Shown piece by piece: positions 1 through 64,000 of a stretch of DNA of 64,000 nucleotides. Source of the DNA: a virus; IMG/VR virus record IMGVR_UViG_3300021961_000075, positions 1 through 64,000 of that record; one strand, given 5' to 3'. Position 1 is the first letter of the stretch; each line of letters starts with the position of its first letter. Under the pieces are notes generated by a model. It was not told the DNA's origin, did no database searches, and was given only the letters and a program-made list of their open reading frames with translations. The position numbers and the translations under genes were made by a program.

Positions 1-1
1 T

Positions 2-32
2 ATTATCCTATAGCGATCGTAATTAGTCTGAA
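2..32 (-). promoter_or_regulatory. early promoter motif, copy A
   Basis: On the minus strand it reads TCAGACTAATTACGA, nine bases, then GATAATA. It keeps the ACGA-N9-GATAAT core shared by all nine copies. It would drive a gene lying to the left of the window. Confidence 0.7.
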
Positions 33-104
33 CAACAGCAATGCCAGTGCCGCTTTAAACGTCCATACTAAGATCTGTATTGAATCTTCTTTGTTGCTTT
101 TCAT
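3..104 (-). CDS. 33-aa single-span membrane microprotein
   Basis: A 33-codon frame starts at the ATG at position 104, two bases beyond the stop of the next gene upstream. The N-terminus is polar and charged (MKSNKEDS). It is followed by about 23 mostly hydrophobic residues rich in Leu, Ala and Ile, so it looks like a one-span membrane peptide. The last codons run through the whole first copy of the early promoter motif, so the promoter lies inside the gene. I do not recognise a family. Support is the tight spacing and the clean membrane-protein composition. Confidence 0.5.
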   Translation of the reverse strand: MKSNKEDSIQILVWTFKAALALLLFRLITIAIG

Positions 105-105
105 A

Positions 106-375
106 TTAGTTTGGATTAGGGTTTACTAGTTCTTGCTCTTTACGTAGCTGCACGTCAATCGCTCCGAGGGCATAGATTACCTCGCACCATATTTCTACAG
201 CATCATACTTGAGACGCTCGTCAAAAAACTCTTCATCTAAATAGTTGTGCTTGATAAGCTCTTCGTATAAGAAATTCTCAGTCCACGCGTAATGATCACT
301 ACCGAAGTAGTCTTCATCGTCACATAAGAATTTGATGTGTTTTACTATTTTCCAGTAAAGTTTCTTTGGTTCCAT
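106..375 (-). CDS. small acidic protein of unknown function
   Basis: An 89-residue soluble protein, rich in Asp, Glu and aromatic residues, with no signal peptide or membrane span. It follows the 83-codon gene with only two bases between them, so the two are probably cotranscribed from promoter copy B. I see no known domain. Its position among leftward early genes suggests a role in host takeover, but nothing in the sequence shows a mechanism. Confidence 0.75.
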   Translation of the reverse strand: MEPKKLYWKIVKHIKFLCDDEDYFGSDHYAWTENFLYEELIKHNYLDEEFFDERLKYDAVEIWCEVIYALGAIDVQLRKEQELVNPNPN

Positions 376-377
376 AA

Positions 378-629
378 TTATTCTTTTTCAGTTACTAATG
401 CTAAACATAATTGAAAAGGATCTTCTATGTGCTCGAATACTTCATCTAATCTAAGTCGTAGTATTTCACACTCTTCGTCTGTAAAGGCGCGCTGATCTGT
501 AGCAAATTCTATGATATCTGCTGGATCGCTGTCAAAGTGAAACATGTTGTCATCAAAGTACAGTTCACATATGAATCTTTTAGCGTCCTTATCTGATTTG
601 ATTTTCTTATAAAAATAGTGTGGTGTCAT
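378..629 (-). CDS. small acidic protein of unknown function
   Basis: An 83-residue soluble protein, basic at the N-terminus (YFYKKIKSDKDAKR) and acidic for the remainder, with predicted helices in the second half (EECEILRLRLDEVFEHIEDP). The start codon overlaps the stop of the upstream zinc-ribbon microgene in an ATGA arrangement, which supports both starts and implies translational coupling. No family recognised. Confidence 0.75.
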   Translation of the reverse strand: MTPHYFYKKIKSDKDAKRFICELYFDDNMFHFDSDPADIIEFATDQRAFTDEECEILRLRLDEVFEHIEDPFQLCLALVTEKE

Positions 630-739
630 AACTCGTCTAGATTTATAAATTCACAGTGTTCCTTGCATCGTCCACAGATACCTAAATCTGGATTACTAAG
701 CCACGGTGATGCTCCGCAGCAATCTGATTCTATATTCAT
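626..739 (-). CDS. 37-aa zinc-ribbon-like microprotein
   Basis: Starting at the ATG at 739 the peptide has CCGA near the N-terminus, an ICGRC pair about 15 residues later, then HC. Two cysteine pairs on a short frame is the layout of tiny zinc ribbons common in tailed phages, and the CCGAxPWLS...CGRC arrangement is typical of that group. The stop overlaps the next start (ATGA). An alternative ATG at 751 would add four residues but overlap the gene upstream, so 739 is preferred. Metal binding is inferred from cysteine spacing only. Confidence 0.65.
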   Translation of the reverse strand: MNIESDCCGASPWLSNPDLGICGRCKEHCEFINLDEL

Positions 740-740
740 A

Positions 741-920
741 CTATAATTCATTATTATAAAATTCTACTTGTGCTACAAAGTCTGAGTAGATGTCAGCGAG
801 GTCTGTAGCGTCCTCGAAGTCACAGTTTTGGTAACAGAACATGAATAGTTCTTTGGGTGTGGCACTAGCGTTATCTCGCAAGGTGTCAGGATCGAAGTAA
901 AACTTGAATTTGTTGCTCAT
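741..920 (-). CDS. 59-aa acidic protein of unknown function
   Basis: Begins MSNKFKFYFDPDTLRD and has two isolated cysteines and many Asp and Glu residues. It is the first gene after promoter copy B, whose GATAAT lies about 19 bases upstream of the ATG. The short A/T-rich leader with no Shine-Dalgarno is the same as in the neighbouring early genes. Its stop is two bases from the next start. Function unknown. Confidence 0.65.
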   Translation of the reverse strand: MSNKFKFYFDPDTLRDNASATPKELFMFCYQNCDFEDATDLADIYSDFVAQVEFYNNEL

Positions 921-938
921 AGTTATTTAGTTTATTAT

Positions 939-969
939 ATTATCAAATAGTGATCGTAATTAGTCTGTA
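939..969 (-). promoter_or_regulatory. early promoter motif, copy B
   Basis: Minus strand TACAGACTAATTACGA, nine bases, GATAATATA. It drives the 59-codon gene and probably the run down to position 3. Its first ten bases form the end, including the TAA stop, of the 57-codon gene upstream. Confidence 0.75.
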
Positions 970-1133
970 TGCCACTTGTTCTGTTGTATAAACTCTATTA
1001 GTATTTCCTCAAGAGTAATCATTTGATCAGGTGATAAACCACCTTCATCTAAATTATAGTCTTCGCATATTGCTTGGAAGTCAATATACTTTTCAATTAA
1101 GTTTGCTTTTTCTAGTTCTTCTGTAGTGTACAT
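960..1133 (-). CDS. 57-aa acidic helical protein
   Basis: Starts MYTTEELEKANLIEKY and is predicted mostly helical and acidic. The last codons read CAT ACA GAC TAA, so the stop codon is supplied by the promoter copy B sequence. It follows the 49-codon gene by two bases. No family recognised. The compact spacing and use of the same leader style support a real gene. Confidence 0.65.
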   Translation of the reverse strand: MYTTEELEKANLIEKYIDFQAICEDYNLDEGGLSPDQMITLEEILIEFIQQNKWHTD

Positions 1134-1135
1134 AG

Positions 1136-1285
1136 TTATATTTTATTTGCTATTTTATTTAGTAGATCTATATCTTTTCTGTAATGCTCCATCCACATGG
1201 CATCAGTGAAGTCATCTGTCAAGTGCTCTAGTGAAAACTTCAAGTTCTCATATACAATTCTTGCTTCTTCTTTTGTTAGGCGCAT
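1136..1285 (-). CDS. 49-aa helical protein of unknown function
   Basis: Starts MRLTKEEARIVYENLKF, amphipathic and helical throughout with a basic end. It lies between the 57- and 66-codon genes with gaps of two and five bases, so it is probably part of the transcript from promoter copy C. No recognised domain. Confidence 0.65.
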   Translation of the reverse strand: MRLTKEEARIVYENLKFSLEHLTDDFTDAMWMEHYRKDIDLLNKIANKI

Positions 1286-1290
1286 AGTGA

Positions 1291-1491
1291 TTATCTTAAG
1301 GTGAATGACTCAGTTAAGTATTTTTCATTGATTAAAGTAAAGCCTTTGTAGTTTAGCCATGAGCGAACTGGTGCTTCCGAGGTAACTTCTGCAAAGTGCT
1401 TAGGTAATGAACCCACCTTAAATACAAAGTACCTAGTGTGGTTTAACTTGATGTACTTGTTTTTCTTGTTAGCAGTTAATTTAATTTTCAT
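1291..1491 (-). CDS. 66-aa basic protein of unknown function
   Basis: Lys/Arg-rich with a run of beta-prone segments (TRYFVFKVGSL, KGFTLINEKYL). It is the first gene after promoter copy C, whose GATAAT is about 27 bases upstream of the ATG. The leader is A/T-rich without a Shine-Dalgarno. Small basic early proteins often bind nucleic acid or host proteins, but nothing here proves this. Confidence 0.7.
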   Translation of the reverse strand: MKIKLTANKKNKYIKLNHTRYFVFKVGSLPKHFAEVTSEAPVRSWLNYKGFTLINEKYLTESFTLR

Positions 1492-1517
1492 AATGAGTAG
1501 TTTAAATGTTCATATAT

Positions 1518-1548
1518 ATTATCAATGAAGCATCGTATTTAGTATGTA
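1518..1548 (-). promoter_or_regulatory. early promoter motif, copy C
   Basis: Minus strand TACATACTAAATACGA, nine bases, GATAATATA, upstream of the 66-codon gene. The first box differs from consensus by one base (TACATA instead of TACAGA). The ACGA-N9-GATAAT core is exact. Confidence 0.75.
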
Positions 1549-1627
1549 TAAAGTGGATAGCTTAGTTATACTTAGAAAAGTAAGGAGTGTCATAACACCA
1601 CGCTTCAAGGTGTGAATTATAAAAAGT

Positions 1628-1672
1628 GTGACATTAGCCTTATAGAATATCCTTAGTAGGGGCTATTGTCAC
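1628..1672. repeat. long imperfect hairpin, copy 1 (possible leftward terminator)
   Basis: The arms GTGACA-T-TAGCC and GGCTA-T-TGTCAC pair over 11 bp around one T-T mismatch and enclose a 21-base loop containing ATATCCTTAGTAG. A second copy lies at 3846-3890 with the same loop in the same orientation. Five A residues flank it on the left, giving a T-run after the hairpin on the minus strand, so it could stop leftward transcripts from the 1754-1972 gene. The rest of the 1492-1753 gap holds promoter copy C and nothing else I can identify. Confidence 0.65.
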
Positions 1673-1753
1673 CCTATTTCTTCGTAGTAATTCTGGTGAA
1701 AGCAAAGCGAAGTGCTATACACGCTCCGTCAGGAGCAATGTATTTTTTACTCG

Positions 1754-1972
1754 TTACTTGATGATAAGGTCACGAGCAAAGGTTGGAACATTATTCGTAG
1801 CGGTGTAAGATTTGTACTTCTTAAAACACTCCATGCTTTCAAAGCGATCTTTGTTTGCTTTGTATACTTCATCATGATTGTACTTGAATGTTTCACCTTT
1901 CTTAGTGGTGAACTCAATTACTTCTTTTTTCCCGAGTAATGATTTTCTGATTACGAAGCGATTTGTTTTCAT
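1754..1972 (-). CDS. 72-aa early protein, paralogue of the gene at 3412-3630
   Basis: A 72-residue basic protein that aligns end to end without gaps with the product at 3412-3630. Shared blocks are MKTxRFVIRK, ANKD, MECFKKYKSYT and PTFAR. It sits directly after promoter copy D. The pair clearly arose by duplication, and the conserved central block points to the functional surface. No outside family is recognised. Confidence 0.8.
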   Translation of the reverse strand: MKTNRFVIRKSLLGKKEVIEFTTKKGETFKYNHDEVYKANKDRFESMECFKKYKSYTATNNVPTFARDLIIK

Positions 1973-2018
1973 AGTAATAAAATTTAAGTTATAATTAATT
2001 TAGTTTAAGTTCAGAATT

Positions 2019-2049
2019 ATTATCTCATTGATCTCGTATTAACCCTGTA
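2019..2049 (-). promoter_or_regulatory. early promoter motif, copy D
   Basis: Minus strand TACAGGGTTAATACGA, nine bases, GATAATAAT, serving the 72-codon gene at 1754-1972. Immediately upstream is GTGTATAGCA, also found upstream of copy G. The rest of the interval to 2167 has no gene I can support. Confidence 0.75.
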
Positions 2050-2167
2050 TTGCTATACACCTTGAGGTAGGCGCATGACGGAGTCTACTCTTCCGACCCT
2101 ATTTCAAAGCCAGGCGCTAAAGGTGCAACGACTCTACTTCGCTACACCCTGTACCATGTATGAGTTA

Positions 2168-2599
2168 CTATTTTCTCATGTGTAACTCTAGTTGTATTCT
2201 ACCGATGCAGAACAGTAGCATTTGCATTACTGCTTCATCATACGTTATGTCTTCAAGTTCCATTAGACCGTCGTAGTCAAAACCATTGTATGCTTCAGCA
2301 CCGAACAATTCGAGATCATATTCTGCGATACTTAGTATTGCTGTAACCTCTGCGGTTTCATAATACTTATTGATGTAGAAACTACATGTACGCTTAAAGA
2401 TCTGTAACACTGTTTCTAAACGCTCTGTAGTATCTGTACATGTTATATTACCAAGTAAACTGTATGCGAATACTTCTGTTACAGCGTCTGTATCTACTGT
2501 GATATCGACTGTTTGATCATTGTCTTCGTTGTAATCTCGGTGAAACAAAAGTTGTGTTTTGATCTTGTTAAACTCATCATTGATAGTAAATGTTTCCAT
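2168..2599 (-). CDS. 143-aa acidic protein of unknown function
   Basis: The largest gene of the early block. It is strongly acidic, with helical segments throughout, three cysteines (one in ITCTDTTE, one in KRTCSFYINKYY, one in LLFCIGR) and a hydrophobic helix near the C-terminus (VMQMLLFCIGRIQLEL). There is no signal peptide. It is preceded directly by promoter copy E. No family recognised. Confidence 0.8.
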   Translation of the reverse strand: METFTINDEFNKIKTQLLFHRDYNEDNDQTVDITVDTDAVTEVFAYSLLGNITCTDTTERLETVLQIFKRTCSFYINKYYETAEVTAILSIAEYDLELFGAEAYNGFDYDGLMELEDITYDEAVMQMLLFCIGRIQLELHMRK

Positions 2600-2630
2600 A
2601 GTTATTAAATTTAGTTTAGTTATTAATTTA

Positions 2631-2795
2631 TTATATTATCTTACCTATTTCGTGTTTAATCTGTTCTATCTTTCGATCGATCAGATCATTTATTTCATCT
2701 TCACTCCAGTCATCATACTCTTGTATGTATAGACTGTGTAGTTCATCTCTAATTTCATCTTCATTTTCTTCGATGATGTAGTTAAATATTCTCAT
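2631..2795 (-). CDS. 54-aa acidic microprotein
   Basis: Starts MRIFNYIIEENEDEIRDELH, very acidic in the first half and basic at the end, helical throughout. Its last codons AAG ATA ATA TAA are the -10-like part of promoter copy E. It follows the 25-codon gene by five bases. No known family. Confidence 0.6.
   Translation of the reverse strand: MRIFNYIIEENEDEIRDELHSLYIQEYDDWSEDEINDLIDRKIEQIKHEIGKII
2635..2665 (-). promoter_or_regulatory. early promoter motif, copy E
   Basis: Minus strand AACAGATTAAACACGA, nine bases, GATAATATA, upstream of the 143-codon gene. The motif lies wholly inside the 3' end of the 54-codon gene. Its GATAATATAA supplies that gene's final codons and stop. Confidence 0.75.
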
Positions 2796-2800
2796 AGTGA

Positions 2801-2878
2801 TTATTGATTATTTAAAATATATTCTACTAAGTCGTTTTTGTCCCATTCCATTAATTGGTCATAAGTGAATTGTTTCAT
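2801..2878 (-). CDS. 25-aa microprotein
   Basis: A very short frame (MKQFTYDQLMEWDKNDLVEY and five more residues) located where a first gene is expected after promoter copy F, about 34 bases from the GATAAT. It has the same A/T-rich leader as its neighbours. The only argument for a gene is position and spacing, so it could also be a leader peptide. Confidence 0.4.
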   Translation of the reverse strand: MKQFTYDQLMEWDKNDLVEYILNNQ

Positions 2879-2912
2879 AGTGATTGATTTAATTTAGTTA
2901 TTAATTTATTAT

Positions 2913-2943
2913 ATTATCTTGTTGTACTCGTATTTATTCTGTA
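2913..2943 (-). promoter_or_regulatory. early promoter motif, copy F
   Basis: Minus strand TACAGAATAAATACGA, nine bases, GATAATATA, very close to the consensus. Its first ten bases are the end of the 53-codon gene upstream (ATT ACA GAA TAA). Confidence 0.8.
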
Positions 2944-3095
2944 ATAATATACTGGATGTTATAGATATTATTCTCTTGATTCTCTTCTCTGTGTTCACAG
3001 TGTTCACTGAAATCGTCTATTTTACTTTCATCTAATGATTCATAAAAGTTGTTTAGATTAGTGAATCCAATGATTTGTAATTCTACATGTTTCAT
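2934..3095 (-). CDS. 53-aa acidic protein of unknown function
   Basis: Starts MKHVELQIIGFTNLNNFYES, then a charged acidic stretch with HCEHREE, and ends YIITE. The stop TAA lies within promoter copy F. The gene is placed directly after promoter copy G. No recognised domain. Confidence 0.65.
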   Translation of the reverse strand: MKHVELQIIGFTNLNNFYESLDESKIDDFSEHCEHREENQENNIYNIQYIITE

Positions 3096-3140
3096 AATGA
3101 TTAATTTAATTTAGTTATTATTTATTTTTTATTCAAATAT

Positions 3141-3171
3141 ATTATCTCAATATACTCGTATTTAATCTGTA
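3141..3171 (-). promoter_or_regulatory. early promoter motif, copy G
   Basis: Minus strand TACAGATTAAATACGA, nine bases, GATAATATA, driving the 53-codon gene. GTGTATAGCA lies immediately upstream, as at copy D. Confidence 0.8.
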
Positions 3172-3192
3172 TTGCTATACACACAGGGTGTG

Positions 3193-3351
3193 TTATTCAA
3201 TGTTGAAGATCTCATCCAGATGGTATCCTTTGTTACGTACTATGTACATTACAAAATTGTTGAGGTGTATTTCACTGAAAAAACTTTTACGGATCGTCCA
3301 ACGTTTTCCTTTGTCAGTTATAAATTGTAATTGTACTCTAAAGTTTTTCAT
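3193..3351 (-). CDS. 52-aa basic protein of unknown function
   Basis: Starts MKNFRVQLQFITDKGKRWTI and is basic with alternating hydrophobic residues that suggest beta strands. No promoter copy precedes it directly, so it is probably read from copies H and I through the 72-codon gene. Function unknown. Confidence 0.6.
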   Translation of the reverse strand: MKNFRVQLQFITDKGKRWTIRKSFFSEIHLNNFVMYIVRNKGYHLDEIFNIE

Positions 3352-3411
3352 AATGTTTTAAGTTAAAGTTTTACATATTGTACATAGATCCCCGAAGGGT
3401 GGGAGTGTAGT

Positions 3412-3630
3412 CTATTCGACTACGAACTCCCGAGCAAATGTAGGTAGGTTGTTTGTTGATGTGTACGACTTGTACTTTTTGAAACACTCCATACCTTCGA
3501 ACTTATCTTTGTTCGCTGTGTAGACTTTGTCGTGATCATACTTAACGACTGATCCGTCTTTCTTTTGGAATTCAACTACGATTCCTTTACCGATGAGGTT
3601 TTTTCTGATAACAAATCTTTTAGTTTTCAT
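3412..3630 (-). CDS. 72-aa early protein, paralogue of the gene at 1754-1972
   Basis: Same length as its paralogue and alignable without gaps, with MKTKRFVIRK at the start and MECFKKYKSYT in the middle. It is the first leftward gene after two promoter copies, so it may be among the earliest and most strongly expressed. A 12-bp hairpin with a two-base bulge (3401-3412 pairing with 3418-3431) overlaps its stop codon and may terminate or stabilise the transcript, though no T-run follows. Function unknown. Confidence 0.8.
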   Translation of the reverse strand: MKTKRFVIRKNLIGKGIVVEFQKKDGSVVKYDHDKVYTANKDKFEGMECFKKYKSYTSTNNLPTFAREFVVE

Positions 3631-3677
3631 AAGTGTAAATTTAATTTAAGTTAATTATTTAGTTTTTATTCATTAGT

Positions 3678-3708
3678 ATTATCTCATTTAAGTCGTAGCC
3701 AGTCTGTA
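3678..3708 (-). promoter_or_regulatory. early promoter motif, copy H
   Basis: Minus strand TACAGACTGGCTACGA, nine bases, GATAATACT, upstream of the 3412-3630 gene. It diverges from consensus in the middle of the upstream box but keeps the ACGA-N9-GATAAT core. Confidence 0.7.
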
Positions 3709-3769
3709 AAAACCTAAAAACTTTCAGTGAAACAACACTAATAAGGGGCCCGTGGGGCTTTTCAAAGTC

Positions 3770-3800
3770 ATTATCACAATAGGGTCGTATTTGCTCTGTA
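3770..3800 (-). promoter_or_regulatory. early promoter motif, copy I
   Basis: Minus strand TACAGAGCAAATACGA, nine bases, GATAATGAC. It lies 92 bases behind copy H with no gene between them, so the two look like tandem promoters for the leftward block. Confidence 0.7.
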
Positions 3801-3801
3801 T

Positions 3802-3819
3802 AGGTATAACACTATACCT
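3802..3819. promoter_or_regulatory. perfect 7-bp palindrome, possible operator
   Basis: AGGTATA, four bases, TATACCT lies directly behind promoter copy I, at the divergence point between the leftward early block and the rightward structural block. The placement suits a repressor or activator site. It could equally be a chance AT-rich palindrome. Confidence 0.35.
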
Positions 3820-3845
3820 CTTATCATCTAACAATTATTTTTAGG

Positions 3846-3890
3846 GTGACAATAGCCTTTAAAGATATCCTTAGTAGAGGCTAATGTCAC
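3846..3890 (+). terminator. long imperfect hairpin, copy 2, with T-run
   Basis: GTGACA-A-TAGCCT pairs with AGGCTA-A-TGTCAC (12 bp around one A-A mismatch) over a 19-base loop with ATATCCTTAGTAG, followed by ACTTTTTT. It resembles an intrinsic terminator reading rightward, but no rightward gene lies before it within the window apart from the promoter region. It may insulate the structural block or be a shared structured element, given its copy at 1628-1672. Confidence 0.6.
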
Positions 3891-3941
3891 ACTTTTTTAA
3901 AATGTTTTTAATTCAAGTAATTAGCATGTGATTATAGACTT

Positions 3942-4181
3942 ATGAAACAAAAACTATCTGCAAAAGCTGCGGCCGCAAAAAAGGCCAGGGATTTAGCCTA
4001 TGCTAAAACTGATCGTCGGCGTGAAATGAAAGCTGAGAATCAGAGGAAGCGTCGTGCGGCAAAGAAAGCAGGGAAAGACATTAACGGCAAAGACTATGAC
4101 CACACAACTAGAAGGTTTGTATCAGTTAAGGCAAACCGCGGTGGACATGGCAAAGGCACAAGGAAAAACAATACTAAGTAA
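3942..4181 (+). CDS. highly basic 79-aa protein
   Basis: Lys, Arg and Ala make up most of this protein (for example KAAAAKKARDLAYAKTDRRR and RKRRAAKKAGKD), so it should bind nucleic acid. It is the first rightward gene, nine bases before the first fibre gene. The second half has KDYDHTTRRF and a Gly/Lys-rich tail. There is no zinc motif. It might be a DNA-binding virion or packaging-related protein, but I do not recognise a family. Confidence 0.75.
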   Translation: MKQKLSAKAAAAKKARDLAYAKTDRRREMKAENQRKRRAAKKAGKDINGKDYDHTTRRFVSVKANRGGHGKGTRKNNTK

Positions 4182-4190
4182 ACTAAACTA

Positions 4191-7175
4191 ATGGCAAGGA
4201 TAAGTAGTTACAACAAGGACAACGGGCTTACAGGCAACGATCTTCTTTTAGGCTCTTCGTTTGAGGGCAACATTAATGGTGTTCAAAAATACGCAACGCG
4301 CACATACAGGTTGTCTGACCTTGCGACATACTTTGGTGGATTTGTAAATGGTATAGATCTTAATGACCTGCTAGGCAGAATTGGAGACCTAGAAAGCAGT
4401 ATTAGTATTATATCTACTACGATAACAAACAACACGACGGCTATATCTATCGCAAATCAAAGTATAACTACTATAACAAACGAGCTGCTGTCGCAGTCTA
4501 CTTTCCAAACAAACCTATCTTCTACATTTGGAACATTTGATGAAAATGGTAATTTAACGTCGTTATCTCAAGCGTTCGCAGATCAAGTACTTCAAACAAC
4601 CGCGTCAGATAGATATGCCAACGCACAGTTCGTTACCAACCTAGCTGCATCAGTAGGTACATATGACGAAAATGGTAATTTAATTACTTTAGCAGAGGCC
4701 TTTGCAAACCAAGTACTGCAAGTAACTACAACAGATAAGTTTGCAACATCCGAGTTCGCCACGAACTTGGCAGCATCGTTTGGTACGTATAACCCCGACG
4801 GGACACTAGCTACTATCTCTGAAAGCTTCGCAAACCAACTACTGCAAGCATCGACAGCATCTGACTTTGCAGACGCGCAATTTGTGACAACGCTTGTAAG
4901 TAACTTCGGTACATTCGACGAAAACGGCAACTTACTCACTGTATCAGATTCTTACGCGAACCAGATACTATCAACAGCCAATACGTCTGAGTTTGCACAA
5001 GCTGAGTTTGTAACCAACCTAGCAAGTAGTTTTGGTACTTATGACGCTAATGGTAACCTTACGGCTATTTCTAGTTCTTTTGCCGATGATGTATTAAGCA
5101 CCGCTAATACCTCTGAATTTGCAGAGGCAAGTAAGCTTACTAATCTAGGTGCTTCATTTGGAACGGTTAATCCTGACGGCTCCGTGTCTTTTAGTAATAC
5201 CTCAACATATTCAAATCAAATATTAAACTACGTAGATAGCAGTTCTGCTCTTGCAACGCAGTTATCAAACTTACAGTCACAGGTTACAAATATACCTGTT
5301 ACGTTGCGTCAAGACGATGAGCCTGGTATATTAGATGGTAATAATGATCTTATTTATCCTCTTGGTTCTATATGGATTGACACAAATGATAGTAATGCTA
5401 TTTATATTCTTATTGAGGACGCGGGTGCACCATCAGGTTATTCATGGTCACCAACAACATCTGAAGCGTTAGGTGATCTTATATTAAGTAACGCACAGTT
5501 GCAAGATGATGTATCATTACTTGCCGATGATTTAAGTGCAGAAGGAACAAAACTTACAACACTAACGGCACAATTTGGTGTTTACGATCCTGTAACAGAC
5601 ACGTTTACAATAAATAATAATTCTAATGTAATAGCATCACTTAGAACATATGCTGATGCGGATTCTACTTCAGCTAAAAAAATAGATGGTATAAACTCCG
5701 TGTTTAACATGGTTGACGCTAATGGTAATGTAATTAAAAACTTAGCTACATTCAACCAAGAGATAACAACTTATGTAGATGCTAATTCAGCAGTAGCTGG
5801 AAGAGTTGATACACTAGAAGCAGAAGTAGGCGATAATGCTGCGGCCATCACAGCGGAGCAAACAGCAAGGGCAACAGAAGACGCCGCCATAGCATCAAGT
5901 GTTAGTAATTTAACAGCAACTATAGGAGATGAAAACTCTGGGTTAGTTGCGAGTGTTCAACAAGCATCAGAAGCGGTTGCTAGCTTAGAAGAAGGTCTTA
6001 AAGCGTCTTACGCTCTTACTGTTGGCGCAGGAAATGCTATATCAAGCATGAAATTACTTGCAGAAGATCCAAACCAACCTGGTCTTCCACCAACTTCTTC
6101 TATTATATTCAACACTAATAACTTTAAAATACAAAACGGTAGCGGTGTAGATCAATTCACAATTAACACGACTACTGGTAAAGCTGTTTTTGCAGGTAGC
6201 TTGCAAGGTGTAGATGGTACGTTTACTGGTAGACTTACTGCCGGAGCTGTTGATATATACAGTGATAATATAGCTATAAATATTGACTCGCTTGGTGGCC
6301 AGATAAAATTTGTAGACGACGCCGGAAACGACCACACGACAATGACAGCTAGCGGTGCAACTGGTAACTTTAATTTAATATGCCAAGAAAATGTATCTTT
6401 ATTAGCTAAAGACGGATCTGGTAATACCGTGTCTACGCTTTTACTAACAACACCTTCAGCATGGTTAACTGGGGACAATGTAAGGCTTGTTGCTGACAAC
6501 AGCGTTTATCTTAGCGGTACAGGCCAATTATACTCTTCTGGCTTTGATAGCTTTTTATTTTATGCCGGCGCGCATAGATTACAAGGATCTTCAAGCAGCG
6601 GAATAACAATAGCTAGTGGAATTACAACTTTAACAGTTAATGAAACAGGTGTTTTTGTCAACGGGCAACAAATAACAACTGGCGGACCTACTACTGATAC
6701 AAACTACTACTTAAATGGCATAACAAGAAGTGGTGACACGTTAACGTTCTCTGTGGCTGGAACCGCAAGCCAGTCGTACACTTTTGGGGCAAACGCGTTT
6801 AACTCAACAACTATACCAACAAATAACAACCAGCTAACAAACGGCGCTGGATACATAACGACAACCGGTTCTTATACATTCACTGGCAGTTTAACGGCTC
6901 AAGATTTTATTCTTGGTTCTGATAGAATATTAAAAGAGAATATAAAAGAATACAAGCCAAAACCAATCAATATACAGTACAAGACGTATAATTTAATTGG
7001 GGACGAAAATAAACGTGTAGGTGTTATTGCCCAAGAATTAGAAATAGAACACCCAGAGTTTATTAGAGAAAACGAAAACGGTATTAAATCCGTATCATAT
7101 ATAGACATGCTTGTTGCAAAAGTTGCAGAGCTTGAAGCAAGAATAAAAGAACTAGAGCATGGCGGTACCAAGTAG
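4191..7175 (+). CDS. tail fibre with C-terminal peptidase S74 chaperone
   Basis: A 994-residue fibre. The N-terminus MARISSYNKDNGLTGNDLL resembles that of the 233-aa protein at 9712-10413 and may attach to the virion. Residues about 105-362 are six tandem repeats of about 43 residues (NLAASFGTYDENGNL...FANQVLQ pattern). A long stretch of beta-helix-like and coiled-coil sequence follows. The end carries the S74 intramolecular chaperone: SDRILKENIK, then VGVIAQELE, then a C-terminal coiled coil. In that family the serine of the SD motif is the self-cleavage site after trimer folding. Receptor specificity cannot be read from the sequence. Confidence 0.85.
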   Translation: MARISSYNKDNGLTGNDLLLGSSFEGNINGVQKYATRTYRLSDLATYFGGFVNGIDLNDLLGRIGDLESSISIISTTITNNTTAISIANQSITTITNELLSQSTFQTNLSSTFGTFDENGNLTSLSQAFADQVLQTTASDRYANAQFVTNLAASVGTYDENGNLITLAEAFANQVLQVTTTDKFATSEFATNLAASFGTYNPDGTLATISESFANQLLQASTASDFADAQFVTTLVSNFGTFDENGNLLTVSDSYANQILSTANTSEFAQAEFVTNLASSFGTYDANGNLTAISSSFADDVLSTANTSEFAEASKLTNLGASFGTVNPDGSVSFSNTSTYSNQILNYVDSSSALATQLSNLQSQVTNIPVTLRQDDEPGILDGNNDLIYPLGSIWIDTNDSNAIYILIEDAGAPSGYSWSPTTSEALGDLILSNAQLQDDVSLLADDLSAEGTKLTTLTAQFGVYDPVTDTFTINNNSNVIASLRTYADADSTSAKKIDGINSVFNMVDANGNVIKNLATFNQEITTYVDANSAVAGRVDTLEAEVGDNAAAITAEQTARATEDAAIASSVSNLTATIGDENSGLVASVQQASEAVASLEEGLKASYALTVGAGNAISSMKLLAEDPNQPGLPPTSSIIFNTNNFKIQNGSGVDQFTINTTTGKAVFAGSLQGVDGTFTGRLTAGAVDIYSDNIAINIDSLGGQIKFVDDAGNDHTTMTASGATGNFNLICQENVSLLAKDGSGNTVSTLLLTTPSAWLTGDNVRLVADNSVYLSGTGQLYSSGFDSFLFYAGAHRLQGSSSSGITIASGITTLTVNETGVFVNGQQITTGGPTTDTNYYLNGITRSGDTLTFSVAGTASQSYTFGANAFNSTTIPTNNNQLTNGAGYITTTGSYTFTGSLTAQDFILGSDRILKENIKEYKPKPINIQYKTYNLIGDENKRVGVIAQELEIEHPEFIRENENGIKSVSYIDMLVAKVAELEARIKELEHGGTK
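4503..5277 (+). repeat. six tandem protein repeats of about 43 codons in the fibre
   Basis: Within the 994-codon fibre gene, the units share TNLxxSFGTYDxNGNL, a variable segment, then FANQxLQ or a close variant. DNA identity between units is imperfect, so these are diverged repeats rather than a recent expansion. They probably form a repeating rod segment. Confidence 0.75.
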
Positions 7176-8832
7176 TGGATTTTCATTACAAGATGTAATA
7201 AATGAAATAGAACAATACGGCGATGTCGTATCACCACAGTCTTTAAGCGGCGCTTTTCAAGCGGCCAATGAAAGTGGTTTTGCTGGATCCGGTAGAGACA
7301 GCCTCGCTGACTTTTCAAACTACGTTCATTTAGAAGCATTTGAGTTTAGCGACGCTGGTATACAGGGTTTTGCTGTAGATACATACAGTGGAGCTATAAC
7401 GCCACCATCATCCTCGTTTGGTTATACAATAACTAATATAGCTTATGGAGCTGGGTACATAGCAGCTGAAAACAGGTTTGAATTAGTTGCAAGTGATATA
7501 TACAGAAACGCGACAGTGACTGTTCAAATTCCACCAGGATACAGCAATACGGGTACGGTATCTGGTACCGTGCAGGCATTACAAAGAGGTATTAGCGAAT
7601 CAATAACTATTAGTACAGCTACAACAGCTGTTGATCCACAGGGTGATGGTATTACCATATATGTAGATACAGTAGACGAGCTTTACACCACTTCTTGGAC
7701 AGCCTATATAACATACACCGATCAAAGCAATGCTACTAACTGGGTTTATTTAGCTGGCGGTAGCACGGGAACTGGCGACGGTTCTTTCTACGTTGGTGTT
7801 GATCCTAATTACTCTGGCTCTAACGGCTATGACGGAACAACAAGGTATTTTGACATACGTGTAGATAAAAACGGTGGAGGCGTAAGTAGTAATACGCTTT
7901 CATTCTACCAAACAGTTGGTTCTCCACCCGTTCAAGCGCCTGAATTTAGCGTATCACCAAGCTCATTAGATTTTGATTACTCACAGTCTGGTAGTGGTGC
8001 TTATCAAACGTTAACAGCTACGTACACCGGAGGTAGTATACCAACAGCTGTTAGTTTCTATTTATCAGGAACAGACTTTGGCTTAGTACAAACAGACGGT
8101 AATGTTCCTTTAACAGTTAGCGGCGGACCTTGGGTTGCAGAAGCAACAAATGACGGTGCTGGTTCTTTCCAAGTAGGTGTTTATCCTTTAACTACAAACT
8201 TTGGCGGTAGCGATAATACGGAAAGTTTAAGCATTTCCATGGGTAATAGTGGTGGAACAACAAGCGACAGTATACCACTTACTCAAACATACTATGTAGC
8301 TCCACCTCCAACATACTATATATTTGAATCTTGCGACAACGGTTCTCTAGTAATGACAGCAGATGTTGTTCCTTACTCTAGCCAAAGAGCAATTGATGGT
8401 TCTGGAAATTATTACTTCTATACTAATTCTACAACAACAAATGCTGGTCAACATACTATAGCATCATTAACCCTTGTTTCAGCGACGTCGTGTCCTCCAG
8501 TATATATATCAAGAATTGTTGAGAAAAACGACGGAACAGCAACTGGTAGAATACCGCTTAGCCAAAGTTATCCAGAAGGTTCAGAGGTTATTATTGTAGG
8601 TTATGGCAGTACTTATACAGATTGCTGGACTGTGGGTGCGGAATCAGTTCTTTCTGCTAACCTGACAGTGGATGGATCTTGTCCAGCACCACCGCCACCT
8701 CCGCCACCACCACCTCCACCTCCAACAACAGGGGGATGGAACTGTAAGAGCGGCGGATGTGTTGAGGCAACAACAACAGTTGGAACTTATGCAACACTAG
8801 CAGAATGTGAAGCAGCTTGCGAATTACCATAA
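7159..8832 (+). CDS. adhesin with BACON-like domains and cysteine-rich tip
   Basis: A 557-residue virion or fibre-tip candidate that overlaps the previous fibre by 17 bases. The N-terminus (MAVPSSGFSLQDVINEIEQY) is a short helical module. Two Ig/BACON-like beta domains follow at about residues 155-253 and 262-375. The second opens FSVSPSSLDFDYS, and both close with a beta strand ending in Gln. After a further beta region come a polyproline stretch and a compact C-terminal motif with WNCKSGGC and LAECEAAC. BACON domains are carbohydrate-binding modules common in Bacteroidetes and their phages. Glycan binding is inferred. Confidence 0.7.
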   Translation: MAVPSSGFSLQDVINEIEQYGDVVSPQSLSGAFQAANESGFAGSGRDSLADFSNYVHLEAFEFSDAGIQGFAVDTYSGAITPPSSSFGYTITNIAYGAGYIAAENRFELVASDIYRNATVTVQIPPGYSNTGTVSGTVQALQRGISESITISTATTAVDPQGDGITIYVDTVDELYTTSWTAYITYTDQSNATNWVYLAGGSTGTGDGSFYVGVDPNYSGSNGYDGTTRYFDIRVDKNGGGVSSNTLSFYQTVGSPPVQAPEFSVSPSSLDFDYSQSGSGAYQTLTATYTGGSIPTAVSFYLSGTDFGLVQTDGNVPLTVSGGPWVAEATNDGAGSFQVGVYPLTTNFGGSDNTESLSISMGNSGGTTSDSIPLTQTYYVAPPPTYYIFESCDNGSLVMTADVVPYSSQRAIDGSGNYYFYTNSTTTNAGQHTIASLTLVSATSCPPVYISRIVEKNDGTATGRIPLSQSYPEGSEVIIVGYGSTYTDCWTVGAESVLSANLTVDGSCPAPPPPPPPPPPPPTTGGWNCKSGGCVEATTTVGTYATLAECEAACELP

Positions 8833-8872
8833 AAAAGTTGAAGAGACGGCAGTAGCTTTCTCTTCAGCTTTT
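8833..8872 (+). terminator. intrinsic terminator
   Basis: A 14-bp stem (AAAAGTTGAAGAGA with TCTCTTCAGCTTTT, one G-U pair) and a 12-base loop lie directly after the adhesin stop. The 3' arm ends in TTTT. It separates the first fibre pair from the oxygenase gene. Confidence 0.75.
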
Positions 8873-8891
8873 ACTGTAATCAAATTATATC

Positions 8892-9698
8892 ATGAATAAA
8901 ATACAAGAAATTTTTAAGGCTTGGAACATTGCGATGGATCCAACAACAAAACAAGCTGAACTTGCTTCAAAAAGACTAGAAATATGTAATAGTTGTGAGT
9001 ATAAGGTCACAAACTTAGGTATCAATAGGTGTTCAGTTTGTGGTTGCGCTTTAAAGGGCAAGGTATTTACCCCAGCTATTGGTGGCTGTCCAAAAGGTAA
9101 GTGGGATGATATTGACAAGCGGGCGCTATATCAAGACAAACCAATGGTGCAAGAGTTTGATAATCAGTTAACTAAAGAAGAGTGCGAAGAATTAATAAAT
9201 AAAAGCAAAGACAAGTTAAAGCAAGCTGGCGTTCTTGGTGAGCACAGAGAAAATTACAGGACAGCACAACAGACTTGGATTTTCGATAATGATCCTTTAA
9301 GTTTAAAAATAAAAAGTATAATTCTTAATAAAACAAATTTACCGCACGAAAACCAAGAAGCACTTCACGTAGTCAAGTACGAAGTTGGTGGAGAATACAA
9401 ACCTCATCATGATTTTTTTCATCCAAATACAGATTACTACGAAAGCACAACTAAAATTGGTGGACAACGCAAGTACTCTTGTTTGTTTTACTTAAATGAT
9501 AATTTTAAAGGTGGTGAAACATATTTTCCAAAAAAAGACTTAAAAATACAACCGCATTTAGGAAAACTATTAATGTGGGATAATTTAAATAAAGACGGCT
9601 CTCCAAATCAAGATAGCCTTCATGCTGGACTACCAGTTGAAGATGGTGAAAAATGGATTTGTATAGTCTGGGTTAGAGAAAAAAGTTTAAAGACTTAA
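8892..9698 (+). CDS. prolyl-4-hydroxylase-like 2OG-Fe(II) oxygenase with zinc ribbon
   Basis: A 268-residue two-part protein. Residues about 30-70 hold a cysteine cluster (C32, C35, C47, C50, C52, C66), probably a zinc ribbon. Residues about 85-262 match the P4Hc fold of 2-oxoglutarate/Fe(II) dioxygenases: H172-x-D174, distal H244, and K254 suited to binding 2-oxoglutarate, with GGETYFP and RKYSCLFYLND strands. Family members hydroxylate proline or other residues in proteins. Its place between fibre genes, next to a polyproline-containing adhesin, suggests a virion or host protein as substrate. The substrate is not shown by the sequence. Confidence 0.8.
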   Translation: MNKIQEIFKAWNIAMDPTTKQAELASKRLEICNSCEYKVTNLGINRCSVCGCALKGKVFTPAIGGCPKGKWDDIDKRALYQDKPMVQEFDNQLTKEECEELINKSKDKLKQAGVLGEHRENYRTAQQTWIFDNDPLSLKIKSIILNKTNLPHENQEALHVVKYEVGGEYKPHHDFFHPNTDYYESTTKIGGQRKYSCLFYLNDNFKGGETYFPKKDLKIQPHLGKLLMWDNLNKDGSPNQDSLHAGLPVEDGEKWICIVWVREKSLKT

Positions 9699-9711
9699 CA
9701 ATAAAAAATAA

Positions 9712-10413
9712 ATGGCAAGAATAAGCAAATACAAGTTTGACGAAAATGTAACGGGTGGTGACTACGTTATAGGTTCAGATTCACCTACTGGCAAGACCAG
9801 GAATTTTATGCTGAAAGACTTAACAAGTTATTTTGGCAAGCAGGACGCTATTCTAGGTGATAAGTTTGCTTATCAATATAGAAGAACAAAACAATACCAA
9901 AATCTTGTTAGGGGTGAAATATCTTTTAACAACAACAACCTTAGTAATTCTTTGTTTGAAGATATTACAACAATATATATAAACAAATACAACGCGTCTA
10001 ACAATGACGTGCTTTTGTATTTTTCTGAAATTGTTGGTAGAAACGGGGTGTTGACACTTCACAGTTCAGAGAATACAACATACTTTGGAACATACCGCGT
10101 AGATTCAATTAATAATTACTCAGGAGATGTAATAAGAATAACTGTAGCGTATATAGCTTCAAATGGTTACATATCAGATTTAGAATATGTAGGCGTTGCC
10201 GCTGTTTTTTCAGTTGGTGACAAAGATTACACACATGTGCAAAATACAGCGTCAAATGTGTGGACTATTAGCCACGGGCTAAATAAAAATCCATCTGTTT
10301 CTGTACAGGATTCAGCTGGTACAACAGTAATTGGAGAAGTAACTTATAACGATAAAAACAATTTAACTTTAAACTTTAGTGGATCATTTTCCGGTAAAGC
10401 CTATTTAAACTAA
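9712..10413 (+). CDS. fibre-associated structural protein
   Basis: A 233-residue protein whose first 50 residues (MARISKYKFDENVTGGDYVI, then TRNFMLKDLTSYFG) parallel the start of the 994-residue fibre, suggesting a shared attachment module. The C-terminal part (WTISHGLNKNPSVSVQDSAG) resembles the small beta-sandwich repeats found at fibre tips. It may compete with or extend other fibres on the baseplate. Exact role unknown. Confidence 0.65.
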   Translation: MARISKYKFDENVTGGDYVIGSDSPTGKTRNFMLKDLTSYFGKQDAILGDKFAYQYRRTKQYQNLVRGEISFNNNNLSNSLFEDITTIYINKYNASNNDVLLYFSEIVGRNGVLTLHSSENTTYFGTYRVDSINNYSGDVIRITVAYIASNGYISDLEYVGVAAVFSVGDKDYTHVQNTASNVWTISHGLNKNPSVSVQDSAGTTVIGEVTYNDKNNLTLNFSGSFSGKAYLN

Positions 10414-10420
10414 CTAAACT

Positions 10421-11587
10421 ATGGCACAAAGATTTTTAACAAGTATTAACCTAAGCGCAAACGAGCTACAAAATGCCGTTATACATCCGCTAGGTACAGA
10501 ACCAGCTGTATTGCCTGCGGGTGGTGTTTATTTTAATACCGCAAGTGGCAAGCTTTTTGTATCCGATGGAACAGTGTGGAAACACGTTTCTGGTGATATC
10601 ACAAGCGTAGTTGCTGGTGCTGGTTTAACAGGTGGTGGTAGCATTGATGATGTTACACTTAACATTGGGCAAGGAGATGGTATCACAGTAGCTGCTGATG
10701 CTATTTCTGTAAACATCGAAACTACTCAGTTTGAGTTTGCTAGTGGGAAACTTACTATTTCAGATGGAGCAATTGGTCCTGATGAACTCGCTGCTACAAC
10801 CGTAGTCGCTGGTAGCTATGGTGATTCAACTAACATTGCAACATTTACAGTAGATGCTGATGGTCGTTTAACAGCTGCTGGTACTTCAGCTATTAGTACG
10901 ACGCTAAACATCTCTGGTGACGGAGCTACATCTGATACGCTTTCACTTATCAGTGGAACGCTAAACTTTCAAGGTGGAGATGGTATTACTACCACTGTTT
11001 CTGATGACAATGTTCTTTTTGATGTTGATGCAACTGTTGTAAGAACATCGGGCGATCAAACAATTGCTGGCAATAAAACCTTTAGCAACAATATTGTAAT
11101 CAACGGTGACCTTACGGTATCTGGAGCCACTACAACTAAAATTTCTGAGAACGTACTCATTGAAGATAATATCATTATTTTAAATAGCAACGAAGCAAAC
11201 GGCGCTACAGAAAATGCTGGTATTGAGGTTGAAAGAGGTACAGATAATAACGTACAATTAATCTGGAACGAAACTGCTGATAAATGGCAAATCGAAATTG
11301 ACCCAGATAACGATACATACCAAAATATTGCTACAGAAGACTATGTAGCGACTCAAATCACAAATAACTCTAGCTCTGCCGATATCACTGGTGATGATGC
11401 AACTGTTGCGTTTGCTATTGCTCACGGACATAGCACAAGAGACGTAATTGTTCAACTGTATGATAAAACTACATTTGAAACAGTATACGCAGATGTCGTA
11501 AGAACAAGCACAAGCGTCGTAACCGTAACTTTTGCTACAGCTCCTGCTACAGGCGAAGACTACAGAGTTATGATTACAAAAGCATAA
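10421..11587 (+). CDS. tail fibre protein
   Basis: A 388-residue Gly/Thr/Ser-rich beta protein. The N-terminus MAQRFLTSINLSANELQNA is similar in style to the next gene (MANRFLSNIRINDAYTLPAS). The middle has repeats of the GAGLTGGGSIDDVTLNIGQG type that build triple-stranded beta fibres. The C-terminus (TVAFAIAHGHSTRDVIVQLY) forms a compact tip domain also seen in marine myovirus fibres. Codons end in C more often than in neighbouring genes, suggesting strong expression. Confidence 0.75.
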   Translation: MAQRFLTSINLSANELQNAVIHPLGTEPAVLPAGGVYFNTASGKLFVSDGTVWKHVSGDITSVVAGAGLTGGGSIDDVTLNIGQGDGITVAADAISVNIETTQFEFASGKLTISDGAIGPDELAATTVVAGSYGDSTNIATFTVDADGRLTAAGTSAISTTLNISGDGATSDTLSLISGTLNFQGGDGITTTVSDDNVLFDVDATVVRTSGDQTIAGNKTFSNNIVINGDLTVSGATTTKISENVLIEDNIIILNSNEANGATENAGIEVERGTDNNVQLIWNETADKWQIEIDPDNDTYQNIATEDYVATQITNNSSSADITGDDATVAFAIAHGHSTRDVIVQLYDKTTFETVYADVVRTSTSVVTVTFATAPATGEDYRVMITKA

Positions 11588-11593
11588 TAAAAC

Positions 11594-13150
11594 ATGGCAA
11601 ATCGTTTTCTTAGTAATATAAGAATAAACGACGCGTACACACTACCTGCTTCGGATGGAACAACCGGGCAGGTTATTGTAACTGATGGTTCAGGAAATTT
11701 ATCTTTTTCTGATCAATCTGGTGGAAGCAGTAGTGCGGCGTCAGTAATATACAAAGATAGTTTCACTGGCGACGGTATTGAGACGCAGTTTGTAATGGAG
11801 AATAATGTTACAACTGAGGATCAAACGCAAATATACATTGACGGTGTTTATCAAGAAAAAGACACTTATAGTGTGACTGGCAATGTAATTACATTTTCTA
11901 CAGCACCAGAATTAAACCATAGTATAGAGGTAATTACAATATCAGGTATTACTATAGGTCCTACTACAATTTACCAAGATAACTTTACGGGAAATGGTGT
12001 ACTAACAGACTTTACTTTAGCGCACACTGTTTCTGATGAAGTCAAGACAATGGTGTTTTTAAACGGTGTTTATCAGTTTAAAAGCACCTATTCTGTTTCT
12101 GGTACTACGCTTTCTTTTGACGCAGCGCCTGCAGATACTGTAGAAATAGAAGTTATTACAATACACTCTGCATACGGAAAACAAGAGGCGCAAAAAATAT
12201 TATTTTACGGTAAAGCTACTGGTGTTATAAGCAAAGGTGATGCTGTAATGTTTGCTGGAGCTGAAGGTGATCACTTTTTGTTTACAAAAGCAACGCAAGC
12301 TGCTATTGAAGCAGATCACGAATTGTTTATTGGCCTTGCTAATCAAGATTTCTTAAACAACGAGTTCGGGTATGTTGTAGAGTTCGGTAACATTACGGGG
12401 CTAGTTACAGACGCTTATGCAGCGGGTGATACACTTTGGTTTGACTCTGAAGGTTCTACTCCCGGCGCACTTACAGACACAGAGCCTACCCCACCTAACG
12501 CTAAGATACAGGTAGCAGCGGTTATACGGTCACATCCTGCAGAGGGTGTGTTATTCGTTCGCCCTACGTGGTACCACGAGCTCGGTGAATTACACGATGT
12601 AAGTATTATTAGTCCAGCAGACAAAGATCTTCTAACGTATAATAACACTACAGGTGTCTGGGAGAACAGTAAAACACTTGGTGATGTTACAACTGGTAAT
12701 ATTACAACATCAGGAACAGTAGACGGTGTAGATATTTCTGACTTTAAATCTGCTTATGATTCGCATAATCACGATGATAGGTACTATACTGAAACAGAAA
12801 TTGACACGTTTTTAACAAACAGCACGAACTGGGACACAGCATATAGCTGGGGCGACCATGCAAGTGCTGGATATGATAAAAAATATACCATATCAGTTAT
12901 TTCCACAAACACCACGGCTGTTAAGGATAGACTGTATGTATTAACTTCTAGTTTAACCTTAACTTTGCCAGCAAGTCCAGGCATTGGAGACAAGGTAGCG
13001 GTTTCAAATATGAGCGGTACTACAACGCCGGTAATTGCAAGAAATGGTAATTTAATTGCGGGATTAGCGGAAGATCTGACAATAGATGTAGATAACTTGA
13101 GTGTAGAATTCATTTACAGCGGCGCTGCTAAAGGATGGATATTATTATAA
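11594..13150 (+). CDS. tail fibre protein
   Basis: A 518-residue fibre. Two similar beta modules near the N-terminus each begin FTGDGIETQF or FTGNGVLTDF and continue with an IYIDGVYQ/VFLNGVYQ strand, so this region is an internal duplication. A middle domain of about 100 residues contains GKATGVISKGDAVMFAGAEG. Residues about 395-430 carry YTETEIDTFLTNSTNWDTAY followed by WGDHASAGY, a module shared with the next two large fibres. It ends in a short beta tip. Confidence 0.75.
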   Translation: MANRFLSNIRINDAYTLPASDGTTGQVIVTDGSGNLSFSDQSGGSSSAASVIYKDSFTGDGIETQFVMENNVTTEDQTQIYIDGVYQEKDTYSVTGNVITFSTAPELNHSIEVITISGITIGPTTIYQDNFTGNGVLTDFTLAHTVSDEVKTMVFLNGVYQFKSTYSVSGTTLSFDAAPADTVEIEVITIHSAYGKQEAQKILFYGKATGVISKGDAVMFAGAEGDHFLFTKATQAAIEADHELFIGLANQDFLNNEFGYVVEFGNITGLVTDAYAAGDTLWFDSEGSTPGALTDTEPTPPNAKIQVAAVIRSHPAEGVLFVRPTWYHELGELHDVSIISPADKDLLTYNNTTGVWENSKTLGDVTTGNITTSGTVDGVDISDFKSAYDSHNHDDRYYTETEIDTFLTNSTNWDTAYSWGDHASAGYDKKYTISVISTNTTAVKDRLYVLTSSLTLTLPASPGIGDKVAVSNMSGTTTPVIARNGNLIAGLAEDLTIDVDNLSVEFIYSGAAKGWILL

Positions 13151-13165
13151 AACAAATATAAAATT

Positions 13166-14161
13166 ATGAGTTCAATTACAAGTTTAATATCAGGCGGCGG
13201 CGGAGGTGGAGGTGCTCCTGTAAACAGCATAGCTAGATTAGCAGTAGGCGGTCAAACACAATATACAGACGAATCGGGTGGTGTTTGGTTAAAAACAGGA
13301 AATTTAATAGATGCAGATGCTGCAACATATCCTGACGCAATACAGCAAGAAATATACTTGTATAGTCAAGGAAAGGAAAATTGGAATAATGTTCCTTCTG
13401 AATTTGCAATGCGTTTTAGTGAAGATGGAACTATATTTACTGCATTTAATGCAGGGTGGATTTTTCAACAAATGATCCTTAGCACTCCTTACGATTTAGT
13501 TACAGCGGGTAATAGGGTGCAAAAAATAACTTTCAGCCAATACACAACTAGTGGAACGGGATTAAGTTTTTGGTCAAATGGTGGTTCGCATTATGCTTTT
13601 GTATATGCTCGCAGCGAGGCTTCAATGATACGATTTGTTTTACCCGCAGCTTATGATGTATCCTCAATTTCAGGGGCATCTTATGCTAGTTTTAATTACG
13701 GCGCCAACGCAGCGTATTATATGGGAATATCTGATGATGGAACAAAGGCGTATTTTTATGCGGATGCGGGAACTATTGATACTTTTGATTTAACTACTCC
13801 GTATGATTTACATTCAAGAGTTTTAGCTTCAATAACATCGTTTACGTTTTCAACTGTAACTACGGGAACTCTTCAGGCAATAAGCTCTAATAGACTAATA
13901 ACTTACGATTCATCAAATGCCGTTTTTAAAGTCTATGTTATGCAAACTCCTAAAGATGTAAGTTCTATTGTGTTTTCACACGATTTTAGTAGTAATCAAA
14001 TTACATCAAACGGTGGCGTATACACTTTAACAGGCGCATTAACTAATAACGATCAATATTTTTTTCCTATTTCGGCATCCGATTTGTGGAGATATGATTT
14101 AGAGCAGAAAATGGGATTAGAGACAAACACGGGAACATACGACTACGTAAAACTAAAATAA
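13166..14161 (+). CDS. putative tail tip or adhesin, beta-propeller-like
   Basis: A 331-residue protein beginning MSSITSLISGGGGGGGAPVN, with a polyglycine linker after a short anchor. The rest is repeated beta segments of about 50 residues with TPYDL/TPKDVSS-type turns (STPYDLVTAGNRVQKITFS, TTPYDLHSRVLASITSFTF, TPKDVSSIVFSHDF), which suggests a propeller or beta-helix. It lies between fibre genes, so a receptor-binding role is plausible but unproven. Confidence 0.65.
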   Translation: MSSITSLISGGGGGGGAPVNSIARLAVGGQTQYTDESGGVWLKTGNLIDADAATYPDAIQQEIYLYSQGKENWNNVPSEFAMRFSEDGTIFTAFNAGWIFQQMILSTPYDLVTAGNRVQKITFSQYTTSGTGLSFWSNGGSHYAFVYARSEASMIRFVLPAAYDVSSISGASYASFNYGANAAYYMGISDDGTKAYFYADAGTIDTFDLTTPYDLHSRVLASITSFTFSTVTTGTLQAISSNRLITYDSSNAVFKVYVMQTPKDVSSIVFSHDFSSNQITSNGGVYTLTGALTNNDQYFFPISASDLWRYDLEQKMGLETNTGTYDYVKLK

Positions 14162-14186
14162 TGGACAATAAAATATCTTTTATAAA

Positions 14187-14393
14187 ATGAATAGGTTTAT
14201 AACACTTGAAGATTCACGAAAATCTGAGTTTAGAAATAGATACTGGAGAGATTGCGAATTAGACGCAACAGATCATATTGTTCCACTAACTGATCATCCT
14301 AAACATGAGGCTATTATGCGATATAGACAGGAATTAAGAGATTATCCTAACCATCCTGAATTTCCCAATAATCCTAGACCTATAAAACCATAA
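14187..14393 (+). CDS. phage tail-assembly chaperone-like small protein
   Basis: A 68-residue protein with RNRYWRDCELDATDHIVPLT, then YRQELRDYP, then PEFPNNPRP. This matches the common phage tail-fibre assembly pattern RxxLLxxxDW...WxxYRQxLRDxxxxPxFP. These small proteins sit next to fibre genes and are thought to help fibre folding or attachment. The next fibre starts four bases after its stop. Confidence 0.65.
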   Translation: MNRFITLEDSRKSEFRNRYWRDCELDATDHIVPLTDHPKHEAIMRYRQELRDYPNHPEFPNNPRPIKP

Positions 14394-14396
14394 TAA

Positions 14397-16790
14397 ATGG
14401 CGAATACAAAAGTAACAGGGGATTTAATAGCGCAAGGTACAATACATTCTGTAAACCTTGCAGACGGCTCAGTAACTGCCACTAAGCTACATAATATATC
14501 TACAGATCATATATCTGAAGGTACGAACCTGTTTTATACTGACGCCAGAGTAAGTACATACCTTACTACAAATAACTACGTAACAACAACTGAAATAGCC
14601 AACACGGCTAACTGGGATGAAGCATACAGCTGGGGTAACCACGCTTTAGTAGGTTATCTTACGTCTTTTACAGAGACCGACCCTATTTTTACTGCTTCTG
14701 ATGCTTTTGCAATTACTTCTACTCAAATAACAAATTGGGATACGGCTTATGGTTGGGGAGATCATTCAGCTGTAGGTTACTTAACTTCGTTCACTGAAAC
14801 TGATCCCATATACTCTGCCTCTTCTTGGTTCAGCACAACTAACAATGCTAGCAATTGGGATACCGCATATTCTTGGGGTAATCACGCTACACAATCATAT
14901 GCTACAGAAACTTATGTGAACACAGCTGTAGCTAACCTAGTTGATTCAGCCCCTACAACATTAGACACATTAAACGAGCTTGCTGCAGCATTAGGAGATG
15001 ACCCTAACTTTGCTACAACTGTAAGTACATCTATAGGGACTAAATGGACGCAAGACAATACTAAGATATCAAACTGGGATACAGCGTATAGCTGGGGCAA
15101 CCACGCTAGTGTTGGGTATTTGACAAGTTTACCATCACACACACACGATTATGTTCCAGAAAGAGGAAGAACAGATTGGAATGACGGAACTGTTATAGAT
15201 GATGTAGTAGGTCAATTAGGTTGGTGGAACTACGGAAATAACCACACTATATTTGATGCATCTAAGTCAATCGCTCCAGGTGGTATTGCAAAAAATAACA
15301 CAAATCCAGATGTTAGTTGGTCATCGACATATCCTACATTAATGGGTTGGAATGGCTCAAGTACTTATGGCGTAAGGGTTGATTCATCAAGATTCGCAGA
15401 TTATGCTGGCGCTCCAACAAGTCCAACCTTTACGGCGTCTGGAGATTTTAGAGCCCCTATATTCTACGACTCCAACAACACTGGATATTACGTAGATCCT
15501 AACGGTGTAACAAATATAAATCATTTAAGAATAAATGGAGACTGGTCTTCTTATGGTTTACCATATACAGCAGCTTTTACTATAAGGGGTACATATCCAA
15601 GCGTGCAATATAGAAGCACTTCATCTAACAGTATGTGGCTGTATCACATGGATAGCGCTGGAAACATACAGCATTACTATGCAGCTGGTACAGATAGTGA
15701 GAGTTGGTCTATAAAACATACTATGGCGCCGGATGGTGTGTTTACGTCTACCGCTTCAATGCGTTCCCCTATATTTTACGACTCTAATGATACTAATTAT
15801 TATGTAAATCCAGCTAGTACATCAAATATAAGAAAAACTAATATAGTAGCAAGCGGTGTTGGTTGGGAAGATCATTTAAATTTATATTCTTCTGACGGCA
15901 CAAATAAATGGAATTTATTAGTCGACAACGGCGCTTCTGATTCGTTTAGAATAGCTTATAATAGTTCAGAAAAAATGAGGTTTGAGACTGGCGGCAATGT
16001 TACCACAGTTGGAGCTCATTTTTCTAGCGATTCATTTAGAGCACCTATATTCTACGACTCTAACAATACAGGTTATTATATAGATCCCGCAAGTAGATCT
16101 ATATTAGCTGATGTTGAGGCAAGAAATGGTATAAACTTAAGAAGAGACTTAGGCCCAAGCACGGGTATATCTTTTTACTCATCTAGTTATTATAACTGGC
16201 AGATATATATGTCTCCGGCCGCACAAACTGGATGCGGCGCTAATGGAAATCTAACAGCTCCTAGCGGTCTTGGGACTGTTACTAATTGGGCGTTACGTTC
16301 TAGAATGGAAGGTGTTTCTACTTATGGATGGCTTTGGGAAACTGGAGGCGGCGGAGGTGGTGGAGCTACAGCTTCTGCTGTAATGGAACTTGGAGCAACC
16401 ACTGGTACATTGAGAGTTATTGGTGACATGATAGCCTATGCTTCTGATGAAAGACTTAAAACAAACATAAAACCTATAGACGGTCCTATACAAAAAGTAA
16501 AACAAATATCTGGCGTATCTTATGATTGGGTAGATAACATACAAGAAGAATATAATTTCCACCCTAATAATATGCATGAAGTAGGAGTACTAGCTCAAGA
16601 AGTGCAAAAAGTATTACCAGAAGCCGTAATGACAGCGCCAATGAATGCGCCTTACACTGAAAAAACAGGTATTGATCACGATTTTCTTACGGTTAAATAC
16701 GAAAGAATAGTTCCACTTCTTATCGAAGCAGTTAAAGAACTATCAAATAAGGTTGAAGAACTTGAAAACAAATTAAATGGCACAAACTAA
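14397..16790 (+). CDS. tail fibre with C-terminal peptidase S74 chaperone
   Basis: A 797-residue fibre. N-terminal residues 1-60 (MANTKVTGDLIAQGTIHSVN) parallel the next gene. Residues about 70-245 are four or five repeats of NWDTAYSWGNHA plus GYLTSFTETDPIY. The shaft has several APIFYDSNNTGYYVDPN repeats. The end is a S74 domain: SDERLKTNIK, then EVGVLAQEVQKVLPEAV, then a terminal coiled coil. The final 14 bases overlap the next fibre. The shared blocks make recombination with the neighbouring fibre likely. Confidence 0.85.
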   Translation: MANTKVTGDLIAQGTIHSVNLADGSVTATKLHNISTDHISEGTNLFYTDARVSTYLTTNNYVTTTEIANTANWDEAYSWGNHALVGYLTSFTETDPIFTASDAFAITSTQITNWDTAYGWGDHSAVGYLTSFTETDPIYSASSWFSTTNNASNWDTAYSWGNHATQSYATETYVNTAVANLVDSAPTTLDTLNELAAALGDDPNFATTVSTSIGTKWTQDNTKISNWDTAYSWGNHASVGYLTSLPSHTHDYVPERGRTDWNDGTVIDDVVGQLGWWNYGNNHTIFDASKSIAPGGIAKNNTNPDVSWSSTYPTLMGWNGSSTYGVRVDSSRFADYAGAPTSPTFTASGDFRAPIFYDSNNTGYYVDPNGVTNINHLRINGDWSSYGLPYTAAFTIRGTYPSVQYRSTSSNSMWLYHMDSAGNIQHYYAAGTDSESWSIKHTMAPDGVFTSTASMRSPIFYDSNDTNYYVNPASTSNIRKTNIVASGVGWEDHLNLYSSDGTNKWNLLVDNGASDSFRIAYNSSEKMRFETGGNVTTVGAHFSSDSFRAPIFYDSNNTGYYIDPASRSILADVEARNGINLRRDLGPSTGISFYSSSYYNWQIYMSPAAQTGCGANGNLTAPSGLGTVTNWALRSRMEGVSTYGWLWETGGGGGGGATASAVMELGATTGTLRVIGDMIAYASDERLKTNIKPIDGPIQKVKQISGVSYDWVDNIQEEYNFHPNNMHEVGVLAQEVQKVLPEAVMTAPMNAPYTEKTGIDHDFLTVKYERIVPLLIEAVKELSNKVEELENKLNGTN

Positions 16791-19293
16791 AGTAAAGTTA
16801 GTATCTAACGGTGTTATAACAGTTGATAATCTACACACTAATCACGGTATAACAACAGACCACATCGGCGAGGGTAGTAATCTTTATTACTCTGAAGCAC
16901 GTATACAAAACTACCTTAATACAAACAACTATATTACTAGAGCAGAAGTGTCGGGTGGTGAAACGCTTACAACTTTAAGTTTAGCAAATAATACCCTTAC
17001 GTATGTTGATGAAGCTGGAACAACGTTCAATATTGATCTTTCACCTTATTTAGACTATACAGCATCATCGTGGTTTAATACAACTAACAACTCAGCTAAT
17101 TGGGATACCGCGTATTTATGGGGTGATCATGCAAGCGCTGGATACTTAACATCATTTACAGAAACAGATCCTATATATGTAGCTTCAAGTTGGTATACAA
17201 CTACTAATAATGCTGGCAATTGGGACGCGGCGTATAATTGGGGTGATCACGCTGGATTATACTCATTATTAGGGCATAACCATACGGAATCTGATATCAC
17301 TGACTTTGGCAATTACGTGACCAGTATAACACATGATACAGTTAACACAAAACTCGTTGTAACAAATAGAGATTCTACTACAACTGATTTATCATTAGCG
17401 CAATATATTGACGATACTAACCTTGCTAGATTAGTTTCTGGTACATTAGACGGAGGTACAGGTGTGGCTACGTTTACTAGAGATGATTCTAGCACATTTA
17501 CAGTTGATTTCTCAGCATTTCTATCTGATGCCAATGATTATGTATCCTCAGCAAGTTTTAACACCTCCGATGGCGTCTTAACGCTTACAAGGTTTGGCGG
17601 CGAAACAGTTACCGTAGATCTCGACAATAGATACTTGACATCGTTTACTGAAACAGATCCTATCTACACGACTTCATCTTGGTACACCACTACAAATAAC
17701 AGTAGTAATTGGAATACTGCGTACGGTTGGGGTAACCATGCAAGTGCGGGGTATTTGACTTCATTTAACATAACAACACAGACTGATCCTAAGTATTTAA
17801 GAAGCGATACCGCAGATACGGCGTCTGGTACGATTACTTTTTCATCTATATATAGCGGCGGTACTGGTGATTTTACCAATCTTAGTAATCCTAGTTATAA
17901 AGTGTCTGCAGGATCTGGGTATTGGAGAATACCTCATATTAGTAGCAGCAGTGTAACGTCTGGTGTTTATAATTTTGAAACTGGTAAAAGTGTTTACTGG
18001 GGTGAACCAGGCGATACAGGAGATTATCGCTTTAGAGGTAGAAGATTATTTGGAGAAACTGGCGTACAAGCGCCTACATATTATGCTTTAACTAACACTG
18101 GGTATTATGTAGATCCCGCTGGTACAAGTAATTTAAACTTTATAACAGGAGTGGATTTTAAATCTACTTCAACCTCTGCAACACCACGATACGATACCGC
18201 TTTTTTTGTGCTTCAAGCGCAACACTGGTATGGAGATACAAACGGACAAATAATGTATCTTGGAGAAAATGCAAATGACGTACTTATAAGAGGACAAGTA
18301 GCAATAGGTGGCGAGGCTATTCAGTCAGGATACGCTCTTACAATGACTGGTTCAATTGATATGAATAATGGAACCGTTGATTATGTGGGTCAGTTACACT
18401 TCCAAGATAACGTTAGGTTTTATGATGACGGAAATGATAGTTATTTAAATTTTAAACACGGTAATACTTCTTACGGCGGTATTAAATTTTATGATGGCGG
18501 AAATATATTAAGAGGTTTTATATATAGTAGCACAGGTGGATTTGGATTATTAGACAACGACGGCCATTGGGCGGTTAGGACACAGACTGGAACTAGTCCT
18601 TTGGAACTTAGATGTAATAATAATGTAGAATTTGAGGTTTATGATTCATATACACTTTCACCAGGTTCATCTCGTGCTCCTATATTCTATGACTCTAATG
18701 ATACTAATACTTATTTTGATTCAAATAGACTTGTAATTAGAGGTACCGATCCTACAGTAATACTAAGAGATACAAACCACAACTCTGCAATGCTTCATTG
18801 TAACTCCAATCTACTGTACGTTCTTAGAGGGGGAAATGATACTACTACTTGGACACAAGTTAATGGACAATGGCCTGCTACATGGAACCTAACTAATAAT
18901 TTGTATTCTGGTGGTGGAGCCGCTACTTTCGTTGGAGATGTAACAGCAAACACATCTGATAAAAGATTAAAAGAAAACATAAAGAACATACCGGACGCTA
19001 TAGAAAAAGTAAAATCTCTTAATGGTGTTACTTTTGATTGGAAAGATAACCTTGAAGAAATACACTACACAAGACAAAGAATACACGATGTAGGAGTTAT
19101 TGCCCAGGAAGTGCAAGCTGTACTTCCTGATGCTGTTAGACCAGCACCATTTGATACAGACGAAGAAGGTAACTCAAGATCTGGAGAAAACTACTTAACT
19201 GTTCAGTATGAAAAAATTGTACCGCTCCTTATAGAAGCCATAAAAGAACAACAACAACAAATTGAAGAATTAAAAGCACTCATAAACAAGTAA
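16777..19293 (+). CDS. tail fibre with C-terminal peptidase S74 chaperone
   Basis: An 838-residue fibre, built from the same modules as the previous gene: the N-terminal block (MAQTKVKLVSNGVITVDNLH, then NLYYSEARIQNYL), NWDTAYLWGDHASAGYLTSF repeats, and APIFYDSNDTNTYFDSN. It ends in SDKRLKENIK, DVGVIAQEVQAVLPDAV and a Gln-rich coiled coil, the S74 chaperone. It starts inside the upstream gene in another frame. The divergent shaft suggests a different receptor from its neighbour. Confidence 0.85.
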   Translation: MAQTKVKLVSNGVITVDNLHTNHGITTDHIGEGSNLYYSEARIQNYLNTNNYITRAEVSGGETLTTLSLANNTLTYVDEAGTTFNIDLSPYLDYTASSWFNTTNNSANWDTAYLWGDHASAGYLTSFTETDPIYVASSWYTTTNNAGNWDAAYNWGDHAGLYSLLGHNHTESDITDFGNYVTSITHDTVNTKLVVTNRDSTTTDLSLAQYIDDTNLARLVSGTLDGGTGVATFTRDDSSTFTVDFSAFLSDANDYVSSASFNTSDGVLTLTRFGGETVTVDLDNRYLTSFTETDPIYTTSSWYTTTNNSSNWNTAYGWGNHASAGYLTSFNITTQTDPKYLRSDTADTASGTITFSSIYSGGTGDFTNLSNPSYKVSAGSGYWRIPHISSSSVTSGVYNFETGKSVYWGEPGDTGDYRFRGRRLFGETGVQAPTYYALTNTGYYVDPAGTSNLNFITGVDFKSTSTSATPRYDTAFFVLQAQHWYGDTNGQIMYLGENANDVLIRGQVAIGGEAIQSGYALTMTGSIDMNNGTVDYVGQLHFQDNVRFYDDGNDSYLNFKHGNTSYGGIKFYDGGNILRGFIYSSTGGFGLLDNDGHWAVRTQTGTSPLELRCNNNVEFEVYDSYTLSPGSSRAPIFYDSNDTNTYFDSNRLVIRGTDPTVILRDTNHNSAMLHCNSNLLYVLRGGNDTTTWTQVNGQWPATWNLTNNLYSGGGAATFVGDVTANTSDKRLKENIKNIPDAIEKVKSLNGVTFDWKDNLEEIHYTRQRIHDVGVIAQEVQAVLPDAVRPAPFDTDEEGNSRSGENYLTVQYEKIVPLLIEAIKEQQQQIEELKALINK

Positions 19294-19325
19294 TTACTAT
19301 ATTTGTATAACATAAACAACTAGAT

Positions 19326-19685
19326 ATGAACTTAACTTACGAATGGAAGATTACGGCTTTGAAAAAAGCACCTTCGCTTGACGGCTTGTCAAATGTAATC
19401 ACACACATTAGATTTGACTACACAGGAACAGATGCAGACTCTGGAGAGTCACACACTTTTCACGGCGCTTGCCCTGTTGGAGCACCAAATCCTGAAAACT
19501 TTACCGAGATTACAACGCTCACTGAGGCTGATGTAATTGAGTGGGCTAAAGCTAACCACCCTACCGATCACATGGATGAGGTGATCGCTAAAGCTATAGC
19601 TGAGAAACTAACACCCAAAAACGAAGAAGTAACTGAGCTTGAGTGGTTAATATCAGCTACTCCTGTTGTAGAACCAGAAGCATAA
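19326..19685 (+). CDS. conserved small phage protein near fibres
   Basis: A 119-residue protein, MNLTYEWKITALKKAPSLDG at the start, with a predicted beta-sandwich (HIRFDYTGTDADSGESHTFHG) followed by helices (ADVIEWAKANHP, MDEVIAKAIAEKL). Proteins with this layout are frequent next to fibre genes in marine phages and may be structural. A TATATTTG element (19298-19305) just upstream resembles the -7 box of Bacteroidetes promoters but lacks a well-placed -33 TTG. The next gene overlaps its stop by one base. Confidence 0.65.
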   Translation: MNLTYEWKITALKKAPSLDGLSNVITHIRFDYTGTDADSGESHTFHGACPVGAPNPENFTEITTLTEADVIEWAKANHPTDHMDEVIAKAIAEKLTPKNEEVTELEWLISATPVVEPEA

Positions 19686-20473
19686 TGGCATTACAGAGTA
19701 GTGGAGCAATATCTATATCGCAGATTAAAACAGAGCTTGGAAGTTCAAGTAACTCTTTAAGAACACTGTCTGCCGCAGCTGGAAAAGGAACTCCAGATGC
19801 TATGTCTGAGTTTTATGGGTATTCTTCTTACACCCCGCCAAATTATGTAAGTGGTGCTAGTTCTATAAGTGGAGGAGGAACTGCTTCAAATCCGTATGTT
19901 GTATCGTGGAGTGTTCAAGGTAGTTCTTGGAGTCAAAATAATTATAATTATTATTCTTATTTATATGGCTTATATTTAGAGGAAGATACATATTATTGTA
20001 TTTATTATAATGATGATCCTAGTTGGGCATTTTATGCATACTTTGGAGCTTCAGGTGTTTTTACTCCACCACTTACTTTTAACAATAACACTTCAGCTAC
20101 GCAAGTGATGAAGATAAAATTTATTTCTGGTAACACTAACTTATACACTGGAAGTGGCGCGTTTAATGCAGTACAAGTTATTGGTGGTAATGGAGTTAGC
20201 CTTAATTACGCTAAATATAACAACGGAAGCGGAAGTGCTTGGAATCAAGTAGTAAACACTACAGCAACAACTAATAACTTTACGATGGCTGTTGGTAATG
20301 ATTTTTATATTAGATCATATTTTAACCAAACTTATTTTGAAGCTTATGATTATGATGCTTGTATTGGTAACCAAAGTGAATATAATTGGGCTATTCAAGC
20401 AAATCAACCAGCAGCAAATTATCAAGTTACACTTTCAAATTATGTTATTCACGTTTGGTTTGAATTAGTATAG
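19685..20473 (+). CDS. fibre or adhesin protein with N-terminal virion-attachment-like module
   Basis: The preferred start is the ATG overlapping the upstream TAA (TAATG), giving 262 residues. The N-terminus MALQSSGAISISQIKTELGS plus MSEFYGYS is a short module found at the start of many phage fibre-tip proteins. The rest is Ser/Asn/Tyr-rich beta sequence. An upstream ATG at 19643 would add 14 residues inside the previous gene and is less likely. Probably a minor receptor-binding or decoration protein. Confidence 0.65.
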   Translation: MALQSSGAISISQIKTELGSSSNSLRTLSAAAGKGTPDAMSEFYGYSSYTPPNYVSGASSISGGGTASNPYVVSWSVQGSSWSQNNYNYYSYLYGLYLEEDTYYCIYYNDDPSWAFYAYFGASGVFTPPLTFNNNTSATQVMKIKFISGNTNLYTGSGAFNAVQVIGGNGVSLNYAKYNNGSGSAWNQVVNTTATTNNFTMAVGNDFYIRSYFNQTYFEAYDYDACIGNQSEYNWAIQANQPAANYQVTLSNYVIHVWFELV

Positions 20474-20474
20474 T

Positions 20475-20612
20475 ATGGAAAATTTAGAACAAAAAATTAA
20501 AGAGCTAGCAAAATATCTTGTTAATCCTGAAAATAGAAAAAATAAAGGAGAATATCTAGCAAATATGGCTATGTTTCGTTTTTTACGTAAATTACAAGAA
20601 GATGGACAATAA
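20475..20612 (+). CDS. 45-aa helical microprotein
   Basis: Starts one base after the previous stop (MENLEQKIKELAKYLVNPEN). Basic and helical, with a short hydrophobic stretch (NMAMFRFLRKL). No family recognised. The 88-base gap after it is AT-rich and shows no clear feature. Confidence 0.55.
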   Translation: MENLEQKIKELAKYLVNPENRKNKGEYLANMAMFRFLRKLQEDGQ

Positions 20613-20700
20613 AATATATTTTATAGCAGATCGAGTGCAAACAAATTAAATCAACAGCAAAATAAGTAATATATAAACTATAATCAAATAATTTTTTATC

Positions 20701-20937
20701 ATGTCAAAGATCACAGAAAAACAATTAGAGAATCTTCAAAAGAAAATTGCAACAATCCAAGAATTTCAAAGACAAATTGGAACGCTTGAAGGGCAAAAAC
20801 ACATTTTACTACATCAGCTAGTAGTTGCTCAAGATGAACTTCAAAAAATGCAAACAACTTTAGAAGAAGAGTACGGTAAAGTTTCTATCAATATCCAAGA
20901 CGGAACTTACACCGAAATTACCGAAGACGAAGCTTAA
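20701..20937 (+). CDS. 78-aa coiled-coil protein
   Basis: Almost entirely heptad-like helix: KQLENLQKKIATIQEFQRQI and LLHQLVVAQDELQKMQTTLE. The acidic tail (ITEDEA) follows a short beta segment. It is soluble and likely oligomeric. It precedes the chaperonin genes, but no functional link is visible. Confidence 0.7.
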   Translation: MSKITEKQLENLQKKIATIQEFQRQIGTLEGQKHILLHQLVVAQDELQKMQTTLEEEYGKVSINIQDGTYTEITEDEA

Positions 20938-20971
20938 TTGGTTAGCTTTAAAAAAACCAATAACCAAAACC

Positions 20972-21256
20972 ATGACCTATTTTTACAAAACCTACTCTTG
21001 GTCGCAAGGCGATACAGGAGTACCCGAAGAAACCAGGACGCTTTGGGAGCACATCGCTGACAAAAAGAACTGGAGAATTGTTCAGTTACCAAATGGGTAT
21101 TACCAGGCCGAGTACGAGCATGATGGACAATGGGTTGATGTAACACGCAGAGAAACAATTAAAACTTGTGAAGCTGCAATAGACGCATCGATCGAGCATT
21201 ATCGCAAAAGACTTGAGTTTTTGAAAGGACCCAAAGTAGTAAAAACCTTTAACTAA
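20972..21256 (+). CDS. 94-aa protein of unknown function
   Basis: Starts MTYFYKTYSWSQGDTGVPEE. The middle (WRIVQLPNGYYQAEYEHDGQWVDVTRR) looks like a small beta-sheet domain, followed by a helix (ETIKTCEAAIDASIEHYRKR). No known family. It lies 24 bases before the GroEL start. Confidence 0.65.
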   Translation: MTYFYKTYSWSQGDTGVPEETRTLWEHIADKKNWRIVQLPNGYYQAEYEHDGQWVDVTRRETIKTCEAAIDASIEHYRKRLEFLKGPKVVKTFN

Positions 21257-21280
21257 CCACACTTTTATAAATTTAATTAA

Positions 21281-22846
21281 ATGGAATATAATCAACCAAG
21301 TGAGATTGTTAAAGATCTTTCATTTGGCGAATCAGCCAGTGAAAAAATAATAAGTGGCGTTGACAAACTAGCTAATGCTGTTAAGTCAACCCTTGGCGCT
21401 TCAGGTAAGTGTGTAATTTACGAAGATGCTCTTGGTAAACCAGTTATAACTAAAGACGGTGTTACTGTAGCCGAATCGGTTGTACTTTACGACCCAGTTG
21501 AAAACATGGGTGCTACACTAATTAAAGAAGCCGCCAAAAATACAGTGAAAGAAGCGGGTGACGGTACGACAACTTCTACCGTCCTCGCTCAATCACTACT
21601 AAGACAGGCAAAAAATGCCTTAGACAATGGTGTCAAAATAAGGGAACTTCATGACGCTTATAATTCTGGATTAGATTTTGTAAATACATATTTAGATAAA
21701 AACAAAATCGAAGTAGAAGGAAGTATGTTGAGAGATGTTGCTACTATATCTACAAACAACGACTTAGTTTTAGGTAGTATGATTTCTGAAGCATACAACA
21801 AAGTTGGTAAGCACGGTGTTGTTTTAATGGAAGAGTCTGAATCTGAAACAACATACTTTGAAATAGTTGATGGAGTTCAGTTTGACTCAGGTTTAAAATC
21901 ACCGCACTTAGCTACAAACGAAGACAACGACAAGTCTGAATTAGAAAATCCATACATACTAATTGTAGCGTCACCAATCCCTAGCATAAGAAAAATACAA
22001 GCTGTACTAGAACATGTTATAAAAGAAAAGCGCAGCTTATTAATCGTGGCAGAAGTTGAACAACAACCATACGCTGCTTTATTAACAAACAAAGTAAAAG
22101 GTAATATCAAGATTAACATTGTTGATGTTCCTGGCTTTGGTTCTACAAAAAGAGACACAATAGAAGATCTAGCTGCATTAACTGGCGCAACTATTATAGA
22201 TGAACAGTTAGGTGATGATCTTGATTTGATTCAACCTGAAGTATTAGGTGAAGCTATTAAAAGTGTCACTGATGCAAATAGCACGGTAATAACAATAGAA
22301 ACCGTACCGCAAGAAGCTTTAGACCGTATAGATACTGTACAAAAGAAAATACAAAATGAAACTAATCCTTATATCAAGAAAAAGCTTGAGCAAAGATTGG
22401 CGATGTTATCTGGATCTGTAGGTATTATTAAAGTTGGCGCGAATAGTAAGGTTGAGTTGAAAGAAAAAAAAGATAGGGTGGAAGACGCTATCTACGCTGT
22501 TAAGGCGGCATTGCAAGAAGGTATTGTGCCTGGCGGTGGGGTTGCTTTGATTAATGCAATACAAAAGATGAACTCAAAAGATAATGTTGATCTTTATTTT
22601 CAAAGAGCTTTGTTATCACCTTTTAGTACAATATTAGAAAACGCTGGCATAGAAGTACCGAGCGATTTTACTTATAGAAAAGGTTGGGGTATAAATGTTA
22701 TAACTGGCAAACCTGTAAATATGATTAAAGCAGGTATTATAGATCCAGTTCTTGTAACAAAGACAGCGCTAAAAAATGCTGTAAGTGTAGTTAACACGAT
22801 TATTTCTGCAGACTGTGTTATCAGTAATAAAAGGATAGAGCAATGA
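21281..22846 (+). CDS. groL: phage-encoded GroEL-like chaperonin
   Basis: A 521-residue chaperonin (Cpn60) slightly shorter than the usual 540-550. Equatorial ATPase motifs are intact: KDGVTVA with D59, AGDGTTT with D94, and VEDA with D402, matching E. coli D52, D87 and D398, plus GGGVALINA. The apical domain region (about 190-370) is diverged. The C-terminal Gly-Gly-Met tail is missing. The stop overlaps the start of a GroES gene (ATGA), so both subunits should be made together. An ATP-driven folding chamber for virion proteins is the likely role. Confidence 0.92.
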   Translation: MEYNQPSEIVKDLSFGESASEKIISGVDKLANAVKSTLGASGKCVIYEDALGKPVITKDGVTVAESVVLYDPVENMGATLIKEAAKNTVKEAGDGTTTSTVLAQSLLRQAKNALDNGVKIRELHDAYNSGLDFVNTYLDKNKIEVEGSMLRDVATISTNNDLVLGSMISEAYNKVGKHGVVLMEESESETTYFEIVDGVQFDSGLKSPHLATNEDNDKSELENPYILIVASPIPSIRKIQAVLEHVIKEKRSLLIVAEVEQQPYAALLTNKVKGNIKINIVDVPGFGSTKRDTIEDLAALTGATIIDEQLGDDLDLIQPEVLGEAIKSVTDANSTVITIETVPQEALDRIDTVQKKIQNETNPYIKKKLEQRLAMLSGSVGIIKVGANSKVELKEKKDRVEDAIYAVKAALQEGIVPGGGVALINAIQKMNSKDNVDLYFQRALLSPFSTILENAGIEVPSDFTYRKGWGINVITGKPVNMIKAGIIDPVLVTKTALKNAVSVVNTIISADCVISNKRIEQ

Positions 22847-23100
22847 GGGCGGTAAATAATTATGTTGTTATAGAGAAAATAAAAGAAGAACCAAAAAAAC
22901 AAAACGGTCTTCTTATAACAGATACGCACACTGACGATATTAGATACTTAAAAGGTAAAATACTAAGCGTTGGTAATCTAACTGAGGGTATAAAAGAAAA
23001 TGATATTATATACTACGACAGACACGCTGGACACGGTATAGAATACAATGAAAAGTTATACCACGTTGTAAGGCAACAAGATATTGTGCTTGTGGTATGA
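22843..23100 (+). CDS. groS: phage-encoded GroES-like co-chaperonin
   Basis: An 85-residue Cpn10 homologue: N-terminal strand NNYVVIEKI, a mobile-loop region (residues about 16-33, EEPKKQNGLLITDTHTDD), GKILSVGN, then GIKENDIIYYDRHAGHGIEY and the closing strand DIVLVV. Slightly shorter than the usual 95-100. It overlaps GroEL by four bases and the next gene by four bases. It should cap the phage GroEL, the host GroEL, or both. Confidence 0.88.
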   Translation: MRAVNNYVVIEKIKEEPKKQNGLLITDTHTDDIRYLKGKILSVGNLTEGIKENDIIYYDRHAGHGIEYNEKLYHVVRQQDIVLVV

Positions 23101-23537
23101 AACTCTCAGCAGAGGATTTAAGGGATTTAAATTTACTTAAATACTATAGATTAATTAGAAGATGGGTTTGTAAGCAATACGGCTTAAAAGATGCCGATTT
23201 AGAATTACTTATTTATCTCGACTGCAAAGGTCTTTTTAAAAGAGACGACTTTATAAATGGTGTATTTACGTACACGTGGGACAAGCATCGATGGGAAAGA
23301 CTTCGAACAGAAGGATGGATTGATGTTTGGAAAGAACGTAATAGAAAAGACAGTAAGTACGCACTTTATAAAACATCGATGAAAACTAGATTGATGATAA
23401 ACAGGATATACAAAATCATGTTAGGTGAAGAAGATATACCTATTACTCAGTCTAATGTTTTTTACAAAAACAAAAGCTATAGCGACAAAGTATATAACAA
23501 AGCTATAGATGATATGATTAAAGATAAAGAAAGATGA
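23097..23537 (+). CDS. putative winged-helix protein
   Basis: A 146-residue basic protein. Residues about 10-110 are helices followed by a beta-hairpin-like segment (GVFTYTWDKHRWERLRTEGW and IDVWKERNRKDSKYALYKTS), the pattern of a MarR-like winged helix. It overlaps GroES by four bases and the lipoprotein gene by four bases. It could be a regulator or a structural DNA-binding protein. The assignment rests on fold pattern only. Confidence 0.5.
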   Translation: MKLSAEDLRDLNLLKYYRLIRRWVCKQYGLKDADLELLIYLDCKGLFKRDDFINGVFTYTWDKHRWERLRTEGWIDVWKERNRKDSKYALYKTSMKTRLMINRIYKIMLGEEDIPITQSNVFYKNKSYSDKVYNKAIDDMIKDKER

Positions 23538-23809
23538 AAAAACTATTACTAATTTCAGCTTTCTTTTTGGCTAGTTGTTCTTCAGTGAAGGTCGTGTCTT
23601 CAGAAGATATAACATCTAGGACTCAATGGTTAGAGTCTAGCGAGGATAATCCAATTATCAACGTTATTCAGAAAGTTTACGCTAATGATGATCTTGAGAT
23701 TGTCATTAAAAAAAAATACACGACAGACTACGTTAAGATAATGCGACGTAATGGTAAAAAGATTATTAACAAAAAAACCAAACTAAATTATGCCTTACAA
23801 CAAGACTAA
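23534..23809 (+). CDS. small lipoprotein
   Basis: A 91-residue protein with a signal peptide (MKKLLLISAFFLASC) and a lipobox with Cys at residue 15, followed by SSVKVVSSED. The mature part is charged, with a beta segment (NDDLEIVIKKKYTTDYVKIM). It should be lipid-anchored. A role in superinfection exclusion is known for other phage lipoproteins but is not shown here. Confidence 0.75.
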   Translation: MKKLLLISAFFLASCSSVKVVSSEDITSRTQWLESSEDNPIINVIQKVYANDDLEIVIKKKYTTDYVKIMRRNGKKIINKKTKLNYALQQD

Positions 23810-23873
23810 AAAATCGGGATCAAAAAAGAAGTGTTCAAAGTGCGGAAAAGTTCACGCAGGTAAATGTAAATAA
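23790..23873 (+). CDS. 27-aa zinc-knuckle-like microprotein
   Basis: The peptide has a basic start followed by CSKCGKVHAGKC, a C-x2-C-x3-H-x3-C arrangement close to a zinc knuckle, in a Lys-rich context. It overlaps the lipoprotein gene by 20 bases in another frame. Similar very short CxxC-H-C peptides are frequent in phage genomes. Metal binding is inferred. Confidence 0.55.
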   Translation: MPYNKTKKSGSKKKCSKCGKVHAGKCK

Positions 23874-23890
23874 ATCTAAATTTAAAAAGT

Positions 23891-24130
23891 ATGAAAGTAA
23901 TTTTAATTTTATTAGTTGTTCTACTAGTAATCGGTGGTTTGTGGTTTTTGGCTATGAAAGCTAAAAGCAAAGGTTTGTTAGAAGATAAAGATGGTGATTT
24001 TATCCCAGATGTTATCGAAGACAAAATTGACGACGTTAAAGAAAAAGTTCAAGACGTTAAAAACACAGTCAGTGAAAAAGTAGAAAACACAAAGACTAAA
24101 GTTAGAAACGCTAAAAAAGCTTTAAAGTAA
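23891..24130 (+). CDS. membrane-anchored coiled-coil protein with Ca-binding-like loop
   Basis: A 79-residue protein: N-terminal membrane helix (MKVILILLVVLLVIGGLWFL), then DKDGDFIPDVIED, which resembles the calcium-binding loops of thrombospondin type 3 repeats, then a long amphipathic helix of repeated VK-x-x-V units. The topology is probably a tail facing the cytoplasm or periplasm. Function unknown. Confidence 0.7.
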   Translation: MKVILILLVVLLVIGGLWFLAMKAKSKGLLEDKDGDFIPDVIEDKIDDVKEKVQDVKNTVSEKVENTKTKVRNAKKALK

Positions 24131-24134
24131 AATA

Positions 24135-24398
24135 ATGGCAAGACTTGATAAATCTAAAATGGCTTGTAACAAGCCGAAAAGAACACCAAGTCACCCAACT
24201 AAATCGCATGTAGTAAAAGCATGTTCAAATGGACAAGAGAAGATTATTAGATTTGGGCAGCAAGGAGTTAGTGGAGCAGGAAGCAAAACTGATGCAAAGT
24301 CTAAAGCGCGACGCAAGAGTTTTAAAGCGCGGCATGCTAAGAACATTGGTAAAGGCAAAATGTCTGCGGCTTACTGGGCTGACAAAGTAAAATGGTAG
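24135..24398 (+). CDS. conserved basic phage protein
   Basis: An 87-residue Lys/Arg-rich protein starting MARLDKSKMACNKPKRTPSH and ending KGKMSAAYWADKVKW. This combination, including the IIRFGQQGVSGAG segment and ARRKSFKARHAKN, recurs in many tailed phages next to packaging genes. It probably binds DNA or the capsid, but its role is not established to my knowledge. Confidence 0.7.
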   Translation: MARLDKSKMACNKPKRTPSHPTKSHVVKACSNGQEKIIRFGQQGVSGAGSKTDAKSKARRKSFKARHAKNIGKGKMSAAYWADKVKW

Positions 24399-24401
24399 AA
24401 A

Positions 24402-24512
24402 ATGAAAGCTAAAAAATCCCCTTGCTGGAAAGGCTACGAGATGATTGGTATGAAGAAAAAAGGAGGCCGTAAGGTTCCTAACTGCGTACCAAAAGCTCGT
24501 AATAAGCGATAG
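24402..24512 (+). CDS. 36-aa conserved basic microprotein
   Basis: Contains CWKGYEMIGMKKKGGRKVPN followed by CVPK. The WKGYxxxGMKKKxGxxVPNC pattern is widespread as a tiny phage protein, often beside the preceding basic gene as here. Two cysteines flank the conserved core. Function unknown. Confidence 0.65.
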   Translation: MKAKKSPCWKGYEMIGMKKKGGRKVPNCVPKARNKR

Positions 24513-24531
24513 CTTTATAAATTAATATAAT

Positions 24532-24750
24532 ATGAATTTAATAAGAAAGATAAGCGTAGGCAGAGACTACAAAGACTCGGCTATGCACTACGCTGTAGGG
24601 CAGGAAGTATATGGTGGTCACACTATTTGTGACATTATTGAAGATGAATATAAATATACTATTTACATAACAAAACAAAACGAGGTGTTACCTTGGAAAG
24701 ATTTTAACAAAAATATGGCGATAAGTATAGAATATAATCTTGAATACTAG
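24532..24750 (+). CDS. 72-aa protein of unknown function
   Basis: A small beta-rich protein (MNLIRKISVGRDYKDSAMHY, then YKYTIYITKQNEVLPWKDF, ending SIEYNLEY). Its stop is immediately followed by the ATG of the tandem GroES-like gene, suggesting coupling. I do not recognise a characterised family. Confidence 0.7.
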   Translation: MNLIRKISVGRDYKDSAMHYAVGQEVYGGHTICDIIEDEYKYTIYITKQNEVLPWKDFNKNMAISIEYNLEY

Positions 24751-25377
24751 ATGAGAAGTTTAAATGCTTTTTTAGTAGAACCAAAAGAAACCAGGTACCA
24801 GAATACAACAAGAGTAAATGATATAGATCTTATACTGAATACAGAACTTCAGGATCACAAATTTGTCAGTCGCGTAGGCGTAGTATTAGAAACACCTATA
24901 CTAGAAAAGACTGGTATTAAAAAAGGAGATGAAGTAATTGTTCATCACAACGTATTTAGACGTTTCCATAATATCAGAGGAGAAGAGGTGAATAGTAAAA
25001 GTTATTTCGAAGAAGACAAATACTTTGTGTTTCCTGATCAAGTATTCATGTATAAAAGAAATGATAAATGGAAGGCGTTAGATGGTTTTTGTTTTGTAAA
25101 ACCAATACAGAATAGAAAGCTTTTTTCTATGGAACCAGAAGAAGAGCTTATAGGCATAATTAAATATGCAGATAATACGCTTGCTAAAAATGGTATAAAA
25201 GTAAATGACCTTATAGGATTTACACCTGATAGCGAATATGAATTTATCATAGACAACGAAAGGTTGTACAGGGTTCCAACTAATTCAATTTGTATTAAAT
25301 ATGAATATCAAGGAACAGAAGTTGAATATAATCCAAGCTGGTTACAAAGCGGTAGAAGAGCTAATACGGGTAGCTGA
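24751..25377 (+). CDS. tandem GroES-like protein (two Cpn10-like domains)
   Basis: A 208-residue protein that reads as two GroES barrels. Domain 1 (about 1-110): strand LNAFLVEP, a long possible mobile loop, VGVVLETP, then GIKKGDEVIVHHNVFRRF and DQVFMYKR. Domain 2 (about 112-190): GFCFVKPI, a short loop, LIGIIKYAD, then GIKVNDLIGFTP, EFIIDNERLYRVP and SICIKYE. Domain 2 follows the order of the 85-residue GroES at 22843-23100. Double-Cpn10 proteins are known from chloroplasts (Cpn20). The assignment is by eye, and a head role cannot be excluded since terminase genes follow. Confidence 0.6.
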   Translation: MRSLNAFLVEPKETRYQNTTRVNDIDLILNTELQDHKFVSRVGVVLETPILEKTGIKKGDEVIVHHNVFRRFHNIRGEEVNSKSYFEEDKYFVFPDQVFMYKRNDKWKALDGFCFVKPIQNRKLFSMEPEEELIGIIKYADNTLAKNGIKVNDLIGFTPDSEYEFIIDNERLYRVPTNSICIKYEYQGTEVEYNPSWLQSGRRANTGS

Positions 25378-25576
25378 AGAAAAGATTATCACTAATACCG
25401 AAGAAGATGTTTCTGCAGATAGATTAAAAAATGCTGCAGCTACAAAAAAATTAGCAATATTTGATGCTTTTGAAATACTTACACGTATTGAAAACGAGAA
25501 AGCATTGTTAGAAAATAAACCTATAGAAGACAAGAAAGAATCTTTTAAAGGTTTCGCTGAAAGAAGAAGCAAGTAA
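25301..25576 (+). CDS. putative small terminase subunit
   Basis: A 91-residue helical protein overlapping the previous gene by 77 bases and the large terminase start by one base. It has no internal Met, so the long overlap is needed unless a non-ATG start is used. The block SADRLKNAAATKKLAIFDAF is a helix typical of short proteins found directly before large terminases. Position is the main evidence for DNA-recognition function. Confidence 0.45.
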   Translation: MNIKEQKLNIIQAGYKAVEELIRVAEEKIITNTEEDVSADRLKNAAATKKLAIFDAFEILTRIENEKALLENKPIEDKKESFKGFAERRSK

Positions 25577-27786
25577 TGGAATATCAACAGACCTTATATA
25601 AAATCGTTGAGCCAGTCAAACTAACAACAATACACCGTAGAAATAAAGCAAAGTCTTGGAAATACGGTTACGATAAAGAGTGTGGTATTGTAGTTATAAG
25701 TAGGACTGGTGAGATAGGAGATATATACGAAATACAAAACCTGCATATTGCGCTGCCAAAGCAAGCGGATGTGTATAGCAACAAATCCAGTAAATGGGAA
25801 CGGTTTGATTACCCGAAGGAGTTGCAGCGTATAAATACTATATTTGATTGGAGAGATGCTCCTACTGAGTTTAAAGATACGTGGGAGGAGTATATAGATG
25901 AAGAGTTTGAAAGACGTGAAAAAGGTTTTTGGTTTTTAAACAAGGATAAACCAACATACATAACAGGGACACATTACATGTATCTGCAATGGAGCAAGAT
26001 AGATGTAGGTGCTCCTGATTTTCGTGAAGCAAACAGGTTATTCTTTATATTTTGGGAGGCATGTAAAGCTGACGAGAGGTGCTACGGCATGTGTTACCTT
26101 AAAAACAGACGTTCTGGGTTTTCATTTATGTCAAGTGCAGAAACTGTTAACCTTGCTACGATTACATCAGATTCTAGGTTTGGTATACTATCAAAGTCTG
26201 GATCCGATGCTAAAAAGATGTTTACAGACAAGGTTGTGCCCATATCAATCAACTATCCGTTTTTCTTTAAGCCAATACAAGACGGTATGGACAGGCCGAA
26301 GTCAGAACTCGCATATAGGGTTCCAGCTTCAAAGCTTACAAAAAAGTCCATACAGAATAAAGAAAAAGAAATACTCGAAGGACTTGATACCACGATTGAC
26401 TGGAAAAACACGGGTGATAACTCGTATGATGGTGAAAAGCTAGCATTATTAGTACACGATGAAAGTGGTAAGTGGGAAAGGCCTGACAATATATTAAACA
26501 ACTGGCGCGTAACAAAAACGTGCCTTAGACTAGGTAGTCGTATCATTGGTAAATGTATGATGGGATCAACATCCAATGCGCTGGACAAAGGAGGAGACAA
26601 CTTTAAAAAGCTTTATTACGATTCAGATGTCACGCAAAGAAACCGCAATGGACAGACTCGCAGTGGATTATATAGTTTGTTCATACCTATGGAATGGAAC
26701 TACGAAGGATTCATCGATGCTTATGGAATACCTGTATTCGATACGCCAGAAACGCCGGTTAAAGGACCGATGGGAGAGAGTATTGACATTGGTGTAATAG
26801 AACATTGGGAGAACGAAGTTGCAGGATTAAAAGAAGATCAAGACGCTTTAAATGAATTTTACCGACAGTTTCCTCGATCAGAGGAGCACGCGTTTAGAGA
26901 CGAAACAAAAAGCAGCGTATTTAACCTGGCAAGAATATACGACCAAATAGATTTTAATGAAGAAGCAAAGTATCAAGGTCTTACTACCAAAGGTAGTTTC
27001 CAGTGGGAAAATGGCATACAAGATACAAGGGTTATATTTGCGCCTAACAACGATGGTAGATTTAATATTTCTTGGATACCGCCTCTAAGTTTACAGAATA
27101 AATACGAAATAAGAAATGGTATTAGGTATCCTGGAAACGAGCATATAGGCGCGTTTGGCTGCGATAGCTATGATATATCTGGAACAGTAGACGGTAGAGG
27201 ATCTAAGGGTGCGCTACATGGCCTTACTAAGTATAGTATGGAAGATGCGCCACCTAATGCTTTTTTCTTAGAATACATAGCTAGACCTCAAACTGCTGAA
27301 ATGTTTTTTGAAGACGTTTTAATGGCATTAGTATTTTACGGTATGCCTATGCTTGCGGAAAATAACAAACCAAGATTGTTATATTATTTAAAACGCAGGG
27401 GATATAGAGGGTATTCAATGAACAGGCCAGATAAAACATATAATAAGCTTTCTACAACAGAAAAAGAGATAGGCGGTATACCAAACTCAGGCGAAGACAT
27501 TAAACAAGCGCACGCTGCTGCAATAGAGAGTTATATACAAAAGTATGTAGGTCAGACTAGCGAAGGCAATTACGGTAATATGTATTTCAACAAAACACTT
27601 AATGACTGGGCTAAGTTTGATATAAATAAAAGAACACAGTTTGATGCAACTATATCTTCTGGTTTAGCTATAATGGCCTGCAACAGGCATTTATACACGC
27701 CTAAGCAAGAAAGACAAGCTGTAACGCTGGGTTTTGAATTTAAAAAATATAATAACAACGGATACATTTCAAAAATAATAGAATAA
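25576..27786 (+). CDS. terL: terminase large subunit
   Basis: A 736-residue packaging motor. The ATPase part has a degenerate Walker A (LKNRRSGFSF, about residues 176-185), a Walker B LLVHDES near residue 295, and a coupling-like segment MMGSTSNA near 330. The nuclease part starts near 530 with GCDSYDISGTVD and has further acidic residues. It is longer than most terminases but consistent with related podoviruses. It stands just before the portal, the normal order. Confidence 0.88.
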   Translation: MEYQQTLYKIVEPVKLTTIHRRNKAKSWKYGYDKECGIVVISRTGEIGDIYEIQNLHIALPKQADVYSNKSSKWERFDYPKELQRINTIFDWRDAPTEFKDTWEEYIDEEFERREKGFWFLNKDKPTYITGTHYMYLQWSKIDVGAPDFREANRLFFIFWEACKADERCYGMCYLKNRRSGFSFMSSAETVNLATITSDSRFGILSKSGSDAKKMFTDKVVPISINYPFFFKPIQDGMDRPKSELAYRVPASKLTKKSIQNKEKEILEGLDTTIDWKNTGDNSYDGEKLALLVHDESGKWERPDNILNNWRVTKTCLRLGSRIIGKCMMGSTSNALDKGGDNFKKLYYDSDVTQRNRNGQTRSGLYSLFIPMEWNYEGFIDAYGIPVFDTPETPVKGPMGESIDIGVIEHWENEVAGLKEDQDALNEFYRQFPRSEEHAFRDETKSSVFNLARIYDQIDFNEEAKYQGLTTKGSFQWENGIQDTRVIFAPNNDGRFNISWIPPLSLQNKYEIRNGIRYPGNEHIGAFGCDSYDISGTVDGRGSKGALHGLTKYSMEDAPPNAFFLEYIARPQTAEMFFEDVLMALVFYGMPMLAENNKPRLLYYLKRRGYRGYSMNRPDKTYNKLSTTEKEIGGIPNSGEDIKQAHAAAIESYIQKYVGQTSEGNYGNMYFNKTLNDWAKFDINKRTQFDATISSGLAIMACNRHLYTPKQERQAVTLGFEFKKYNNNGYISKIIE

Positions 27787-30204
27787 ATGTCAAAAGTATT
27801 ACCTAGAGGTATATTTCCTAGCCAAGCTGTTAGTGACGGAGAAAAAGCTAGCTTTGAGTATGGCTTAGAAGTTGCTAAGGCTATAGAAGGCGAATGGTTT
27901 AAGAGAGATTCTGGCAGTGTTAGATTCTATGCAAACCGAGATAATTTTCACAGGCTAAGACTTTACGCTAGAGGTGAACAGTCTATACAGAAATATAAAG
28001 ATGAGTTGTCTATTAACGGCGACTTGTCTTATCTTAATTTAGACTGGAAACCAGTACCTATTATTCCGAAGTTTGTAGACATTGTTGTTAATGGTATTGG
28101 CGAAAGATTATATGATATTAAAGCTTATTCTCAAGATCCAGCAGCTGTTCAAGAAAAAACAAATTACTTGAATGACATATTGAGAGATATGCAAAACGCT
28201 GAACTACTTCAAACTATACAACAAGAGTTTGGCGTTAACATGTTTAAAACAGATCAAGAAAATCTTCCGCAATCAACAGAAGAACTACAACTTCATATGC
28301 AATTAGACTACAAGCAGTCTATAGAGATAGCAGAAGAAGAAGCAATCAATAATGTTTTAGACTACAACAAGTACAACTTGTTAAAGAAAAGACTTGATTA
28401 TGATTTAACCGTTGTTGGTATAGCTTGTGTTAAAAACACATTTAACACATCTGAAGGCATAAAGCTAGAATACGTTGATCCAGCTGATTTAGTTTATTCT
28501 TATACAGATTCACCTTATTTTGATGATTTATATTATGTAGGTGAAATACGCAGAGTAAGTATTGTAGATCTTAAAAAACAATACCCAGACCTAACAGAAG
28601 AAGATATTAAAGATATTGAAGGCAGTGGAAGTAATTCTATGCTTTATAACAAGTCTTATTCTTCGTCTGATGCTGAAGATAGAAACTACGTTTACGTACT
28701 TTATTTTGAATATAAAACATTTAAGAATCAAGTATATAAAATAAAAGAAACATCAAGCGGCGGAGCTAAAGCTATAGAAAAAGATGACACCTTTAATCCT
28801 CCAGGCGACTCAAGAGCTAGATTTGAAAAAGTGTCTAGATCAATAGAGGTATTATATACTGGCGCAAAAGTAATTGGACATCACAAGCTTCTTGAATGGA
28901 AACTTGCCGAGAATATGGTAAGACCAAAATCTGATACTACAAAAGTTCAAATGTCTTACAATATAGTAGCGCCAAGAATTTATAAAGGTAAAATTGAATC
29001 GCTTGTAAGTAGAATGACATCGTTTGCTGATATGATTCAACTTACGCATTTAAAATTACAACAAGTACTTTCTCGTATGGTACCAGATGGCGTTTATCTT
29101 GATGCCGATGGTATTGCTGAAATTGATTTAGGTAATGGAACTAATTATAATCCACAGGAAGCATTAAACATGTACTTTCAAACAGGTAGTGTAATTGGTA
29201 GATCAATGACGCAAGACGGTGAGTTTAATCACGGTCGTATACCTGTTCAAGAATTACAGTCTGGTGCTGGTGGTAATAAAATAGGCGCTTTAATAAATTC
29301 CTACAATTATTACCTACAAATGATTCGTGATGTTACAGGACTCAATGAGGCTAGAGACGGTAGTATGCCAGATGAAAGATCTCTTGTTGGTCTTCAAAAA
29401 TTAGCTGCCGCAAATTCAAACACTGCTACAAGACACGTGTTACAATCGGGATTATATTTAACCCTTAAAACAGCTGAAGCTATTTCTCTTAGAATATCGG
29501 ATGTTTTACAATATTCAAATACAACAGCTGCGTTTGTGGCTGGTATAGGCAAGTTTAATGTTGGTACGTTAAAAGAAATAGAAAAACTACACTTACACGA
29601 TTTTGGCATTTATTTGGAACTCGCTCCAGATGAAGAAGAAAAACAATTACTCGAAAACAATATACAAGTAGCATTACAAAGAGATCAAATATATCTTGAA
29701 GACGCTATTGATATTAGAGATATAAAAAATACAAAACTTGCAAATCAACTTCTAAAACTAAGAAGACGTAAGAAATCAGAAGAAGATAGAGTTAATCAAT
29801 TAGAAAATATTCAAGCTCAATCAGATTCTAATGCCAGAGCAGCACAAGAAGCTGCCGCTGCTGAAATGCAAAAAGAACAGGCTCTTACTGAAGGAAAAGT
29901 TCAATTAGAGCAGGTTAAGGCAAATCTTGAAATGCAAAAGCTTGAAAGAGAGGCCGAGATTAAAAAACAATTAATGCTTCATGAGTTTGATTTAAACATG
30001 CAACTTAAACAACTTGAAATGCAAGTGATTAATGGTAAAGAAGCTTATAAAGAAGATAGAAAAGATAAGCGTACTAAAATTCAGGCTACACAACAGTCTG
30101 AACTTATAGAACAAAGAAAAGGAAATGTTGGTCCAAAAGATTTTGAATCTGCTGGATTTGATACGCTAGGTGGTTTCGGCCTTGAGCAATTTGAACCTAG
30201 ATAA
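27787..30204 (+). CDS. portal protein
   Basis: An 805-residue protein in the portal position between terminase and scaffold, with no gap after the terminase stop. Typical segments are the clip/stem region around IRDVTGLNEARDGSMPDERS and QKLAAANSNTATRHVL, and a C-terminal coiled coil (about 655-770) rich in Gln, Glu and Lys. As a dodecamer it would form the DNA channel. It is long for a podovirus portal because of the coiled-coil tail. Confidence 0.85.
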   Translation: MSKVLPRGIFPSQAVSDGEKASFEYGLEVAKAIEGEWFKRDSGSVRFYANRDNFHRLRLYARGEQSIQKYKDELSINGDLSYLNLDWKPVPIIPKFVDIVVNGIGERLYDIKAYSQDPAAVQEKTNYLNDILRDMQNAELLQTIQQEFGVNMFKTDQENLPQSTEELQLHMQLDYKQSIEIAEEEAINNVLDYNKYNLLKKRLDYDLTVVGIACVKNTFNTSEGIKLEYVDPADLVYSYTDSPYFDDLYYVGEIRRVSIVDLKKQYPDLTEEDIKDIEGSGSNSMLYNKSYSSSDAEDRNYVYVLYFEYKTFKNQVYKIKETSSGGAKAIEKDDTFNPPGDSRARFEKVSRSIEVLYTGAKVIGHHKLLEWKLAENMVRPKSDTTKVQMSYNIVAPRIYKGKIESLVSRMTSFADMIQLTHLKLQQVLSRMVPDGVYLDADGIAEIDLGNGTNYNPQEALNMYFQTGSVIGRSMTQDGEFNHGRIPVQELQSGAGGNKIGALINSYNYYLQMIRDVTGLNEARDGSMPDERSLVGLQKLAAANSNTATRHVLQSGLYLTLKTAEAISLRISDVLQYSNTTAAFVAGIGKFNVGTLKEIEKLHLHDFGIYLELAPDEEEKQLLENNIQVALQRDQIYLEDAIDIRDIKNTKLANQLLKLRRRKKSEEDRVNQLENIQAQSDSNARAAQEAAAAEMQKEQALTEGKVQLEQVKANLEMQKLEREAEIKKQLMLHEFDLNMQLKQLEMQVINGKEAYKEDRKDKRTKIQATQQSELIEQRKGNVGPKDFESAGFDTLGGFGLEQFEPR

Positions 30205-30232
30205 AAAACAACTTATTTTATAATATTATATT

Positions 30233-31435
30233 ATGTCAGATTACAAAGTAAACTTAGTAAACGATGATACGCCAAGTACATCTGAAAGAGAAGAACAGGT
30301 TTTAGAAAACTCTGGTTTTTCAACAAAAGAAAACGATGGTGTATACAAGGTTAATTTAAACGAACCAAAAGATGCCATTCAAAAGCAAAGCACAGATGAG
30401 GTATCTGTTTCTGAAGGAGCCGAAACTGGCGAAGAAATGGGCGAAGAAGTACGGAGTACCGAAGAACCTACCGAACAAAAAGAAGAAGTCTTAGAACTAA
30501 TAAAAGAAGATCAAGATGCCGAGTTGCAACAAACCCAAGAGCAAGGGCAGTATGAAGCCCAAAGCCAAGAAGCAGAGCTACAAAAAGAAGAAGTAGTTCA
30601 ACAAATAGAACTTCCAGAGAATATTCAAAAAGTCATAGACTTTATGAAAGAAACTGGTGGTAGTTTAGAAGACTACGTTAGGCTGAACACGGACTATACC
30701 TCTGTTGATCAGCAAACTTTGTTAAGAGAATACTACAAACAAACTAAGCCTCATTTAGATAATGAAGAAATTAGTTTTTTAATTGAAGATAGTTTTTCTT
30801 TCGATGAAGACGTGGATGACGAGCGAGATATACGTAGAAAAAAACTCGCATATAAAGAAGAAATTGCTAAAGCTCGAAACTTTCTTATTGATTTAAAGGG
30901 TAAATATTACGATGAAATTAAATTAAATTCAAAACTAGCCCCAGAACAAAAAGAAGCAGTAGAGTTTTATAACAATTATAAAAAACAGCAGGAAGAACTA
31001 ACTGCTGTGCAGAACAAAGTTTCTGAACATTTCACAAAACAAACCGATCAAGTTTTCAATAATGAATTCAAAGGTTTTGATTTCAAGGTTGGAGACAACA
31101 CGTATAGGTTTAAAGTGAATGACGTTCAAGAAACCAAACAGGTGCAAAGCGATATTTTAAATGCGTTTAAGACGTTCTTAGGCGAAGACAATATGCTAAA
31201 AGATGCCAAAGGTTACCACAAAGCTTTGTTTGCTGCTAGAAACGCTGATAAAATAGCAAATCATTTTTATGAGCAAGGTATGGCTGATGCTGTAAAGAAA
31301 ATGGAGGCAGAAGCTAAAAATATCAACATGGATCCAAGAAAAATAAATCAAGGATTTGTTGATGCCGGAGGAATGAAAGTGAGAGCTGTTTCTGGCGATG
31401 ATAGTTCAAAACTAAGAATTAAAATAAAAAACTAA
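30233..31435 (+). CDS. scaffolding protein
   Basis: A 400-residue acidic, Glu/Gln-rich protein between portal and capsid. Residues 30-130 are low-complexity and presumably disordered. Residues 195-330 are helical coiled coil (KAYKEEIAKA-like segments), and a basic tail ends the protein (SSKLRIKIKN). This composition and position match phage scaffolds that direct capsid assembly and then leave or are cut. Confidence 0.75.
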   Translation: MSDYKVNLVNDDTPSTSEREEQVLENSGFSTKENDGVYKVNLNEPKDAIQKQSTDEVSVSEGAETGEEMGEEVRSTEEPTEQKEEVLELIKEDQDAELQQTQEQGQYEAQSQEAELQKEEVVQQIELPENIQKVIDFMKETGGSLEDYVRLNTDYTSVDQQTLLREYYKQTKPHLDNEEISFLIEDSFSFDEDVDDERDIRRKKLAYKEEIAKARNFLIDLKGKYYDEIKLNSKLAPEQKEAVEFYNNYKKQQEELTAVQNKVSEHFTKQTDQVFNNEFKGFDFKVGDNTYRFKVNDVQETKQVQSDILNAFKTFLGEDNMLKDAKGYHKALFAARNADKIANHFYEQGMADAVKKMEAEAKNINMDPRKINQGFVDAGGMKVRAVSGDDSSKLRIKIKN

Positions 31436-31456
31436 ACAAAAACTAAATTTTAAACA

Positions 31457-32860
31457 ATGGCTATTACATTAGGAAATGGAGTTGTTACTCCAACCCCGCA
31501 AAAAGCCGCTTTGCCAACTAACTACCTTGATTTTACTTCAAGCGCTGTTGCTGGATGGGCGCAACAATATCTACCTGAGCTTTACGAAGCTGAAGTAGAA
31601 AAATACGGAGATCGCTCTATCGGTGGTTTCCTTAGAATGGTAGGTGCTGAAATGCCTATGTCATCTGATCAAGTAGTATGGTCAGAGCAAGGTCGTCTAC
31701 ACCTTTCTTACACTGGAACTCTTGGAGCTGATATCGCAACTCCAGGTGCTGATGGTGGAACTAACTCTATCAGTGGTCTTGCTTCAGGACACGCTGTACG
31801 TCTTAACCAAACTGTAGCTATCACTGATGGAAGCATCACTGCTAAAGCTATCGTTACTGAAGTAGGTTCTACTTCTATCAAAGTAAAAGGTTACAAAGGT
31901 GCTCTTGTTGCTGGTGCTTCAATGACTGCTGGTGCTGTAACTCTTTTCGTTTATGGTTCTGAATTTAAGAAAGGTTCTTCTAGCATGACCGAAAAAATCG
32001 AGCCACAATTCAAATCTTACACCAATAAGCCTATCATCCTTAAAGATTTCTATGAAATCTCTGGATCTGATGCTGCTCAAATTGGTTGGGTTGAAGTAAG
32101 TGGTGAGGCTGGTCAATCAGGCTACCTATGGTATGTTAAGGCTGAGGCTGATACTCGTAAGCGTTTCGAAGATTACTTAGAAATGTCTCTGGTTGAAGCT
32201 GAAAAATCTGCAACTGAAATCCTTGATGGTATTTCTGGAACAGAAGGTCTTTTCGCTGCTATTCAAGATCGTGGACACTACAATGCTGGTGTTGATTCAA
32301 CTGGTGCTGGTTCTGCTGCTGCAAACCTAGCTGATTTTGACAATCTTCTTAAAGCTCTTGACAAACAAGGTGCTATCGAAGAAAACATGCTTTTCGTTAA
32401 CCGCGATTTAGCCCTTACTATCGACGATATGCTTGCTGGTATTGGTAACGCTAACTACGAAAACGGTACTTCATTCGGAGTATTCAACAACTCTGCCGAT
32501 ATGGCTCTTAATCTAGGATTCTCTGGTTTCCGCAGAGGTTCTTACGATTTCTACAAAACTGACTGGAAATACCTTAACGATGCTTCTACTCGTGGAGCTG
32601 CTGACTTCGGTGTACGTGGTGTATTGATTCCTGCTGGAACTTCTTCTGTTTACGATCAAGTTCTTGGTAAAAACATCAAGCGTCCATTCCTACACGTTCG
32701 TTACCGCGCTTCTGAGGCTGATGATCGTCGTATGAAGTCTTGGATCACTGGATCTGTTGGTGGTGCTACTACTTCTGGAGATGATGTAATGCAAGTACAT
32801 TACTTATCTGAAAGATGTTTAGTAGTTCAAGCTGCTAACAACTTCGTATTGTTTAACTAA
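31457..32860 (+). CDS. major capsid protein
   Basis: A 467-residue protein after the scaffold. The start MAITLGNGVVTPTPQKAALP and the segments YLPELYEAEVEKYGDRSI and RPFLHVRYRASEADDRR belong to a capsid family of marine phages, probably HK97-fold. Codon use is unlike its neighbours: Ile is ATC or ATT and almost never ATA, and Phe, Tyr and Asn prefer C endings. This fits very high expression. A strong terminator follows. Confidence 0.85.
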   Translation: MAITLGNGVVTPTPQKAALPTNYLDFTSSAVAGWAQQYLPELYEAEVEKYGDRSIGGFLRMVGAEMPMSSDQVVWSEQGRLHLSYTGTLGADIATPGADGGTNSISGLASGHAVRLNQTVAITDGSITAKAIVTEVGSTSIKVKGYKGALVAGASMTAGAVTLFVYGSEFKKGSSSMTEKIEPQFKSYTNKPIILKDFYEISGSDAAQIGWVEVSGEAGQSGYLWYVKAEADTRKRFEDYLEMSLVEAEKSATEILDGISGTEGLFAAIQDRGHYNAGVDSTGAGSAAANLADFDNLLKALDKQGAIEENMLFVNRDLALTIDDMLAGIGNANYENGTSFGVFNNSADMALNLGFSGFRRGSYDFYKTDWKYLNDASTRGAADFGVRGVLIPAGTSSVYDQVLGKNIKRPFLHVRYRASEADDRRMKSWITGSVGGATTSGDDVMQVHYLSERCLVVQAANNFVLFN

Positions 32861-32876
32861 CAATCAACTGTAAGGT

Positions 32877-32920
32877 TTGCCCCTGTCTTTTGGCAGGGGT
32901 AACTCTTACTTTTTTATTTT
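32877..32920 (+). terminator. intrinsic terminator after the capsid gene
   Basis: An 11-bp stem (TTGCCCCTGTC with GGCAGGGGTAA, two G-U pairs) and a TTTT loop, followed within five bases by a T-rich tract. It should limit transcription past the capsid gene. Confidence 0.85.
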
Positions 32921-32935
32921 ATATTATATTTTATT

Positions 32936-33673
32936 ATGGCTAAAAAGCAAGATAATTGGGAGGTAAAAGATAGAGTATATCTTCTAAAAGGTGGCATTGC
33001 CCCATTAACGTACACGATTAAATCAAAAAATATATTTTGGTTTGACGAAGAAAAAGGTTACGAAAGAGAACTTAAGTACACTACAAACCAAAAAACACCG
33101 TTTGTAGACGAATTTGCAGGTCCTGAAAGATTAGGACACATTGTTTTTGAAGACGGAGCTTTAGTTGTTCCAAAAGAAAAACAACCATTACAAAAACTAT
33201 TATCATTATATCATCCTCAAAGAGACAAAATCTACTACGAGTATGATCCAGTAGAAGAAGCAGAGGATGAATTAGAAGTAATAGAATACGAAATTCAAGC
33301 CTTGATGCTCGCAAATCAGATGGATATCGAAATGATGGAAGCTATCATGCGTGTAGAGATTGGTTCTAAGGTCAATAAGATGACTTCTAAGGAGCTTAAA
33401 AGAGATTTCTTAATCTTTGTCAAGGAAAATCCAAAACTGTTCATAGAACTTGCTAATGACGAAAATGTTGGTGTTAGAAACATCGCGGTAAAAGCAGTAG
33501 AGGAAAATATTATCAAATTATCAGATGATCAAAGAACATTTAAATGGGCGAGCAACGGTAGAATACTAATGACCGTACCATTTGATGAAAACCCTTACTC
33601 TGCATTAGCCGCCTGGTTTAAAACAGACGAAGGTGTTGAAGTTTATCAAACAATTGAAAAACGATTAAAATAA
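32936..33673 (+). CDS. conserved head-region protein of unknown function
   Basis: A 245-residue protein between capsid and ring genes, isolated by terminators on both sides. The first 75 residues are beta-rich (YLLKGGIAPLTYTIKSKNIF). The middle is acidic helix (EEAEDELEVIEYEIQALML). The last 60 residues form a mixed domain with WASNGRILMTVP. Candidates are a decoration, head-completion or regulatory virion protein. Confidence 0.7.
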   Translation: MAKKQDNWEVKDRVYLLKGGIAPLTYTIKSKNIFWFDEEKGYERELKYTTNQKTPFVDEFAGPERLGHIVFEDGALVVPKEKQPLQKLLSLYHPQRDKIYYEYDPVEEAEDELEVIEYEIQALMLANQMDIEMMEAIMRVEIGSKVNKMTSKELKRDFLIFVKENPKLFIELANDENVGVRNIAVKAVEENIIKLSDDQRTFKWASNGRILMTVPFDENPYSALAAWFKTDEGVEVYQTIEKRLK

Positions 33674-33680
33674 AAAGCCC

Positions 33681-33707
33681 GGGGCCTTCGGGCCCCACTT
33701 TTTTTAA
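33681..33707. terminator. UUCG-tetraloop terminator
   Basis: GGGGCC, TTCG, GGCCCC form a perfect 6-bp GC stem closed by the very stable C(UUCG)G tetraloop, followed by ACTTTTTTT. An A-run (33672-33676) precedes it, so it could also act on leftward transcripts. Confidence 0.88.
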
Positions 33708-33716
33708 TATACAAAA

Positions 33717-34430
33717 ATGGCTATAAACGTAAATAAAGTTTACAGGGTAGTTTTATCTATTCTAAACAAAGAACAACGCGGTTACTTAACACCAGATCAG
33801 TTCAATAGACTTGGAAGACAGGCACAACTAGACTTGTTTGAAAAGTCTTTTTATGATTATAATAGACAGCTTACCAAGCGCAGTATACAAGGTGTTAATA
33901 GCGAATACGGTGATATAGCTGACAATATTGAAGAAAAAATAGATTTATTTGCTGAAAGCAGCATTGTGGCTGTTGCAGCTGGAAAATTTTCTGCGCCAAG
34001 CAATTTATACAGAACAATACAATTAGCCACAATAGATAGAAGCGCTGAAATAGAGAAAGTTAAAAAATCAGACTACACTTACATGTCATCTTCTAAGCTT
34101 ACAGCGCCATCAGAAGATTTCCCTGTTTATTATTTTGATAAAGAGGTTTTTAATATTTTACCTAATACAATAACTGGATGTGTAATAGATTATATTAGAA
34201 CTCCAGAAGATCCTGTATGGGGTTATACAATACCTGGAGTTGGTGAAACAAATGCAGGCGCTTATATATATGCGTCAGGCGCTTCAACAGATTTTGAACT
34301 CCATCAATCAGAAGAAACAAGCTTAGTAATCAAAATTCTTGCTTTAGCTGGTGTTGTTATAAAAGATCCTACAGTGATTCAAGTTGCTCAGCAGCAAGAA
34401 ACAAATAATATAACTTTAGAAAACTCTTAA
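33717..34430 (+). CDS. putative head-tail adaptor or ring protein
   Basis: A 237-residue protein at the position of neck proteins in podoviruses. The start MAINVNKVYRVVLSILNKEQ is followed by a helical bundle, a beta region around VYYFDKEVFNILPNTITGCV, and a C-terminal helix. The segment RTPEDPVWGYT resembles ring proteins of crAss-like and related Bacteroidetes podoviruses. It would sit under the portal. Confidence 0.6.
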   Translation: MAINVNKVYRVVLSILNKEQRGYLTPDQFNRLGRQAQLDLFEKSFYDYNRQLTKRSIQGVNSEYGDIADNIEEKIDLFAESSIVAVAAGKFSAPSNLYRTIQLATIDRSAEIEKVKKSDYTYMSSSKLTAPSEDFPVYYFDKEVFNILPNTITGCVIDYIRTPEDPVWGYTIPGVGETNAGAYIYASGASTDFELHQSEETSLVIKILALAGVVIKDPTVIQVAQQQETNNITLENS

Positions 34431-34433
34431 TAA

Positions 34434-35579
34434 ATGGGACTAATACCTAACGATTATACAGATTTTAAATATTACGCAGGCTCTGAGAGATTTATTGTAG
34501 CAGCTACGCCACTGTATAGTTATACGGTTACGTTGTACGAGTCTCCATTGACAAAAAATGATATTAGACTTTATATTAATGAAGAACTAATAGACGACGG
34601 TACACAGCTGGTGGGTGTTAATTTAGAAGAATACTATACTCTTTCTAATAACACACTTCAAATAAATTCAAATCTAATTACTCTTGAATCTCAAGATGAA
34701 ATTATTGTTGCTCTAAAAGAAAAGAAATACGGTAATTACAGATATACATCTTTAGCAGACGTTGTAAATAACTTTATGGTTGGATATGTTGGAGATGGTA
34801 AAATTATAAACAGAGCAAAAAGAACTGACGTATTATTTCATACAAAAAGAGCAATACAAGAGTTTGCTTTTGATATAATTAAAGTAGAAAAAATACAAGA
34901 GGTTGAAGTTGGTCCAAGTTTATCAATACCAATGCCTAAAGATTATGTTAACTATGTAGCCATATCTTATATAGACAATCAAGGTATTGAGCATCCTCTT
35001 CCAAGAGGTAGATTTACATCTAAACCGTCTGAAGCGATTGCACAAGATAGTGACTTTAATTATACTTACGATAATGAAGACGGATTAATTACCACGACTT
35101 CTATTACTGACGACAAATTTACGTCTTTAGACTTTAACAGTTTTTCTAAAACAAACATTAATGATAATTTCTTTTATAATTCTAATTATCCGGGAGAAAA
35201 AGTTGTTGAGTTTGGTAAAAGATTTGGTGGAGATCCAGAAGAAATGAATGCTAATGGTTATTTTATAATCAACGAAAACTCTGGAACAATACACTTTACA
35301 AGCAATTTAATTGGATCTGTTATTACTATAAAGTATATATCTGACGGACTTGGTACAGATAAAGAAATGAAAGTACATAAATTAGCCGAAGAAGCTATTT
35401 ACAAATACGTGGCCCACGCTATACTTTCATCAATGACCCAAGTTCCTGAATACATTGTAAATAGATTTAGAAGAGAGCGTAGAGCAGCAATGCGTAATGC
35501 GAAACTTAGGCTATATGATTTAAAACTACCAGAGCTTACACAGGTTATGCGAGGTAAATCAAAACAAATCAAACACTAG
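34434..35579 (+). CDS. putative second ring protein (tail tubular A-like)
   Basis: A 381-residue protein three bases after the previous gene. An N-terminal beta domain (YSYTVTLYESPLTKNDIRLY) is inserted before a segment typical of gp11/TTPA-like adaptors: TKRAIQEFAFDIIKVEKIQE, beta strands with VNYVAISYIDNQG, and the C-terminal helix VHKLAEEAIYKYVAHAIL. It links portal to nozzle. Confidence 0.6.
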   Translation: MGLIPNDYTDFKYYAGSERFIVAATPLYSYTVTLYESPLTKNDIRLYINEELIDDGTQLVGVNLEEYYTLSNNTLQINSNLITLESQDEIIVALKEKKYGNYRYTSLADVVNNFMVGYVGDGKIINRAKRTDVLFHTKRAIQEFAFDIIKVEKIQEVEVGPSLSIPMPKDYVNYVAISYIDNQGIEHPLPRGRFTSKPSEAIAQDSDFNYTYDNEDGLITTTSITDDKFTSLDFNSFSKTNINDNFFYNSNYPGEKVVEFGKRFGGDPEEMNANGYFIINENSGTIHFTSNLIGSVITIKYISDGLGTDKEMKVHKLAEEAIYKYVAHAILSSMTQVPEYIVNRFRRERRAAMRNAKLRLYDLKLPELTQVMRGKSKQIKH

Positions 35580-35583
35580 TTAA

Positions 35584-38500
35584 ATGCCAGAGATTAAAAA
35601 TACTTTCCTTGCTGGAAAGATGAATAAAAGTCTTGATGACCGATTACTGCCAGAGGGCGAGTATCGAGATGCATTAAACATACAGGTTACAAAATCTGAA
35701 GGCGCCGATGTTGGTGTTATTCAAAATATAAAAGGAAACCAAAAAGTTAGTGGTGATGTTACTTTAGATGATAGTGCTAAAGTAATTGGCAGCTGCTTTG
35801 ATGATCAAAATAACGTAATATATTATTTTGTACATCAAAATGTTGGTGTTTCAAGCAAAATAATTAAATACGATAAAAAAGCAAATCCTCCTGTAGCTTC
35901 TGAAATTATTTCTTCAGACGTTTTAGCTTTTGACAGAGACTCTTTTGTGCAAGCTAATGTTGTAGAAAACTATTTGTTTTTTACAGATGGCGTAAATGAA
36001 CCTAGAAAAATAGATACTACCATTAGCTATGATTCTAGCTCTATTGAAGAATACAACCTAACAGTTGCCAAACCAGCACCTCAACACGCCCCAACAGTAT
36101 CAATTCAAACAACTGATCCTAACGCTGGTAATTATATTGAAGAAAAATTTGTAAGATTTGCATATCGTTACAAGTTTTCAGATAACACTTATTCTGTTTA
36201 TTCTCCATTTTCAAATATTGTTTTTGGTCTAGACACTGATGTTTTAACAGAGGATCAAATTAAGGATGCTTATTCTAAAGGTGAGCTTGATTTTTTAACT
36301 AATAAAGCCAAAACAATAAGTATTCAAGCAAAAAGTCCAGGAGGCGCGATAGGATTTTTTCCTACATCTTACGGCATTGTCCAGGTTGATATATTAATGA
36401 AATCTTCTGATTCTCCAGCTGTGATGCTTTTAGATAGCGTGCAAGTTGATGAATTTGGAGCTGTTCCTGCTTTTATTTATAATTCTGAAAAACCAAAAAT
36501 AACACTTCCAGAAAATCAACTTATAAGGGTTTATGATGAAGTACCTAAAACAGCTATTGCTCAAGAAATAGTTGGTAATAGAGTTGTTTATGGTAATTTC
36601 ACGCAAGGTTTTGATATTAATACACGTGAAAGACTTCCTTTCGTTGTAAAAACAGAGCCAAAGAATATAAATTATCTAGGCGTTAAATCAAATAGAACAT
36701 ACGAGGTTGGTATTATTTTTTCCGACGATTACGGAAGAACATCTCCCGTAATGTTTGGGCAAAATAAATCAATAACTTTAGATAAAATAGTAGAAGATAA
36801 TTACAATTTACAACTCGCTTTAGAGTTTAATAGTAATATTGATTATATAAAAAATAAAGGATTTAAATACTACAGTGTTGTTGTAAAACAAGCTGAACAA
36901 GAATATTATAACGTATACACTCCTGGATTCGCGCATATAAATGGTAGAACTTATTTTTCAATATTTGGAGACAACATAAATAAAATACCAATTGACACGT
37001 CTACTTATAATTCAGAAACAAATATAAATTCTACAAAAACTAAAGTATCTATATCTTTAGTAAATAAATCGTTCTTTAACAAAACTACAACGTCTTCTTC
37101 AGATCCAATTAAAAAAACCGCAATAGACTACGACTTTGCAAATAATAATCAAGTTGGAGGCCAAGATGTGGTTGTTGGCAATTTCACAAATATAGTTGGT
37201 TACGCAACGGTATCTCATATATATAATGAAACTGAAAATCTTGTTACTCCGTTTCCAGACGGCACAACAAGTAAGTTTGTAATAAACAACGGCGTAATAC
37301 CAGACGCTGATCAACCAAACATTGCTGGCGATGGTACACCAACCGGCGGAACGTTTTCTGTTGGTTTTACTGCTAATGATTGCACTGGCGTGGTTGTTTT
37401 TGTTGATGGAGTTGAGCAATCATCTTCGCAGTTTGATTTTGATCCAACAGACGTATCTATAACTTTTGCACCGTCAAGCATACCAAGCACTGGTCAAACT
37501 ATAGTAGTATTTTTTCAATACGATAATCTTGTAATTCCGGCAGACACAAGTAGATCAGCGGTGTCATTAACTGAGATTTCTGGCACGGCGGCTATAACTG
37601 TTGTAGGTGAAATAGATATAAACGTTACAGACGACACGTACGCAACTAGTTCGACGTCTACAGATATTCAATTGGCATCCCCTGTTTATGGAAATCTTGA
37701 ACCAGTAAAAATAACAGGTATAGGAAATATAGACAATTTTTCCGTTATAAATAATGACATATTAGATGCAAGCACTGATTTGTTTGGTATATACAAAAAA
37801 GAAAATAAATATTTATTAGGAGAAATAGATGGAGAGTACGGTGTTCAGCTTTATAGCACCCAACCCTCTTTGTCCATGAAATATACGGATTTAGGAATTC
37901 TTGAAACAAAAGGTTTTGAATCTGTTATAGATATTTATTACGAGACCGCCACGCAGGGTTTAATTAATGAATTAGAAAACGCTACTAATGAAAATAAATT
38001 TGTTGTACGTGTAAATTATTTTAATTGTATAAATTTAAAAACTCCATCAAGAAATTCAGAACCTAGTGTTATTTGGCAAGAATCAAGAATCAAAGGCGGA
38101 TTTAACGAAACAAGCATGGACTATGGTGTTCAAGCGTACTTGACTAATGAAGATTATGGACTTATTAATAGAAAATCAAGTTTAATTTATTCTGGCGTAT
38201 TAAATAATAATACCAAAGTAAACAACACCAATCAATTTCCATCTGGAGACGCAATAACAAGAACATTAGACCCAACACATGGATCCATACAAAAACTTTA
38301 TGCTGACACAGATAACTTACTTATCTTTCAAGAAGAAAAAGTTTCTAAAGCGCTAATTGATAAAGATATTATATACACGGCAGAAGGTCAAGGCTTAACA
38401 ACAAAGGGTGAAAATGTGATAACGCTTGAAAGAAGTTTTGCAACAAATTATGGCATAGGTAAAGATCCTCAAAGCTTTGCTGTTTATGCTGGTAGAAAAT

Positions 38501-39234
38501 ACTTTGTTGATAGGCCGAAAGGAGCTGTTTTAAGGCTTTCTGGTGATGGTATTACAGAAATATCTAATTATGGCATGCGTAGTTATTTTAGAGAAGAACT
38601 AAGCAATCCTACAATAAATAAAGTTATAGGTAGTTGGGATATTTACAACAAGGAATATATATTAACTATTGATTCAGACTCTAGCGTTACTTTAGGTTTT
38701 GATGAATCAAACAATGGTTGGGTTTCAAGATATAGTTATATACAAGAAAACGGAGGTAGTATAGATGGTAATTTTTATACTTTCAACAAAGGTCATTTGT
38801 ACAAGCACAACGCGACAGAAAGTTATAACACTTTTTATGGAGTAACAGCCGCCGCTTCGACGATAGAACTTATATTTAACCAAAATGCCTCTGTAAACAA
38901 AAACTTCTATACTATTAATTATGAAGGAACAAATACATGGGATATAAGTACTATAGAAACAGATACTCAAGATACTGGTTTAGAGATAAAAAGTAATATT
39001 AACGCTGTTGCTGACACAGATACTATTATTAATTTGTCTGCTTTTAAAAAATACGATGAAAAGTATTTTGCAAACATAATAAATAGCAGTCCAGTTAAAT
39101 CAAACGAGGTTGTTTTTGGTAAAGATATATCTGGTGTTAAGGGTCATTTTATGAAAGTAACGCTTAATAATGAAGAACCAGGATACCAAGAGTTATTTTC
39201 TATATCAACAAACTATAATGTAAATAGTTATTAA
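35584..39234 (+). CDS. nozzle / stabilisation protein (tail tubular B-like)
   Basis: A 1216-residue beta-rich protein starting MPEIKNTFLAGKMNKSLDDR, then LLPEGEYRDALNIQV, a signature of the large stabilisation or tail-tube proteins of crAss-like and other Bacteroidetes podoviruses. An inserted beta domain (about 550-690) looks like a carbohydrate-binding or Ig-like module. The C-terminal third has propeller-like blades. It probably forms the tail nozzle. Confidence 0.75.
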   Translation: MPEIKNTFLAGKMNKSLDDRLLPEGEYRDALNIQVTKSEGADVGVIQNIKGNQKVSGDVTLDDSAKVIGSCFDDQNNVIYYFVHQNVGVSSKIIKYDKKANPPVASEIISSDVLAFDRDSFVQANVVENYLFFTDGVNEPRKIDTTISYDSSSIEEYNLTVAKPAPQHAPTVSIQTTDPNAGNYIEEKFVRFAYRYKFSDNTYSVYSPFSNIVFGLDTDVLTEDQIKDAYSKGELDFLTNKAKTISIQAKSPGGAIGFFPTSYGIVQVDILMKSSDSPAVMLLDSVQVDEFGAVPAFIYNSEKPKITLPENQLIRVYDEVPKTAIAQEIVGNRVVYGNFTQGFDINTRERLPFVVKTEPKNINYLGVKSNRTYEVGIIFSDDYGRTSPVMFGQNKSITLDKIVEDNYNLQLALEFNSNIDYIKNKGFKYYSVVVKQAEQEYYNVYTPGFAHINGRTYFSIFGDNINKIPIDTSTYNSETNINSTKTKVSISLVNKSFFNKTTTSSSDPIKKTAIDYDFANNNQVGGQDVVVGNFTNIVGYATVSHIYNETENLVTPFPDGTTSKFVINNGVIPDADQPNIAGDGTPTGGTFSVGFTANDCTGVVVFVDGVEQSSSQFDFDPTDVSITFAPSSIPSTGQTIVVFFQYDNLVIPADTSRSAVSLTEISGTAAITVVGEIDINVTDDTYATSSTSTDIQLASPVYGNLEPVKITGIGNIDNFSVINNDILDASTDLFGIYKKENKYLLGEIDGEYGVQLYSTQPSLSMKYTDLGILETKGFESVIDIYYETATQGLINELENATNENKFVVRVNYFNCINLKTPSRNSEPSVIWQESRIKGGFNETSMDYGVQAYLTNEDYGLINRKSSLIYSGVLNNNTKVNNTNQFPSGDAITRTLDPTHGSIQKLYADTDNLLIFQEEKVSKALIDKDIIYTAEGQGLTTKGENVITLERSFATNYGIGKDPQSFAVYAGRKYFVDRPKGAVLRLSGDGITEISNYGMRSYFREELSNPTINKVIGSWDIYNKEYILTIDSDSSVTLGFDESNNGWVSRYSYIQENGGSIDGNFYTFNKGHLYKHNATESYNTFYGVTAAASTIELIFNQNASVNKNFYTINYEGTNTWDISTIETDTQDTGLEIKSNINAVADTDTIINLSAFKKYDEKYFANIINSSPVKSNEVVFGKDISGVKGHFMKVTLNNEEPGYQELFSISTNYNVNSY

Positions 39235-39235
39235 A

Positions 39236-40126
39236 ATGCAAGAAATTATTTTAGAATTTTTATTTGGACCAGAAGGCATTCAAAAAGGTCTTGCTCCTTT
39301 GGCTATCGCTGGTATAGCTCAAGGAGTTTCTTCACTTATAGGCGCTTTTTCTGCAGGTAAACAAAAAAGAGATGCAAGAAGAGCAGCTGCTCGATATGAT
39401 CAGGATTTAGCAAGACTTCAAGCTAATAGACAAGAAATAATTGATCCGTATGCTGGAGTGCAAGATATGTCGTCTTTAATATCAAATCCTTTTGCAAACT
39501 TACAAGTAACTACTCAGGCTGCTGAAATGCAAGCCGCGGAAACTGACATCTCTTTAGCAAGTACATTAGATACCCTTAGAGCTACTGGAGCTGGTGCTGG
39601 CGGTGCTACAGCTTTAGCACAAGCAGCGGCTAGATCAAAACAAGGTATAGCGGCTACTATAGCGCAACAAGAAGCACAGAACGCTCAGTTGAGGGCTTCT
39701 GGAGAGCAAGCTTTACAGCAGGCTAGATTAGGTGAGGCCAGAAGAGTGCAACAAGCGCAAGCTGCCGGACAATCATTTATGTTCGGTGTTAGAGAGTCTA
39801 GAGAAATGACCGAATTAGATAGAACTCAAGGCATGTTAGATCAACAGCGTATTATAGAGCAGCAAGCAAGACAGGCACAGAACCAGTCTATAGGGCAATT
39901 AGCTGGTGTAGCAGCGAGTTTTGGCGCTCAAGCTTTGGGCGGTACAAATCCATTTACGGGAAATCCTATTGGAGGTAGCGCAACTGGCGTTACAAGTTCT
40001 TTAGGTAGTGCCTCTAGTTATCTTCCTACTAATTTTAGCACAGGAGCAGCTAGTGGTTTAAGTTCTTCTTTTGCAAACCAATATGGAGGTCCTTTTTCTT
40101 CAATCAATTTTAAATATGGGAATTAA
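39236..40126 (+). CDS. internal virion or tail-hub protein with hydrophobic segment
   Basis: A 296-residue protein. The N-terminus has a Gly/Ala-rich hydrophobic segment (LAPLAIAGIAQGVSSLIGAF), then long Ala/Gln-rich helices (RDARRAAARYDQDLARLQAN, QAAARSKQGIAATIAQQEAQ), ending in a Gly/Ser-rich region. This resembles small ejection proteins that enter the host envelope with the DNA. Confidence 0.6.
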   Translation: MQEIILEFLFGPEGIQKGLAPLAIAGIAQGVSSLIGAFSAGKQKRDARRAAARYDQDLARLQANRQEIIDPYAGVQDMSSLISNPFANLQVTTQAAEMQAAETDISLASTLDTLRATGAGAGGATALAQAAARSKQGIAATIAQQEAQNAQLRASGEQALQQARLGEARRVQQAQAAGQSFMFGVRESREMTELDRTQGMLDQQRIIEQQARQAQNQSIGQLAGVAASFGAQALGGTNPFTGNPIGGSATGVTSSLGSASSYLPTNFSTGAASGLSSSFANQYGGPFSSINFKYGN

Positions 40127-41361
40127 TGAGCTATAGAAATCCAACAATGATACAGCCCGCTGATCCGTTAGCGTTTAGTAAGGGTTTTGAACAAGCTTTT
40201 TCTCAACAACAAAATGCGTTTCAAGCAGAATTAGAAAAAAGAGAAAGATTAGCAAAAGAACAAGATGATGCGCTTGCCGCCGCGTACAGTATGGCAGATA
40301 TGAGCCCAATATACGGGTTTGATACAGCTGTAAGTGAAGGTGCAATAAACATGTTTAACGACTATATAGATTCTAATGATTTTGCTACAGCTGACGCCTC
40401 TAAAAGAGCTAAAATACTACAAGATATAAAGTTAGCTAAAGCTAATTTCGCGAAGTTAGGAGAAATAATGGCTGTTGATAATAGTGAGTGGGATTTAAGA
40501 AATGATCCAAAATTAACCGCACTCAGAACGGCGATATTAAAAGGTGAAAAACCTCAAATAAAAACAAAAGGTTTAGATTTTGAATTATCAGGAAGTTGGG
40601 GCAATATAAATTTAAAAGATTTAGGTAGCACTAGAGTATTTAACAAAGCTGCTTATCAAGAAGATTTAGATGCAAAAAATGACAGTTATTTTAAGGAATA
40701 TCAGCAGGCTTATGAAGCGGCCTATAGGTCAGGTAAAACAGATTCTGAATTAGCAGAACTAAGAAAAGTATATAAAGATCGCTATATGGGTATGTTTTCT
40801 AAGTATTTAGAATCAAACGAAGATCTATCACAATATGTTAAGTTTAATGTAGGAAAAAGCTTTGATATAAATGAATCTATAAGTAATATGTTTGATTCTG
40901 TGGAAACAAATATTATTGATCCAGGATTAATACTTAATAGACCTGTTAAAGAGGTAAAAGAGCAAAAGTTACCTACCGGATTAACAAAAGAACAATCTTC
41001 AACAGCTCTAAGCAATATACTTAACATTGATGAATCAACTAGAGATGAAAATAATATTATAACAAGTACAAGTCCTTTTTATGAATTAAGAATTAAAGGT
41101 CCAAATGATGTTGTTCCTATGAATTATAGATTTAGAAAGATAGAAGGAAAATACTTTTTTCAAAAACCAGGTATGGGTACGCCGGATGAAATAACCGAAG
41201 AAGAATTATACAATTTGCTTGGTCATTCAAACGAGTATAAGCAGATGATCCAAGGAAAACAGCGTCTTGAAACACAGATAGGACTACAAACAGGCAATTT
41301 TGCTATTAGTGAAAACTTTGGAAAGCAAAGACCTGTTAAAACTTTTGATGGATCTAATTAA
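40126..41361 (+). CDS. internal virion protein
   Basis: A 411-residue helical protein overlapping the previous stop by one base. The beginning (LAFSKGFEQAFSQQQNAFQA) is a Gln-rich helix typical of ejection proteins. The central part is mixed and a beta-rich region lies around residues 310-360. It lies between two other internal protein candidates. No enzymatic motif is visible. Confidence 0.6.
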   Translation: MSYRNPTMIQPADPLAFSKGFEQAFSQQQNAFQAELEKRERLAKEQDDALAAAYSMADMSPIYGFDTAVSEGAINMFNDYIDSNDFATADASKRAKILQDIKLAKANFAKLGEIMAVDNSEWDLRNDPKLTALRTAILKGEKPQIKTKGLDFELSGSWGNINLKDLGSTRVFNKAAYQEDLDAKNDSYFKEYQQAYEAAYRSGKTDSELAELRKVYKDRYMGMFSKYLESNEDLSQYVKFNVGKSFDINESISNMFDSVETNIIDPGLILNRPVKEVKEQKLPTGLTKEQSSTALSNILNIDESTRDENNIITSTSPFYELRIKGPNDVVPMNYRFRKIEGKYFFQKPGMGTPDEITEEELYNLLGHSNEYKQMIQGKQRLETQIGLQTGNFAISENFGKQRPVKTFDGSN

Positions 41362-41371
41362 ATAAAAACTC

Positions 41372-44300
41372 ATGTTAGAATATACCGTTAACGGCGAGCT
41401 TTATAATGTTCCCGAAGATTTAGAAAATAAATTCTTAGAAAAATATCCCAACGCTGTCAAGGTAGAAACTAGTCAGCCGGGAAAGATACCACCGCAGGTT
41501 CCGGGTGCGCCTGTGGAGACAACTGCAGCACCCGATATGGCTTCCAAATCGGAAGATACTTCATTGGAGTTACAAGAAATAAATAACGAAGAAAAAAGAA
41601 AACTTCCTTTTCTTGTAAGAAACGAATTATCAACAAGTGGTTTACCTTTTACAAGAGAAAATGTAGATTCTGCTTTAGCTAAACATAAAGCTAGAACAGA
41701 ACGACCTATATCCGAAGCTATCAAAGAAGACGTTGACAAAGCTAAAAAAGATATTAATATTGCCAAGCAAAGCTTTTCTAACATCGTAAGTAATTTTTAT
41801 AATGAAGATTTAGTAGAAGACGATCCTTTTGTAGCAGCTTTATCTTCTAACATGCCAATGTTACAGGGCCAAGCTAGGTTTTTTACGTCTCCAAGATTAA
41901 AAAGATTTTATACTAGTATATCTTACGGAACCTTAGAAATGTTGGATAACTTAGGATTTGACTTAGACAAATCAAAAGCAGAAGTATCCAAAGAATTTTT
42001 AGAAGCTGAAAAAAGAACAAAGCAAGTTGTGGGTTTGACAGATGTAAAAGGCCCAGCAACTCTTTTAGCTGCTATAACTGGCGCGGGTTCAGAAGTTGGG
42101 TTTTCTATAGCAACAGGCTTGGCAAGTGGAGGATATTTACCAATGGCTGAAATGATAGGTGGTATGGTAACTAACTATAATGTAGAGAAAGCCAAGTCTA
42201 AATATAAAGACTTATCTGAAGAAGATGCTGTAGAGCAATTAATAAAAGATAAAGACACTGATTTTTGGTTACCCACTACATTAGCTGTTCCTGCGGCATT
42301 AGCTGAAAGATATGCTTTAAAAGGAACAACCAAATTTTTAACTAAGAATATAGCTTCTTCTGGCAAAAAAGAAATAGCAAAAAGTATTTTAATAAACTCT
42401 AATAAAGAAGGTGGAACAGAGTGGATTCAAGGAGCTTTAGAAACAGCTACATCATCTCTTGGTGCTAACTATGATCTAGAAATTGAAAGTGTAATAAACG
42501 GCGTTTCTGTGCCAACTAAGGTATTAAAATCTGCTCAAGATGCATTTGATTTTGCTTTTAGCAAGCAAGGTTTAGAAACTTATTTGCAAGGTCTTGTTGG
42601 TACTGGAGTTATATCATCTAGTAAAGCCGCTATTGACAAACTTGGTCCTGATGCTTATAGAGCATTAGCAACCACTAGATATGTTATGGACGAGGGTAAA
42701 GTTGAAAAACTTACTGACGAAATAGCTGATCTTATAGAAAAAAAGAACACTGCTACTAATCCAGAAATGATTAAAATTTTTGAAGAGCAGATACAACAAA
42801 AAGAGCAAGAATTAAAAGGTCAGGTTATTAATCAAGCTGGTTTTTTTGATGCTTTTGAAGAAGAAGATTACGACGAAATAAAAGATGCGAGTAAACTGTC
42901 TAGAGCACATGTTGAAAAAGTAAATGAACTTAGACAAGATTTAAATGACGGCATTATAGATGAGTCAGAATATAATGAACTCTATAATAATTATAAAGAC
43001 AAATACAAGCAAGCTTTAAATAGAATAAAAAACGTAGTAGACAAAGCAAAAGAAAATATATCTCAAAAGAATATAGATATATCAAATAAAAACGAAGAGT
43101 TATTCGGTATAATAACAAACCCAGAATCAAAGCCATCTCAAATAGATAGAGCAAGAAATGAAATTGCTTTAAATAACATGGGGCTTGTAAATAACCTTAT
43201 TAATAGCAAATTTAATCCAGCCACCGCAGAAGCCTCTGGTTTTACCAGAGACATGTTTGAAAGTGCTGTTTATGAAGAATATTCTAAGCTAATAAATACC
43301 TATAATCCAGAAAGCGGCGTTCCATTTGGTGCATATTTAAAACAAAACTTACCAAAAAGACTTCCAAGGATATTTGAACAAGGTACAGAAAAGGCTGCTG
43401 ATGGAGGTTTTGTATTTAAAGAAGACGTTTCTGAAAGAAGAGATATAATGGCAGAAGAGTCAGATATAGAAGTTGTTAAGCAAGAAGCTTCTAAATCTAT
43501 GACCAAAGATCTTTCTATGCCAGCTGATTTAGTTTCTGAAATAGAAACTGGCGTTGCAAGTGTATTAGCCACAAAGCTTCCGCCTGTATCAGATCCAAAG
43601 TTTGTAAAAGAATTATCTGAAGCTTTTAAAAACAAGTTTACAGAAATAGTAAAAGAACAATTTGGTAAAAAGAAAGAAGAATTTAGGCAATATCTTATAG
43701 ATAATTTTGACACCTTGTTTGATCAAATACCTCAAGAGGCTTTTAATAAAAGACTTCCTGGAATGTTTGAGGCTGTTACAGATGAAACTGGTAGACAAGT
43801 TAGAGAAAGAACCGCTGTAGGTAAGGGTGTTTTTAAGAAAGCACAAATGACGCCTGAGCAGTTTGCCGATTATTTTACAGGCGAAGACGTTTATGCTTCA
43901 TTAGCTTCTAATAGAAAAGTTAAGCTTGCTGAAATTGTTGCTCAAGAACTTGGCAAAGACGCTACAGCTAAAGTTATTTTAAATCCAGAAGTAGCAACAA
44001 GATTTAGACAAACTCAAGAATTATTAGGGCAAGAAGTTCCTGGAGGATTTGAAAGATCTATAGCGTTGGCTATTAAGAGACTAGATCAATTATCTGAAAA
44101 TTTAGAAAAATTTAGAGAAGGAAAATTATTTAGTGGTCCTCTTGGTATGGCCACTTTTATTGTAGAGGTTTTTGCTAAAACACTGTCAAAACTGCTAAAA
44201 AGAGGCATGGGCTTTAATAAAGCAGTAGACGCAGCAGCGCAAAAAACAGTTAACGATCTTGGTATTGAATCTTTATTTGACAAAATAACTAGTGTTTTTA

Positions 44301-47300
44301 AAAGTATATTTAAAAAACCAGAGGATGCTACCGAAGAAAACGCTGAAAAAGCAGTAAACGCTGTAACAGATGTTCTTGATAAAGCATTAAAAGAAAAACT
44401 ACCTGTAATTGTTTCTAATTTTAATAAAAGTTTAGAAAACCTTAGCGTAGAACAAAAAATAGAAAAATTAAAAATATTCTACGACAACGTTATAAAGCCA
44501 TTAAAAGAAACGACTACTAAAAGTATAGTTGATTTTACTGATGCAGATGCAACGTTAAATTGGATGCTTGAAAATATACCTAATATAAAAGATAAAAATA
44601 TACAATATAAGACAGAAGGTTCTGGTAGTGGTAAGTCAATCGTCTACATTACTAATAATATAAGTAAAAAATTAAGCACCTCTCCTCTTGGGCCAAAAAC
44701 TAGAGATACTATAAATAAAAAAGGCAGCGCTAAAAATATCTTAGATTACTTGTATTCTAAAACAGCGGCTAGAGATATAGGTGTTGAATTAAAAAATAAA
44801 AGCAACATACAAGTAATAAGTGATAGAACAGATAAAAACATAAACTCTTTAACGGTTTTTATTACAGATATGATTGAATCTGGCCGAATAGATGAGTTAT
44901 TATTAATTCTTAGACTTCAAAAAGAATCATCAATTTCTCCTTTAAGACTTTCCGCTAGATTAAAATATATACAATCAGATTTTGATTCATCTTTAGAAGA
45001 CAAAAGTACTGAATCTATAAAACAAGGAACAGGATGGACATATGAGCATGTGACAACAACGGAGACTACGTATCAAGCGCTTAAAGAAGAAATACTGGCT
45101 GGTAGAACAGAAAAAATTAGAGAAATACTTGAAAAAGGCGTGGCTGCTTATATTTCTACTAAAATAGCAAATCAAAAAATAAACAAAACAGATTACAAGC
45201 AATCTAATGGCCCTAATTTTAATATACTTACAGATGATCCACTAGAAAGACTAACTAGATTTGATATCAAAGTTGAGCCTATAGAAAACAAAATAAAAAT
45301 CAAAGATCCTGTATCAAATAAAGAAACAACGGTTTCAGACGCAAGATCACTTCGCCCACAACAAATGATTGAAGCAAAAACTGGTGGGCAAATAAAAGCC
45401 ACACAAGTTATTACTAAATCTGAAGCTAAAGCACTAGAAAGAACAAGAAAGAAGTTTTTCAGGGGTATTATTTCTCCTGGCGCAGATGACGCGCATGGAC
45501 TTGTTCAAGATTTCTATAGAAAAGGAAAATTAGGAGAAGAAGATCACACTTGGTTTAAAGAAAATTTCTTTGATCTGTTTGACGACGCTTCTATAGCAAT
45601 GAATAAAAACACGATTGCTAAACAACGTCATTACGAAAACATAAGAAAAAAGCACAAGCAAACTTTCAAAACCTTAAAAGAAAAAGTCATGGGTCCATTT
45701 GATAATGACATGATTTTAAGGGTATACTTGTATACTAAAGCTGGTGTGACTGCTGAGCAGTTAGGATTATCTCAAAGTCAAGTTAACGACATGATGATGT
45801 ATGTTAATGACAATACTGATCTTCTTGATTTAGCCAATGACTTAAGACAGTTAAATAGTGGCGAAGAATTTTGGATTGTACCTGAAGACCCTAAAAACTT
45901 TACAGCTGGTAGACTAGCTAACGATATAAGTGAAATATTAAACAAGAAAGATAGACAAAGATTTTTCGAAAAGTTTAATGAAGCTAAAGACGCTATATTC
46001 AGTGATGATTTCATGAATAAAGTAGAGGCTGTTTATGGTAAAGAATTTAGAAACGCGCTGGGCGATGCTCTGTACAGAATGGAAACTGGTAGAAGCAGAA
46101 GTTCTGGCGTTGATCCACAAGTTGGCGCGCTATGGAACTGGTTTAGAGGTTCTGTCGGTGTTACGATGTTCTTCCATACTAGATCTGCAATACTACAAAC
46201 TATATCGTTTTCAAACTATATAGATTTAGAAAACAACAATCTTATAGCCGCATCGAAAGCTTTTGCAGATCAACGTCAATTCTGGGAAGACTTTATGTTC
46301 TTAATGAAAAGTGAGTATTTAGCCCAAAGAAGAGGTGGTCTTTCTACAGAAATAAACATGCAAGATTTAGCCGATGATTTAAACGCAGGTGGAGCAGTCG
46401 GTACAAGATCTATAATATCTAAGCTTTTACAAGTTGGTTTTTCATTTACCCAGGCTGGTGATGCATTTGCTATATCTTTTGGCGGTGCTTCTTATTATAG
46501 AAATCAAGTTAACGCCTACTTAAAACAAGGTCTTACAGAAGAACAAGCTCAAGAAAAAGCATTTAGAGATTTTGTTAGAAAAACAGAAGAATCTCAACAA
46601 TCTTCAAGACCAGACAGGCTGTCTAAGCAGCAAGTAAGTATGTTTGGAAAGTTATTTTTAGCTTTTCAAAACATAACAGGTCAAATGACGCGTATACAGA
46701 CAAAAGAAATAAAAGACGTTCTAGCTGGTAGAGGGAATAAATATCAAAAATTATCTAGGGTTGCTTATTATTTCACTATGCAGAACATAATGTTCTCTGT
46801 GTTACAAAATGCAATATTTGCGTTTATGTTCCCTGACGATGAGGAAGAAGAAGAATTATTAAAAACTAAAACTCAACGAGTAATTAATAACTCTTTAGAC
46901 ACTATATTAAGAGGTACGGGTGTTTATGGCGCCGTAGTTGCTATGGTTAAAAATGCAACTATGGAATTTATAGAGCAAGAGCGTAGAAGCTCTGAAGGCA
47001 AGGGTAGAGCCGATCATATGTATACTATGATAGAAATAGCCAATGTTTCTGCACCAATAGGAATTAAAGCTAGAAAAATAGGTGCAATGATAGACTCTTA
47101 TAGATACAACAAAGGTGTTCATGAAAGAATGGGTGCAGATATTGATAATCCAGCACTAGACATTATAGCCAATGGAGTTTCTGTAGGTGCCAACATTCCA
47201 GCTGATAGGATTTTAAATAAAATAAGAAATATAAAAGCAGCTCATGACGAGCAAACAGAGACTCTTCATAAAATATTATTATTAGCTGGTTGGAATACGT

Positions 47301-47437
47301 GGGACTTAGGAGTCAGTGGTCAAAGAGAAAAAGCAGCTGAAGTAAAAAAACAAATAAGATCAGAAAAGTCTAAAACTAAAAAAGCTAAAAAATTAGAAGG
47401 TTTGTCTGAAAAAGAAAAGCTAAGCATAGGTTTTTAA
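41372..47437 (+). CDS. giant internal virion (ejection) protein
   Basis: At 2021 residues this is the largest gene in the window. The N-terminus starts MLEYTVNGELYNVPEDLENK. A hydrophobic Gly/Ala region (about 230-265) could insert in membranes. Long helical charged regions fill 440-1150. Around 1590-1620 is GVTMFFHTRSAILQTISFSN and around 1750-1785 KLFLAFQNITGQMTRIQTKE, blocks found in very large phage polyvalent or ejection proteins. No lysozyme or transglycosylase motif or RNA-polymerase catalytic motif is seen. It is probably delivered with the genome. Confidence 0.7.
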   Translation: MLEYTVNGELYNVPEDLENKFLEKYPNAVKVETSQPGKIPPQVPGAPVETTAAPDMASKSEDTSLELQEINNEEKRKLPFLVRNELSTSGLPFTRENVDSALAKHKARTERPISEAIKEDVDKAKKDINIAKQSFSNIVSNFYNEDLVEDDPFVAALSSNMPMLQGQARFFTSPRLKRFYTSISYGTLEMLDNLGFDLDKSKAEVSKEFLEAEKRTKQVVGLTDVKGPATLLAAITGAGSEVGFSIATGLASGGYLPMAEMIGGMVTNYNVEKAKSKYKDLSEEDAVEQLIKDKDTDFWLPTTLAVPAALAERYALKGTTKFLTKNIASSGKKEIAKSILINSNKEGGTEWIQGALETATSSLGANYDLEIESVINGVSVPTKVLKSAQDAFDFAFSKQGLETYLQGLVGTGVISSSKAAIDKLGPDAYRALATTRYVMDEGKVEKLTDEIADLIEKKNTATNPEMIKIFEEQIQQKEQELKGQVINQAGFFDAFEEEDYDEIKDASKLSRAHVEKVNELRQDLNDGIIDESEYNELYNNYKDKYKQALNRIKNVVDKAKENISQKNIDISNKNEELFGIITNPESKPSQIDRARNEIALNNMGLVNNLINSKFNPATAEASGFTRDMFESAVYEEYSKLINTYNPESGVPFGAYLKQNLPKRLPRIFEQGTEKAADGGFVFKEDVSERRDIMAEESDIEVVKQEASKSMTKDLSMPADLVSEIETGVASVLATKLPPVSDPKFVKELSEAFKNKFTEIVKEQFGKKKEEFRQYLIDNFDTLFDQIPQEAFNKRLPGMFEAVTDETGRQVRERTAVGKGVFKKAQMTPEQFADYFTGEDVYASLASNRKVKLAEIVAQELGKDATAKVILNPEVATRFRQTQELLGQEVPGGFERSIALAIKRLDQLSENLEKFREGKLFSGPLGMATFIVEVFAKTLSKLLKRGMGFNKAVDAAAQKTVNDLGIESLFDKITSVFKSIFKKPEDATEENAEKAVNAVTDVLDKALKEKLPVIVSNFNKSLENLSVEQKIEKLKIFYDNVIKPLKETTTKSIVDFTDADATLNWMLENIPNIKDKNIQYKTEGSGSGKSIVYITNNISKKLSTSPLGPKTRDTINKKGSAKNILDYLYSKTAARDIGVELKNKSNIQVISDRTDKNINSLTVFITDMIESGRIDELLLILRLQKESSISPLRLSARLKYIQSDFDSSLEDKSTESIKQGTGWTYEHVTTTETTYQALKEEILAGRTEKIREILEKGVAAYISTKIANQKINKTDYKQSNGPNFNILTDDPLERLTRFDIKVEPIENKIKIKDPVSNKETTVSDARSLRPQQMIEAKTGGQIKATQVITKSEAKALERTRKKFFRGIISPGADDAHGLVQDFYRKGKLGEEDHTWFKENFFDLFDDASIAMNKNTIAKQRHYENIRKKHKQTFKTLKEKVMGPFDNDMILRVYLYTKAGVTAEQLGLSQSQVNDMMMYVNDNTDLLDLANDLRQLNSGEEFWIVPEDPKNFTAGRLANDISEILNKKDRQRFFEKFNEAKDAIFSDDFMNKVEAVYGKEFRNALGDALYRMETGRSRSSGVDPQVGALWNWFRGSVGVTMFFHTRSAILQTISFSNYIDLENNNLIAASKAFADQRQFWEDFMFLMKSEYLAQRRGGLSTEINMQDLADDLNAGGAVGTRSIISKLLQVGFSFTQAGDAFAISFGGASYYRNQVNAYLKQGLTEEQAQEKAFRDFVRKTEESQQSSRPDRLSKQQVSMFGKLFLAFQNITGQMTRIQTKEIKDVLAGRGNKYQKLSRVAYYFTMQNIMFSVLQNAIFAFMFPDDEEEEELLKTKTQRVINNSLDTILRGTGVYGAVVAMVKNATMEFIEQERRSSEGKGRADHMYTMIEIANVSAPIGIKARKIGAMIDSYRYNKGVHERMGADIDNPALDIIANGVSVGANIPADRILNKIRNIKAAHDEQTETLHKILLLAGWNTWDLGVSGQREKAAEVKKQIRSEKSKTKKAKKLEGLSEKEKLSIGF

Positions 47438-47455
47438 AAATAATAAAATAAAAAA

Positions 47456-47611
47456 ATGGATTTACAAGATTTAAAAATATATTTACTTAATGGCTTTTCT
47501 TTAGTCATGTCTTTTACGGCTATAGAAATGACCTTAAAAATATTACTGTTAGTAGTCTCTATAGGCTATACAATACATAAGTGGTATGAAATGGCTAATA
47601 AGCGTAAGTAG
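47456..47611 (+). CDS. 51-aa membrane protein, holin-like
   Basis: MDLQDLKIYLLNGFSLVMSF is followed by a clear membrane span (KILLLVVSIGYTIHKWY) and a basic tail. One or two helices, short length and a position near lysis genes suit a small holin or pinholin. It overlaps the next start by 26 bases. A separate holin candidate lies at 52501-52728. Confidence 0.6.
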   Translation: MDLQDLKIYLLNGFSLVMSFTAIEMTLKILLLVVSIGYTIHKWYEMANKRK

Positions 47612-48041
47612 TTTATTATTAAGTCTTTGTGTTTATTCCCAAGAAATAACCATTGGCAAGATTAGCAATAAAATAGTACATGGAGATTTAATTGGAAATA
47701 GAAACCTGGAATTTGGTATTAAGAGCATATTAGAAGAGCTCGTACAGGATCAAGGTTATGATCTAGTTGAAAATAGTGAATCGATCCTAGAGGTCGATTT
47801 ATTATATTTTGACGTTAAAAGAACCAGTACCAACGCGGCTGTTTTCACAAAAACGAACAACCAAGTTGAGATAATAGCTGAAGGTCGGTTCAATGGCAAG
47901 AAAGTAAAAGTAAAAGCTACAGCCGACAATATTATTACGTCTACAATCATATTAAATAATCAAGGAACGTTCAATCAGCAGAGCGTTTCAACAGCTTTAA
48001 AAAGATTATGTAATCAGATTATAGACAAACTAAAACTATGA
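47586..48041 (+). CDS. secreted protein, first gene of the envelope cassette
   Basis: A 151-residue protein with signal peptide MKWLISVSSLLLSLCVYSQE, cleavage expected before Gln, as common in Bacteroidetes. The mature part alternates strands and helices: LEVDLLYFDVKRTS, VEIIAEGRFNGKKVKVKATA, and the last helix SVSTALKRLCNQIIDKL. This layout is reminiscent of YajG- and CsgG-type periplasmic domains. It overlaps the next gene by four bases. Confidence 0.65.
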   Translation: MKWLISVSSLLLSLCVYSQEITIGKISNKIVHGDLIGNRNLEFGIKSILEELVQDQGYDLVENSESILEVDLLYFDVKRTSTNAAVFTKTNNQVEIIAEGRFNGKKVKVKATADNIITSTIILNNQGTFNQQSVSTALKRLCNQIIDKLKL

Positions 48042-49753
48042 AAAAACTATTGTTTCTACTTTTGTTCCCAGTATTAACATTTGGACAAAGTTTTAACCTA
48101 AAACATGAAATACTAGAACAAGGACCATTTGTAGTAGGAGACACAATAACAATAAAATACCAATTAATAGATAACACTAACTCCGTCACAGCAAGGCTAC
48201 TTCAGTTTGATATAGGATGGGATTTAGATAAACTAACTAGATTAGGAACACCTAACTGGCAACTTACAACCCCAGACAATAAGAGTTTTACTCATAATTA
48301 TTGGTCTGGATATACATATGTTAGCGCGCCTGGTTATGATTGGAGTGAACTAACTCAACAGCATGAAAATGGATGGACATATACTGGAGGAGGAAATGAA
48401 GGCGTAGCTAGATTTACAATCCAAAGTGTAGACGATATTGGTCCTGAATTATTTTTACAGCAGTTTACTATAAAAGATATCACTGGTACTAACGCTACAG
48501 ACTACACTGACGCTGTTAGATTTAACTGGGCGTATCTTATAGATTCAAATAACGTTAATACTTATGACGTGTTTCCAGATCCATCAAGAGAATTGGATCT
48601 TAATGCTAGCAACTCTACCCCAGCTGGCACAGTAACGTTTCAGTTACAAACTCCAAACGCAGAAAACATATCAGATTACATGATTGTTATTGAAACCTTA
48701 GAGCAATACCAATCAATGCAAGAAGGCACTCAACAATCATATAGTTATATTCAAGGTAATTTCAATGCTTCTGCCCAGTTTATAACAACAGAACTAAAAC
48801 AAGATACACCTTATATAGTAAATGTTTTTATAGCTGGTACGTATAATCAAGAAAATCAAACAAACGTATATCCTCAATGGCTAGATGATGTTGTAACTGT
48901 TTCTGATGTAATGCAGACATTTAAGCAAGCTATAGGCACTGAGCCAGATGGTACAGGAAATGTTTTTCAATACAACATACAAAAACGCCTAGCAAACGTA
49001 GATCAGCAAGGTCCTAACGATCCTGTAGATTTTAAAGACAGTTATGCTTTACTAGCGCACATAGCTGGCGTATTAGATAATGCTGCGGATCAAAACAACA
49101 GTGAGGCTCAGGAATTTTATCCTATAACTTCGTTTGCAAACGGGTCAATGAACACATCTGGTTTCTTTGACACATTTGGTACACCTATAAATTCAGAAGA
49201 AGAATGGTTAGCATCTAGAACGTTTACCTTAGAAAATGATCAACCTATCACATTTAATTTTGCACATGGATTAATGGGTGATGCAGATCTTTCTCATTCG
49301 ACAACGCCAAATTTAAATGCAGACACTGAAATATCAGCTTTAACTAAATCAAGAAGGATGCCAAATATACTTATGGCTGCACCACAAGAAACAATTGATT
49401 TAGATATTGTATCAGAACTTGTAAACGGCGAGGTAGTACTAGAAATAAACTTAACAAAAGAAGATTTGGCTGGCATGCAATTTAACATAAGCTATGACAA
49501 GTCTATTCTAATGTTTAAAGATATAATTTTTGACACTGGAAATACTATGACAAATTTTGCCAAACACTTTGACGACGGCAGAATAAATCTTGGTACAATA
49601 AATATAAAAGAGGAAAACGTTAAAACAGGCAAACCATTCAAACTCGTGTTTGTTCCGAAAGTATCAATTCAAAACACAGCTGGTCTTGTAACATTTAAAG
49701 TTACTGACGCTGTAAAACACAATGGAACAAAAGTAAACCTAAACATACAATAA
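48038..49753 (+). CDS. large secreted protein with cohesin-like and dockerin-like segments
   Basis: A 571-residue protein with signal peptide MKKLLFLLLFPVLTFGQ. Residues about 20-190 form an Ig-like beta domain (FVVGDTITIKYQL, FDIGWDLDKL). Near residue 315-350, VDQQGPNDPVDFKDSYALLA resembles a dockerin loop and helix. The C-terminal 130 residues (LVNGEVVLEINLTKEDLAGM, FNISYDKSILMFKD) look like a cohesin beta-sandwich. Such pairs normally assemble extracellular complexes. There is no type 9 sorting tail that I can recognise. It starts four bases inside the previous gene. Confidence 0.65.
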   Translation: MKKLLFLLLFPVLTFGQSFNLKHEILEQGPFVVGDTITIKYQLIDNTNSVTARLLQFDIGWDLDKLTRLGTPNWQLTTPDNKSFTHNYWSGYTYVSAPGYDWSELTQQHENGWTYTGGGNEGVARFTIQSVDDIGPELFLQQFTIKDITGTNATDYTDAVRFNWAYLIDSNNVNTYDVFPDPSRELDLNASNSTPAGTVTFQLQTPNAENISDYMIVIETLEQYQSMQEGTQQSYSYIQGNFNASAQFITTELKQDTPYIVNVFIAGTYNQENQTNVYPQWLDDVVTVSDVMQTFKQAIGTEPDGTGNVFQYNIQKRLANVDQQGPNDPVDFKDSYALLAHIAGVLDNAADQNNSEAQEFYPITSFANGSMNTSGFFDTFGTPINSEEEWLASRTFTLENDQPITFNFAHGLMGDADLSHSTTPNLNADTEISALTKSRRMPNILMAAPQETIDLDIVSELVNGEVVLEINLTKEDLAGMQFNISYDKSILMFKDIIFDTGNTMTNFAKHFDDGRINLGTINIKEENVKTGKPFKLVFVPKVSIQNTAGLVTFKVTDAVKHNGTKVNLNIQ

Positions 49754-49754
49754 T

Positions 49755-50132
49755 ATGAAAAAACATTTGCTATACACGTTGTTTGCCTTAATTGCTATAA
49801 CCTCTTGTGCTAAAGACGAGTTTTACATTGGCGATATTTATAATCTTGTACCAGAATCTTTAGTTATTAAAGAAAACGCTGGATTAAAACTTGAGAACTA
49901 TATTGTAAAAGATCAAGTAAGCGTCAATGTTAAACTACCTTCTCAAGGCGTTTATAGAATTAGAATAGAAGATATTTCTGGCAAAGTTGTTTCTCAAGAA
50001 AAAATAACCGCGGCACAAGGAGATAACATACTTAAAGTGTACGTGAATGCTTTGCCCAAGTCTTCTTATACGTTAAAAGTTACAACAGAGTTTAATCAAA
50101 AAATAGGTGATCAAATATTCTCAAAAATATAA
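49755..50132 (+). CDS. lipoprotein with Bacteroidetes surface-export signal
   Basis: A 125-residue protein with signal peptide MKKHLLYTLFALIAITSC. The residues after the lipid-modified Cys are A-K-D-E-F, matching the C-x-K-(D/E)2 lipoprotein export signal that takes lipoproteins to the cell surface in Capnocytophaga and relatives. The mature part is one Ig-like beta domain (VNVKLPSQGVYRIRIEDISG, YTLKVTTEF). It should be displayed on the host surface. Confidence 0.75.
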   Translation: MKKHLLYTLFALIAITSCAKDEFYIGDIYNLVPESLVIKENAGLKLENYIVKDQVSVNVKLPSQGVYRIRIEDISGKVVSQEKITAAQGDNILKVYVNALPKSSYTLKVTTEFNQKIGDQIFSKI

Positions 50133-50135
50133 ATT

Positions 50136-50429
50136 ATGAGCGAAGAAAGTGGCGGGGGATTTTTAACCCAAATAAAAAATCAAGTAATAGCTGGTGTTGG
50201 TGTAGTGTTGACTACTCTTTCAACCGTTTTTATAGATGAAATAAAATCTTTAGTTGGTATAAAAGATGAGGTAGAAGAAGTTGCGACACAAGAACAAGTT
50301 GCGCAACCAGAGATTATTATTAATATACCTGAACAAAAGAAAGACACTGTAGTTAAAAAGGTTTATGTAGAACCTAAAAAAGAAAAAACAGAAACTGAAA
50401 AACGCAAAGATGAAGGGCTTGATTGGTAA
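50136..50429 (+). CDS. inner-membrane protein with long charged tail
   Basis: A 97-residue protein: an N-terminal segment that may span the membrane (VIAGVGVVLTTLSTVFI), then an acidic linker, a Pro/Lys stretch (INIPEQKKDTVVKKVYVEPK) and a charged end. It could span the periplasm like a TonB or spanin-type linker. It overlaps the CsgG-like gene by 20 bases. Confidence 0.65.
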   Translation: MSEESGGGFLTQIKNQVIAGVGVVLTTLSTVFIDEIKSLVGIKDEVEEVATQEQVAQPEIIINIPEQKKDTVVKKVYVEPKKEKTETEKRKDEGLDW

Positions 50430-51135
50430 ATTTCTATTTTTATGGTTGGCTTCAATAGGAGCTCTCTATGGACAGGTTTTAGGCAAAACCGTAACAGAAG
50501 ATTACACTGCAGATTTTGAATCAAGAGAATCAATCTGGGACATCCCAGAATACAACGGGGATCCAACGACCGTGGCTTTGTTGAGTATCGGTGTTAATGA
50601 CGAAGTATTAAGTCAATACCCTGAGCTCGGAGACTACAGAGTTGGACTTGGACTTACAAATATTACTACAGCATTTTTAGAAGAAACATTTCGTTTTGAA
50701 TTTGTAGAAACAAAAGATGAAATAAAAGACCGTATGGTTAAGCAGTATAAAGCTAGCCAACGAGGCTTAACGGCTAATGAGATCAACATCGTAGGTAATA
50801 TTATGCTTGCGAAGTATTTTTGTTATATAGAAGTGTATGATTTTTCTATATCAGAAGATGAAACACTTAATTTAAAAGATGGTGTAAAGAATACGCTTGT
50901 AACAAGATTAGGTTTGCAAGTTAAAATGGTTGATGCTGAGACTGGTTTATATATGACTGGCTCAGGATTAGGAAAAGCAACCACAACAAGAGAGCTAACA
51001 TTACTTAATGATGAAAACCTAGAAGACGTTAAATTTAATCAATCGTCAATAGGTACGTCTACAAAAAAGGCATTAGAAACTGCAGTTGCGAAAGTTGTAA
51101 AACGCATGATTCGCAAAGGCGTATTTGATCACTAA
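50410..51135 (+). CDS. CsgG-like outer-membrane pore protein
   Basis: A 241-residue protein with signal peptide MKGLIGKFLFLWLASIGALY, cleavage near G-Q and no lipobox. The mature part follows the CsgG/HfaB pattern: LTNITTAFLEETFRFEFVET, GNIMLAKYFCYIEVYDFSIS, LGLQVKMVDAETGLYMTGSG and a C-terminal helix STKKALETAVAKVVKRMI. CsgG forms an oligomeric channel that exports curli subunits. Lack of the lipidated Cys of E. coli CsgG is unusual, and a pore function is inferred. Confidence 0.65.
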   Translation: MKGLIGKFLFLWLASIGALYGQVLGKTVTEDYTADFESRESIWDIPEYNGDPTTVALLSIGVNDEVLSQYPELGDYRVGLGLTNITTAFLEETFRFEFVETKDEIKDRMVKQYKASQRGLTANEINIVGNIMLAKYFCYIEVYDFSISEDETLNLKDGVKNTLVTRLGLQVKMVDAETGLYMTGSGLGKATTTRELTLLNDENLEDVKFNQSSIGTSTKKALETAVAKVVKRMIRKGVFDH

Positions 51136-52478
51136 TGAAATGGTGGTATACTTTATATTTATTTTTTCTATTTATTTTATCGGCGCACTCGCAATCTTTA
51201 GTTCAGACATTTGTAGATCGCTGCACTGGAGAAATAAAAACAATAGTCATACCGCTTGAAGGTTCTACAGTTGTGGTTTTTTACAACAGATCAAGATCGT
51301 TTACTTTTAACGATGTAAGGTCTGGTGAATTACAGGCTTGGTTAGAAGAAACATATGCTTGGTGGCAATCATTATCACCTTGCTCTACAAATCAAGTCGC
51401 ACAAACAGCAACTCAAACAACTACACAAAATGCAACACAAAACACGGCCTCTACAGCGGCTAGTTCAGTTAGCCCGCCAACTCAAGGAACGAATACAACA
51501 AGTCAAAGCAGTGGTACAGCGACTCAAAGCGGTAATACTGAATCTAGCTCATCAGCAGGAACAGGGGAAACCTCTAACTCCGGTGGAAGCAACGATTCAG
51601 GAGGTGACGGAGGCAGCCAAGAGTCTCAGGGAGAAACCAGTGAAGGAGAAAGTCAAGAGGGGAACGATAGTTCAGGAGATGACTCCGAGTCAACAGAAGA
51701 AAGCTCAGAAGGAGAAGAAAGTGAGAATGAAGAGGATTCAAATGATGATGATGATGGAGAAGAATCTGAAGATGAAGAAGACAGTGGGTCGGGATCAAAA
51801 AAATCAAACCCTGTAATTGTAGCCGCTAACATAGCTACAATGTCTGCCTTAGATGGCTCTATAAACTTAGTAACAAATGTGGGCTTATCTCAAGCGAGTT
51901 TATCTGGTGATACTAGTAATTCCTTGAATATTATGATATGGGATAACCTACAGCAATTTAATCTCAATATAGCCACTTCTTTTATGAATAAAGAACAACA
52001 GGTGATTATTAGAGATGGAAACAAAACAAAAACTACGGGTGGAAATGTAAAAAGCGTAGTTACTACATCATTAAACGCAATGTATTCATTTGGTACTTTG
52101 AATGCGGCTTTTGGAAAAAGCAAGGTTTATTTGATGAAAAATAACTTAGCGGCTGGTTGGGCTTCTAATATTATGGCGATGAAAATCCAAAAAGATTTTA
52201 TGTTTATGCCAACAATGATAGGGTTTGCTACTAAGCCTTATGTTTTTTACAAGTACACTGTTTCACCCATGCTGGCTACGGCTTTAAATCCAGTTATGTA
52301 TTCTACGAGTACAAAACAATTTACTTATAATACAAACGCTATGTTCATTATAGGTTCAAGTGGAAGTTTTAATCTTACTAAAAACTTTTATGTAAACTTA
52401 GGATTTAATATTATAGAAAGTACGGCTAACCTACCTATGACATGGGCGGCAACTATAGGAAGCAGATTCCAATTTTAA
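51135..52478 (+). CDS. outer-membrane-like protein with acidic Ser-rich spacer
   Basis: A 447-residue protein with signal peptide ending SAHSQ. Residues about 20-90 are a small beta domain with two Cys. Residues 90-225 are low complexity, first Thr/Gln/Ala, then Ser/Gly/Glu, then Asp/Glu. The last 210 residues are alternating strands ending GSRFQF with a terminal Phe, the pattern of an outer-membrane beta-barrel. It overlaps the CsgG-like gene by one base. It may be the exported or surface partner. Confidence 0.65.
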   Translation: MKWWYTLYLFFLFILSAHSQSLVQTFVDRCTGEIKTIVIPLEGSTVVVFYNRSRSFTFNDVRSGELQAWLEETYAWWQSLSPCSTNQVAQTATQTTTQNATQNTASTAASSVSPPTQGTNTTSQSSGTATQSGNTESSSSAGTGETSNSGGSNDSGGDGGSQESQGETSEGESQEGNDSSGDDSESTEESSEGEESENEEDSNDDDDGEESEDEEDSGSGSKKSNPVIVAANIATMSALDGSINLVTNVGLSQASLSGDTSNSLNIMIWDNLQQFNLNIATSFMNKEQQVIIRDGNKTKTTGGNVKSVVTTSLNAMYSFGTLNAAFGKSKVYLMKNNLAAGWASNIMAMKIQKDFMFMPTMIGFATKPYVFYKYTVSPMLATALNPVMYSTSTKQFTYNTNAMFIIGSSGSFNLTKNFYVNLGFNIIESTANLPMTWAATIGSRFQF

Positions 52479-52500
52479 AACTAACTAACTAAACTAAACT

Positions 52501-52728
52501 ATGGCTTTTAAAGACATTTTTAAAGACGAAAACGAAATCAACGAAAAATCAGTTGTTGGTTTTGCTTCATTTGCAATTATGGTAATATTTGCTCTTGCAG
52601 ATATTGTTACAGGATTTATTGGTAAAGATCTTGTGGTCCAAGAATTTATTTATAACAGTTTTGTTATAATTACGCTTGGATCTTTTGGTATTGGTGAAGC
52701 AGGTAAAATATTTGGTAAAAAAGAATAA
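52501..52728 (+). CDS. holin-like membrane protein
   Basis: A 75-residue protein with an acidic N-terminus (MAFKDIFKDENEINEKS) and two membrane helices (VVGFASFAIMVIFALADIV and FIYNSFVIITLGSFGIG), ending KKE. Two spans with charged ends directly before the endolysin is a classic holin arrangement. The start follows an AACTAAACTATGG leader also seen before the fibre gene at 10421. Confidence 0.7.
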   Translation: MAFKDIFKDENEINEKSVVGFASFAIMVIFALADIVTGFIGKDLVVQEFIYNSFVIITLGSFGIGEAGKIFGKKE

Positions 52729-52729
52729 T

Positions 52730-53224
52730 ATGGCATTTATAAAACCTAAAGGTATTATCGTACACTCAATGGCAGAATATTTAAAAATGCCTGAGGGTCC
52801 AATGGGAGCGCATGACTTTTTAAAGTCTGTAAACCTATCAGTACATGGTTTCATTCATCCAAATGGAACTTATGAGAAAATGATTGAAACACCTAACAAA
52901 GCTGCACATGCTGGTAAATCTAAATGGGGTGATTTAGAAATGTTAAACGGGCATTTTCTAGGTTTTGAACTATTAGTGCCAGGTGAACATGACTTCTGTA
53001 CGTTCTCAAAAGCTATTGAAACAGCTGGCACTTATACTCAAGCTCAGTTTGACAAAGCTGTTGAGGTATGCCAATGGTGGATTAAAGAGTATAATATTCC
53101 TGTAGAAAACGTAGTTAGACACTCAGACTGTTCTGGTGACGACGTAAGAGGTAAAGGTCAAGGTAAAACAGATCCAGGCTCTGCGTTTGATTGGGATGCT
53201 TTTAAAAAAGCTTTAGTAGCATAA
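52730..53224 (+). CDS. N-acetylmuramoyl-L-alanine amidase endolysin
   Basis: The start at the ATG after the holin stop gives 164 residues, since longer versions would begin inside the holin. Amidase_2 features: GIIVHSMAE with the first zinc His, VHGFIHPNGTYEKMIE, AAHAGKS, and the end RHSDCSGDDVRGKGQGKTDP with the second His and the acidic catalytic region. It cuts the amide bond between muramic acid and stem peptide in the host wall. There is no signal peptide, so release depends on the holin. Confidence 0.85.
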   Translation: MAFIKPKGIIVHSMAEYLKMPEGPMGAHDFLKSVNLSVHGFIHPNGTYEKMIETPNKAAHAGKSKWGDLEMLNGHFLGFELLVPGEHDFCTFSKAIETAGTYTQAQFDKAVEVCQWWIKEYNIPVENVVRHSDCSGDDVRGKGQGKTDPGSAFDWDAFKKALVA

Positions 53225-53227
53225 AAC

Positions 53228-53566
53228 ATGAATAGAGCAAGTATTATATTGCTCTGTATTACGACTTTAGTTATATTTTTTATTTTAAAAGAACAACCTA
53301 AGCTTGATATACAGAAGTATGAGGATCAGATCAATATGCTTCAATCTGAAATAAATCTATTAGAAACAGCTAATGATAGCTTAATAGTTAAAGCTGCTAT
53401 TTTAAGTGAAAAAGTAACTGAGTATGATAATACTATAGAACAGCTTAATAATAAAATAGATGTTATACAAGATGAAACTAAAAAGAAACTTGATTCTATT
53501 GATCGTTATAACAATGATCAGCTTCAAAAGTTTTTCGCAAATAGATACAAAGATACTATTAAGTGA
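53228..53566 (+). CDS. i-spanin-like (Rz-type) protein
   Basis: A 112-residue protein: N-terminal membrane helix (ASIILLCITTLVIFFIL) and a long periplasmic coiled coil (QKYEDQINMLQSEINLLETA and following). This is the form of an inner-membrane spanin subunit. A second gene starts inside it in another frame, like Rz/Rz1. Confidence 0.65.
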   Translation: MNRASIILLCITTLVIFFILKEQPKLDIQKYEDQINMLQSEINLLETANDSLIVKAAILSEKVTEYDNTIEQLNNKIDVIQDETKKKLDSIDRYNNDQLQKFFANRYKDTIK

Positions 53567-53882
53567 AAACGTAGCTAGACTTGTTGTAAAAGATCTAGTA
53601 ACATATGATGGTCTTCTTGTACAGTATGATGTAACAAGGCAGCAAATAAAAACCCTTGAAGATAAATCATTGACGCTACAAGAGGTTATCGAAAACTTAA
53701 GGTTACAGATAGAAAATAGAAATCAAGTTATAAAGCAAAAAGACGAGCAAATACTGAACTACCAATCAATATCTGACGATCTTAAAAAAGCTTTAAAAAA
53801 AGAAAGAAGAACTAAAAAGCTTTATAAAATAGGTTCGGCTATAGGCGTTTCACTGCTACTATCAAATATATTAACCAAATAA
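53472..53882 (+). CDS. second spanin-like protein with signal and C-terminal hydrophobic helix
   Basis: Preferred start MKLKRNLILLIVITMISFKS gives 136 residues. An ATG 12 bases upstream is possible. It has a signal peptide ending FSQ, a long coiled coil (SLTLQEVIENLRLQIENRNQ) and a C-terminal hydrophobic segment (IGSAIGVSLLLSNIL). It overlaps the i-spanin-like gene by 95 bases. It lacks the lipidated Cys of a classical o-spanin, so anchoring may use the C-terminal helix. Confidence 0.55.
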   Translation: MKLKRNLILLIVITMISFKSFSQIDTKILLSENVARLVVKDLVTYDGLLVQYDVTRQQIKTLEDKSLTLQEVIENLRLQIENRNQVIKQKDEQILNYQSISDDLKKALKKERRTKKLYKIGSAIGVSLLLSNILTK

Positions 53883-53917
53883 AAAAGGGAGATCGAAAGA
53901 TCCCCCTTTATTTTTTT
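53881..53917. terminator. bidirectional terminator between converging modules
   Basis: GGGAGATC, GAAA, GATCCCCC (one mismatch, GNRA tetraloop) is flanked by AAAAAA on the left and TTTATTTTTTT on the right. It can end both the rightward lysis transcript and the leftward replication transcript. Confidence 0.88.
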
Positions 53918-55685
53918 ATCCGTCACATGATAAGCAATCCGGATCCATTGCCTTTGTAGCAATATCTCCTCTTAACACTGATTCGGTTCGCATGTAATAC
54001 AACGTTTTAATTCCTTTTTTCCAAGCTTCCAAATGAACTTGATTTATCCATTTAGGCGTAGCCACAGAGGGAAACGCGAGATTCAAAGAAACAGACTGAT
54101 CAACATACTGCTGGCGAATACCAGCTTGGTTAACGAGCTCGAGCTGATTTATCTCTTTGAATGTTTTAAATACGTCTTTTATTGTATCAAATCCATACTT
54201 CTCAATATCTTCAGCAGACTCAGATAGCTTTACAAGTTTACCTTGTACATATCCGTAATCTTCAAGCTCTGCAATATCTTGAACAGATCCTTTATCTTCT
54301 AATATCTTGTTCCAAGTCTCAGTGGTATTAATACCTATCTTTTTGAAGACTTTTTCTAACTCTTTATTTTTTCTAATAAATGTTCCTTTAGCAGACTGTT
54401 CTGTAAACACGTTTGCAGCCCAAGGTTCTATGCCCGGCGATACGTTTCCAGAAAGTTTTGAATTAGATACCGTGGGTGCAATAGCTCTAAGGTGTGTATT
54501 TCTAAACCCTGTATCCCTACACCATAATGGTTCTCCATATACCTCAGCAAGGTCACGGGAAGCTCTCTCTGATTCAATTTTAAGTTGACTAAAAACGCGT
54601 CTTGTTTCAAATTGTGCCTGCATACCCTCAAATGGTATTCCTTTTTGCTGTAAATAAGTGTGCCATCCCAGAACTCCCAAACCAAGAGCCCTTCCCTTTT
54701 CGGCACTACGCACACTATTTTCAAAGCCTTTAAGCCCTTTCGCCCGCTGAATAAACTCTTCAAGTACGCCATCCAAAAACCAAATACTGTGGTATATAAG
54801 GTTAGTGTCTTTCCATTCATCATATTTAGCTATATTAACTGAACTAAGACAACATACAAAACTATGGTTTTCATCCGTGTGTAATGTTATCTCAGAACAT
54901 ATATTTGTCATATGAACTTTAAGTCCGTTGTCTTTGTATGCTCTTGGATTACTTTTATTTGTATTTCCTTTAAAAAGGATATAAGGTTCTCCAGTTGCTT
55001 TACGTTTTTGTAATAGCTTTCCCCATCGCGTCCTAGCATCAATATCTCCTTGTTCAAGTCTTCGCATAAACTTATCACCGACCACAGCGCACTGGTGGAG
55101 ATTGAGCGACTGTCTATTAACGTCACCTTTTGGCTCTCTAATCTCAAGCCAGTCCAAGAAATCGGGGTGGTCAATATTGATATTAACTGATGCTGCTCCT
55201 CGTCGGACAGATCCTTGATTAGTGGCAAGTATAGTTGAATCGTAAATCTTGCAAAACGGCACCACTCCGTCAGATGTTCCATTGTTTGTTATTTTAGCTC
55301 CGGCAGGACGAATCATATTGATGCCTATACCAACTCCCCCACCGTGTTTAGCTAGTAGCATCATTTCTAAGTTTTTAGCACCAATCTCTTGAATACTATC
55401 ACCTACATCAATACCAAAGCACGATATAGGTAATCCTCGATCAGTACCTGTATTTGAAAGAACTGGCGAAGCTAGATTTAGCCAGCCCTTCCATATATAG
55501 TCAAAAAATACTTCAGCAAGTTCCGGTTTGTACAACCTTCTAGCAACAGTTGACGCAACTCGCATATACGCATCTCTTGGGGTTTCCCATGGTAACAAGT
55601 AACCTCCTGTTATTGTTTTTTTGTATACATCGGTATCGCCCCAAATAGGGTAATCCTCGCCTTTAATCCAATCGTTATTCCACAT
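53916..55685 (-). CDS. nrdA: ribonucleotide reductase class I, large (alpha) subunit
   Basis: Start at MWNNDWIKGEDYPIWG (589 residues), because the frame extends 23 codons into the nrdB gene. Catalytic features: CFGID and NICSEI (thiyl Cys in the N-x-C-x-E loop), the FVCCLSSVNI Cys, the radical-transfer Tyr pair in LYYMRTES, and a C-terminal CLSC pair for thioredoxin-type reduction. It is short and lacks an N-terminal ATP cone, so it should not be shut off by dATP. It converts NDPs to dNDPs with the NrdB protein. Confidence 0.9.
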   Translation of the reverse strand: MWNNDWIKGEDYPIWGDTDVYKKTITGGYLLPWETPRDAYMRVASTVARRLYKPELAEVFFDYIWKGWLNLASPVLSNTGTDRGLPISCFGIDVGDSIQEIGAKNLEMMLLAKHGGGVGIGINMIRPAGAKITNNGTSDGVVPFCKIYDSTILATNQGSVRRGAASVNINIDHPDFLDWLEIREPKGDVNRQSLNLHQCAVVGDKFMRRLEQGDIDARTRWGKLLQKRKATGEPYILFKGNTNKSNPRAYKDNGLKVHMTNICSEITLHTDENHSFVCCLSSVNIAKYDEWKDTNLIYHSIWFLDGVLEEFIQRAKGLKGFENSVRSAEKGRALGLGVLGWHTYLQQKGIPFEGMQAQFETRRVFSQLKIESERASRDLAEVYGEPLWCRDTGFRNTHLRAIAPTVSNSKLSGNVSPGIEPWAANVFTEQSAKGTFIRKNKELEKVFKKIGINTTETWNKILEDKGSVQDIAELEDYGYVQGKLVKLSESAEDIEKYGFDTIKDVFKTFKEINQLELVNQAGIRQQYVDQSVSLNLAFPSVATPKWINQVHLEAWKKGIKTLYYMRTESVLRGDIATKAMDPDCLSCDG

Positions 55686-55689
55686 ATTT

Positions 55690-56658
55690 TTAAAATAAAT
55701 CGTCCCAGTCTTCTCCTTCGTTTGCTTTAGAATAATCTGTAGGTCTAATAGCAAAAAAGTCAGTGTGTGTTACTCCTCCAGTTAAATGATAAAACCACTC
55801 AAGATTGTCTGCTGCTTTTGAGTCGTAATCAAAATAAGCATTTAGTTCTGTGTACCCAAGCTCAATAAGCTTTTCATTTAAACGTTTTTTAATAAACTGC
55901 TTAAGATCATAAGACTTGAGGTTTTCAATATCTCCCATCTCAAACATTTTGTCAATATAATTCATTTCTGCATCATGCATCGCGTCAGCAGCAGCAACTA
56001 CGTCTTCTCTACACGCGCTCAATAAGTCTGGTTGCTCTTCACACATATGCCTAAATAATTGGCAACCCATCTTACTGTGTAAGCTTTCGTCTCTCACACT
56101 CCATTTCATTTGTTGACCAATACCTTTAAGAAGATTACGAAGCTGAAAACTATACAACACAGCGAACGCGCTATATAGAGAAACACCTTCTGCAAACGCA
56201 GAAAATATAGCTAAACTTTTACCAATACCAACACGGTCGTTGTTTTCACATGCTACAAGGTTTTCAAATCTTTCCATTGTTGCTGGATCATGTAAGAAAG
56301 CCTCAAAATCATCAAGCCCAAGTGTTTCGTTTAAGTACGAGTAAGCTACAGCATGGATAGTTTCTTGACTACCAAACATCATAGCCATTTGTTGTATTTC
56401 GTGTTTAGGAAACCAACTAACTACCTTTTGTGTCCAATAATCAGATACCGCACACTCTGTCTGCGCAAAACCAAGCAGTATATTACCAACTAAATTCTTT
56501 TCAGATTTATTTAATTTTTCGTTCCAGTCTTTAACATCACCAGACATTGGTATCTCAGTGTGCAACCAAAATGCCTGTGCTTGTTTTAGCCAACCTTCTG
56601 TATAATAAACTGGATACTCAAAAGGTTTATAGGCTACACGTTCATCAAATAATCCCAT
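55690..56658 (-). CDS. nrdB: ribonucleotide reductase class I, small (beta) subunit
   Basis: A 322-residue R2 protein. Metal and radical residues are visible: ETIHAVAY contains Glu, His and the radical Tyr with normal spacing (E-x2-H-x3-Y), and RDESLHS has the second Glu/His pair. It lies upstream of the large subunit with a four-base gap once nrdA starts at its internal Met. It generates the tyrosyl radical for the reductase. Confidence 0.92.
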   Translation of the reverse strand: MGLFDERVAYKPFEYPVYYTEGWLKQAQAFWLHTEIPMSGDVKDWNEKLNKSEKNLVGNILLGFAQTECAVSDYWTQKVVSWFPKHEIQQMAMMFGSQETIHAVAYSYLNETLGLDDFEAFLHDPATMERFENLVACENNDRVGIGKSLAIFSAFAEGVSLYSAFAVLYSFQLRNLLKGIGQQMKWSVRDESLHSKMGCQLFRHMCEEQPDLLSACREDVVAAADAMHDAEMNYIDKMFEMGDIENLKSYDLKQFIKKRLNEKLIELGYTELNAYFDYDSKAADNLEWFYHLTGGVTHTDFFAIRPTDYSKANEGEDWDDLF

Positions 56659-56660
56659 AT

Positions 56661-56822
56661 TTATTTTTCAATAATTAAAGCGATATCTACAAATGGTAAA
56701 TAGAAAACCCAGGTATCATACTCTGGCTCTTCATAAACTCTAGATCCAAATAATATACCCGGATAAAAGCCTATACTGATCTCCCATTCTCTACCTCCCT
56801 TGTCCTCTGTATCTTTTGACAT
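56661..56822 (-). CDS. 53-aa protein of unknown function
   Basis: Starts MSKDTEDKGGREWEISIGFY, then a hydrophobic/aromatic beta region (PGILFGSRVYEEPEYDTWVF). It ends two bases before nrdB starts. Similar short 'EISIGFYPGILFG' proteins occur beside nrd genes in some phages. No function known. Confidence 0.6.
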   Translation of the reverse strand: MSKDTEDKGGREWEISIGFYPGILFGSRVYEEPEYDTWVFYLPFVDIALIIEK

Positions 56823-56934
56823 AATTTTTGCTTGTTTTAATTTTGCTTGATTTAGTTTTTGCGTTTATATTTTTTCTTCTTTTTTTAGGCTTAGGTATAA
56901 ACACGACCAGATTTGCCTTTTTTGCTTTAACCAT
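56791..56934 (-). CDS. 47-aa very basic protein
   Basis: About 40% Lys and Arg, with KPKKRRKNINAKTKSSK and a terminal NYVKRYRGQGR. It overlaps the previous gene by 32 bases and the next by eight. It should bind nucleic acid. The YRGQG ending recurs in tiny phage proteins. Support comes from composition and gene packing. Confidence 0.5.
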   Translation of the reverse strand: MVKAKKANLVVFIPKPKKRRKNINAKTKSSKIKTSKNYVKRYRGQGR

Positions 56935-57100
56935 ACACTTTTATGTTATAATAATTTTGAACTTCAACTAGCTCTTTAAATTTTAAATAGCCTTTTTGAT
57001 CAATAGAAGACTTAATAAACTTATCTATTTGTCTTCCTACATAACGAAGCTTAGCTACTTCTTTTTCGCGTTGAGAATTAGCTCTATTACTCTGTGACAT
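56927..57100 (-). CDS. 57-aa basic helical protein
   Basis: Starts MSQSNRANSQREKEVAKLRY, helical and charged, and ends YYNIKVYG. It overlaps the nuclease gene by 46 bases and the following very basic gene by eight. No recognised domain. Confidence 0.55.
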   Translation of the reverse strand: MSQSNRANSQREKEVAKLRYVGRQIDKFIKSSIDQKGYLKFKELVEVQNYYNIKVYG

Positions 57101-57507
57101 TCGTCTTGATTTTGTGGTTTGTACAATGTAATATTCGGCATATTTTCTTGTATATACCTTTTAAATAATTTCCAGCGCATAGGAAAAGATTCGTTAGCAC
57201 GCCCTTTACACTCAATAATAAAGCCATCGCCAACAAAGTCTGGAGTATACTTAACAGGAAGTACACGCTTATTACCGCGATTAGCAAAATCACCTTTACC
57301 ATTTGACTGCCTTTCATAGCATTCAGACGTAAAATCAAAACCGTCAAGTAGCGTGTAAGTTTCACCTTCGTATTGTGCGTTTATTTTTGCTGCTTTTAAA
57401 GCCATGTACATGTGCCTTTCAAGGCCAGATGCAAAATTAATTCCATCATATTTTATCTTTTTAGCTTGTACAGGACCTTTTTTTCTTTGTCTCACTCGCT
57501 TCCCCAT
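57055..57507 (-). CDS. PD-(D/E)XK endonuclease, T7 endonuclease I-like
   Basis: A 150-residue basic protein. FASGLERHMYMAL supplies the first Glu, YTPDFVGDGFIIECKGRANE supplies the PD...ECK catalytic core, and a helix with RWKLFKRYI follows. This is the pattern of small phage resolvases and nucleases such as T7 gp3. It probably resolves branched replication DNA or degrades host DNA. The N-terminus is Lys/Arg-rich. Confidence 0.7.
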   Translation of the reverse strand: MGKRVRQRKKGPVQAKKIKYDGINFASGLERHMYMALKAAKINAQYEGETYTLLDGFDFTSECYERQSNGKGDFANRGNKRVLPVKYTPDFVGDGFIIECKGRANESFPMRWKLFKRYIQENMPNITLYKPQNQDECHRVIELILNAKKK

Positions 57508-57881
57508 ATTTTGTCATTATCTAGCATATATCCATCATGACTTTCATCATAATGCAATCCATCATTTCCATTTTGACCTATAATATCCATACGTTCGTCG
57601 TCTTCTTCAAAAGCATGATTTGAACAAGGGTTGCTACGTCTTATAATTTCTTCTTGCCCAAGCTCTGTTAGCTCTTCTCTTGCGGCTTGAATATATAATA
57701 TTGCATCCATAAGTTCTTCTTGAACGTCATTTAAATAACCAAGTAAATCTTTTTTACCTGATGTACGTTCATCATGCAACGTGCTTTTGTATTTTTTAAA
57801 ACCAACATTAGAACGCTCAACAAATTTATCTACTACGCGTTCTACAACTGGATCTCTAAAAGCTATTTCTTTTTTATTCAT
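57492..57881 (-). CDS. all-alpha NTP pyrophosphohydrolase-like protein
   Basis: A 129-residue protein. Residues about 10-75 are helices with EELMDAILYIQAA, the E-x2-x-D arrangement of MazG-like all-alpha NTPases, preceded by NVGFKKYKSTLHDER. The C-terminal 50 residues are acidic and low in structure. It overlaps the nuclease and the next gene by 16 and four bases. It could clean modified or non-canonical NTPs or act on ppGpp-type signals. The substrate is unknown. Confidence 0.6.
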   Translation of the reverse strand: MNKKEIAFRDPVVERVVDKFVERSNVGFKKYKSTLHDERTSGKKDLLGYLNDVQEELMDAILYIQAAREELTELGQEEIIRRSNPCSNHAFEEDDERMDIIGQNGNDGLHYDESHDGYMLDNDKIWGSE

Positions 57882-58717
57882 AATTGCTTTACAAATGTTC
57901 CATTAGACATTTTACCTTTTCTACTTTTAATTACGTTATAAGCTGATGTGACGCAATCCTCAATATCAACACCAACGAATACTGCAAGGTTAGTAAGAAC
58001 AACAACCATATCGCCAATTGCATCAACGGCTTCTTCTTTGTTTTGTTTAAGTATAGCCTGAGCAAGCTCTCCGGCTTCTTCCATAAGTTTAACATACTGC
58101 GTTTTTTCATCTCCTTTATCATATATGCCACGTTCATCTGCCCATTGTCTGATCAATGGAAATATATCCCTCATTGACGGGCCGATAGTAGACTTATCTG
58201 GCATCGTTAGACCTCCTATAAGGGACTTTTCATCGTTGAACTGATCCATAGGACCTCCCTGAATAAAAGCCTCATAAAAAGCCTTATTATATATGTAGCA
58301 ACGATCGGGTGTATATTGTGATCTGAATATATTGCTTATTATCCAGCGATTAGCTTCTTCTGTTAACTCAAAATGACCCAGATGTGTTGTCCAAGTATGA
58401 CCTATATTTTCTTCTAAGAAAGCAGGAAGATCATCTATTGAAACAGGAAACGTCGTTGTTTGTTCTGTTGCATTTAATTTCATTTCTTTATTATTTAGAT
58501 TTTTATATAGTTTACGATCTACTTTATAACCATACATCTGTTGAAGCTCTATTTCTTTAATTGAAACCTCATCTATATCTTCTGTCGTAAGAAGTATTTC
58601 ATATTGGTTAGGTTTATATCCTTGCTGCTGCTCAACTCTCAACCTGGGATTTGTTGTCACACCAACTTTCTGGCCTGGTATATGGTAAATATAATATTTT
58701 TTATTAGAGTCTGTCAT
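57878..58717 (-). CDS. fusion of GIY-YIG-like domain and MazG pyrophosphohydrolase
   Basis: Start MTDSNKKYYIYHIPGQKVGV (279 residues). An upstream Met would extend into the synthase gene. Residues about 5-75 resemble a GIY-YIG fold (YYIYHI, KVGVTTNPRLRV, with E in KEIELQQMYG). The C-terminal half is a MazG domain: LMEEAGELAQAILK and VDAIGDMVVVLTNL with the EExxE...ExxD metal ligands, replaced partly by D. MazG enzymes hydrolyse NTPs to NMP plus PPi. The GIY-YIG part may be inactive. Confidence 0.7.
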   Translation of the reverse strand: MTDSNKKYYIYHIPGQKVGVTTNPRLRVEQQQGYKPNQYEILLTTEDIDEVSIKEIELQQMYGYKVDRKLYKNLNNKEMKLNATEQTTTFPVSIDDLPAFLEENIGHTWTTHLGHFELTEEANRWIISNIFRSQYTPDRCYIYNKAFYEAFIQGGPMDQFNDEKSLIGGLTMPDKSTIGPSMRDIFPLIRQWADERGIYDKGDEKTQYVKLMEEAGELAQAILKQNKEEAVDAIGDMVVVLTNLAVFVGVDIEDCVTSAYNVIKSRKGKMSNGTFVKQL

Positions 58718-59363
58718 TGTATAGGTGTAAATTGTTAACAAAGTGATAGTATTGACCAACGTCAATAGACAGCCTCTGAGCTACAAGTTGTTGCAGCTTT
58801 GAAAAGCAATACTGGTCATTAGGAAAACCGTACCATAAATCATTGGAACGCATCATAACGGACATGTAGAGTTTATTGTCCATTATATAAAAGTTTACGG
58901 CATAAGTACAGGGCGTATCAAAAGCATAATCAATGTTTTCTTTAGCATCATAGATGCTTATAGAGGCTTGCCGTGTTTGCGGATCGCGTTCAAGAAGATT
59001 AATTACATATTCAAGTTGATTATTACGTCTCCATTGTGATCCATAATTAGAATTTACGCGCCCATTTTCATCAGCCATACGCTGCCAAATAGCTGGTACT
59101 TTTCCGTATATTTCGCCAAGAGTAGAAAGCCTATTGTCACCTGATAAATACCACTCCCATTCAGCGTCAGCATACTTTTGGTTCCAAGGTCTATCGCGGT
59201 GATAAACAACATTATCTAATGGATTTTCAATCCAAAAACCTATATTAAATAAAGCTTTTGTGTTTTGAAATTTAATACCACTGTGTTTAATAATTTCAAG
59301 CCAGTATTCAAACGCGTGAGTTGCATTTTCAAAGTTCGTCCTCAGGTCTATATTTGTTTGCAT
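58704..59363 (-). CDS. thymidylate synthase family enzyme, possible dCMP (hydroxy)methylase
   Basis: A 219-residue protein, shorter than the usual 264. By a constant offset of six to E. coli ThyA it keeps the nucleophile C152, R172/S173, D175, H213 and Y215 (E. coli C146, R166/S167, D169, H207, Y209). E. coli N177, which selects dUMP, is D183 here (GFPND). The same change marks T4 dCMP hydroxymethylase. It overlaps the neighbouring genes at both ends. It makes either dTMP or a modified dCMP with a folate cofactor. The second is favoured by D183 but unproven. Confidence 0.8.
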   Translation of the reverse strand: MQTNIDLRTNFENATHAFEYWLEIIKHSGIKFQNTKALFNIGFWIENPLDNVVYHRDRPWNQKYADAEWEWYLSGDNRLSTLGEIYGKVPAIWQRMADENGRVNSNYGSQWRRNNQLEYVINLLERDPQTRQASISIYDAKENIDYAFDTPCTYAVNFYIMDNKLYMSVMMRSNDLWYGFPNDQYCFSKLQQLVAQRLSIDVGQYYHFVNNLHLYNDRL

Positions 59364-59610
59364 AGTATAAATAAAATTCGAATATTTTTTTAATTACTTC
59401 GTTTCTGTCGTATCTTTCTGGAGACTTATGTATTTTCTCTTTGATTTTGATATTAATGTGCCATGGTCCATTCTCGTTACTGTCAGCATATATAATGATT
59501 TTATTGTCTGTACACCAGTACAATGCAAATCGTTCTTCTTTGTTTGGTTCGTATTCTCCATAATCGGGCGCTAATAAACTGCTAGTTGTCCAGTGTTTTT
59601 TCTTGGCCAT
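59329..59610 (-). CDS. 93-aa protein of unknown function
   Basis: Starts MAKKKHWTTSSLLAPDYGEY. A beta region (RFALYWCTDNKIIIYADSNE) is followed by a helix (NEVIKKIFEFYLYYANKYRP). It overlaps the synthase start by 35 bases and sits one base from the helicase stop. No known family. Confidence 0.65.
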   Translation of the reverse strand: MAKKKHWTTSSLLAPDYGEYEPNKEERFALYWCTDNKIIIYADSNENGPWHINIKIKEKIHKSPERYDRNEVIKKIFEFYLYYANKYRPEDEL

Positions 59611-59611
59611 A

Positions 59612-60481
59612 TTATTCCCAAGGCATTGCTTCGTTTTCTATTAATACAGGTTCGTGCGGTATAAAACATCCAGACTTAGGTTCCCATTTAAAATGAGCCT
59701 CAGCTCCGTTTTCACCTAGGTTTTGAAACTTAACTTTAAGCACTTTTGCTTTAACAGTTTTAGCTTCATAGTCACGATGAACTAATATACCGTGGTAAGA
59801 TGCGTCATACCATTCACCTCCACCTTTAATGTTGTACATTGTAGGTTCTTCAATCTGTCCATCTTTGTCTTTGTACATTTTAGTTGGGTGTGCTACTACT
59901 ATAACTAAAACATCATATTTCTTACAGAATGTTTCAATTTTAGTTAAGTACTCCATTGTGTATCTATTGACGTCTTCTGTTTTAGCATCAACGTCTCTTA
60001 CTTTGTTAAATGGATCAATAACTAAGCATTTAATGCCTTTGCGTTTTACGAGTTCAGCTCCCTTTCTAAGGACCGCTTCCAACGAATAACGGTCCATATC
60101 AATGAAATAAAAATTATCATTTATATGTGTTTTTACTTGTTCCCACTTTGCGCTTCCAATGTCTGTCTTACTAGGCATTCCTTCCCACACTTTTCTAAAT
60201 AGCTTGTGGGCATGTAAGTAAGTAGGTGCATTTTCTGGAGAAGCATACGCTGTTTTCCAGCCATATAGCTTATTATATCCGACAACCATTTGATCGACAA
60301 AATCACTTTTACCGGAAGAAGGAATACCAGTGACAGTAATAAACTGACCAGTATAAGTCGAAAAGATACGGTCAAAGTTATCAAGACCAACTTGATATCC
60401 AGGCTTAAAACCGTTATTGACGAAATCAACGATCTCGTGCTCGATGTCTTTAAATGTTGTAACATTCTCAAGCGGGACTGG
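59612..60481 (-). CDS. helicase half of a split primase-helicase (no start codon of its own)
   Basis: DnaB/T7 gp4-type helicase. The conserved frame begins right after the primase TAA with PVPLENVTTFKDIEHEIVDF. It holds Walker A GIPSSGKS (60305-60328), SPENAP, Walker B CLVIDPFNK and the VVAHPTK motif. The first ATG is at 60289, after Walker A, so a product from there could not bind ATP. There is no ATG, GTG or TTG between the TAA and that point. The frame is the same as the primase, so the natural product is probably one 571-residue fusion, interrupted by a nonsense codon or read through it. Confidence 0.8.
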   Translation of the reverse strand, partial: PVPLENVTTFKDIEHEIVDFVNNGFKPGYQVGLDNFDRIFSTYTGQFITVTGIPSSGKSDFVDQMVVGYNKLYGWKTAYASPENAPTYLHAHKLFRKVWEGMPSKTDIGSAKWEQVKTHINDNFYFIDMDRYSLEAVLRKGAELVKRKGIKCLVIDPFNKVRDVDAKTEDVNRYTMEYLTKIETFCKKYDVLVIVVAHPTKMYKDKDGQIEEPTMYNIKGGGEWYDASYHGILVHRDYEAKTVKAKVLKVKFQNLGENGAEAHFKWEPKSGCFIPHEPVLIENEAMPWE

Positions 60482-61327
60482 TTAGGCGGTTGATATATGC
60501 TCTGCCAGTTTTTGTTTTCCATATTTTTGTAAATAATCGTTTGCGTCCTTGACGTCGTCGAAACTGAGTGTATAGCACAACTCTGCGCCAAGACGTCGTA
60601 TTAGTTCAGACTGTAACGCTTGACCTGCTTCGTCGTTGTCTACAGCTATAATGACTTTGTCTTTATCAGAGAAATAATCTATACAGCTATCAAGATAATC
60701 TAAGTTGTTATTAGTAAGTGTAGCTCCATTAGGTACAGAAACAACGTTTTTAATACCAGCTTCATGAAATGAAAGAACATCCATTTCACCTTCAACTATA
60801 ACAACGGTGTTATAACCTACAGTGGCATCAATGTTGTAAAATACTTTTTCAGCTCCTTTAAAAAGCTTAAAGTTTTTTCTACCATCTCTGTATTTGATGT
60901 TGACTAGTTCATTACCTATAAAGTAATTAAACTGAATTGTGTTTTCTTGTTTACCCGTTTGTGGCATAAACTCCAAACCCTCGCTGACTTTTAAATCATT
61001 AAGGGTTTGAAGAGATATACCTCTGCTGTCAAACCAAGCTACAACTTTCGGGTTTTGGATGAGTGGTGATTGATGATCGGGAGTTTCATAGATTTTATCT
61101 ATTTCACCTCGACGCTTATAAGTATGTAGCTGAAATGTTTGATGGCAGTTGTGACATGTTCCGAGACCACGTTCCCAATCATAACTAGCACACTTAAGCT
61201 TTTTATTCTCGGGTTTTCTATCGTGAGAACACAGAGGACAAGTACCTTGTGTTTTACCCACTTCAAGTTCATATTGATTGAATTTTTCAATCGCAAATCC
61301 ATTGATCTCTACGTTGTTAACGTGCAT
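60482..61327 (-). CDS. DNA primase half of a split primase-helicase
   Basis: 281 residues. A zinc finger (C30, C33, C58, C61) is followed by a TOPRIM fold: VVIVEGEMDVLSFHEAG with the catalytic Glu, and AVDNDEAGQ with the D-x-D metal site. DVKDANDYLQKYGKQKLAEH closes the domain. The architecture matches T7 gp4. The stop TAA lies at the usual linker between primase and helicase, and translation in the same frame continues as helicase. Alone it could prime DNA synthesis. Confidence 0.88.
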   Translation of the reverse strand: MHVNNVEINGFAIEKFNQYELEVGKTQGTCPLCSHDRKPENKKLKCASYDWERGLGTCHNCHQTFQLHTYKRRGEIDKIYETPDHQSPLIQNPKVVAWFDSRGISLQTLNDLKVSEGLEFMPQTGKQENTIQFNYFIGNELVNIKYRDGRKNFKLFKGAEKVFYNIDATVGYNTVVIVEGEMDVLSFHEAGIKNVVSVPNGATLTNNNLDYLDSCIDYFSDKDKVIIAVDNDEAGQALQSELIRRLGAELCYTLSFDDVKDANDYLQKYGKQKLAEHISTA

Positions 61328-61347
61328 GTCTTAAACTGAAAATTAAA

Positions 61348-61656
61348 TTAAAATGGTAGATCGTCGTTTGCTACAGGAGACGCAGCCTGTTGTTGAGGTT
61401 GTCCGTCACGTGGAGTTGGTTGTGGTACAACACCATCAGTCCATACGACTTGTACATTGCCTAAATAAGTTTTAGCTTCTTTGGCATCACGCTCCTCTTT
61501 TGACTGAGCAACCGTTATAGGTCCATCGTTACCAAACTTGTCTTTTTCATTGTTGATGGTAATAGTCAAAGGTAAATACTTACCTTTTTTACCATCGATA
61601 ATCTTGTCTTTCGGTATGTCAGACAGATTAATACTTGTTTTTAAAATAATTGCCAT
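61348..61656 (-). CDS. ssb: single-stranded DNA-binding protein
   Basis: A 102-residue protein: an OB-like beta core (GKYLPLTITINNEKDKFGND, GNVQVVWTDG), a Pro/Gln-rich linker and the acidic tail NDDLPF, the partner-recruiting end of SSB proteins. It lies between exonuclease and primase genes. It is short for an SSB, as in several phages. Confidence 0.75.
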   Translation of the reverse strand: MAIILKTSINLSDIPKDKIIDGKKGKYLPLTITINNEKDKFGNDGPITVAQSKEERDAKEAKTYLGNVQVVWTDGVVPQPTPRDGQPQQQAASPVANDDLPF

Positions 61657-61658
61657 AT

Positions 61659-62390
61659 CTATAATGTATTGGTTTCTAAATACTGTTTAGGGTCAAACCC
61701 TTCTGTTTTATAAAACAAATCATATATGTGACTTGCTCTTTGCACTTTATCTTCTCCTGCTAGATAAAAATTATCTGAACATTCAAATATATTAATTTTA
61801 TATGAAGTTTTGTCGATAGCAATAAAAATAAATTCATAGCCAAACAGGTGCCTGTAAATATAAGCTTGGCTATCGTAATTATACTTTTTAGCACTCCATT
61901 TAAAACCATCTATATCTGAGGTTGTCTTGATGTCAATGATAAGCTTTTCACTGTGGTTTACAATGTCAGCTTTTCCTTTCCATTTGTTTCCAAACAACTC
62001 TGTAACGCCAGGCTTTTCATATTCATTACCCTCTGCCTGAATAAGATCTCTACAAATATCGTTATCAAGTATAATATCCCTAAGCTTTTCAATAACATCA
62101 ACTTCATGTTGAAGCAGTATTAGTTCACCTTGAGATACCTCTTTGTATTCTTTATTGTTTCTGCTACTAGCCTTAACAACTTTAAACTTATGTAGTTTTT
62201 CAGGTTCAAGTATACACGTGTGTAAGTAACCGCCAATAAGCATTGGAACTGTTTTTTCGGTTGGCTTACCTAGATCTAACGGGTTTTTGAAAAGAGTACC
62301 AATATCAGAGTTTGATAGGTACTTCTTTCCAAATTCACCGTAATAGTCCTCGTCATTTTTCAGACGGTCAAGCGCTTTGGCTTGGCTCAT
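61659..62390 (-). CDS. PD-(D/E)XK exonuclease (RecB/RecE-like)
   Basis: A 243-residue nuclease. The core reads GKADIVNHSEKLIIDIKTTS, giving the D...D-x-K triad, followed by YDSQAYIYRHLFG with the Q-x3-Y motif of RecB-type nucleases. An N-terminal helix region (LSNSDIGTLFKNP) and MLIGGYLHTCILEP supply the conserved H. Such enzymes resect double-strand ends for recombination or attack host DNA. It pairs naturally with the next gene. Confidence 0.75.
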   Translation of the reverse strand: MSQAKALDRLKNDEDYYGEFGKKYLSNSDIGTLFKNPLDLGKPTEKTVPMLIGGYLHTCILEPEKLHKFKVVKASSRNNKEYKEVSQGELILLQHEVDVIEKLRDIILDNDICRDLIQAEGNEYEKPGVTELFGNKWKGKADIVNHSEKLIIDIKTTSDIDGFKWSAKKYNYDSQAYIYRHLFGYEFIFIAIDKTSYKINIFECSDNFYLAGEDKVQRASHIYDLFYKTEGFDPKQYLETNTL

Positions 62391-62391
62391 A

Positions 62392-62808
62392 TTATAATTG
62401 TTTTCTTAGTTCATATTTACTTGCGTCAACAAAATCCTCTGATTCATCTTGGCCAAACACGCCTAACGCGTAGAAGCCTGTAAGCTTTAACACGATACGT
62501 GACATAGCTCGTTTTTCAGCCATAGCAAGTACATAACTTTGGCGGCAGTTTTTAGGTGATGCCTCTCCAAACGTAGTTATAATTTGCTCTCCGTACTGAC
62601 CAACAGCTTTAACAGCGGCTGATTCACCAGGCGTATATTCAATTACTTCATAATCAATATTGATATCAGCAGTTGCCTGTATTTTATCAATACCTGATCT
62701 TGTAATAATTGTCCAGCCTTGCGGAGACTTGAATGTGTCTTCTTGGTTGAGGTTGTATTTCTTGTACAACTCTCTTAGCATTTCGGTTTTGGTAAGTGTG
62801 GTGCTCAT
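62392..62808 (-). CDS. putative ssDNA-annealing recombination protein
   Basis: A 138-residue protein with YNLNQEDTFKSPQGWTIITR, beta strands INIDYEVIEYTP and VKAVGQYGEQIITTFG, and a helix SYVLAMAEKRAMSRIVLKLT ending GVFGQDE. The AEKRA..R..L helix and the strand order resemble Rad52/Sak-type annealing proteins. It lies one base from the exonuclease gene, as in recombination pairs. The family match is tentative. Confidence 0.5.
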   Translation of the reverse strand: MSTTLTKTEMLRELYKKYNLNQEDTFKSPQGWTIITRSGIDKIQATADINIDYEVIEYTPGESAAVKAVGQYGEQIITTFGEASPKNCRQSYVLAMAEKRAMSRIVLKLTGFYALGVFGQDESEDFVDASKYELRKQL

Positions 62809-62811
62809 GGT

Positions 62812-63564
62812 TTAATCATTTATAAAATCTAATACTTGGTTTGGGTCTACGTTATCTATTAGCTTATCAAGGGCTTCACGTTTAATCTGAGATACCCTAA
62901 CAAAGTCAGCAACACCTTGAATATCAAGTAGTTTTGCTATTTTTTTAGCAGGTATTTTATCACAGTCTAATCCGAAACTCATCCTCAACACATCGTATTC
63001 ACGATCGTTAAGGTATTCCCTCATCAAAGATAATATATATTTGTTAAGTAAGTTAATATTATATTCCTTTGATTTGTCTTCTATATCAAAAGGTTTTTCT
63101 TCGTCCTCGTTTTCATCTATACTAGAAAATATAGAGTTAAAAAACATTTCTACAAGCTCACGATCTTTTCCTTCGTTTTTACGTATCTCATTTAACTTGT
63201 GTTCGGGTATACGTATATCTCCCCTGTTAATGTCTATGTTGCGTCTAACGGATCCTTTTATTCGTTTTGATACAAAGCCTTTGATCTGTCTTTCTACATC
63301 ATCATTCATGTTTATAATGTTCCAGTCTAAACGATCTACAGCTGCTATTAATCCGTAATTAGCTTCTTGTATAATATCATTTATAGTCATTACGCCTGAT
63401 GCTTGATCTGATGTTGAAAATGTTCTTGCTATTTCCATGGCAAAAGGCATAAGTTTTATAATTAATTCGTCTCGTGTATATTCATTCCACGGTTTGTCTT
63501 CAGGCATACACGCCTCTAAGTCGCGTTTATACCTTAGATAATTTTCTAAGTTGTAATTCTTCAT
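62812..63564 (-). CDS. phage sigma-70-family sigma factor
   Basis: A 250-residue sigma factor. Region 2: IMTINDIIQEANYGLIAAVD-like core recognition helix (residues about 58-80). Region 3: RIKGSVRRNIDINRGDIRIP and KLNEIRK. Region 4: YLNDREYDVLRMSFGLD and the HTH KIPAKKIAKLLDIQ with VSQIKREALDKL. It overlaps the HTH gene by 38 bases. It should redirect host RNA polymerase to phage promoters. The repeated motif at 1-3.8 kb is the prime candidate target. Confidence 0.85.
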   Translation of the reverse strand: MKNYNLENYLRYKRDLEACMPEDKPWNEYTRDELIIKLMPFAMEIARTFSTSDQASGVMTINDIIQEANYGLIAAVDRLDWNIINMNDDVERQIKGFVSKRIKGSVRRNIDINRGDIRIPEHKLNEIRKNEGKDRELVEMFFNSIFSSIDENEDEEKPFDIEDKSKEYNINLLNKYILSLMREYLNDREYDVLRMSFGLDCDKIPAKKIAKLLDIQGVADFVRVSQIKREALDKLIDNVDPNQVLDFIND

Positions 63565-63997
63565 TTAATTGGTCTTTTTCTTTTTTCAATGTTTCTGGCA
63601 TGTTACGATATATAGTTCTTGTTGTTACGTTTAAGGCTTTAGACAACTTTTGTATTGTTATCTTTTCACCTTGCTCGTGAATATACAACATTATTTCATA
63701 TATATCACTCTCAGAAGCATTTTTATTTCGACCGATTAAACTTCCGGTAATTTTAAGTTTTTCTATTACGGTTAAACCTGTACCGTCTTTGAATATAACT
63801 TTTCTTAATTTATTTTTTGGTTGTGTATCTAAATCAATTTCTAAAACCTTCTTAAGGATGATGTCAAGATCCCTATCACTGATATTGAAACTGATAAAAC
63901 CATTGGATCTATTTGTAATAAACTTTGCAAGATCTATAAATTTTTCTTCTGTTAAACTTTGATTTAAATATAGTAAAACATATAAGTGCCAATGCAA
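63527..63997 (-). CDS. helix-turn-helix DNA-binding protein, possibly 5'-incomplete
   Basis: At least 156 residues. The C-terminal part has a clear HTH (KITIQKLSKALNVTTRTIYR) followed by a charged helix. The N-terminal 80 residues are mixed, with ISDRDLDIILKKVLEI. The Met chosen is three bases from the window edge, so the true start may lie beyond it. It probably controls gene expression or replication. It overlaps the sigma gene by 38 bases. Confidence 0.65.
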   Translation of the reverse strand: MHWHLYVLLYLNQSLTEEKFIDLAKFITNRSNGFISFNISDRDLDIILKKVLEIDLDTQPKNKLRKVIFKDGTGLTVIEKLKITGSLIGRNKNASESDIYEIMLYIHEQGEKITIQKLSKALNVTTRTIYRNMPETLKKEKDQLNEELQLRKLSKV

Positions 63998-64000
63998 AGA

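Follow-up and report, generated by a model that had tools for sequence, protein, structure and literature searches.

The ends of several small genes or putative ORFs at this phage locus coincide with copies of one repeated sequence, which raises the questions of what this sequence is, what reads it, and whether it shapes the proteins encoded just before it. The window (the whole stretch of 64,000 nucleotides that was analysed, i.e., the first 64,000 positions of the virus record IMGVR_UViG_3300021961_000075) carried nine strict copies of the motif, all on the minus strand within positions 1–3801, and the whole 68.5-kb record carried 11, likewise all on the minus strand, two of them beyond the window (Table 1). 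The eight complete copies in the window scored 22.5–39.1 bits with a matrix trained on 375 sites from which the window sites had been excluded, as against a best score of 1.6 in 20 base-shuffled 64-kb windows. Copy A, the remaining one, continues at the opposite end of the 68518-bp record, with an ATG after it, if the record is circular. The array runs in the direction of two genes of the phage, one encoding an HTH protein and the other a sigma70-family factor. No Rfam family was found in the window at the gathering score.

Table 1. Positions in the window of the motif copies and of the genes and putative ORFs discussed in the text
Feature	Position	Strand	Remarks
Promoter copy A	1..33	-	Cut by window edge; pattern match
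Promoter copy B	930..970	-	38.1 bits; gives the 57-codon ORF its stop (ACA GAC TAA)
Promoter copy C	1509..1549	-	39.1 bits; upstream of 66-aa ORF 1291-1491
Promoter copy D	2010..2050	-	24.7 bits; upstream of 72-aa ORF 1754-1972
Promoter copy E	2626..2666	-	25.4 bits; 54-codon ORF reads through
Promoter copy F	2904..2944	-	36.6 bits; gives the 53-codon ORF its stop (ACA GAA TAA)
Promoter copy G	3132..3172	-	35.5 bits; upstream of 53-codon ORF
Promoter copy H	3669..3709	-	26.3 bits; upstream of 72-aa ORF 3412-3630
Promoter copy I	3761..3801	-	22.5 bits; first of array
33-codon putative ORF ending in copy A	3..104	-	No homolog in fetched loci
57-codon gene ending in copy B	960..1133	-	Homologs: 68% in G029, 54% in L258
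72-aa early gene	1754..1972	-	Promoter-led family
54-codon putative ORF ending in copy E	2631..2795	-	No homolog in fetched loci
53-codon putative ORF ending in copy F	2934..3095	-	No homolog in fetched loci
72-aa early gene, paralog of 1754-1972	3412..3630	-	
Phage sigma70-family factor, proposed promoter reader	62812..63564	-	Pfam, PDB profile, Foldseek, co-occurrence
HTH protein, 212 aa, PF08279	63527..64000	-	Extends to record base 64165

The motif consensus consists of TTACA(A/G)ACTAAATACGA, 9 nt, (G/T)ATAATATAAAT and a purine, and the same motif was found in dozens of uncultured phages beyond the source record, which are probably flavobacterial. It fits a sigma70-type promoter with ACARAC as the -35 and KATAAT as the -10 element. 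In the proposed layout, ACARAC occupies -36 to -31 and (G/T)ATAAT -12 to -7, and the conserved TAAATACGA lies in that half of the 18-bp spacer which adjoins the -35. AAWACGA was followed by GATAATA at a distance of 4–15 nt in 171 cases, and in 169 of these the two blocks were 9 nt apart. Of 397 sites chosen blind to the base at the predicted start, 97% had a purine there, as did 271 of 275 matrix-picked sites, with a pyrimidine–purine step in 221 of the 275, as read from sequence only. From this strict two-block structure, the one-strand array, the purine at the predicted start and the sigma gene at the array's end, we infer that the motif is a promoter. G/TATAAT stood at the predicted -10 in all 31 arrays with at least five sites; its first base was T in 23 of the 24 sites of G038, G039 and G040, whereas the 28 remaining genomes of this set had G. 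The preceding base was also lineage-specific, being C in all nine sites of both G006 and G010 and T in 11/12 sites of G017 and 15/16 of G020, and such lineage-specific bases are the pattern expected of a diverging trans-acting reader.

We then asked what is known of the sigma gene as the putative reader. At E 0.01, its orthologs matched PF04542 (region 2) in 24/29 and PF04545 (region 4) in 23/29 cases; the window sigma matched region 4 only and lay below the curated cut-offs of both Pfam domains. In a PDB profile search it matched SigA and FliA, with most of its length aligning with FliA (1rp3). Foldseek returned 84 matches for the structural model at E ≤0.001 (best, 3.7e-5), and all of the 50 listed among these 84 were RNA polymerase or sigma entries; the query TM was only 0.28–0.34 and the model pLDDT 75.9, leaving the domain arrangement uncertain. 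The domains and the modelled fold thus characterize the product as a predicted sigma70-family factor, which had no sequence match at E 1e-5 among 50,697 named phage records.

Of 45 records with the motif or early genes, 31 carried the sigma gene, usually 2–3 kb past the last motif. These records comprised 37 from a motif scan (80 stretches listed), which were therefore selected for carrying the motif, and 8 of 41 loci chosen mostly for length. In the other 14, the array ended within ~1.6 kb of the contig end on the side of sigma or the HTH gene was cut (G041); as these contigs end early, the place of sigma falls outside their sequence. Altogether, 18 motif-bearing fragments had no visible sigma (these 14 and 4 of a second sample), and all ended before its usual place, so that they provide neither a counterexample nor support. 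A sigma gene could be extracted from 32 genomes, which together held 275 sites: 205 lay upstream of it on the same strand and stretch, 4 followed it, 3 were on the opposite strand and another 63 on separate stretches that had been fetched. In a sample chosen by capsid protein, sigma was found in 6/32 records, and five of these six held at least two ACGA motifs. The named relatives phi38:1, Elemo and MW202828.1 had neither a motif copy of at least 9 bits nor the sigma. Since array and sigma occur in one lineage, their co-occurrence is confounded by descent. Co-variation with sigma residues was set aside as proof for the same reason: the mutual information of promoter bases with sigma residues was no better than that with HTH residues, the top columns were equally good for HTH, and those of both proteins track descent. 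The base before the -10 required at fewest nine state changes on the sigma tree and seven on the HTH tree, counts that stand without a shuffled control. Genomes with fewer than five sites or a mixed base were left out of the feature tests on promoter bases, and G030, whose sigma frame is broken, out of the co-variation and tree tests; the alignment reference lists omit G043 and G030, and the near-identical G010 was left out of both protein alignments.

Together, these results suggest, with a probability of about 0.64, that the copies are phage-specific sigma70-type promoters of a small-gene array that is read by the phage's own sigma. The motif and its spacing, the arrays, the sigma homology and co-occurrence, the overlap statistics and the C-terminal divergence described below were observed directly, and from them we infer the start site, recognition by sigma and timing. 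The sigma encoded at the array's downstream end would work with host core RNA polymerase on these promoters, and transcription would start at the purine 6 nt past the -10. Some of the transcripts would be leaderless, with the ATG at the start site; an ATG stands exactly there in 26 of 269 sites. Two points speak against this reading. The conserved TAAATACGA in the spacer is unusual as a sigma contact and may call for a second protein. Moreover, if sigma arises solely from the end of the array, the array itself must be started by something else.

Owing to tight gene packing, such a promoter would often cover the last codons and the stop of the preceding gene. As originally noted, copies B and F give the 57- and 53-codon ORFs their stops through ACAGAC-TAA and ACAGAA-TAA (the ORFs end in TGG CAT ACA GAC TAA and ATT ACA GAA TAA, respectively), copy E lies wholly inside the 54-codon ORF, whose stop is the TAA in GATAATATAA, and copy A lies inside the 33-codon ORF, which stops at GATAA. 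Only the 57-codon ORF among these four had homologs in the fetched loci, and the codon-usage scores of the small ORFs were a weak guide to translation. Copies C, D, G, H and I overlapped no ATG-start minus-strand ORF of at least 25 codons, C and I overlapping only TTG-start frames of 28 and 36 codons. The two copies beyond the window overlapped homolog-supported genes, one encoding 173 aa and the other 144 aa with a Pfam DnaA C-terminal domain. Across genomes, 92 of 269 motif sites had the stop codon inside them, compared with 11% of random array positions (six of the 275 sites, scoring <16 bits or duplicating a 41-mer, had been removed).

The further claim that the promoter fixes the C-terminus of the upstream protein gained comparative support. 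Among homolog pairs at 55–75% identity, the alignment reached both C-ends in 397/593 pairs without motif overlap, in 11/81 pairs in which one partner overlapped the motif, and in 9/35 in which both did. The 57-aa protein, for instance, ends in QNKWHTD at promoter B, whereas its homolog in G029, where the promoter is absent, ends in QNKWQNQDK. Motif overlap thus goes with altered C-termini, and the built-in TAA triplets would end the upstream protein, C-termini shifting as promoters come and go. The overlap as such may still be functionless, an AT-rich, stop-rich promoter between packed genes ending upstream frames by accident, and we consider this rather probable. Stops cluster directly before the motif as well as within it, homologs often do not share the overlap, and all three frames are closed in 147 of 269 motifs compared with 36% of shuffled sites and 10% of random 41-mers. 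The shuffled value indicates that composition explains much of this closure, and closure of all frames by design was rejected as a candidate. Conversely, accident does not readily account for the preference for one frame, with stops on the ACARAC-TAA triplet at 39 sites compared with 14 and 2 in the other two, or for the DnaA-C gene, which reads through the promoter at the identical codon in two genomes.

Gene and promoter had also been proposed to move or be duplicated as a unit. In the first pairwise test, at 30–70% identity, homologs shared an upstream promoter at 0.81–0.83 (base, 0.50–0.58) and a promoter at or near the gene end at 0.29–0.30 (base, 0.14–0.16), the latter reaching 0.73 at 70–90% identity. 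With the largest family left out, the values at 30–70% identity were 0.65 versus a base of 0.34 for the upstream promoter and 0.39 versus 0.13 for the overlap, and per-family averages of both concordances were about 0.3 (overlap, 0.31 across 19 families). The first test had suggested that a promoter keeps company solely with the gene it precedes, an idea weakened by the omission of the largest family and by the averaging. The proposal is thus supported only in part. Judged from the few firmly promoter-led families, a unit, where there is one, usually joins a promoter to the gene downstream of it rather than to the gene upstream. In the 72-aa family, the motif lay upstream in 38/40 copies from 28 genomes, and further promoter-led families had it in 18/24, 16/22 and 18/21 copies.

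The reader of the array might instead be the HTH protein, binding TAAATACGA and bringing host RNA polymerase to the -10 in the manner of T4 MotA while the sigma serves other genes. The HTH gene accompanied sigma in 31 of the 32 genomes from which the latter was extracted (in G019 no HTH match was found, hence its absence from the HTH alignment), the conserved block extends to -22, past a normal -35, and the promoter bases show about as much co-variation with HTH residues as with those of sigma. However, most genomes have the start of the HTH gene within a conserved inverted repeat, GTGACA..TGTCAC, which differs from the promoter motif and is a better candidate for the protein's own operator, and the host -7 box TAHHTTTG occurred within +1 to +15 of the motif in just 5/275 sites. 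We regard this alternative as unlikely. A Foldseek search of the HTH protein against PDB gave no match at E ≤0.001. Separately, a host-type trigger promoter before the HTH–sigma operon was considered and rejected, as TAHHTTTG was found there in 5/31 genomes compared with 12.6% of random windows; boxes on the antisense strand were present in 9/31. The window itself has two TAHHTTTG boxes before this operon.

Reading by a host sigma alone, with promoters that copy those of a primary or alternative host sigma so that early genes are expressed ahead of any phage protein, is improbable. It would supply the factor that must be present at entry for the first reading of early genes; nevertheless, the motif hardly ever carries the host consensus TAHHTTTG (PMC6847099, PMC9723704). 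Near-identical single sites in three Flavobacteriaceae chromosomes, the two checked lying outside any 60-aa ORF, favor the host and speak against the phage sigma. In the six genomes searched, however, there were only 1–2 sites each at up to three mismatches, the three extra sites being two with three mismatches and one near-copy of the first, and with so few sites a host regulon is not visible. It is highly improbable that the motif is read by a T7-type, single-subunit phage RNA polymerase, since AATACGA-N9-G resembles the T7 consensus only superficially in spacing, conservation over ~40 bp is wide for that class and the position of the conserved purine is 12 nt farther along (PF00940 matched 0/45 records, but also 0/14 control genomes).

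With the phage sigma retained as the preferred reader, a tentative wider picture, which we hold at somewhat below even odds, is that of a large clade of uncultured marine phages, probably of Flavobacteriaceae, with its own sigma, in which one sequence may act as promoter, C-terminal codons and stop, and lineage-wide shifts in sigma specificity would rewrite all promoters of an array together with the C-termini of the adjacent proteins. We found no description of the transcription programme of these marine phages in the literature searched, nor an isolate of the clade among the named phages examined. For these widespread, uncultured phages, the locus offers a concrete and testable promoter–sigma pair, the arrays, whose promoters change in concert within each genome, form a natural data set for sigma–promoter divergence, and the overlaps show, in measurable form, how regulatory DNA alters protein ends in compact genomes.

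In crAss-like phages of Bacteroidetes, an early gene block is transcribed by a virion RNA polymerase (PMC8375218). The present phage shares the early gene block, and the window encodes a crAss muzzle-like protein, but Pfam scans identified no virion polymerase. Flavobacterium sigma-A promoters carry TTTG and TAHHTTTG (PMC6847099, PMC9723704). The likely host machinery and the A-rich sequence before the start codon are common to both systems, whereas the -7 box is missing within +1 to +15 in 270/275 of our sites. Sigma28/FliA promoters have the form TAAA ... GCCGATAA; the sigma is of similar size and TAAA and GATAA occur in both promoters, but the spacing here differs by 4 nt and GCC is absent. 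T4 middle promoters, composed of a MotA box and a -10, likewise combine a conserved -30-region box and a -10 with a small DNA-binding phage protein, although here the distance from box to -10 is fixed at 9 nt and a sigma gene is present. SPO1 gp28 and gp33-34 and T4 gp55 are phage-encoded sigma factors with their own promoters. The array described here differs from these in its longer -35 side (17 conserved bases), its -10 close to TATAAT, its probable Flavobacteriaceae hosts and the pairing of sigma with an HTH gene whose start lies mostly in an inverted repeat, and resembles them in that a phage sigma goes with a class of promoters peculiar to the phage, which recurs across a single block of genes.

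A pattern search of the 68518-bp record, of which the window covers bases 1-64000, revealed nine minus-strand motif copies within bases 1-3801 and two additional copies (ACGA to GATAAT) outside the window; no further strict copy was found on either strand of the whole record. The eight complete window copies scored 22.5-39.1 bits on a matrix trained on 375 copies from other contigs with the window excluded, and the highest background score over 20 base-shuffled 64-kb windows was 1.6 bits. The consensus of 397 sites was TTACA(A/G)ACTAAATACGA, 9 variable bases, GATAATATAAAT and a purine; these sites were picked on ACGA-N9-GATAAT, and those letters are therefore invariant by construction. The gap from AAWACGA to GATAATA was 9 nt in 169 of the 171 array cases with 4-15 nt between them.

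If (G/T)ATAAT is taken as the -10 element at -12 to -7, the conserved ACARAC would lie at -36 to -31. The predicted start base was a purine in 97% of the 397 sites, which were picked without using that position; in a second set, a purine stood there in 271 of 275 sites and was preceded by a pyrimidine in 221. The nearest downstream ATG (ORFs of at least 30 codons) lay mostly at or past the predicted start, falling exactly there at 26 of 269 sites and earlier at 11, with none at 41. We infer this placement of the -35, -10 and start from sequence. Most likely, a phage sigma factor acts on a promoter class of its own, a reading that we hold at roughly two in three; its weakest point, if sigma alone is invoked, is the conservation of TAAATACGA within the spacer, which is unusual.

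The array points toward two regulatory genes, one encoding an HTH protein and the other a sigma70-family factor; the latter was assigned by Pfam, by PDB profiles (matching SigA and FliA) and by Foldseek (low TM-scores). Among 50,697 named phage records, the sigma gave no match at E 1e-5 and the HTH protein none at E 1e-3. In a 45-record sample (37 selected through an exact motif scan, 8 through matches to a 72-aa early protein), a sigma homolog was present in 31. The last motif lay at most about 1.6 kb from the sigma-side contig end in 13 of the 14 sigma-less records, and in the 14th (G041) the contig end cut the HTH gene; because the usual distance from the last motif to the sigma is 2-3 kb (range 0.13-3.5 kb), these records speak neither for nor against a link between array and sigma. 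The 32 genomes from which a sigma was extracted hold 275 sites: 205 upstream of it on the same strand and stretch, 63 on other fetched stretches, 4 downstream and 3 on the opposite strand. A second sample (n=32) comprised 29 records picked by capsid protein and the named relatives phi38:1, Elemo and MW202828.1. Six of these carried the sigma, five with at least two ACGA motifs and the sixth with its sigma 0.9 kb from the contig start. Four capsid-chosen, sigma-less fragments (G055, G063, G064 and G074) had at least two motifs, their arrays ending at most 1.8 kb from a contig end.

A 44-46-bp inverted repeat (GTGACAnnAGCC..GGCTAATGTCAC) spans the HTH gene start in most of 31 genomes, many of which have more copies in their early arrays; it is probably an operator of the HTH protein, or a hairpin. 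In G006, G010, G013 and G035, the HTH gene itself contains, ahead of the sigma gene, a motif copy of 34-40 bits that perhaps serves sigma autoregulation.

Coordinates of features in the record and in related loci
Feature	Sequence	Position
Additional motif copies	record	65412; 67758
Inverted repeat at HTH start codon	record	64159-64202 (L224:4160-4203)
Further inverted-repeat copies	window	1628-1672; 3846-3890
Motif copies inside HTH gene	L235, L233	offset 259 in HTH frame
Motif copies inside HTH gene	L242, L244	offsets 489 and 498
Chromosomal promoter-like sites	L282, L285, L286	4535-4575; 141-181; 4273-4313
Second chromosomal copy	G077:C2	141677-141706
GroEL gene	window	21281-22846
Muzzle-domain protein gene	window	35584-39234
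994-aa protein gene	window	4191-7175

The exact IMG/VR scan returned at least 80 stretches. The strict motif occurred in 42 of the 45 sampled records, its presence being a condition of choice for 37 of them, with up to 12 copies each and nearly always on one strand; G039 and G040 carried a TATAAT variant instead, and the array of G045 was covered only in small part. The -10 began with T at 23 of 24 sites in G038-G040 and with G in all the other genomes with at least five sites. The preceding base was uniform within many arrays and differed among lineages (C, G, T or A), the other spacer bases varying more. Several sigma columns, residue 99 (S to K) among them, set G038-G040 apart from the rest; as a possible link to the -10 change, this split in a single clade would prove nothing alone. 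A longer pattern matched only 8 stretches of genome contigs, 6 in Flavobacteriales bins, and a 4.3-kb contig binned outside that order (L280) carried motif, HTH gene and sigma gene together. The three named relatives had zero copies at 9 bits or more in the matrix scan and one match each to the loose pattern ACRA-N9-KATAATA. A site nearly identical to the phage promoter occurs in each of three Flavobacteriaceae chromosomes; the one in L282 has a tRNA gene ~150 bp away, and for that in L285 (genome G077) there is a second copy at a distance of 18 kb. One possibility is a satellite or a defence gene that responds to the phage sigma.

The original prediction that promoters are embedded in the ends of preceding genes was confirmed and generalised: 4 of the 9 window copies and both outside copies overlapped ATG-start ORFs, and an ORF with 50 codons or more ended within the 41-bp motif at 92 of 269 sites (34%) in 32 genomes, compared with 11% at random positions in the same arrays, a lenient control as promoters are expected near gene ends. 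Across the 269 sites, the stop used was the TAA of ACARAC-TAA in 39, that of GATAA in 14 and a third-frame TAA in 2; all three frames were closed in 147 motifs, the rate being 10% for random 41-mers and 36% once the motifs were shuffled. A gene whose product carries the DnaA C-terminal domain of Pfam (E 1.8e-11) reads through one of the outside copies, which occupies the same codon in the related genome G029, codons matching at 9/13 within the motif, 15/30 before and 7/30 after it. The other outside copy lies 472 bases into the gene for a 173-aa protein and likewise into that for a 163-aa homolog, the C-ends differing (VTDLIRRKQDNITVKQ vs LADKIR).

Both C-ends were reached (alignment within 3 residues; overlap called on simple ATG-to-stop ORFs; pairs not independent) in 397/593 homolog pairs at 55-75% identity with no overlap, 11/81 with one member overlapping and 9/35 with both; at 35-55% identity, the values were 301/931, 32/189 and 5/30. 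Of the proposal that the promoter fixes the upstream C-terminus, the association with changed protein ends stands, yet the overlap itself is probably a by-product of packing. Among homolog pairs at 30-70% identity, the largest family left out, an upstream promoter in one member was matched in its partner in 0.65 (base 0.34) and an overlap in 0.39 (base 0.13); averaged per family (19 families each), both concordances were about 0.3. The motif was upstream in 38 of 40 copies of the 72-aa family (28 genomes) and in 18/24, 16/22 and 18/21 copies of other promoter-led families. Together, these results indicate that a gene-promoter unit is real for promoter plus next gene in a few families, and that upstream gene plus promoter is not a general unit.

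The window terminase and portal were nearest to those of MW202828.1 (64% and 54%), followed by Flavobacterium Elemo phages (45% and 42%), and the portal matched that of Cellulophaga phi38:1 at 37%; judged by these relatives, the hosts are probably Flavobacteriaceae. The window also encodes ribonucleotide reductase, thymidylate synthase and GroEL, the last annotated too in phi38:1, Elemo and MW202828.1. The crAss muzzle domains PF25731 and PF25729, carried by a 1216-aa protein, tie the group to crAss-like phages, and the gene for a 994-aa protein contains, in its first third, DNA repeats spaced 126 bp (42 codons) or multiples. Among the titles and abstracts listed by literature searches, none described the motif, nor a sigma factor belonging to this phage group. 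For the host, the promoter consensus is TAHHTTTG (PMC6847099) and the median leader is 24 bp, with 5.5% of mRNAs leaderless (PMC9723704).

Follow-up and report, generated by a model that had tools for sequence, protein, structure and literature searches.

The window analysed here consists of the first 64,000 nucleotides of the viral record IMGVR_UViG_3300021961_000075 in IMG/VR, whose full length is 68,518 bases. Near its left end lie two 45-mers, site 1 at 1628-1672 and site 2 at 3846-3890, which in a base-by-base comparison differed at seven positions (7, 15, 16, 18, 19, 33 and 39). The centre has the same orientation in both copies, its 13-base core ATATCCTTAGTAG occurring exactly twice in the window and both times on the + strand. 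For the compound pattern, the number expected by shuffling the sequence was 0.00. Position 7 faces its partner as T-T in copy 1 and as A-A in copy 2, an A-run is found to the left of copy 1 (1621-1625) and a T-run to the right of copy 2 (3893-3898). The arms are mirrored: the outer arm of site 1 (1621-1640) is over 20 nt the perfect reverse complement of the outer arm of site 2 (3878-3897), and a repeat comparison displayed the same relation over 16 nt for 1661-1676 and 3842-3857. The description of the pair in the initial annotation was thereby borne out.

The terms early and late are used as inferred from gene content and direction, and all promoters are predicted from motifs. The early promoters of the group read TTACAAACTAAATACGA-N9-GATAATATAAATGTAA, with a spacer of 9 in 314 of 327 cases, and this motif gave 372 matches against 21 in a reversed control. 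The record contains 11 early promoters, all leftward, and six of the nine motifs in the window fall between sites 1 and 2, in keeping with the claim that the copies flank most of the early promoters. Site 1, a predicted operator on the - strand, on which it reads A-A at position 7, is located between two leftward early genes, about 84 bp upstream of a leftward early promoter that matches the motif exactly (1517-1543). A short separate inverted repeat, GCTCCGTCAGGAGC (1723-1736, + strand), between site 1 and the gene at 1754-1972, was called terminator-like by the terminator scan. Site 2, a predicted operator on the + strand, is situated at the divergence of the early and late genes. On one side are the leftward early-promoter motifs at 3769-3795, nearest to the site and with three mismatches, and at 3677-3703, belonging to the gene at 3412-3630. 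On the other side are a candidate late -10 element, TGTGATTAT (3927-3935, + strand), 36 bp from the edge of the site, and the first rightward gene (3942-4181, + strand), which encodes a basic protein of 79 aa (phrog_6437) and starts a probable late operon. The second rightward gene (4191-7175, + strand) encodes 994 aa, and its C-terminus we take to resemble an S74-type fibre chaperone.

When the rest of the genome was searched for the element, a third copy was detected at 64159-64202 of the same record, just past the window. The third copy lies over the start codon of a gene on the - strand (63527-64165 of the record, of which 63527-64000 is in the window) for a 212-aa protein with a C-terminal HTH_11 domain, the putative binder of the sites and hereafter called the regulator. 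Next to it and overlapping it is the gene of a phage sigma-70-family factor (62812-63564, - strand), followed downstream in the same cluster by a PD-(D/E)XK exonuclease-like gene (DUF3799; 61659-62390, - strand). The sigma-70 assignment rests on similarity in regions 2 and 4: phrog_351 was matched with E 3e-13, TIGR02937 with E 4.9e-10, which is just below its cut-off, and the Pfam models of regions 2 and 4 also scored below their cut-offs.

Conservation in relatives had been set beforehand as the test that the element might fail, and it proved very strong across IMG/VR. A scan with GTGACAWTAG-N(15-45)-CTAWTGTCAC found the arm pattern in at least 118 IMG/VR stretches, a count that is inflated by related sequences and drawn from records that may be fragments. 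The lengths of the sites clustered at 44-46, although 35-65 was allowed, and the relaxed pattern gave no match (n = 0) over 2 Mb of reversed-sequence control. A covariance model built from the sites found matches in all 35 genomes searched, with 2-4 sites each where they could be counted. Read inward, the half-site is about AAAAST-GTGACAWTAG-NNNN-TTAnT, and the operator may be described as an AT-rich centre between two half-sites of about AAAASTGTGACAWTAG-N4-TTAnT, which are inverted and not identical. The length of 44-46 bp does not count the A-tracts, and about 21 bp of variable centre separate the 12-bp arms; in the window's own sites the spacing to TTACT is off by one base. Two inverted half-sites conserved in this manner, base by base among related genomes, are characteristic of the operator of a dimeric transcription factor. 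Of 124 sites with exact arms, 123 had A-A or T-T at position 7, A-T being equally allowed. As a universal mark the A-A mismatch had to be rejected; it fails in the wider family, where the asymmetry is often found at positions 2 and 6.

The sites recur in three contexts: at the start codon of the regulator (R, the third copy here), at the early/late divergence (J, site 2) and upstream of an early promoter (E, site 1). In context J the homologues of the first rightward gene often begin with MAQKLSP or similar, and context E accounts for one or more sites per genome. In the first set of regulator loci, the ATG of the regulator was inside the arm, as CTA-ATG-TCAC, in all members. The IMG/VR scan for exact arms favours exact arms, and loci found by the protein alone served as the unbiased check. 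Of 90 such loci, 82 started with ATGTC within the right arm and 80 had the left arm as well, where about 1% is expected at random, and in several of the remaining ones the site was found just upstream of a later start. The sigma factor was the next gene in all 116 loci with room for it, often overlapping or abutting the regulator, and the exonuclease-like gene followed the sigma factor in 110.

The initial annotation regarded the 45-mers as hairpins and as possible paired terminators, and indeed RNA folding predicted stable hairpins on both strands (z -2.7 to -5.2). T-rich flanks accompany many distal sites, and at the regulator gene the copy extends over the start codon and the putative ribosome-binding region, as could suit a terminator, a translational operator or a processing site acting in the transcript. 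The compensatory arm changes that a hairpin should display were not seen: pairing was kept in 91.1% of cells against 90.7% in shuffles, and pairs changed on both sides numbered 2 against 2.1, so that covariation was at shuffle level. Matching letters at positions 1, 2 and 6 occurred at the level expected under independence. At the outer position -2 the letters were even anti-complementary, matching in 14 sites where 36.8 were expected, and fewer matches than expected were also counted at positions 11 and 18; this anti-complementarity persisted after thinning to 70% identity and was weaker at 60%. Neither site was called by the terminator scan, an Rfam search of 1-5000 gave no match at E up to 0.5, and the sites occur on both strands and precede divergent promoters. 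An intrinsic terminator combines a GC-rich stem, a short loop and, after it on the strand that is transcribed, a T-run, whereas here the arms enclose a variable centre of 21 bp and the third copy sits on a start codon. We take the A-run and the T-run for the outermost portions of two half-sites in inverted orientation, not for terminator tails. A role as RNA hairpin is accordingly quite unlikely, and the proposal of paired terminators found no support.

The two halves of a site were never the same. Identical 10-base halves were found in none of 106 distal sites (31.5 expected) and in none of 81 regulator sites (16.6 expected); instead unlike half-sites were paired, GTGACATTAG with GTGACAATAG in one group and often with GCGACGTTAG in another. 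In the absence of both compensatory changes and identical halves, the pattern in the arms argues that the conserved object is most likely a double-stranded DNA operator rather than an RNA or DNA hairpin. The earlier notion of a structured site for a protein thus stands as regards the protein site, and not as regards the structure.

Recombination had also been suggested, and this reading was taken to include sites of inversion or transposition, whether for a tyrosine or serine recombinase or as HUH-type hairpin ends. Inverted arms around an oriented, asymmetric centre do resemble recombinase sites, and HWH occurs as a string in the regulator of the present record. No Phage_integrase (PF00589) or Resolvase (PF00239) domain was found in the record, which may be incomplete, and almost every regulator locus examined has retained the start-codon copy. 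These observations disfavour the suggestion and make it very improbable. The HUH/REP-like variant was rejected on the motif itself: HWH is not conserved, most homologues having KWH, and only one H is invariant.

Near the distal sites, early promoters were found preferentially on one side, pointing away from the site, in 43 cases against 11 and 8. Of the 33 sites scored, 31 had the half with the better TTACT facing away from the early promoter. Late -10-like motifs (TGTRAKTAT and variants) occurred 20-40 bp from the TTACT half in 33 cases and on the other side in one. Their offsets were mainly 21-26 and 33-36, clustering near 24 and 33-36 and thus about one helical turn apart, in a count that ignores kinship and in which the sites with offset 33 are mostly from one lineage. 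If the late motif ends at -7, the sites would centre near -62 or -72, which is usual for an activator contacting RNA polymerase. The idea that the arm overlaps the early promoter's -10 was rejected: a few relaxed matches ended 9 bp inside a site, and none of them survived when the upstream element was included in the scoring.

The orientation of the centre, given by the TTACT side, is fixed relative to the early/late axis, and arm polarity (A at position 7) agreed with it in 23 scored sites and was opposite in 7. In keeping with this rule, the centres of sites 1 and 2 are oriented alike with respect to the early genes to their left, whereas their arms have opposite polarity. The mirrored arms of the two copies arise from the superposition of these two asymmetries, each of which varies on its own, and no inversion event need be assumed.

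The arms also vary in concert within a genome. In all 25 genomes that have both kinds of site, the arm type (C at position 2 or G at position 6) agreed between the regulator's own site and the distant sites, being present at both in 22 and at neither in 3, in a count that ignores kinship. Such agreement is as one trans-acting reader would produce, and together with the co-conserved protein (80 of 90 loci) it is characteristic of an operator. From the sites, their conservation and contexts, the synteny and the agreement of the arms we infer, with a probability of roughly 0.75, that the phage's own HTH regulator binds these sites, switches transcription from early to late and autoregulates the regulator-sigma operon. 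The same operator could instead be bound by a host regulator or by the sigma factor, the gene of which is just as tightly linked. An autoregulator would be expected to have a site where its own gene begins, which is where the R site lies on the HTH gene, and the agreement of the arm variants within each phage genome would be hard to account for by a host factor; either of these binders is given a low probability.

With the HTH regulator as the binder, the circuit may be depicted as follows: The regulator would be made early and bind the divergence site, site 2, from where it would activate the late promoter, which has an extended -10 and no clear -35, and probably repress the divergent early promoters. 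Site 1 would mark another early promoter. On the third site, over its own start codon, the regulator would dampen the regulator-sigma operon. The binding, the sign of each effect, the promoter activities and the mechanism are in this scheme all predicted. It amounts to a three-site regulatory circuit and brings, for a large group of uncultured phages that apparently infect Bacteroidota, a new regulator family with its operator as well as an early-promoter code. As the regulator-sigma pair and the operator are recognisable in raw sequence, early and late genes would become predictable in metagenomic phages.

Alternatively, the HTH protein might be a replication initiator comparable to the Rep proteins of plasmids; its sites would then be the origin or origins, together with an operator for autoregulation at its own gene. 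The regulator heads a cluster with sigma factor, exonuclease, SSB-like, primase and helicase-like genes, and the centres of the sites are AT-rich. Plasmid Rep_3 initiators autoregulate through inverted half-sites that also occur elsewhere, a parallel that counts in favour of this reading. The conserved neighbour is, however, a sigma factor and not a helicase, and the distal sites are tied to early promoters and late -10 elements at preferred offsets and orientation. No iteron array was seen among the repeats of 1-4200 and no Pfam Rep_3 hit was obtained for 30 members of the regulator family. GC skew was uninformative regarding an origin, since it follows gene direction. Replication is for these reasons regarded as an unlikely function of the sites.

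Among known systems, a small set of operators controlling divergent promoters and the regulator's own gene is typical of lambda CI and Cro. The sites investigated here would share this arrangement and differ in that the halves are far apart (about 21 bp between 12-bp arms) and never identical. A sigma-70-family gene in the early region recalls the SPO1 gp28 and T4 gp55 type of sigma factor, which serves middle or late transcription, but the one found here is always preceded by an HTH regulator with an operator at the regulator start. The closest parallel is p4, an early protein of the Bacillus phage phi29, which binds imperfect inverted A-tract repeats between the early promoters A2c and A2b and the late promoter A3, represses the early ones and activates the late promoter, which has a poor -35, through halves that are functionally unequal (PMC3100819). 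Likewise, the sites described here lie between predicted divergent early and late promoters and have A-tracts and inverted, unequal halves. They differ from those of p4 in being larger (44-46 bp against CTTTTT-15-AAAATG), in their strictly conserved GTGAC motifs and in occurring also at the start codon of the regulator, in an operon that includes a phage sigma factor; phi29 moreover also needs p6. The protein itself carries an HTH and did not match p4 in sequence. The PDB-chain sequence matches did not include p4 and no fold match was obtained, a weak or missing fold match being a weak test of homology. By analogy, the regulator would most likely work like p4; it showed no sequence relation to p4 and is not classed here as its homologue.

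The strict avoidance of identical halves is unexplained by a simple homodimer and raises the question of how a site without symmetry is recognised by a protein that is presumably a homodimer. With obligately unlike halves and perfect palindromes barred, it is tentatively suggested that an asymmetric nucleoprotein complex is formed and that polarity is written in the base asymmetry and not in promoter distance alone. One half could for example be occupied by the regulator, and the other by the regulator together with the phage sigma factor or RNA polymerase.

In the literature no description of these sites or of the regulator system was found, and a tblastn search of 50,697 GenBank phage records gave no regulator. 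Searches against named families returned only generic HTH_11, which was at the C-terminus in 30 of 30 members of the family (200-217 aa, about 210 aa). The whole protein was modelled with pLDDT 88 and its N-terminal domain confidently with pLDDT 92, and neither had a PDB match at E <= 0.001 in fold searches; residues 130-211 displayed generic HTH similarity only, the HTH proper being placed at about residues 158-189. The viral library gave one match, A0A516MIB4, an unnamed protein (E 6.5e-9, 28% identity).

A search of two cultured relatives by portal protein, MW202828 and Maribacter phage Panino, brought up no regulator and no sites. The portal protein of the present record is less than 60% identical to the portals of 87 phage records, and as these are nearly all from Flavobacteriia (Flavobacterium, Cellulophaga, Tenacibaculum and Maribacter), the host is likely to be a member of the Bacteroidota. 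More than 510 relatives of the regulator were detected in IMG/VR, and ten regulator loci were on contigs attributed to bacterial genomes, though these contigs may derive from phages.

The early promoter, ACTAAATACGA-N9-GATAATA, as predicted from sequence, was common to the whole group of uncultured viruses carrying the operators and the putative regulator, and its 9 bp spacer was almost invariant (314 of 327 occurrences). This promoter differs from the usual Bacteroidota promoter, which is of the TTG/TAnnTTTG type. On the minus strand it occurred within positions 1-3795 of the window and again at 65411 and 67757 of the record. In the same early region and close to the operators, 1754-1972 and 3412-3630 (minus strand) encode small basic paralogous proteins of 72 aa with 67% identity, and one to four copies of this gene were found at each locus among the relatives. 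Two related loci carried distal operators, those away from the start codon of the regulator gene, in tandem at a spacing of 103 bp, or about ten helical turns (L024, 2569-2717; L093, 8143-8291).

By inspection, the sequences at 53916-56658 and 58704-59363 (minus strand) look like genes for class I ribonucleotide reductase subunits and thymidylate synthase. Of their products only that of 55690-56658 was searched, and its top phage matches were the Flavobacterium and Cellulophaga ribonucleotide reductase beta subunits. The gene at 62812-63564 (minus strand) encodes a divergent phage sigma factor, for which a tblastn search of GenBank phages returned no match.

Upstream of the regulator and outside the window, the minus strand of the record encodes a DnaA C-terminal-like HTH protein (65246-65680) and a GP88-family protein (64702-65307), a possible lead toward the replication origin.
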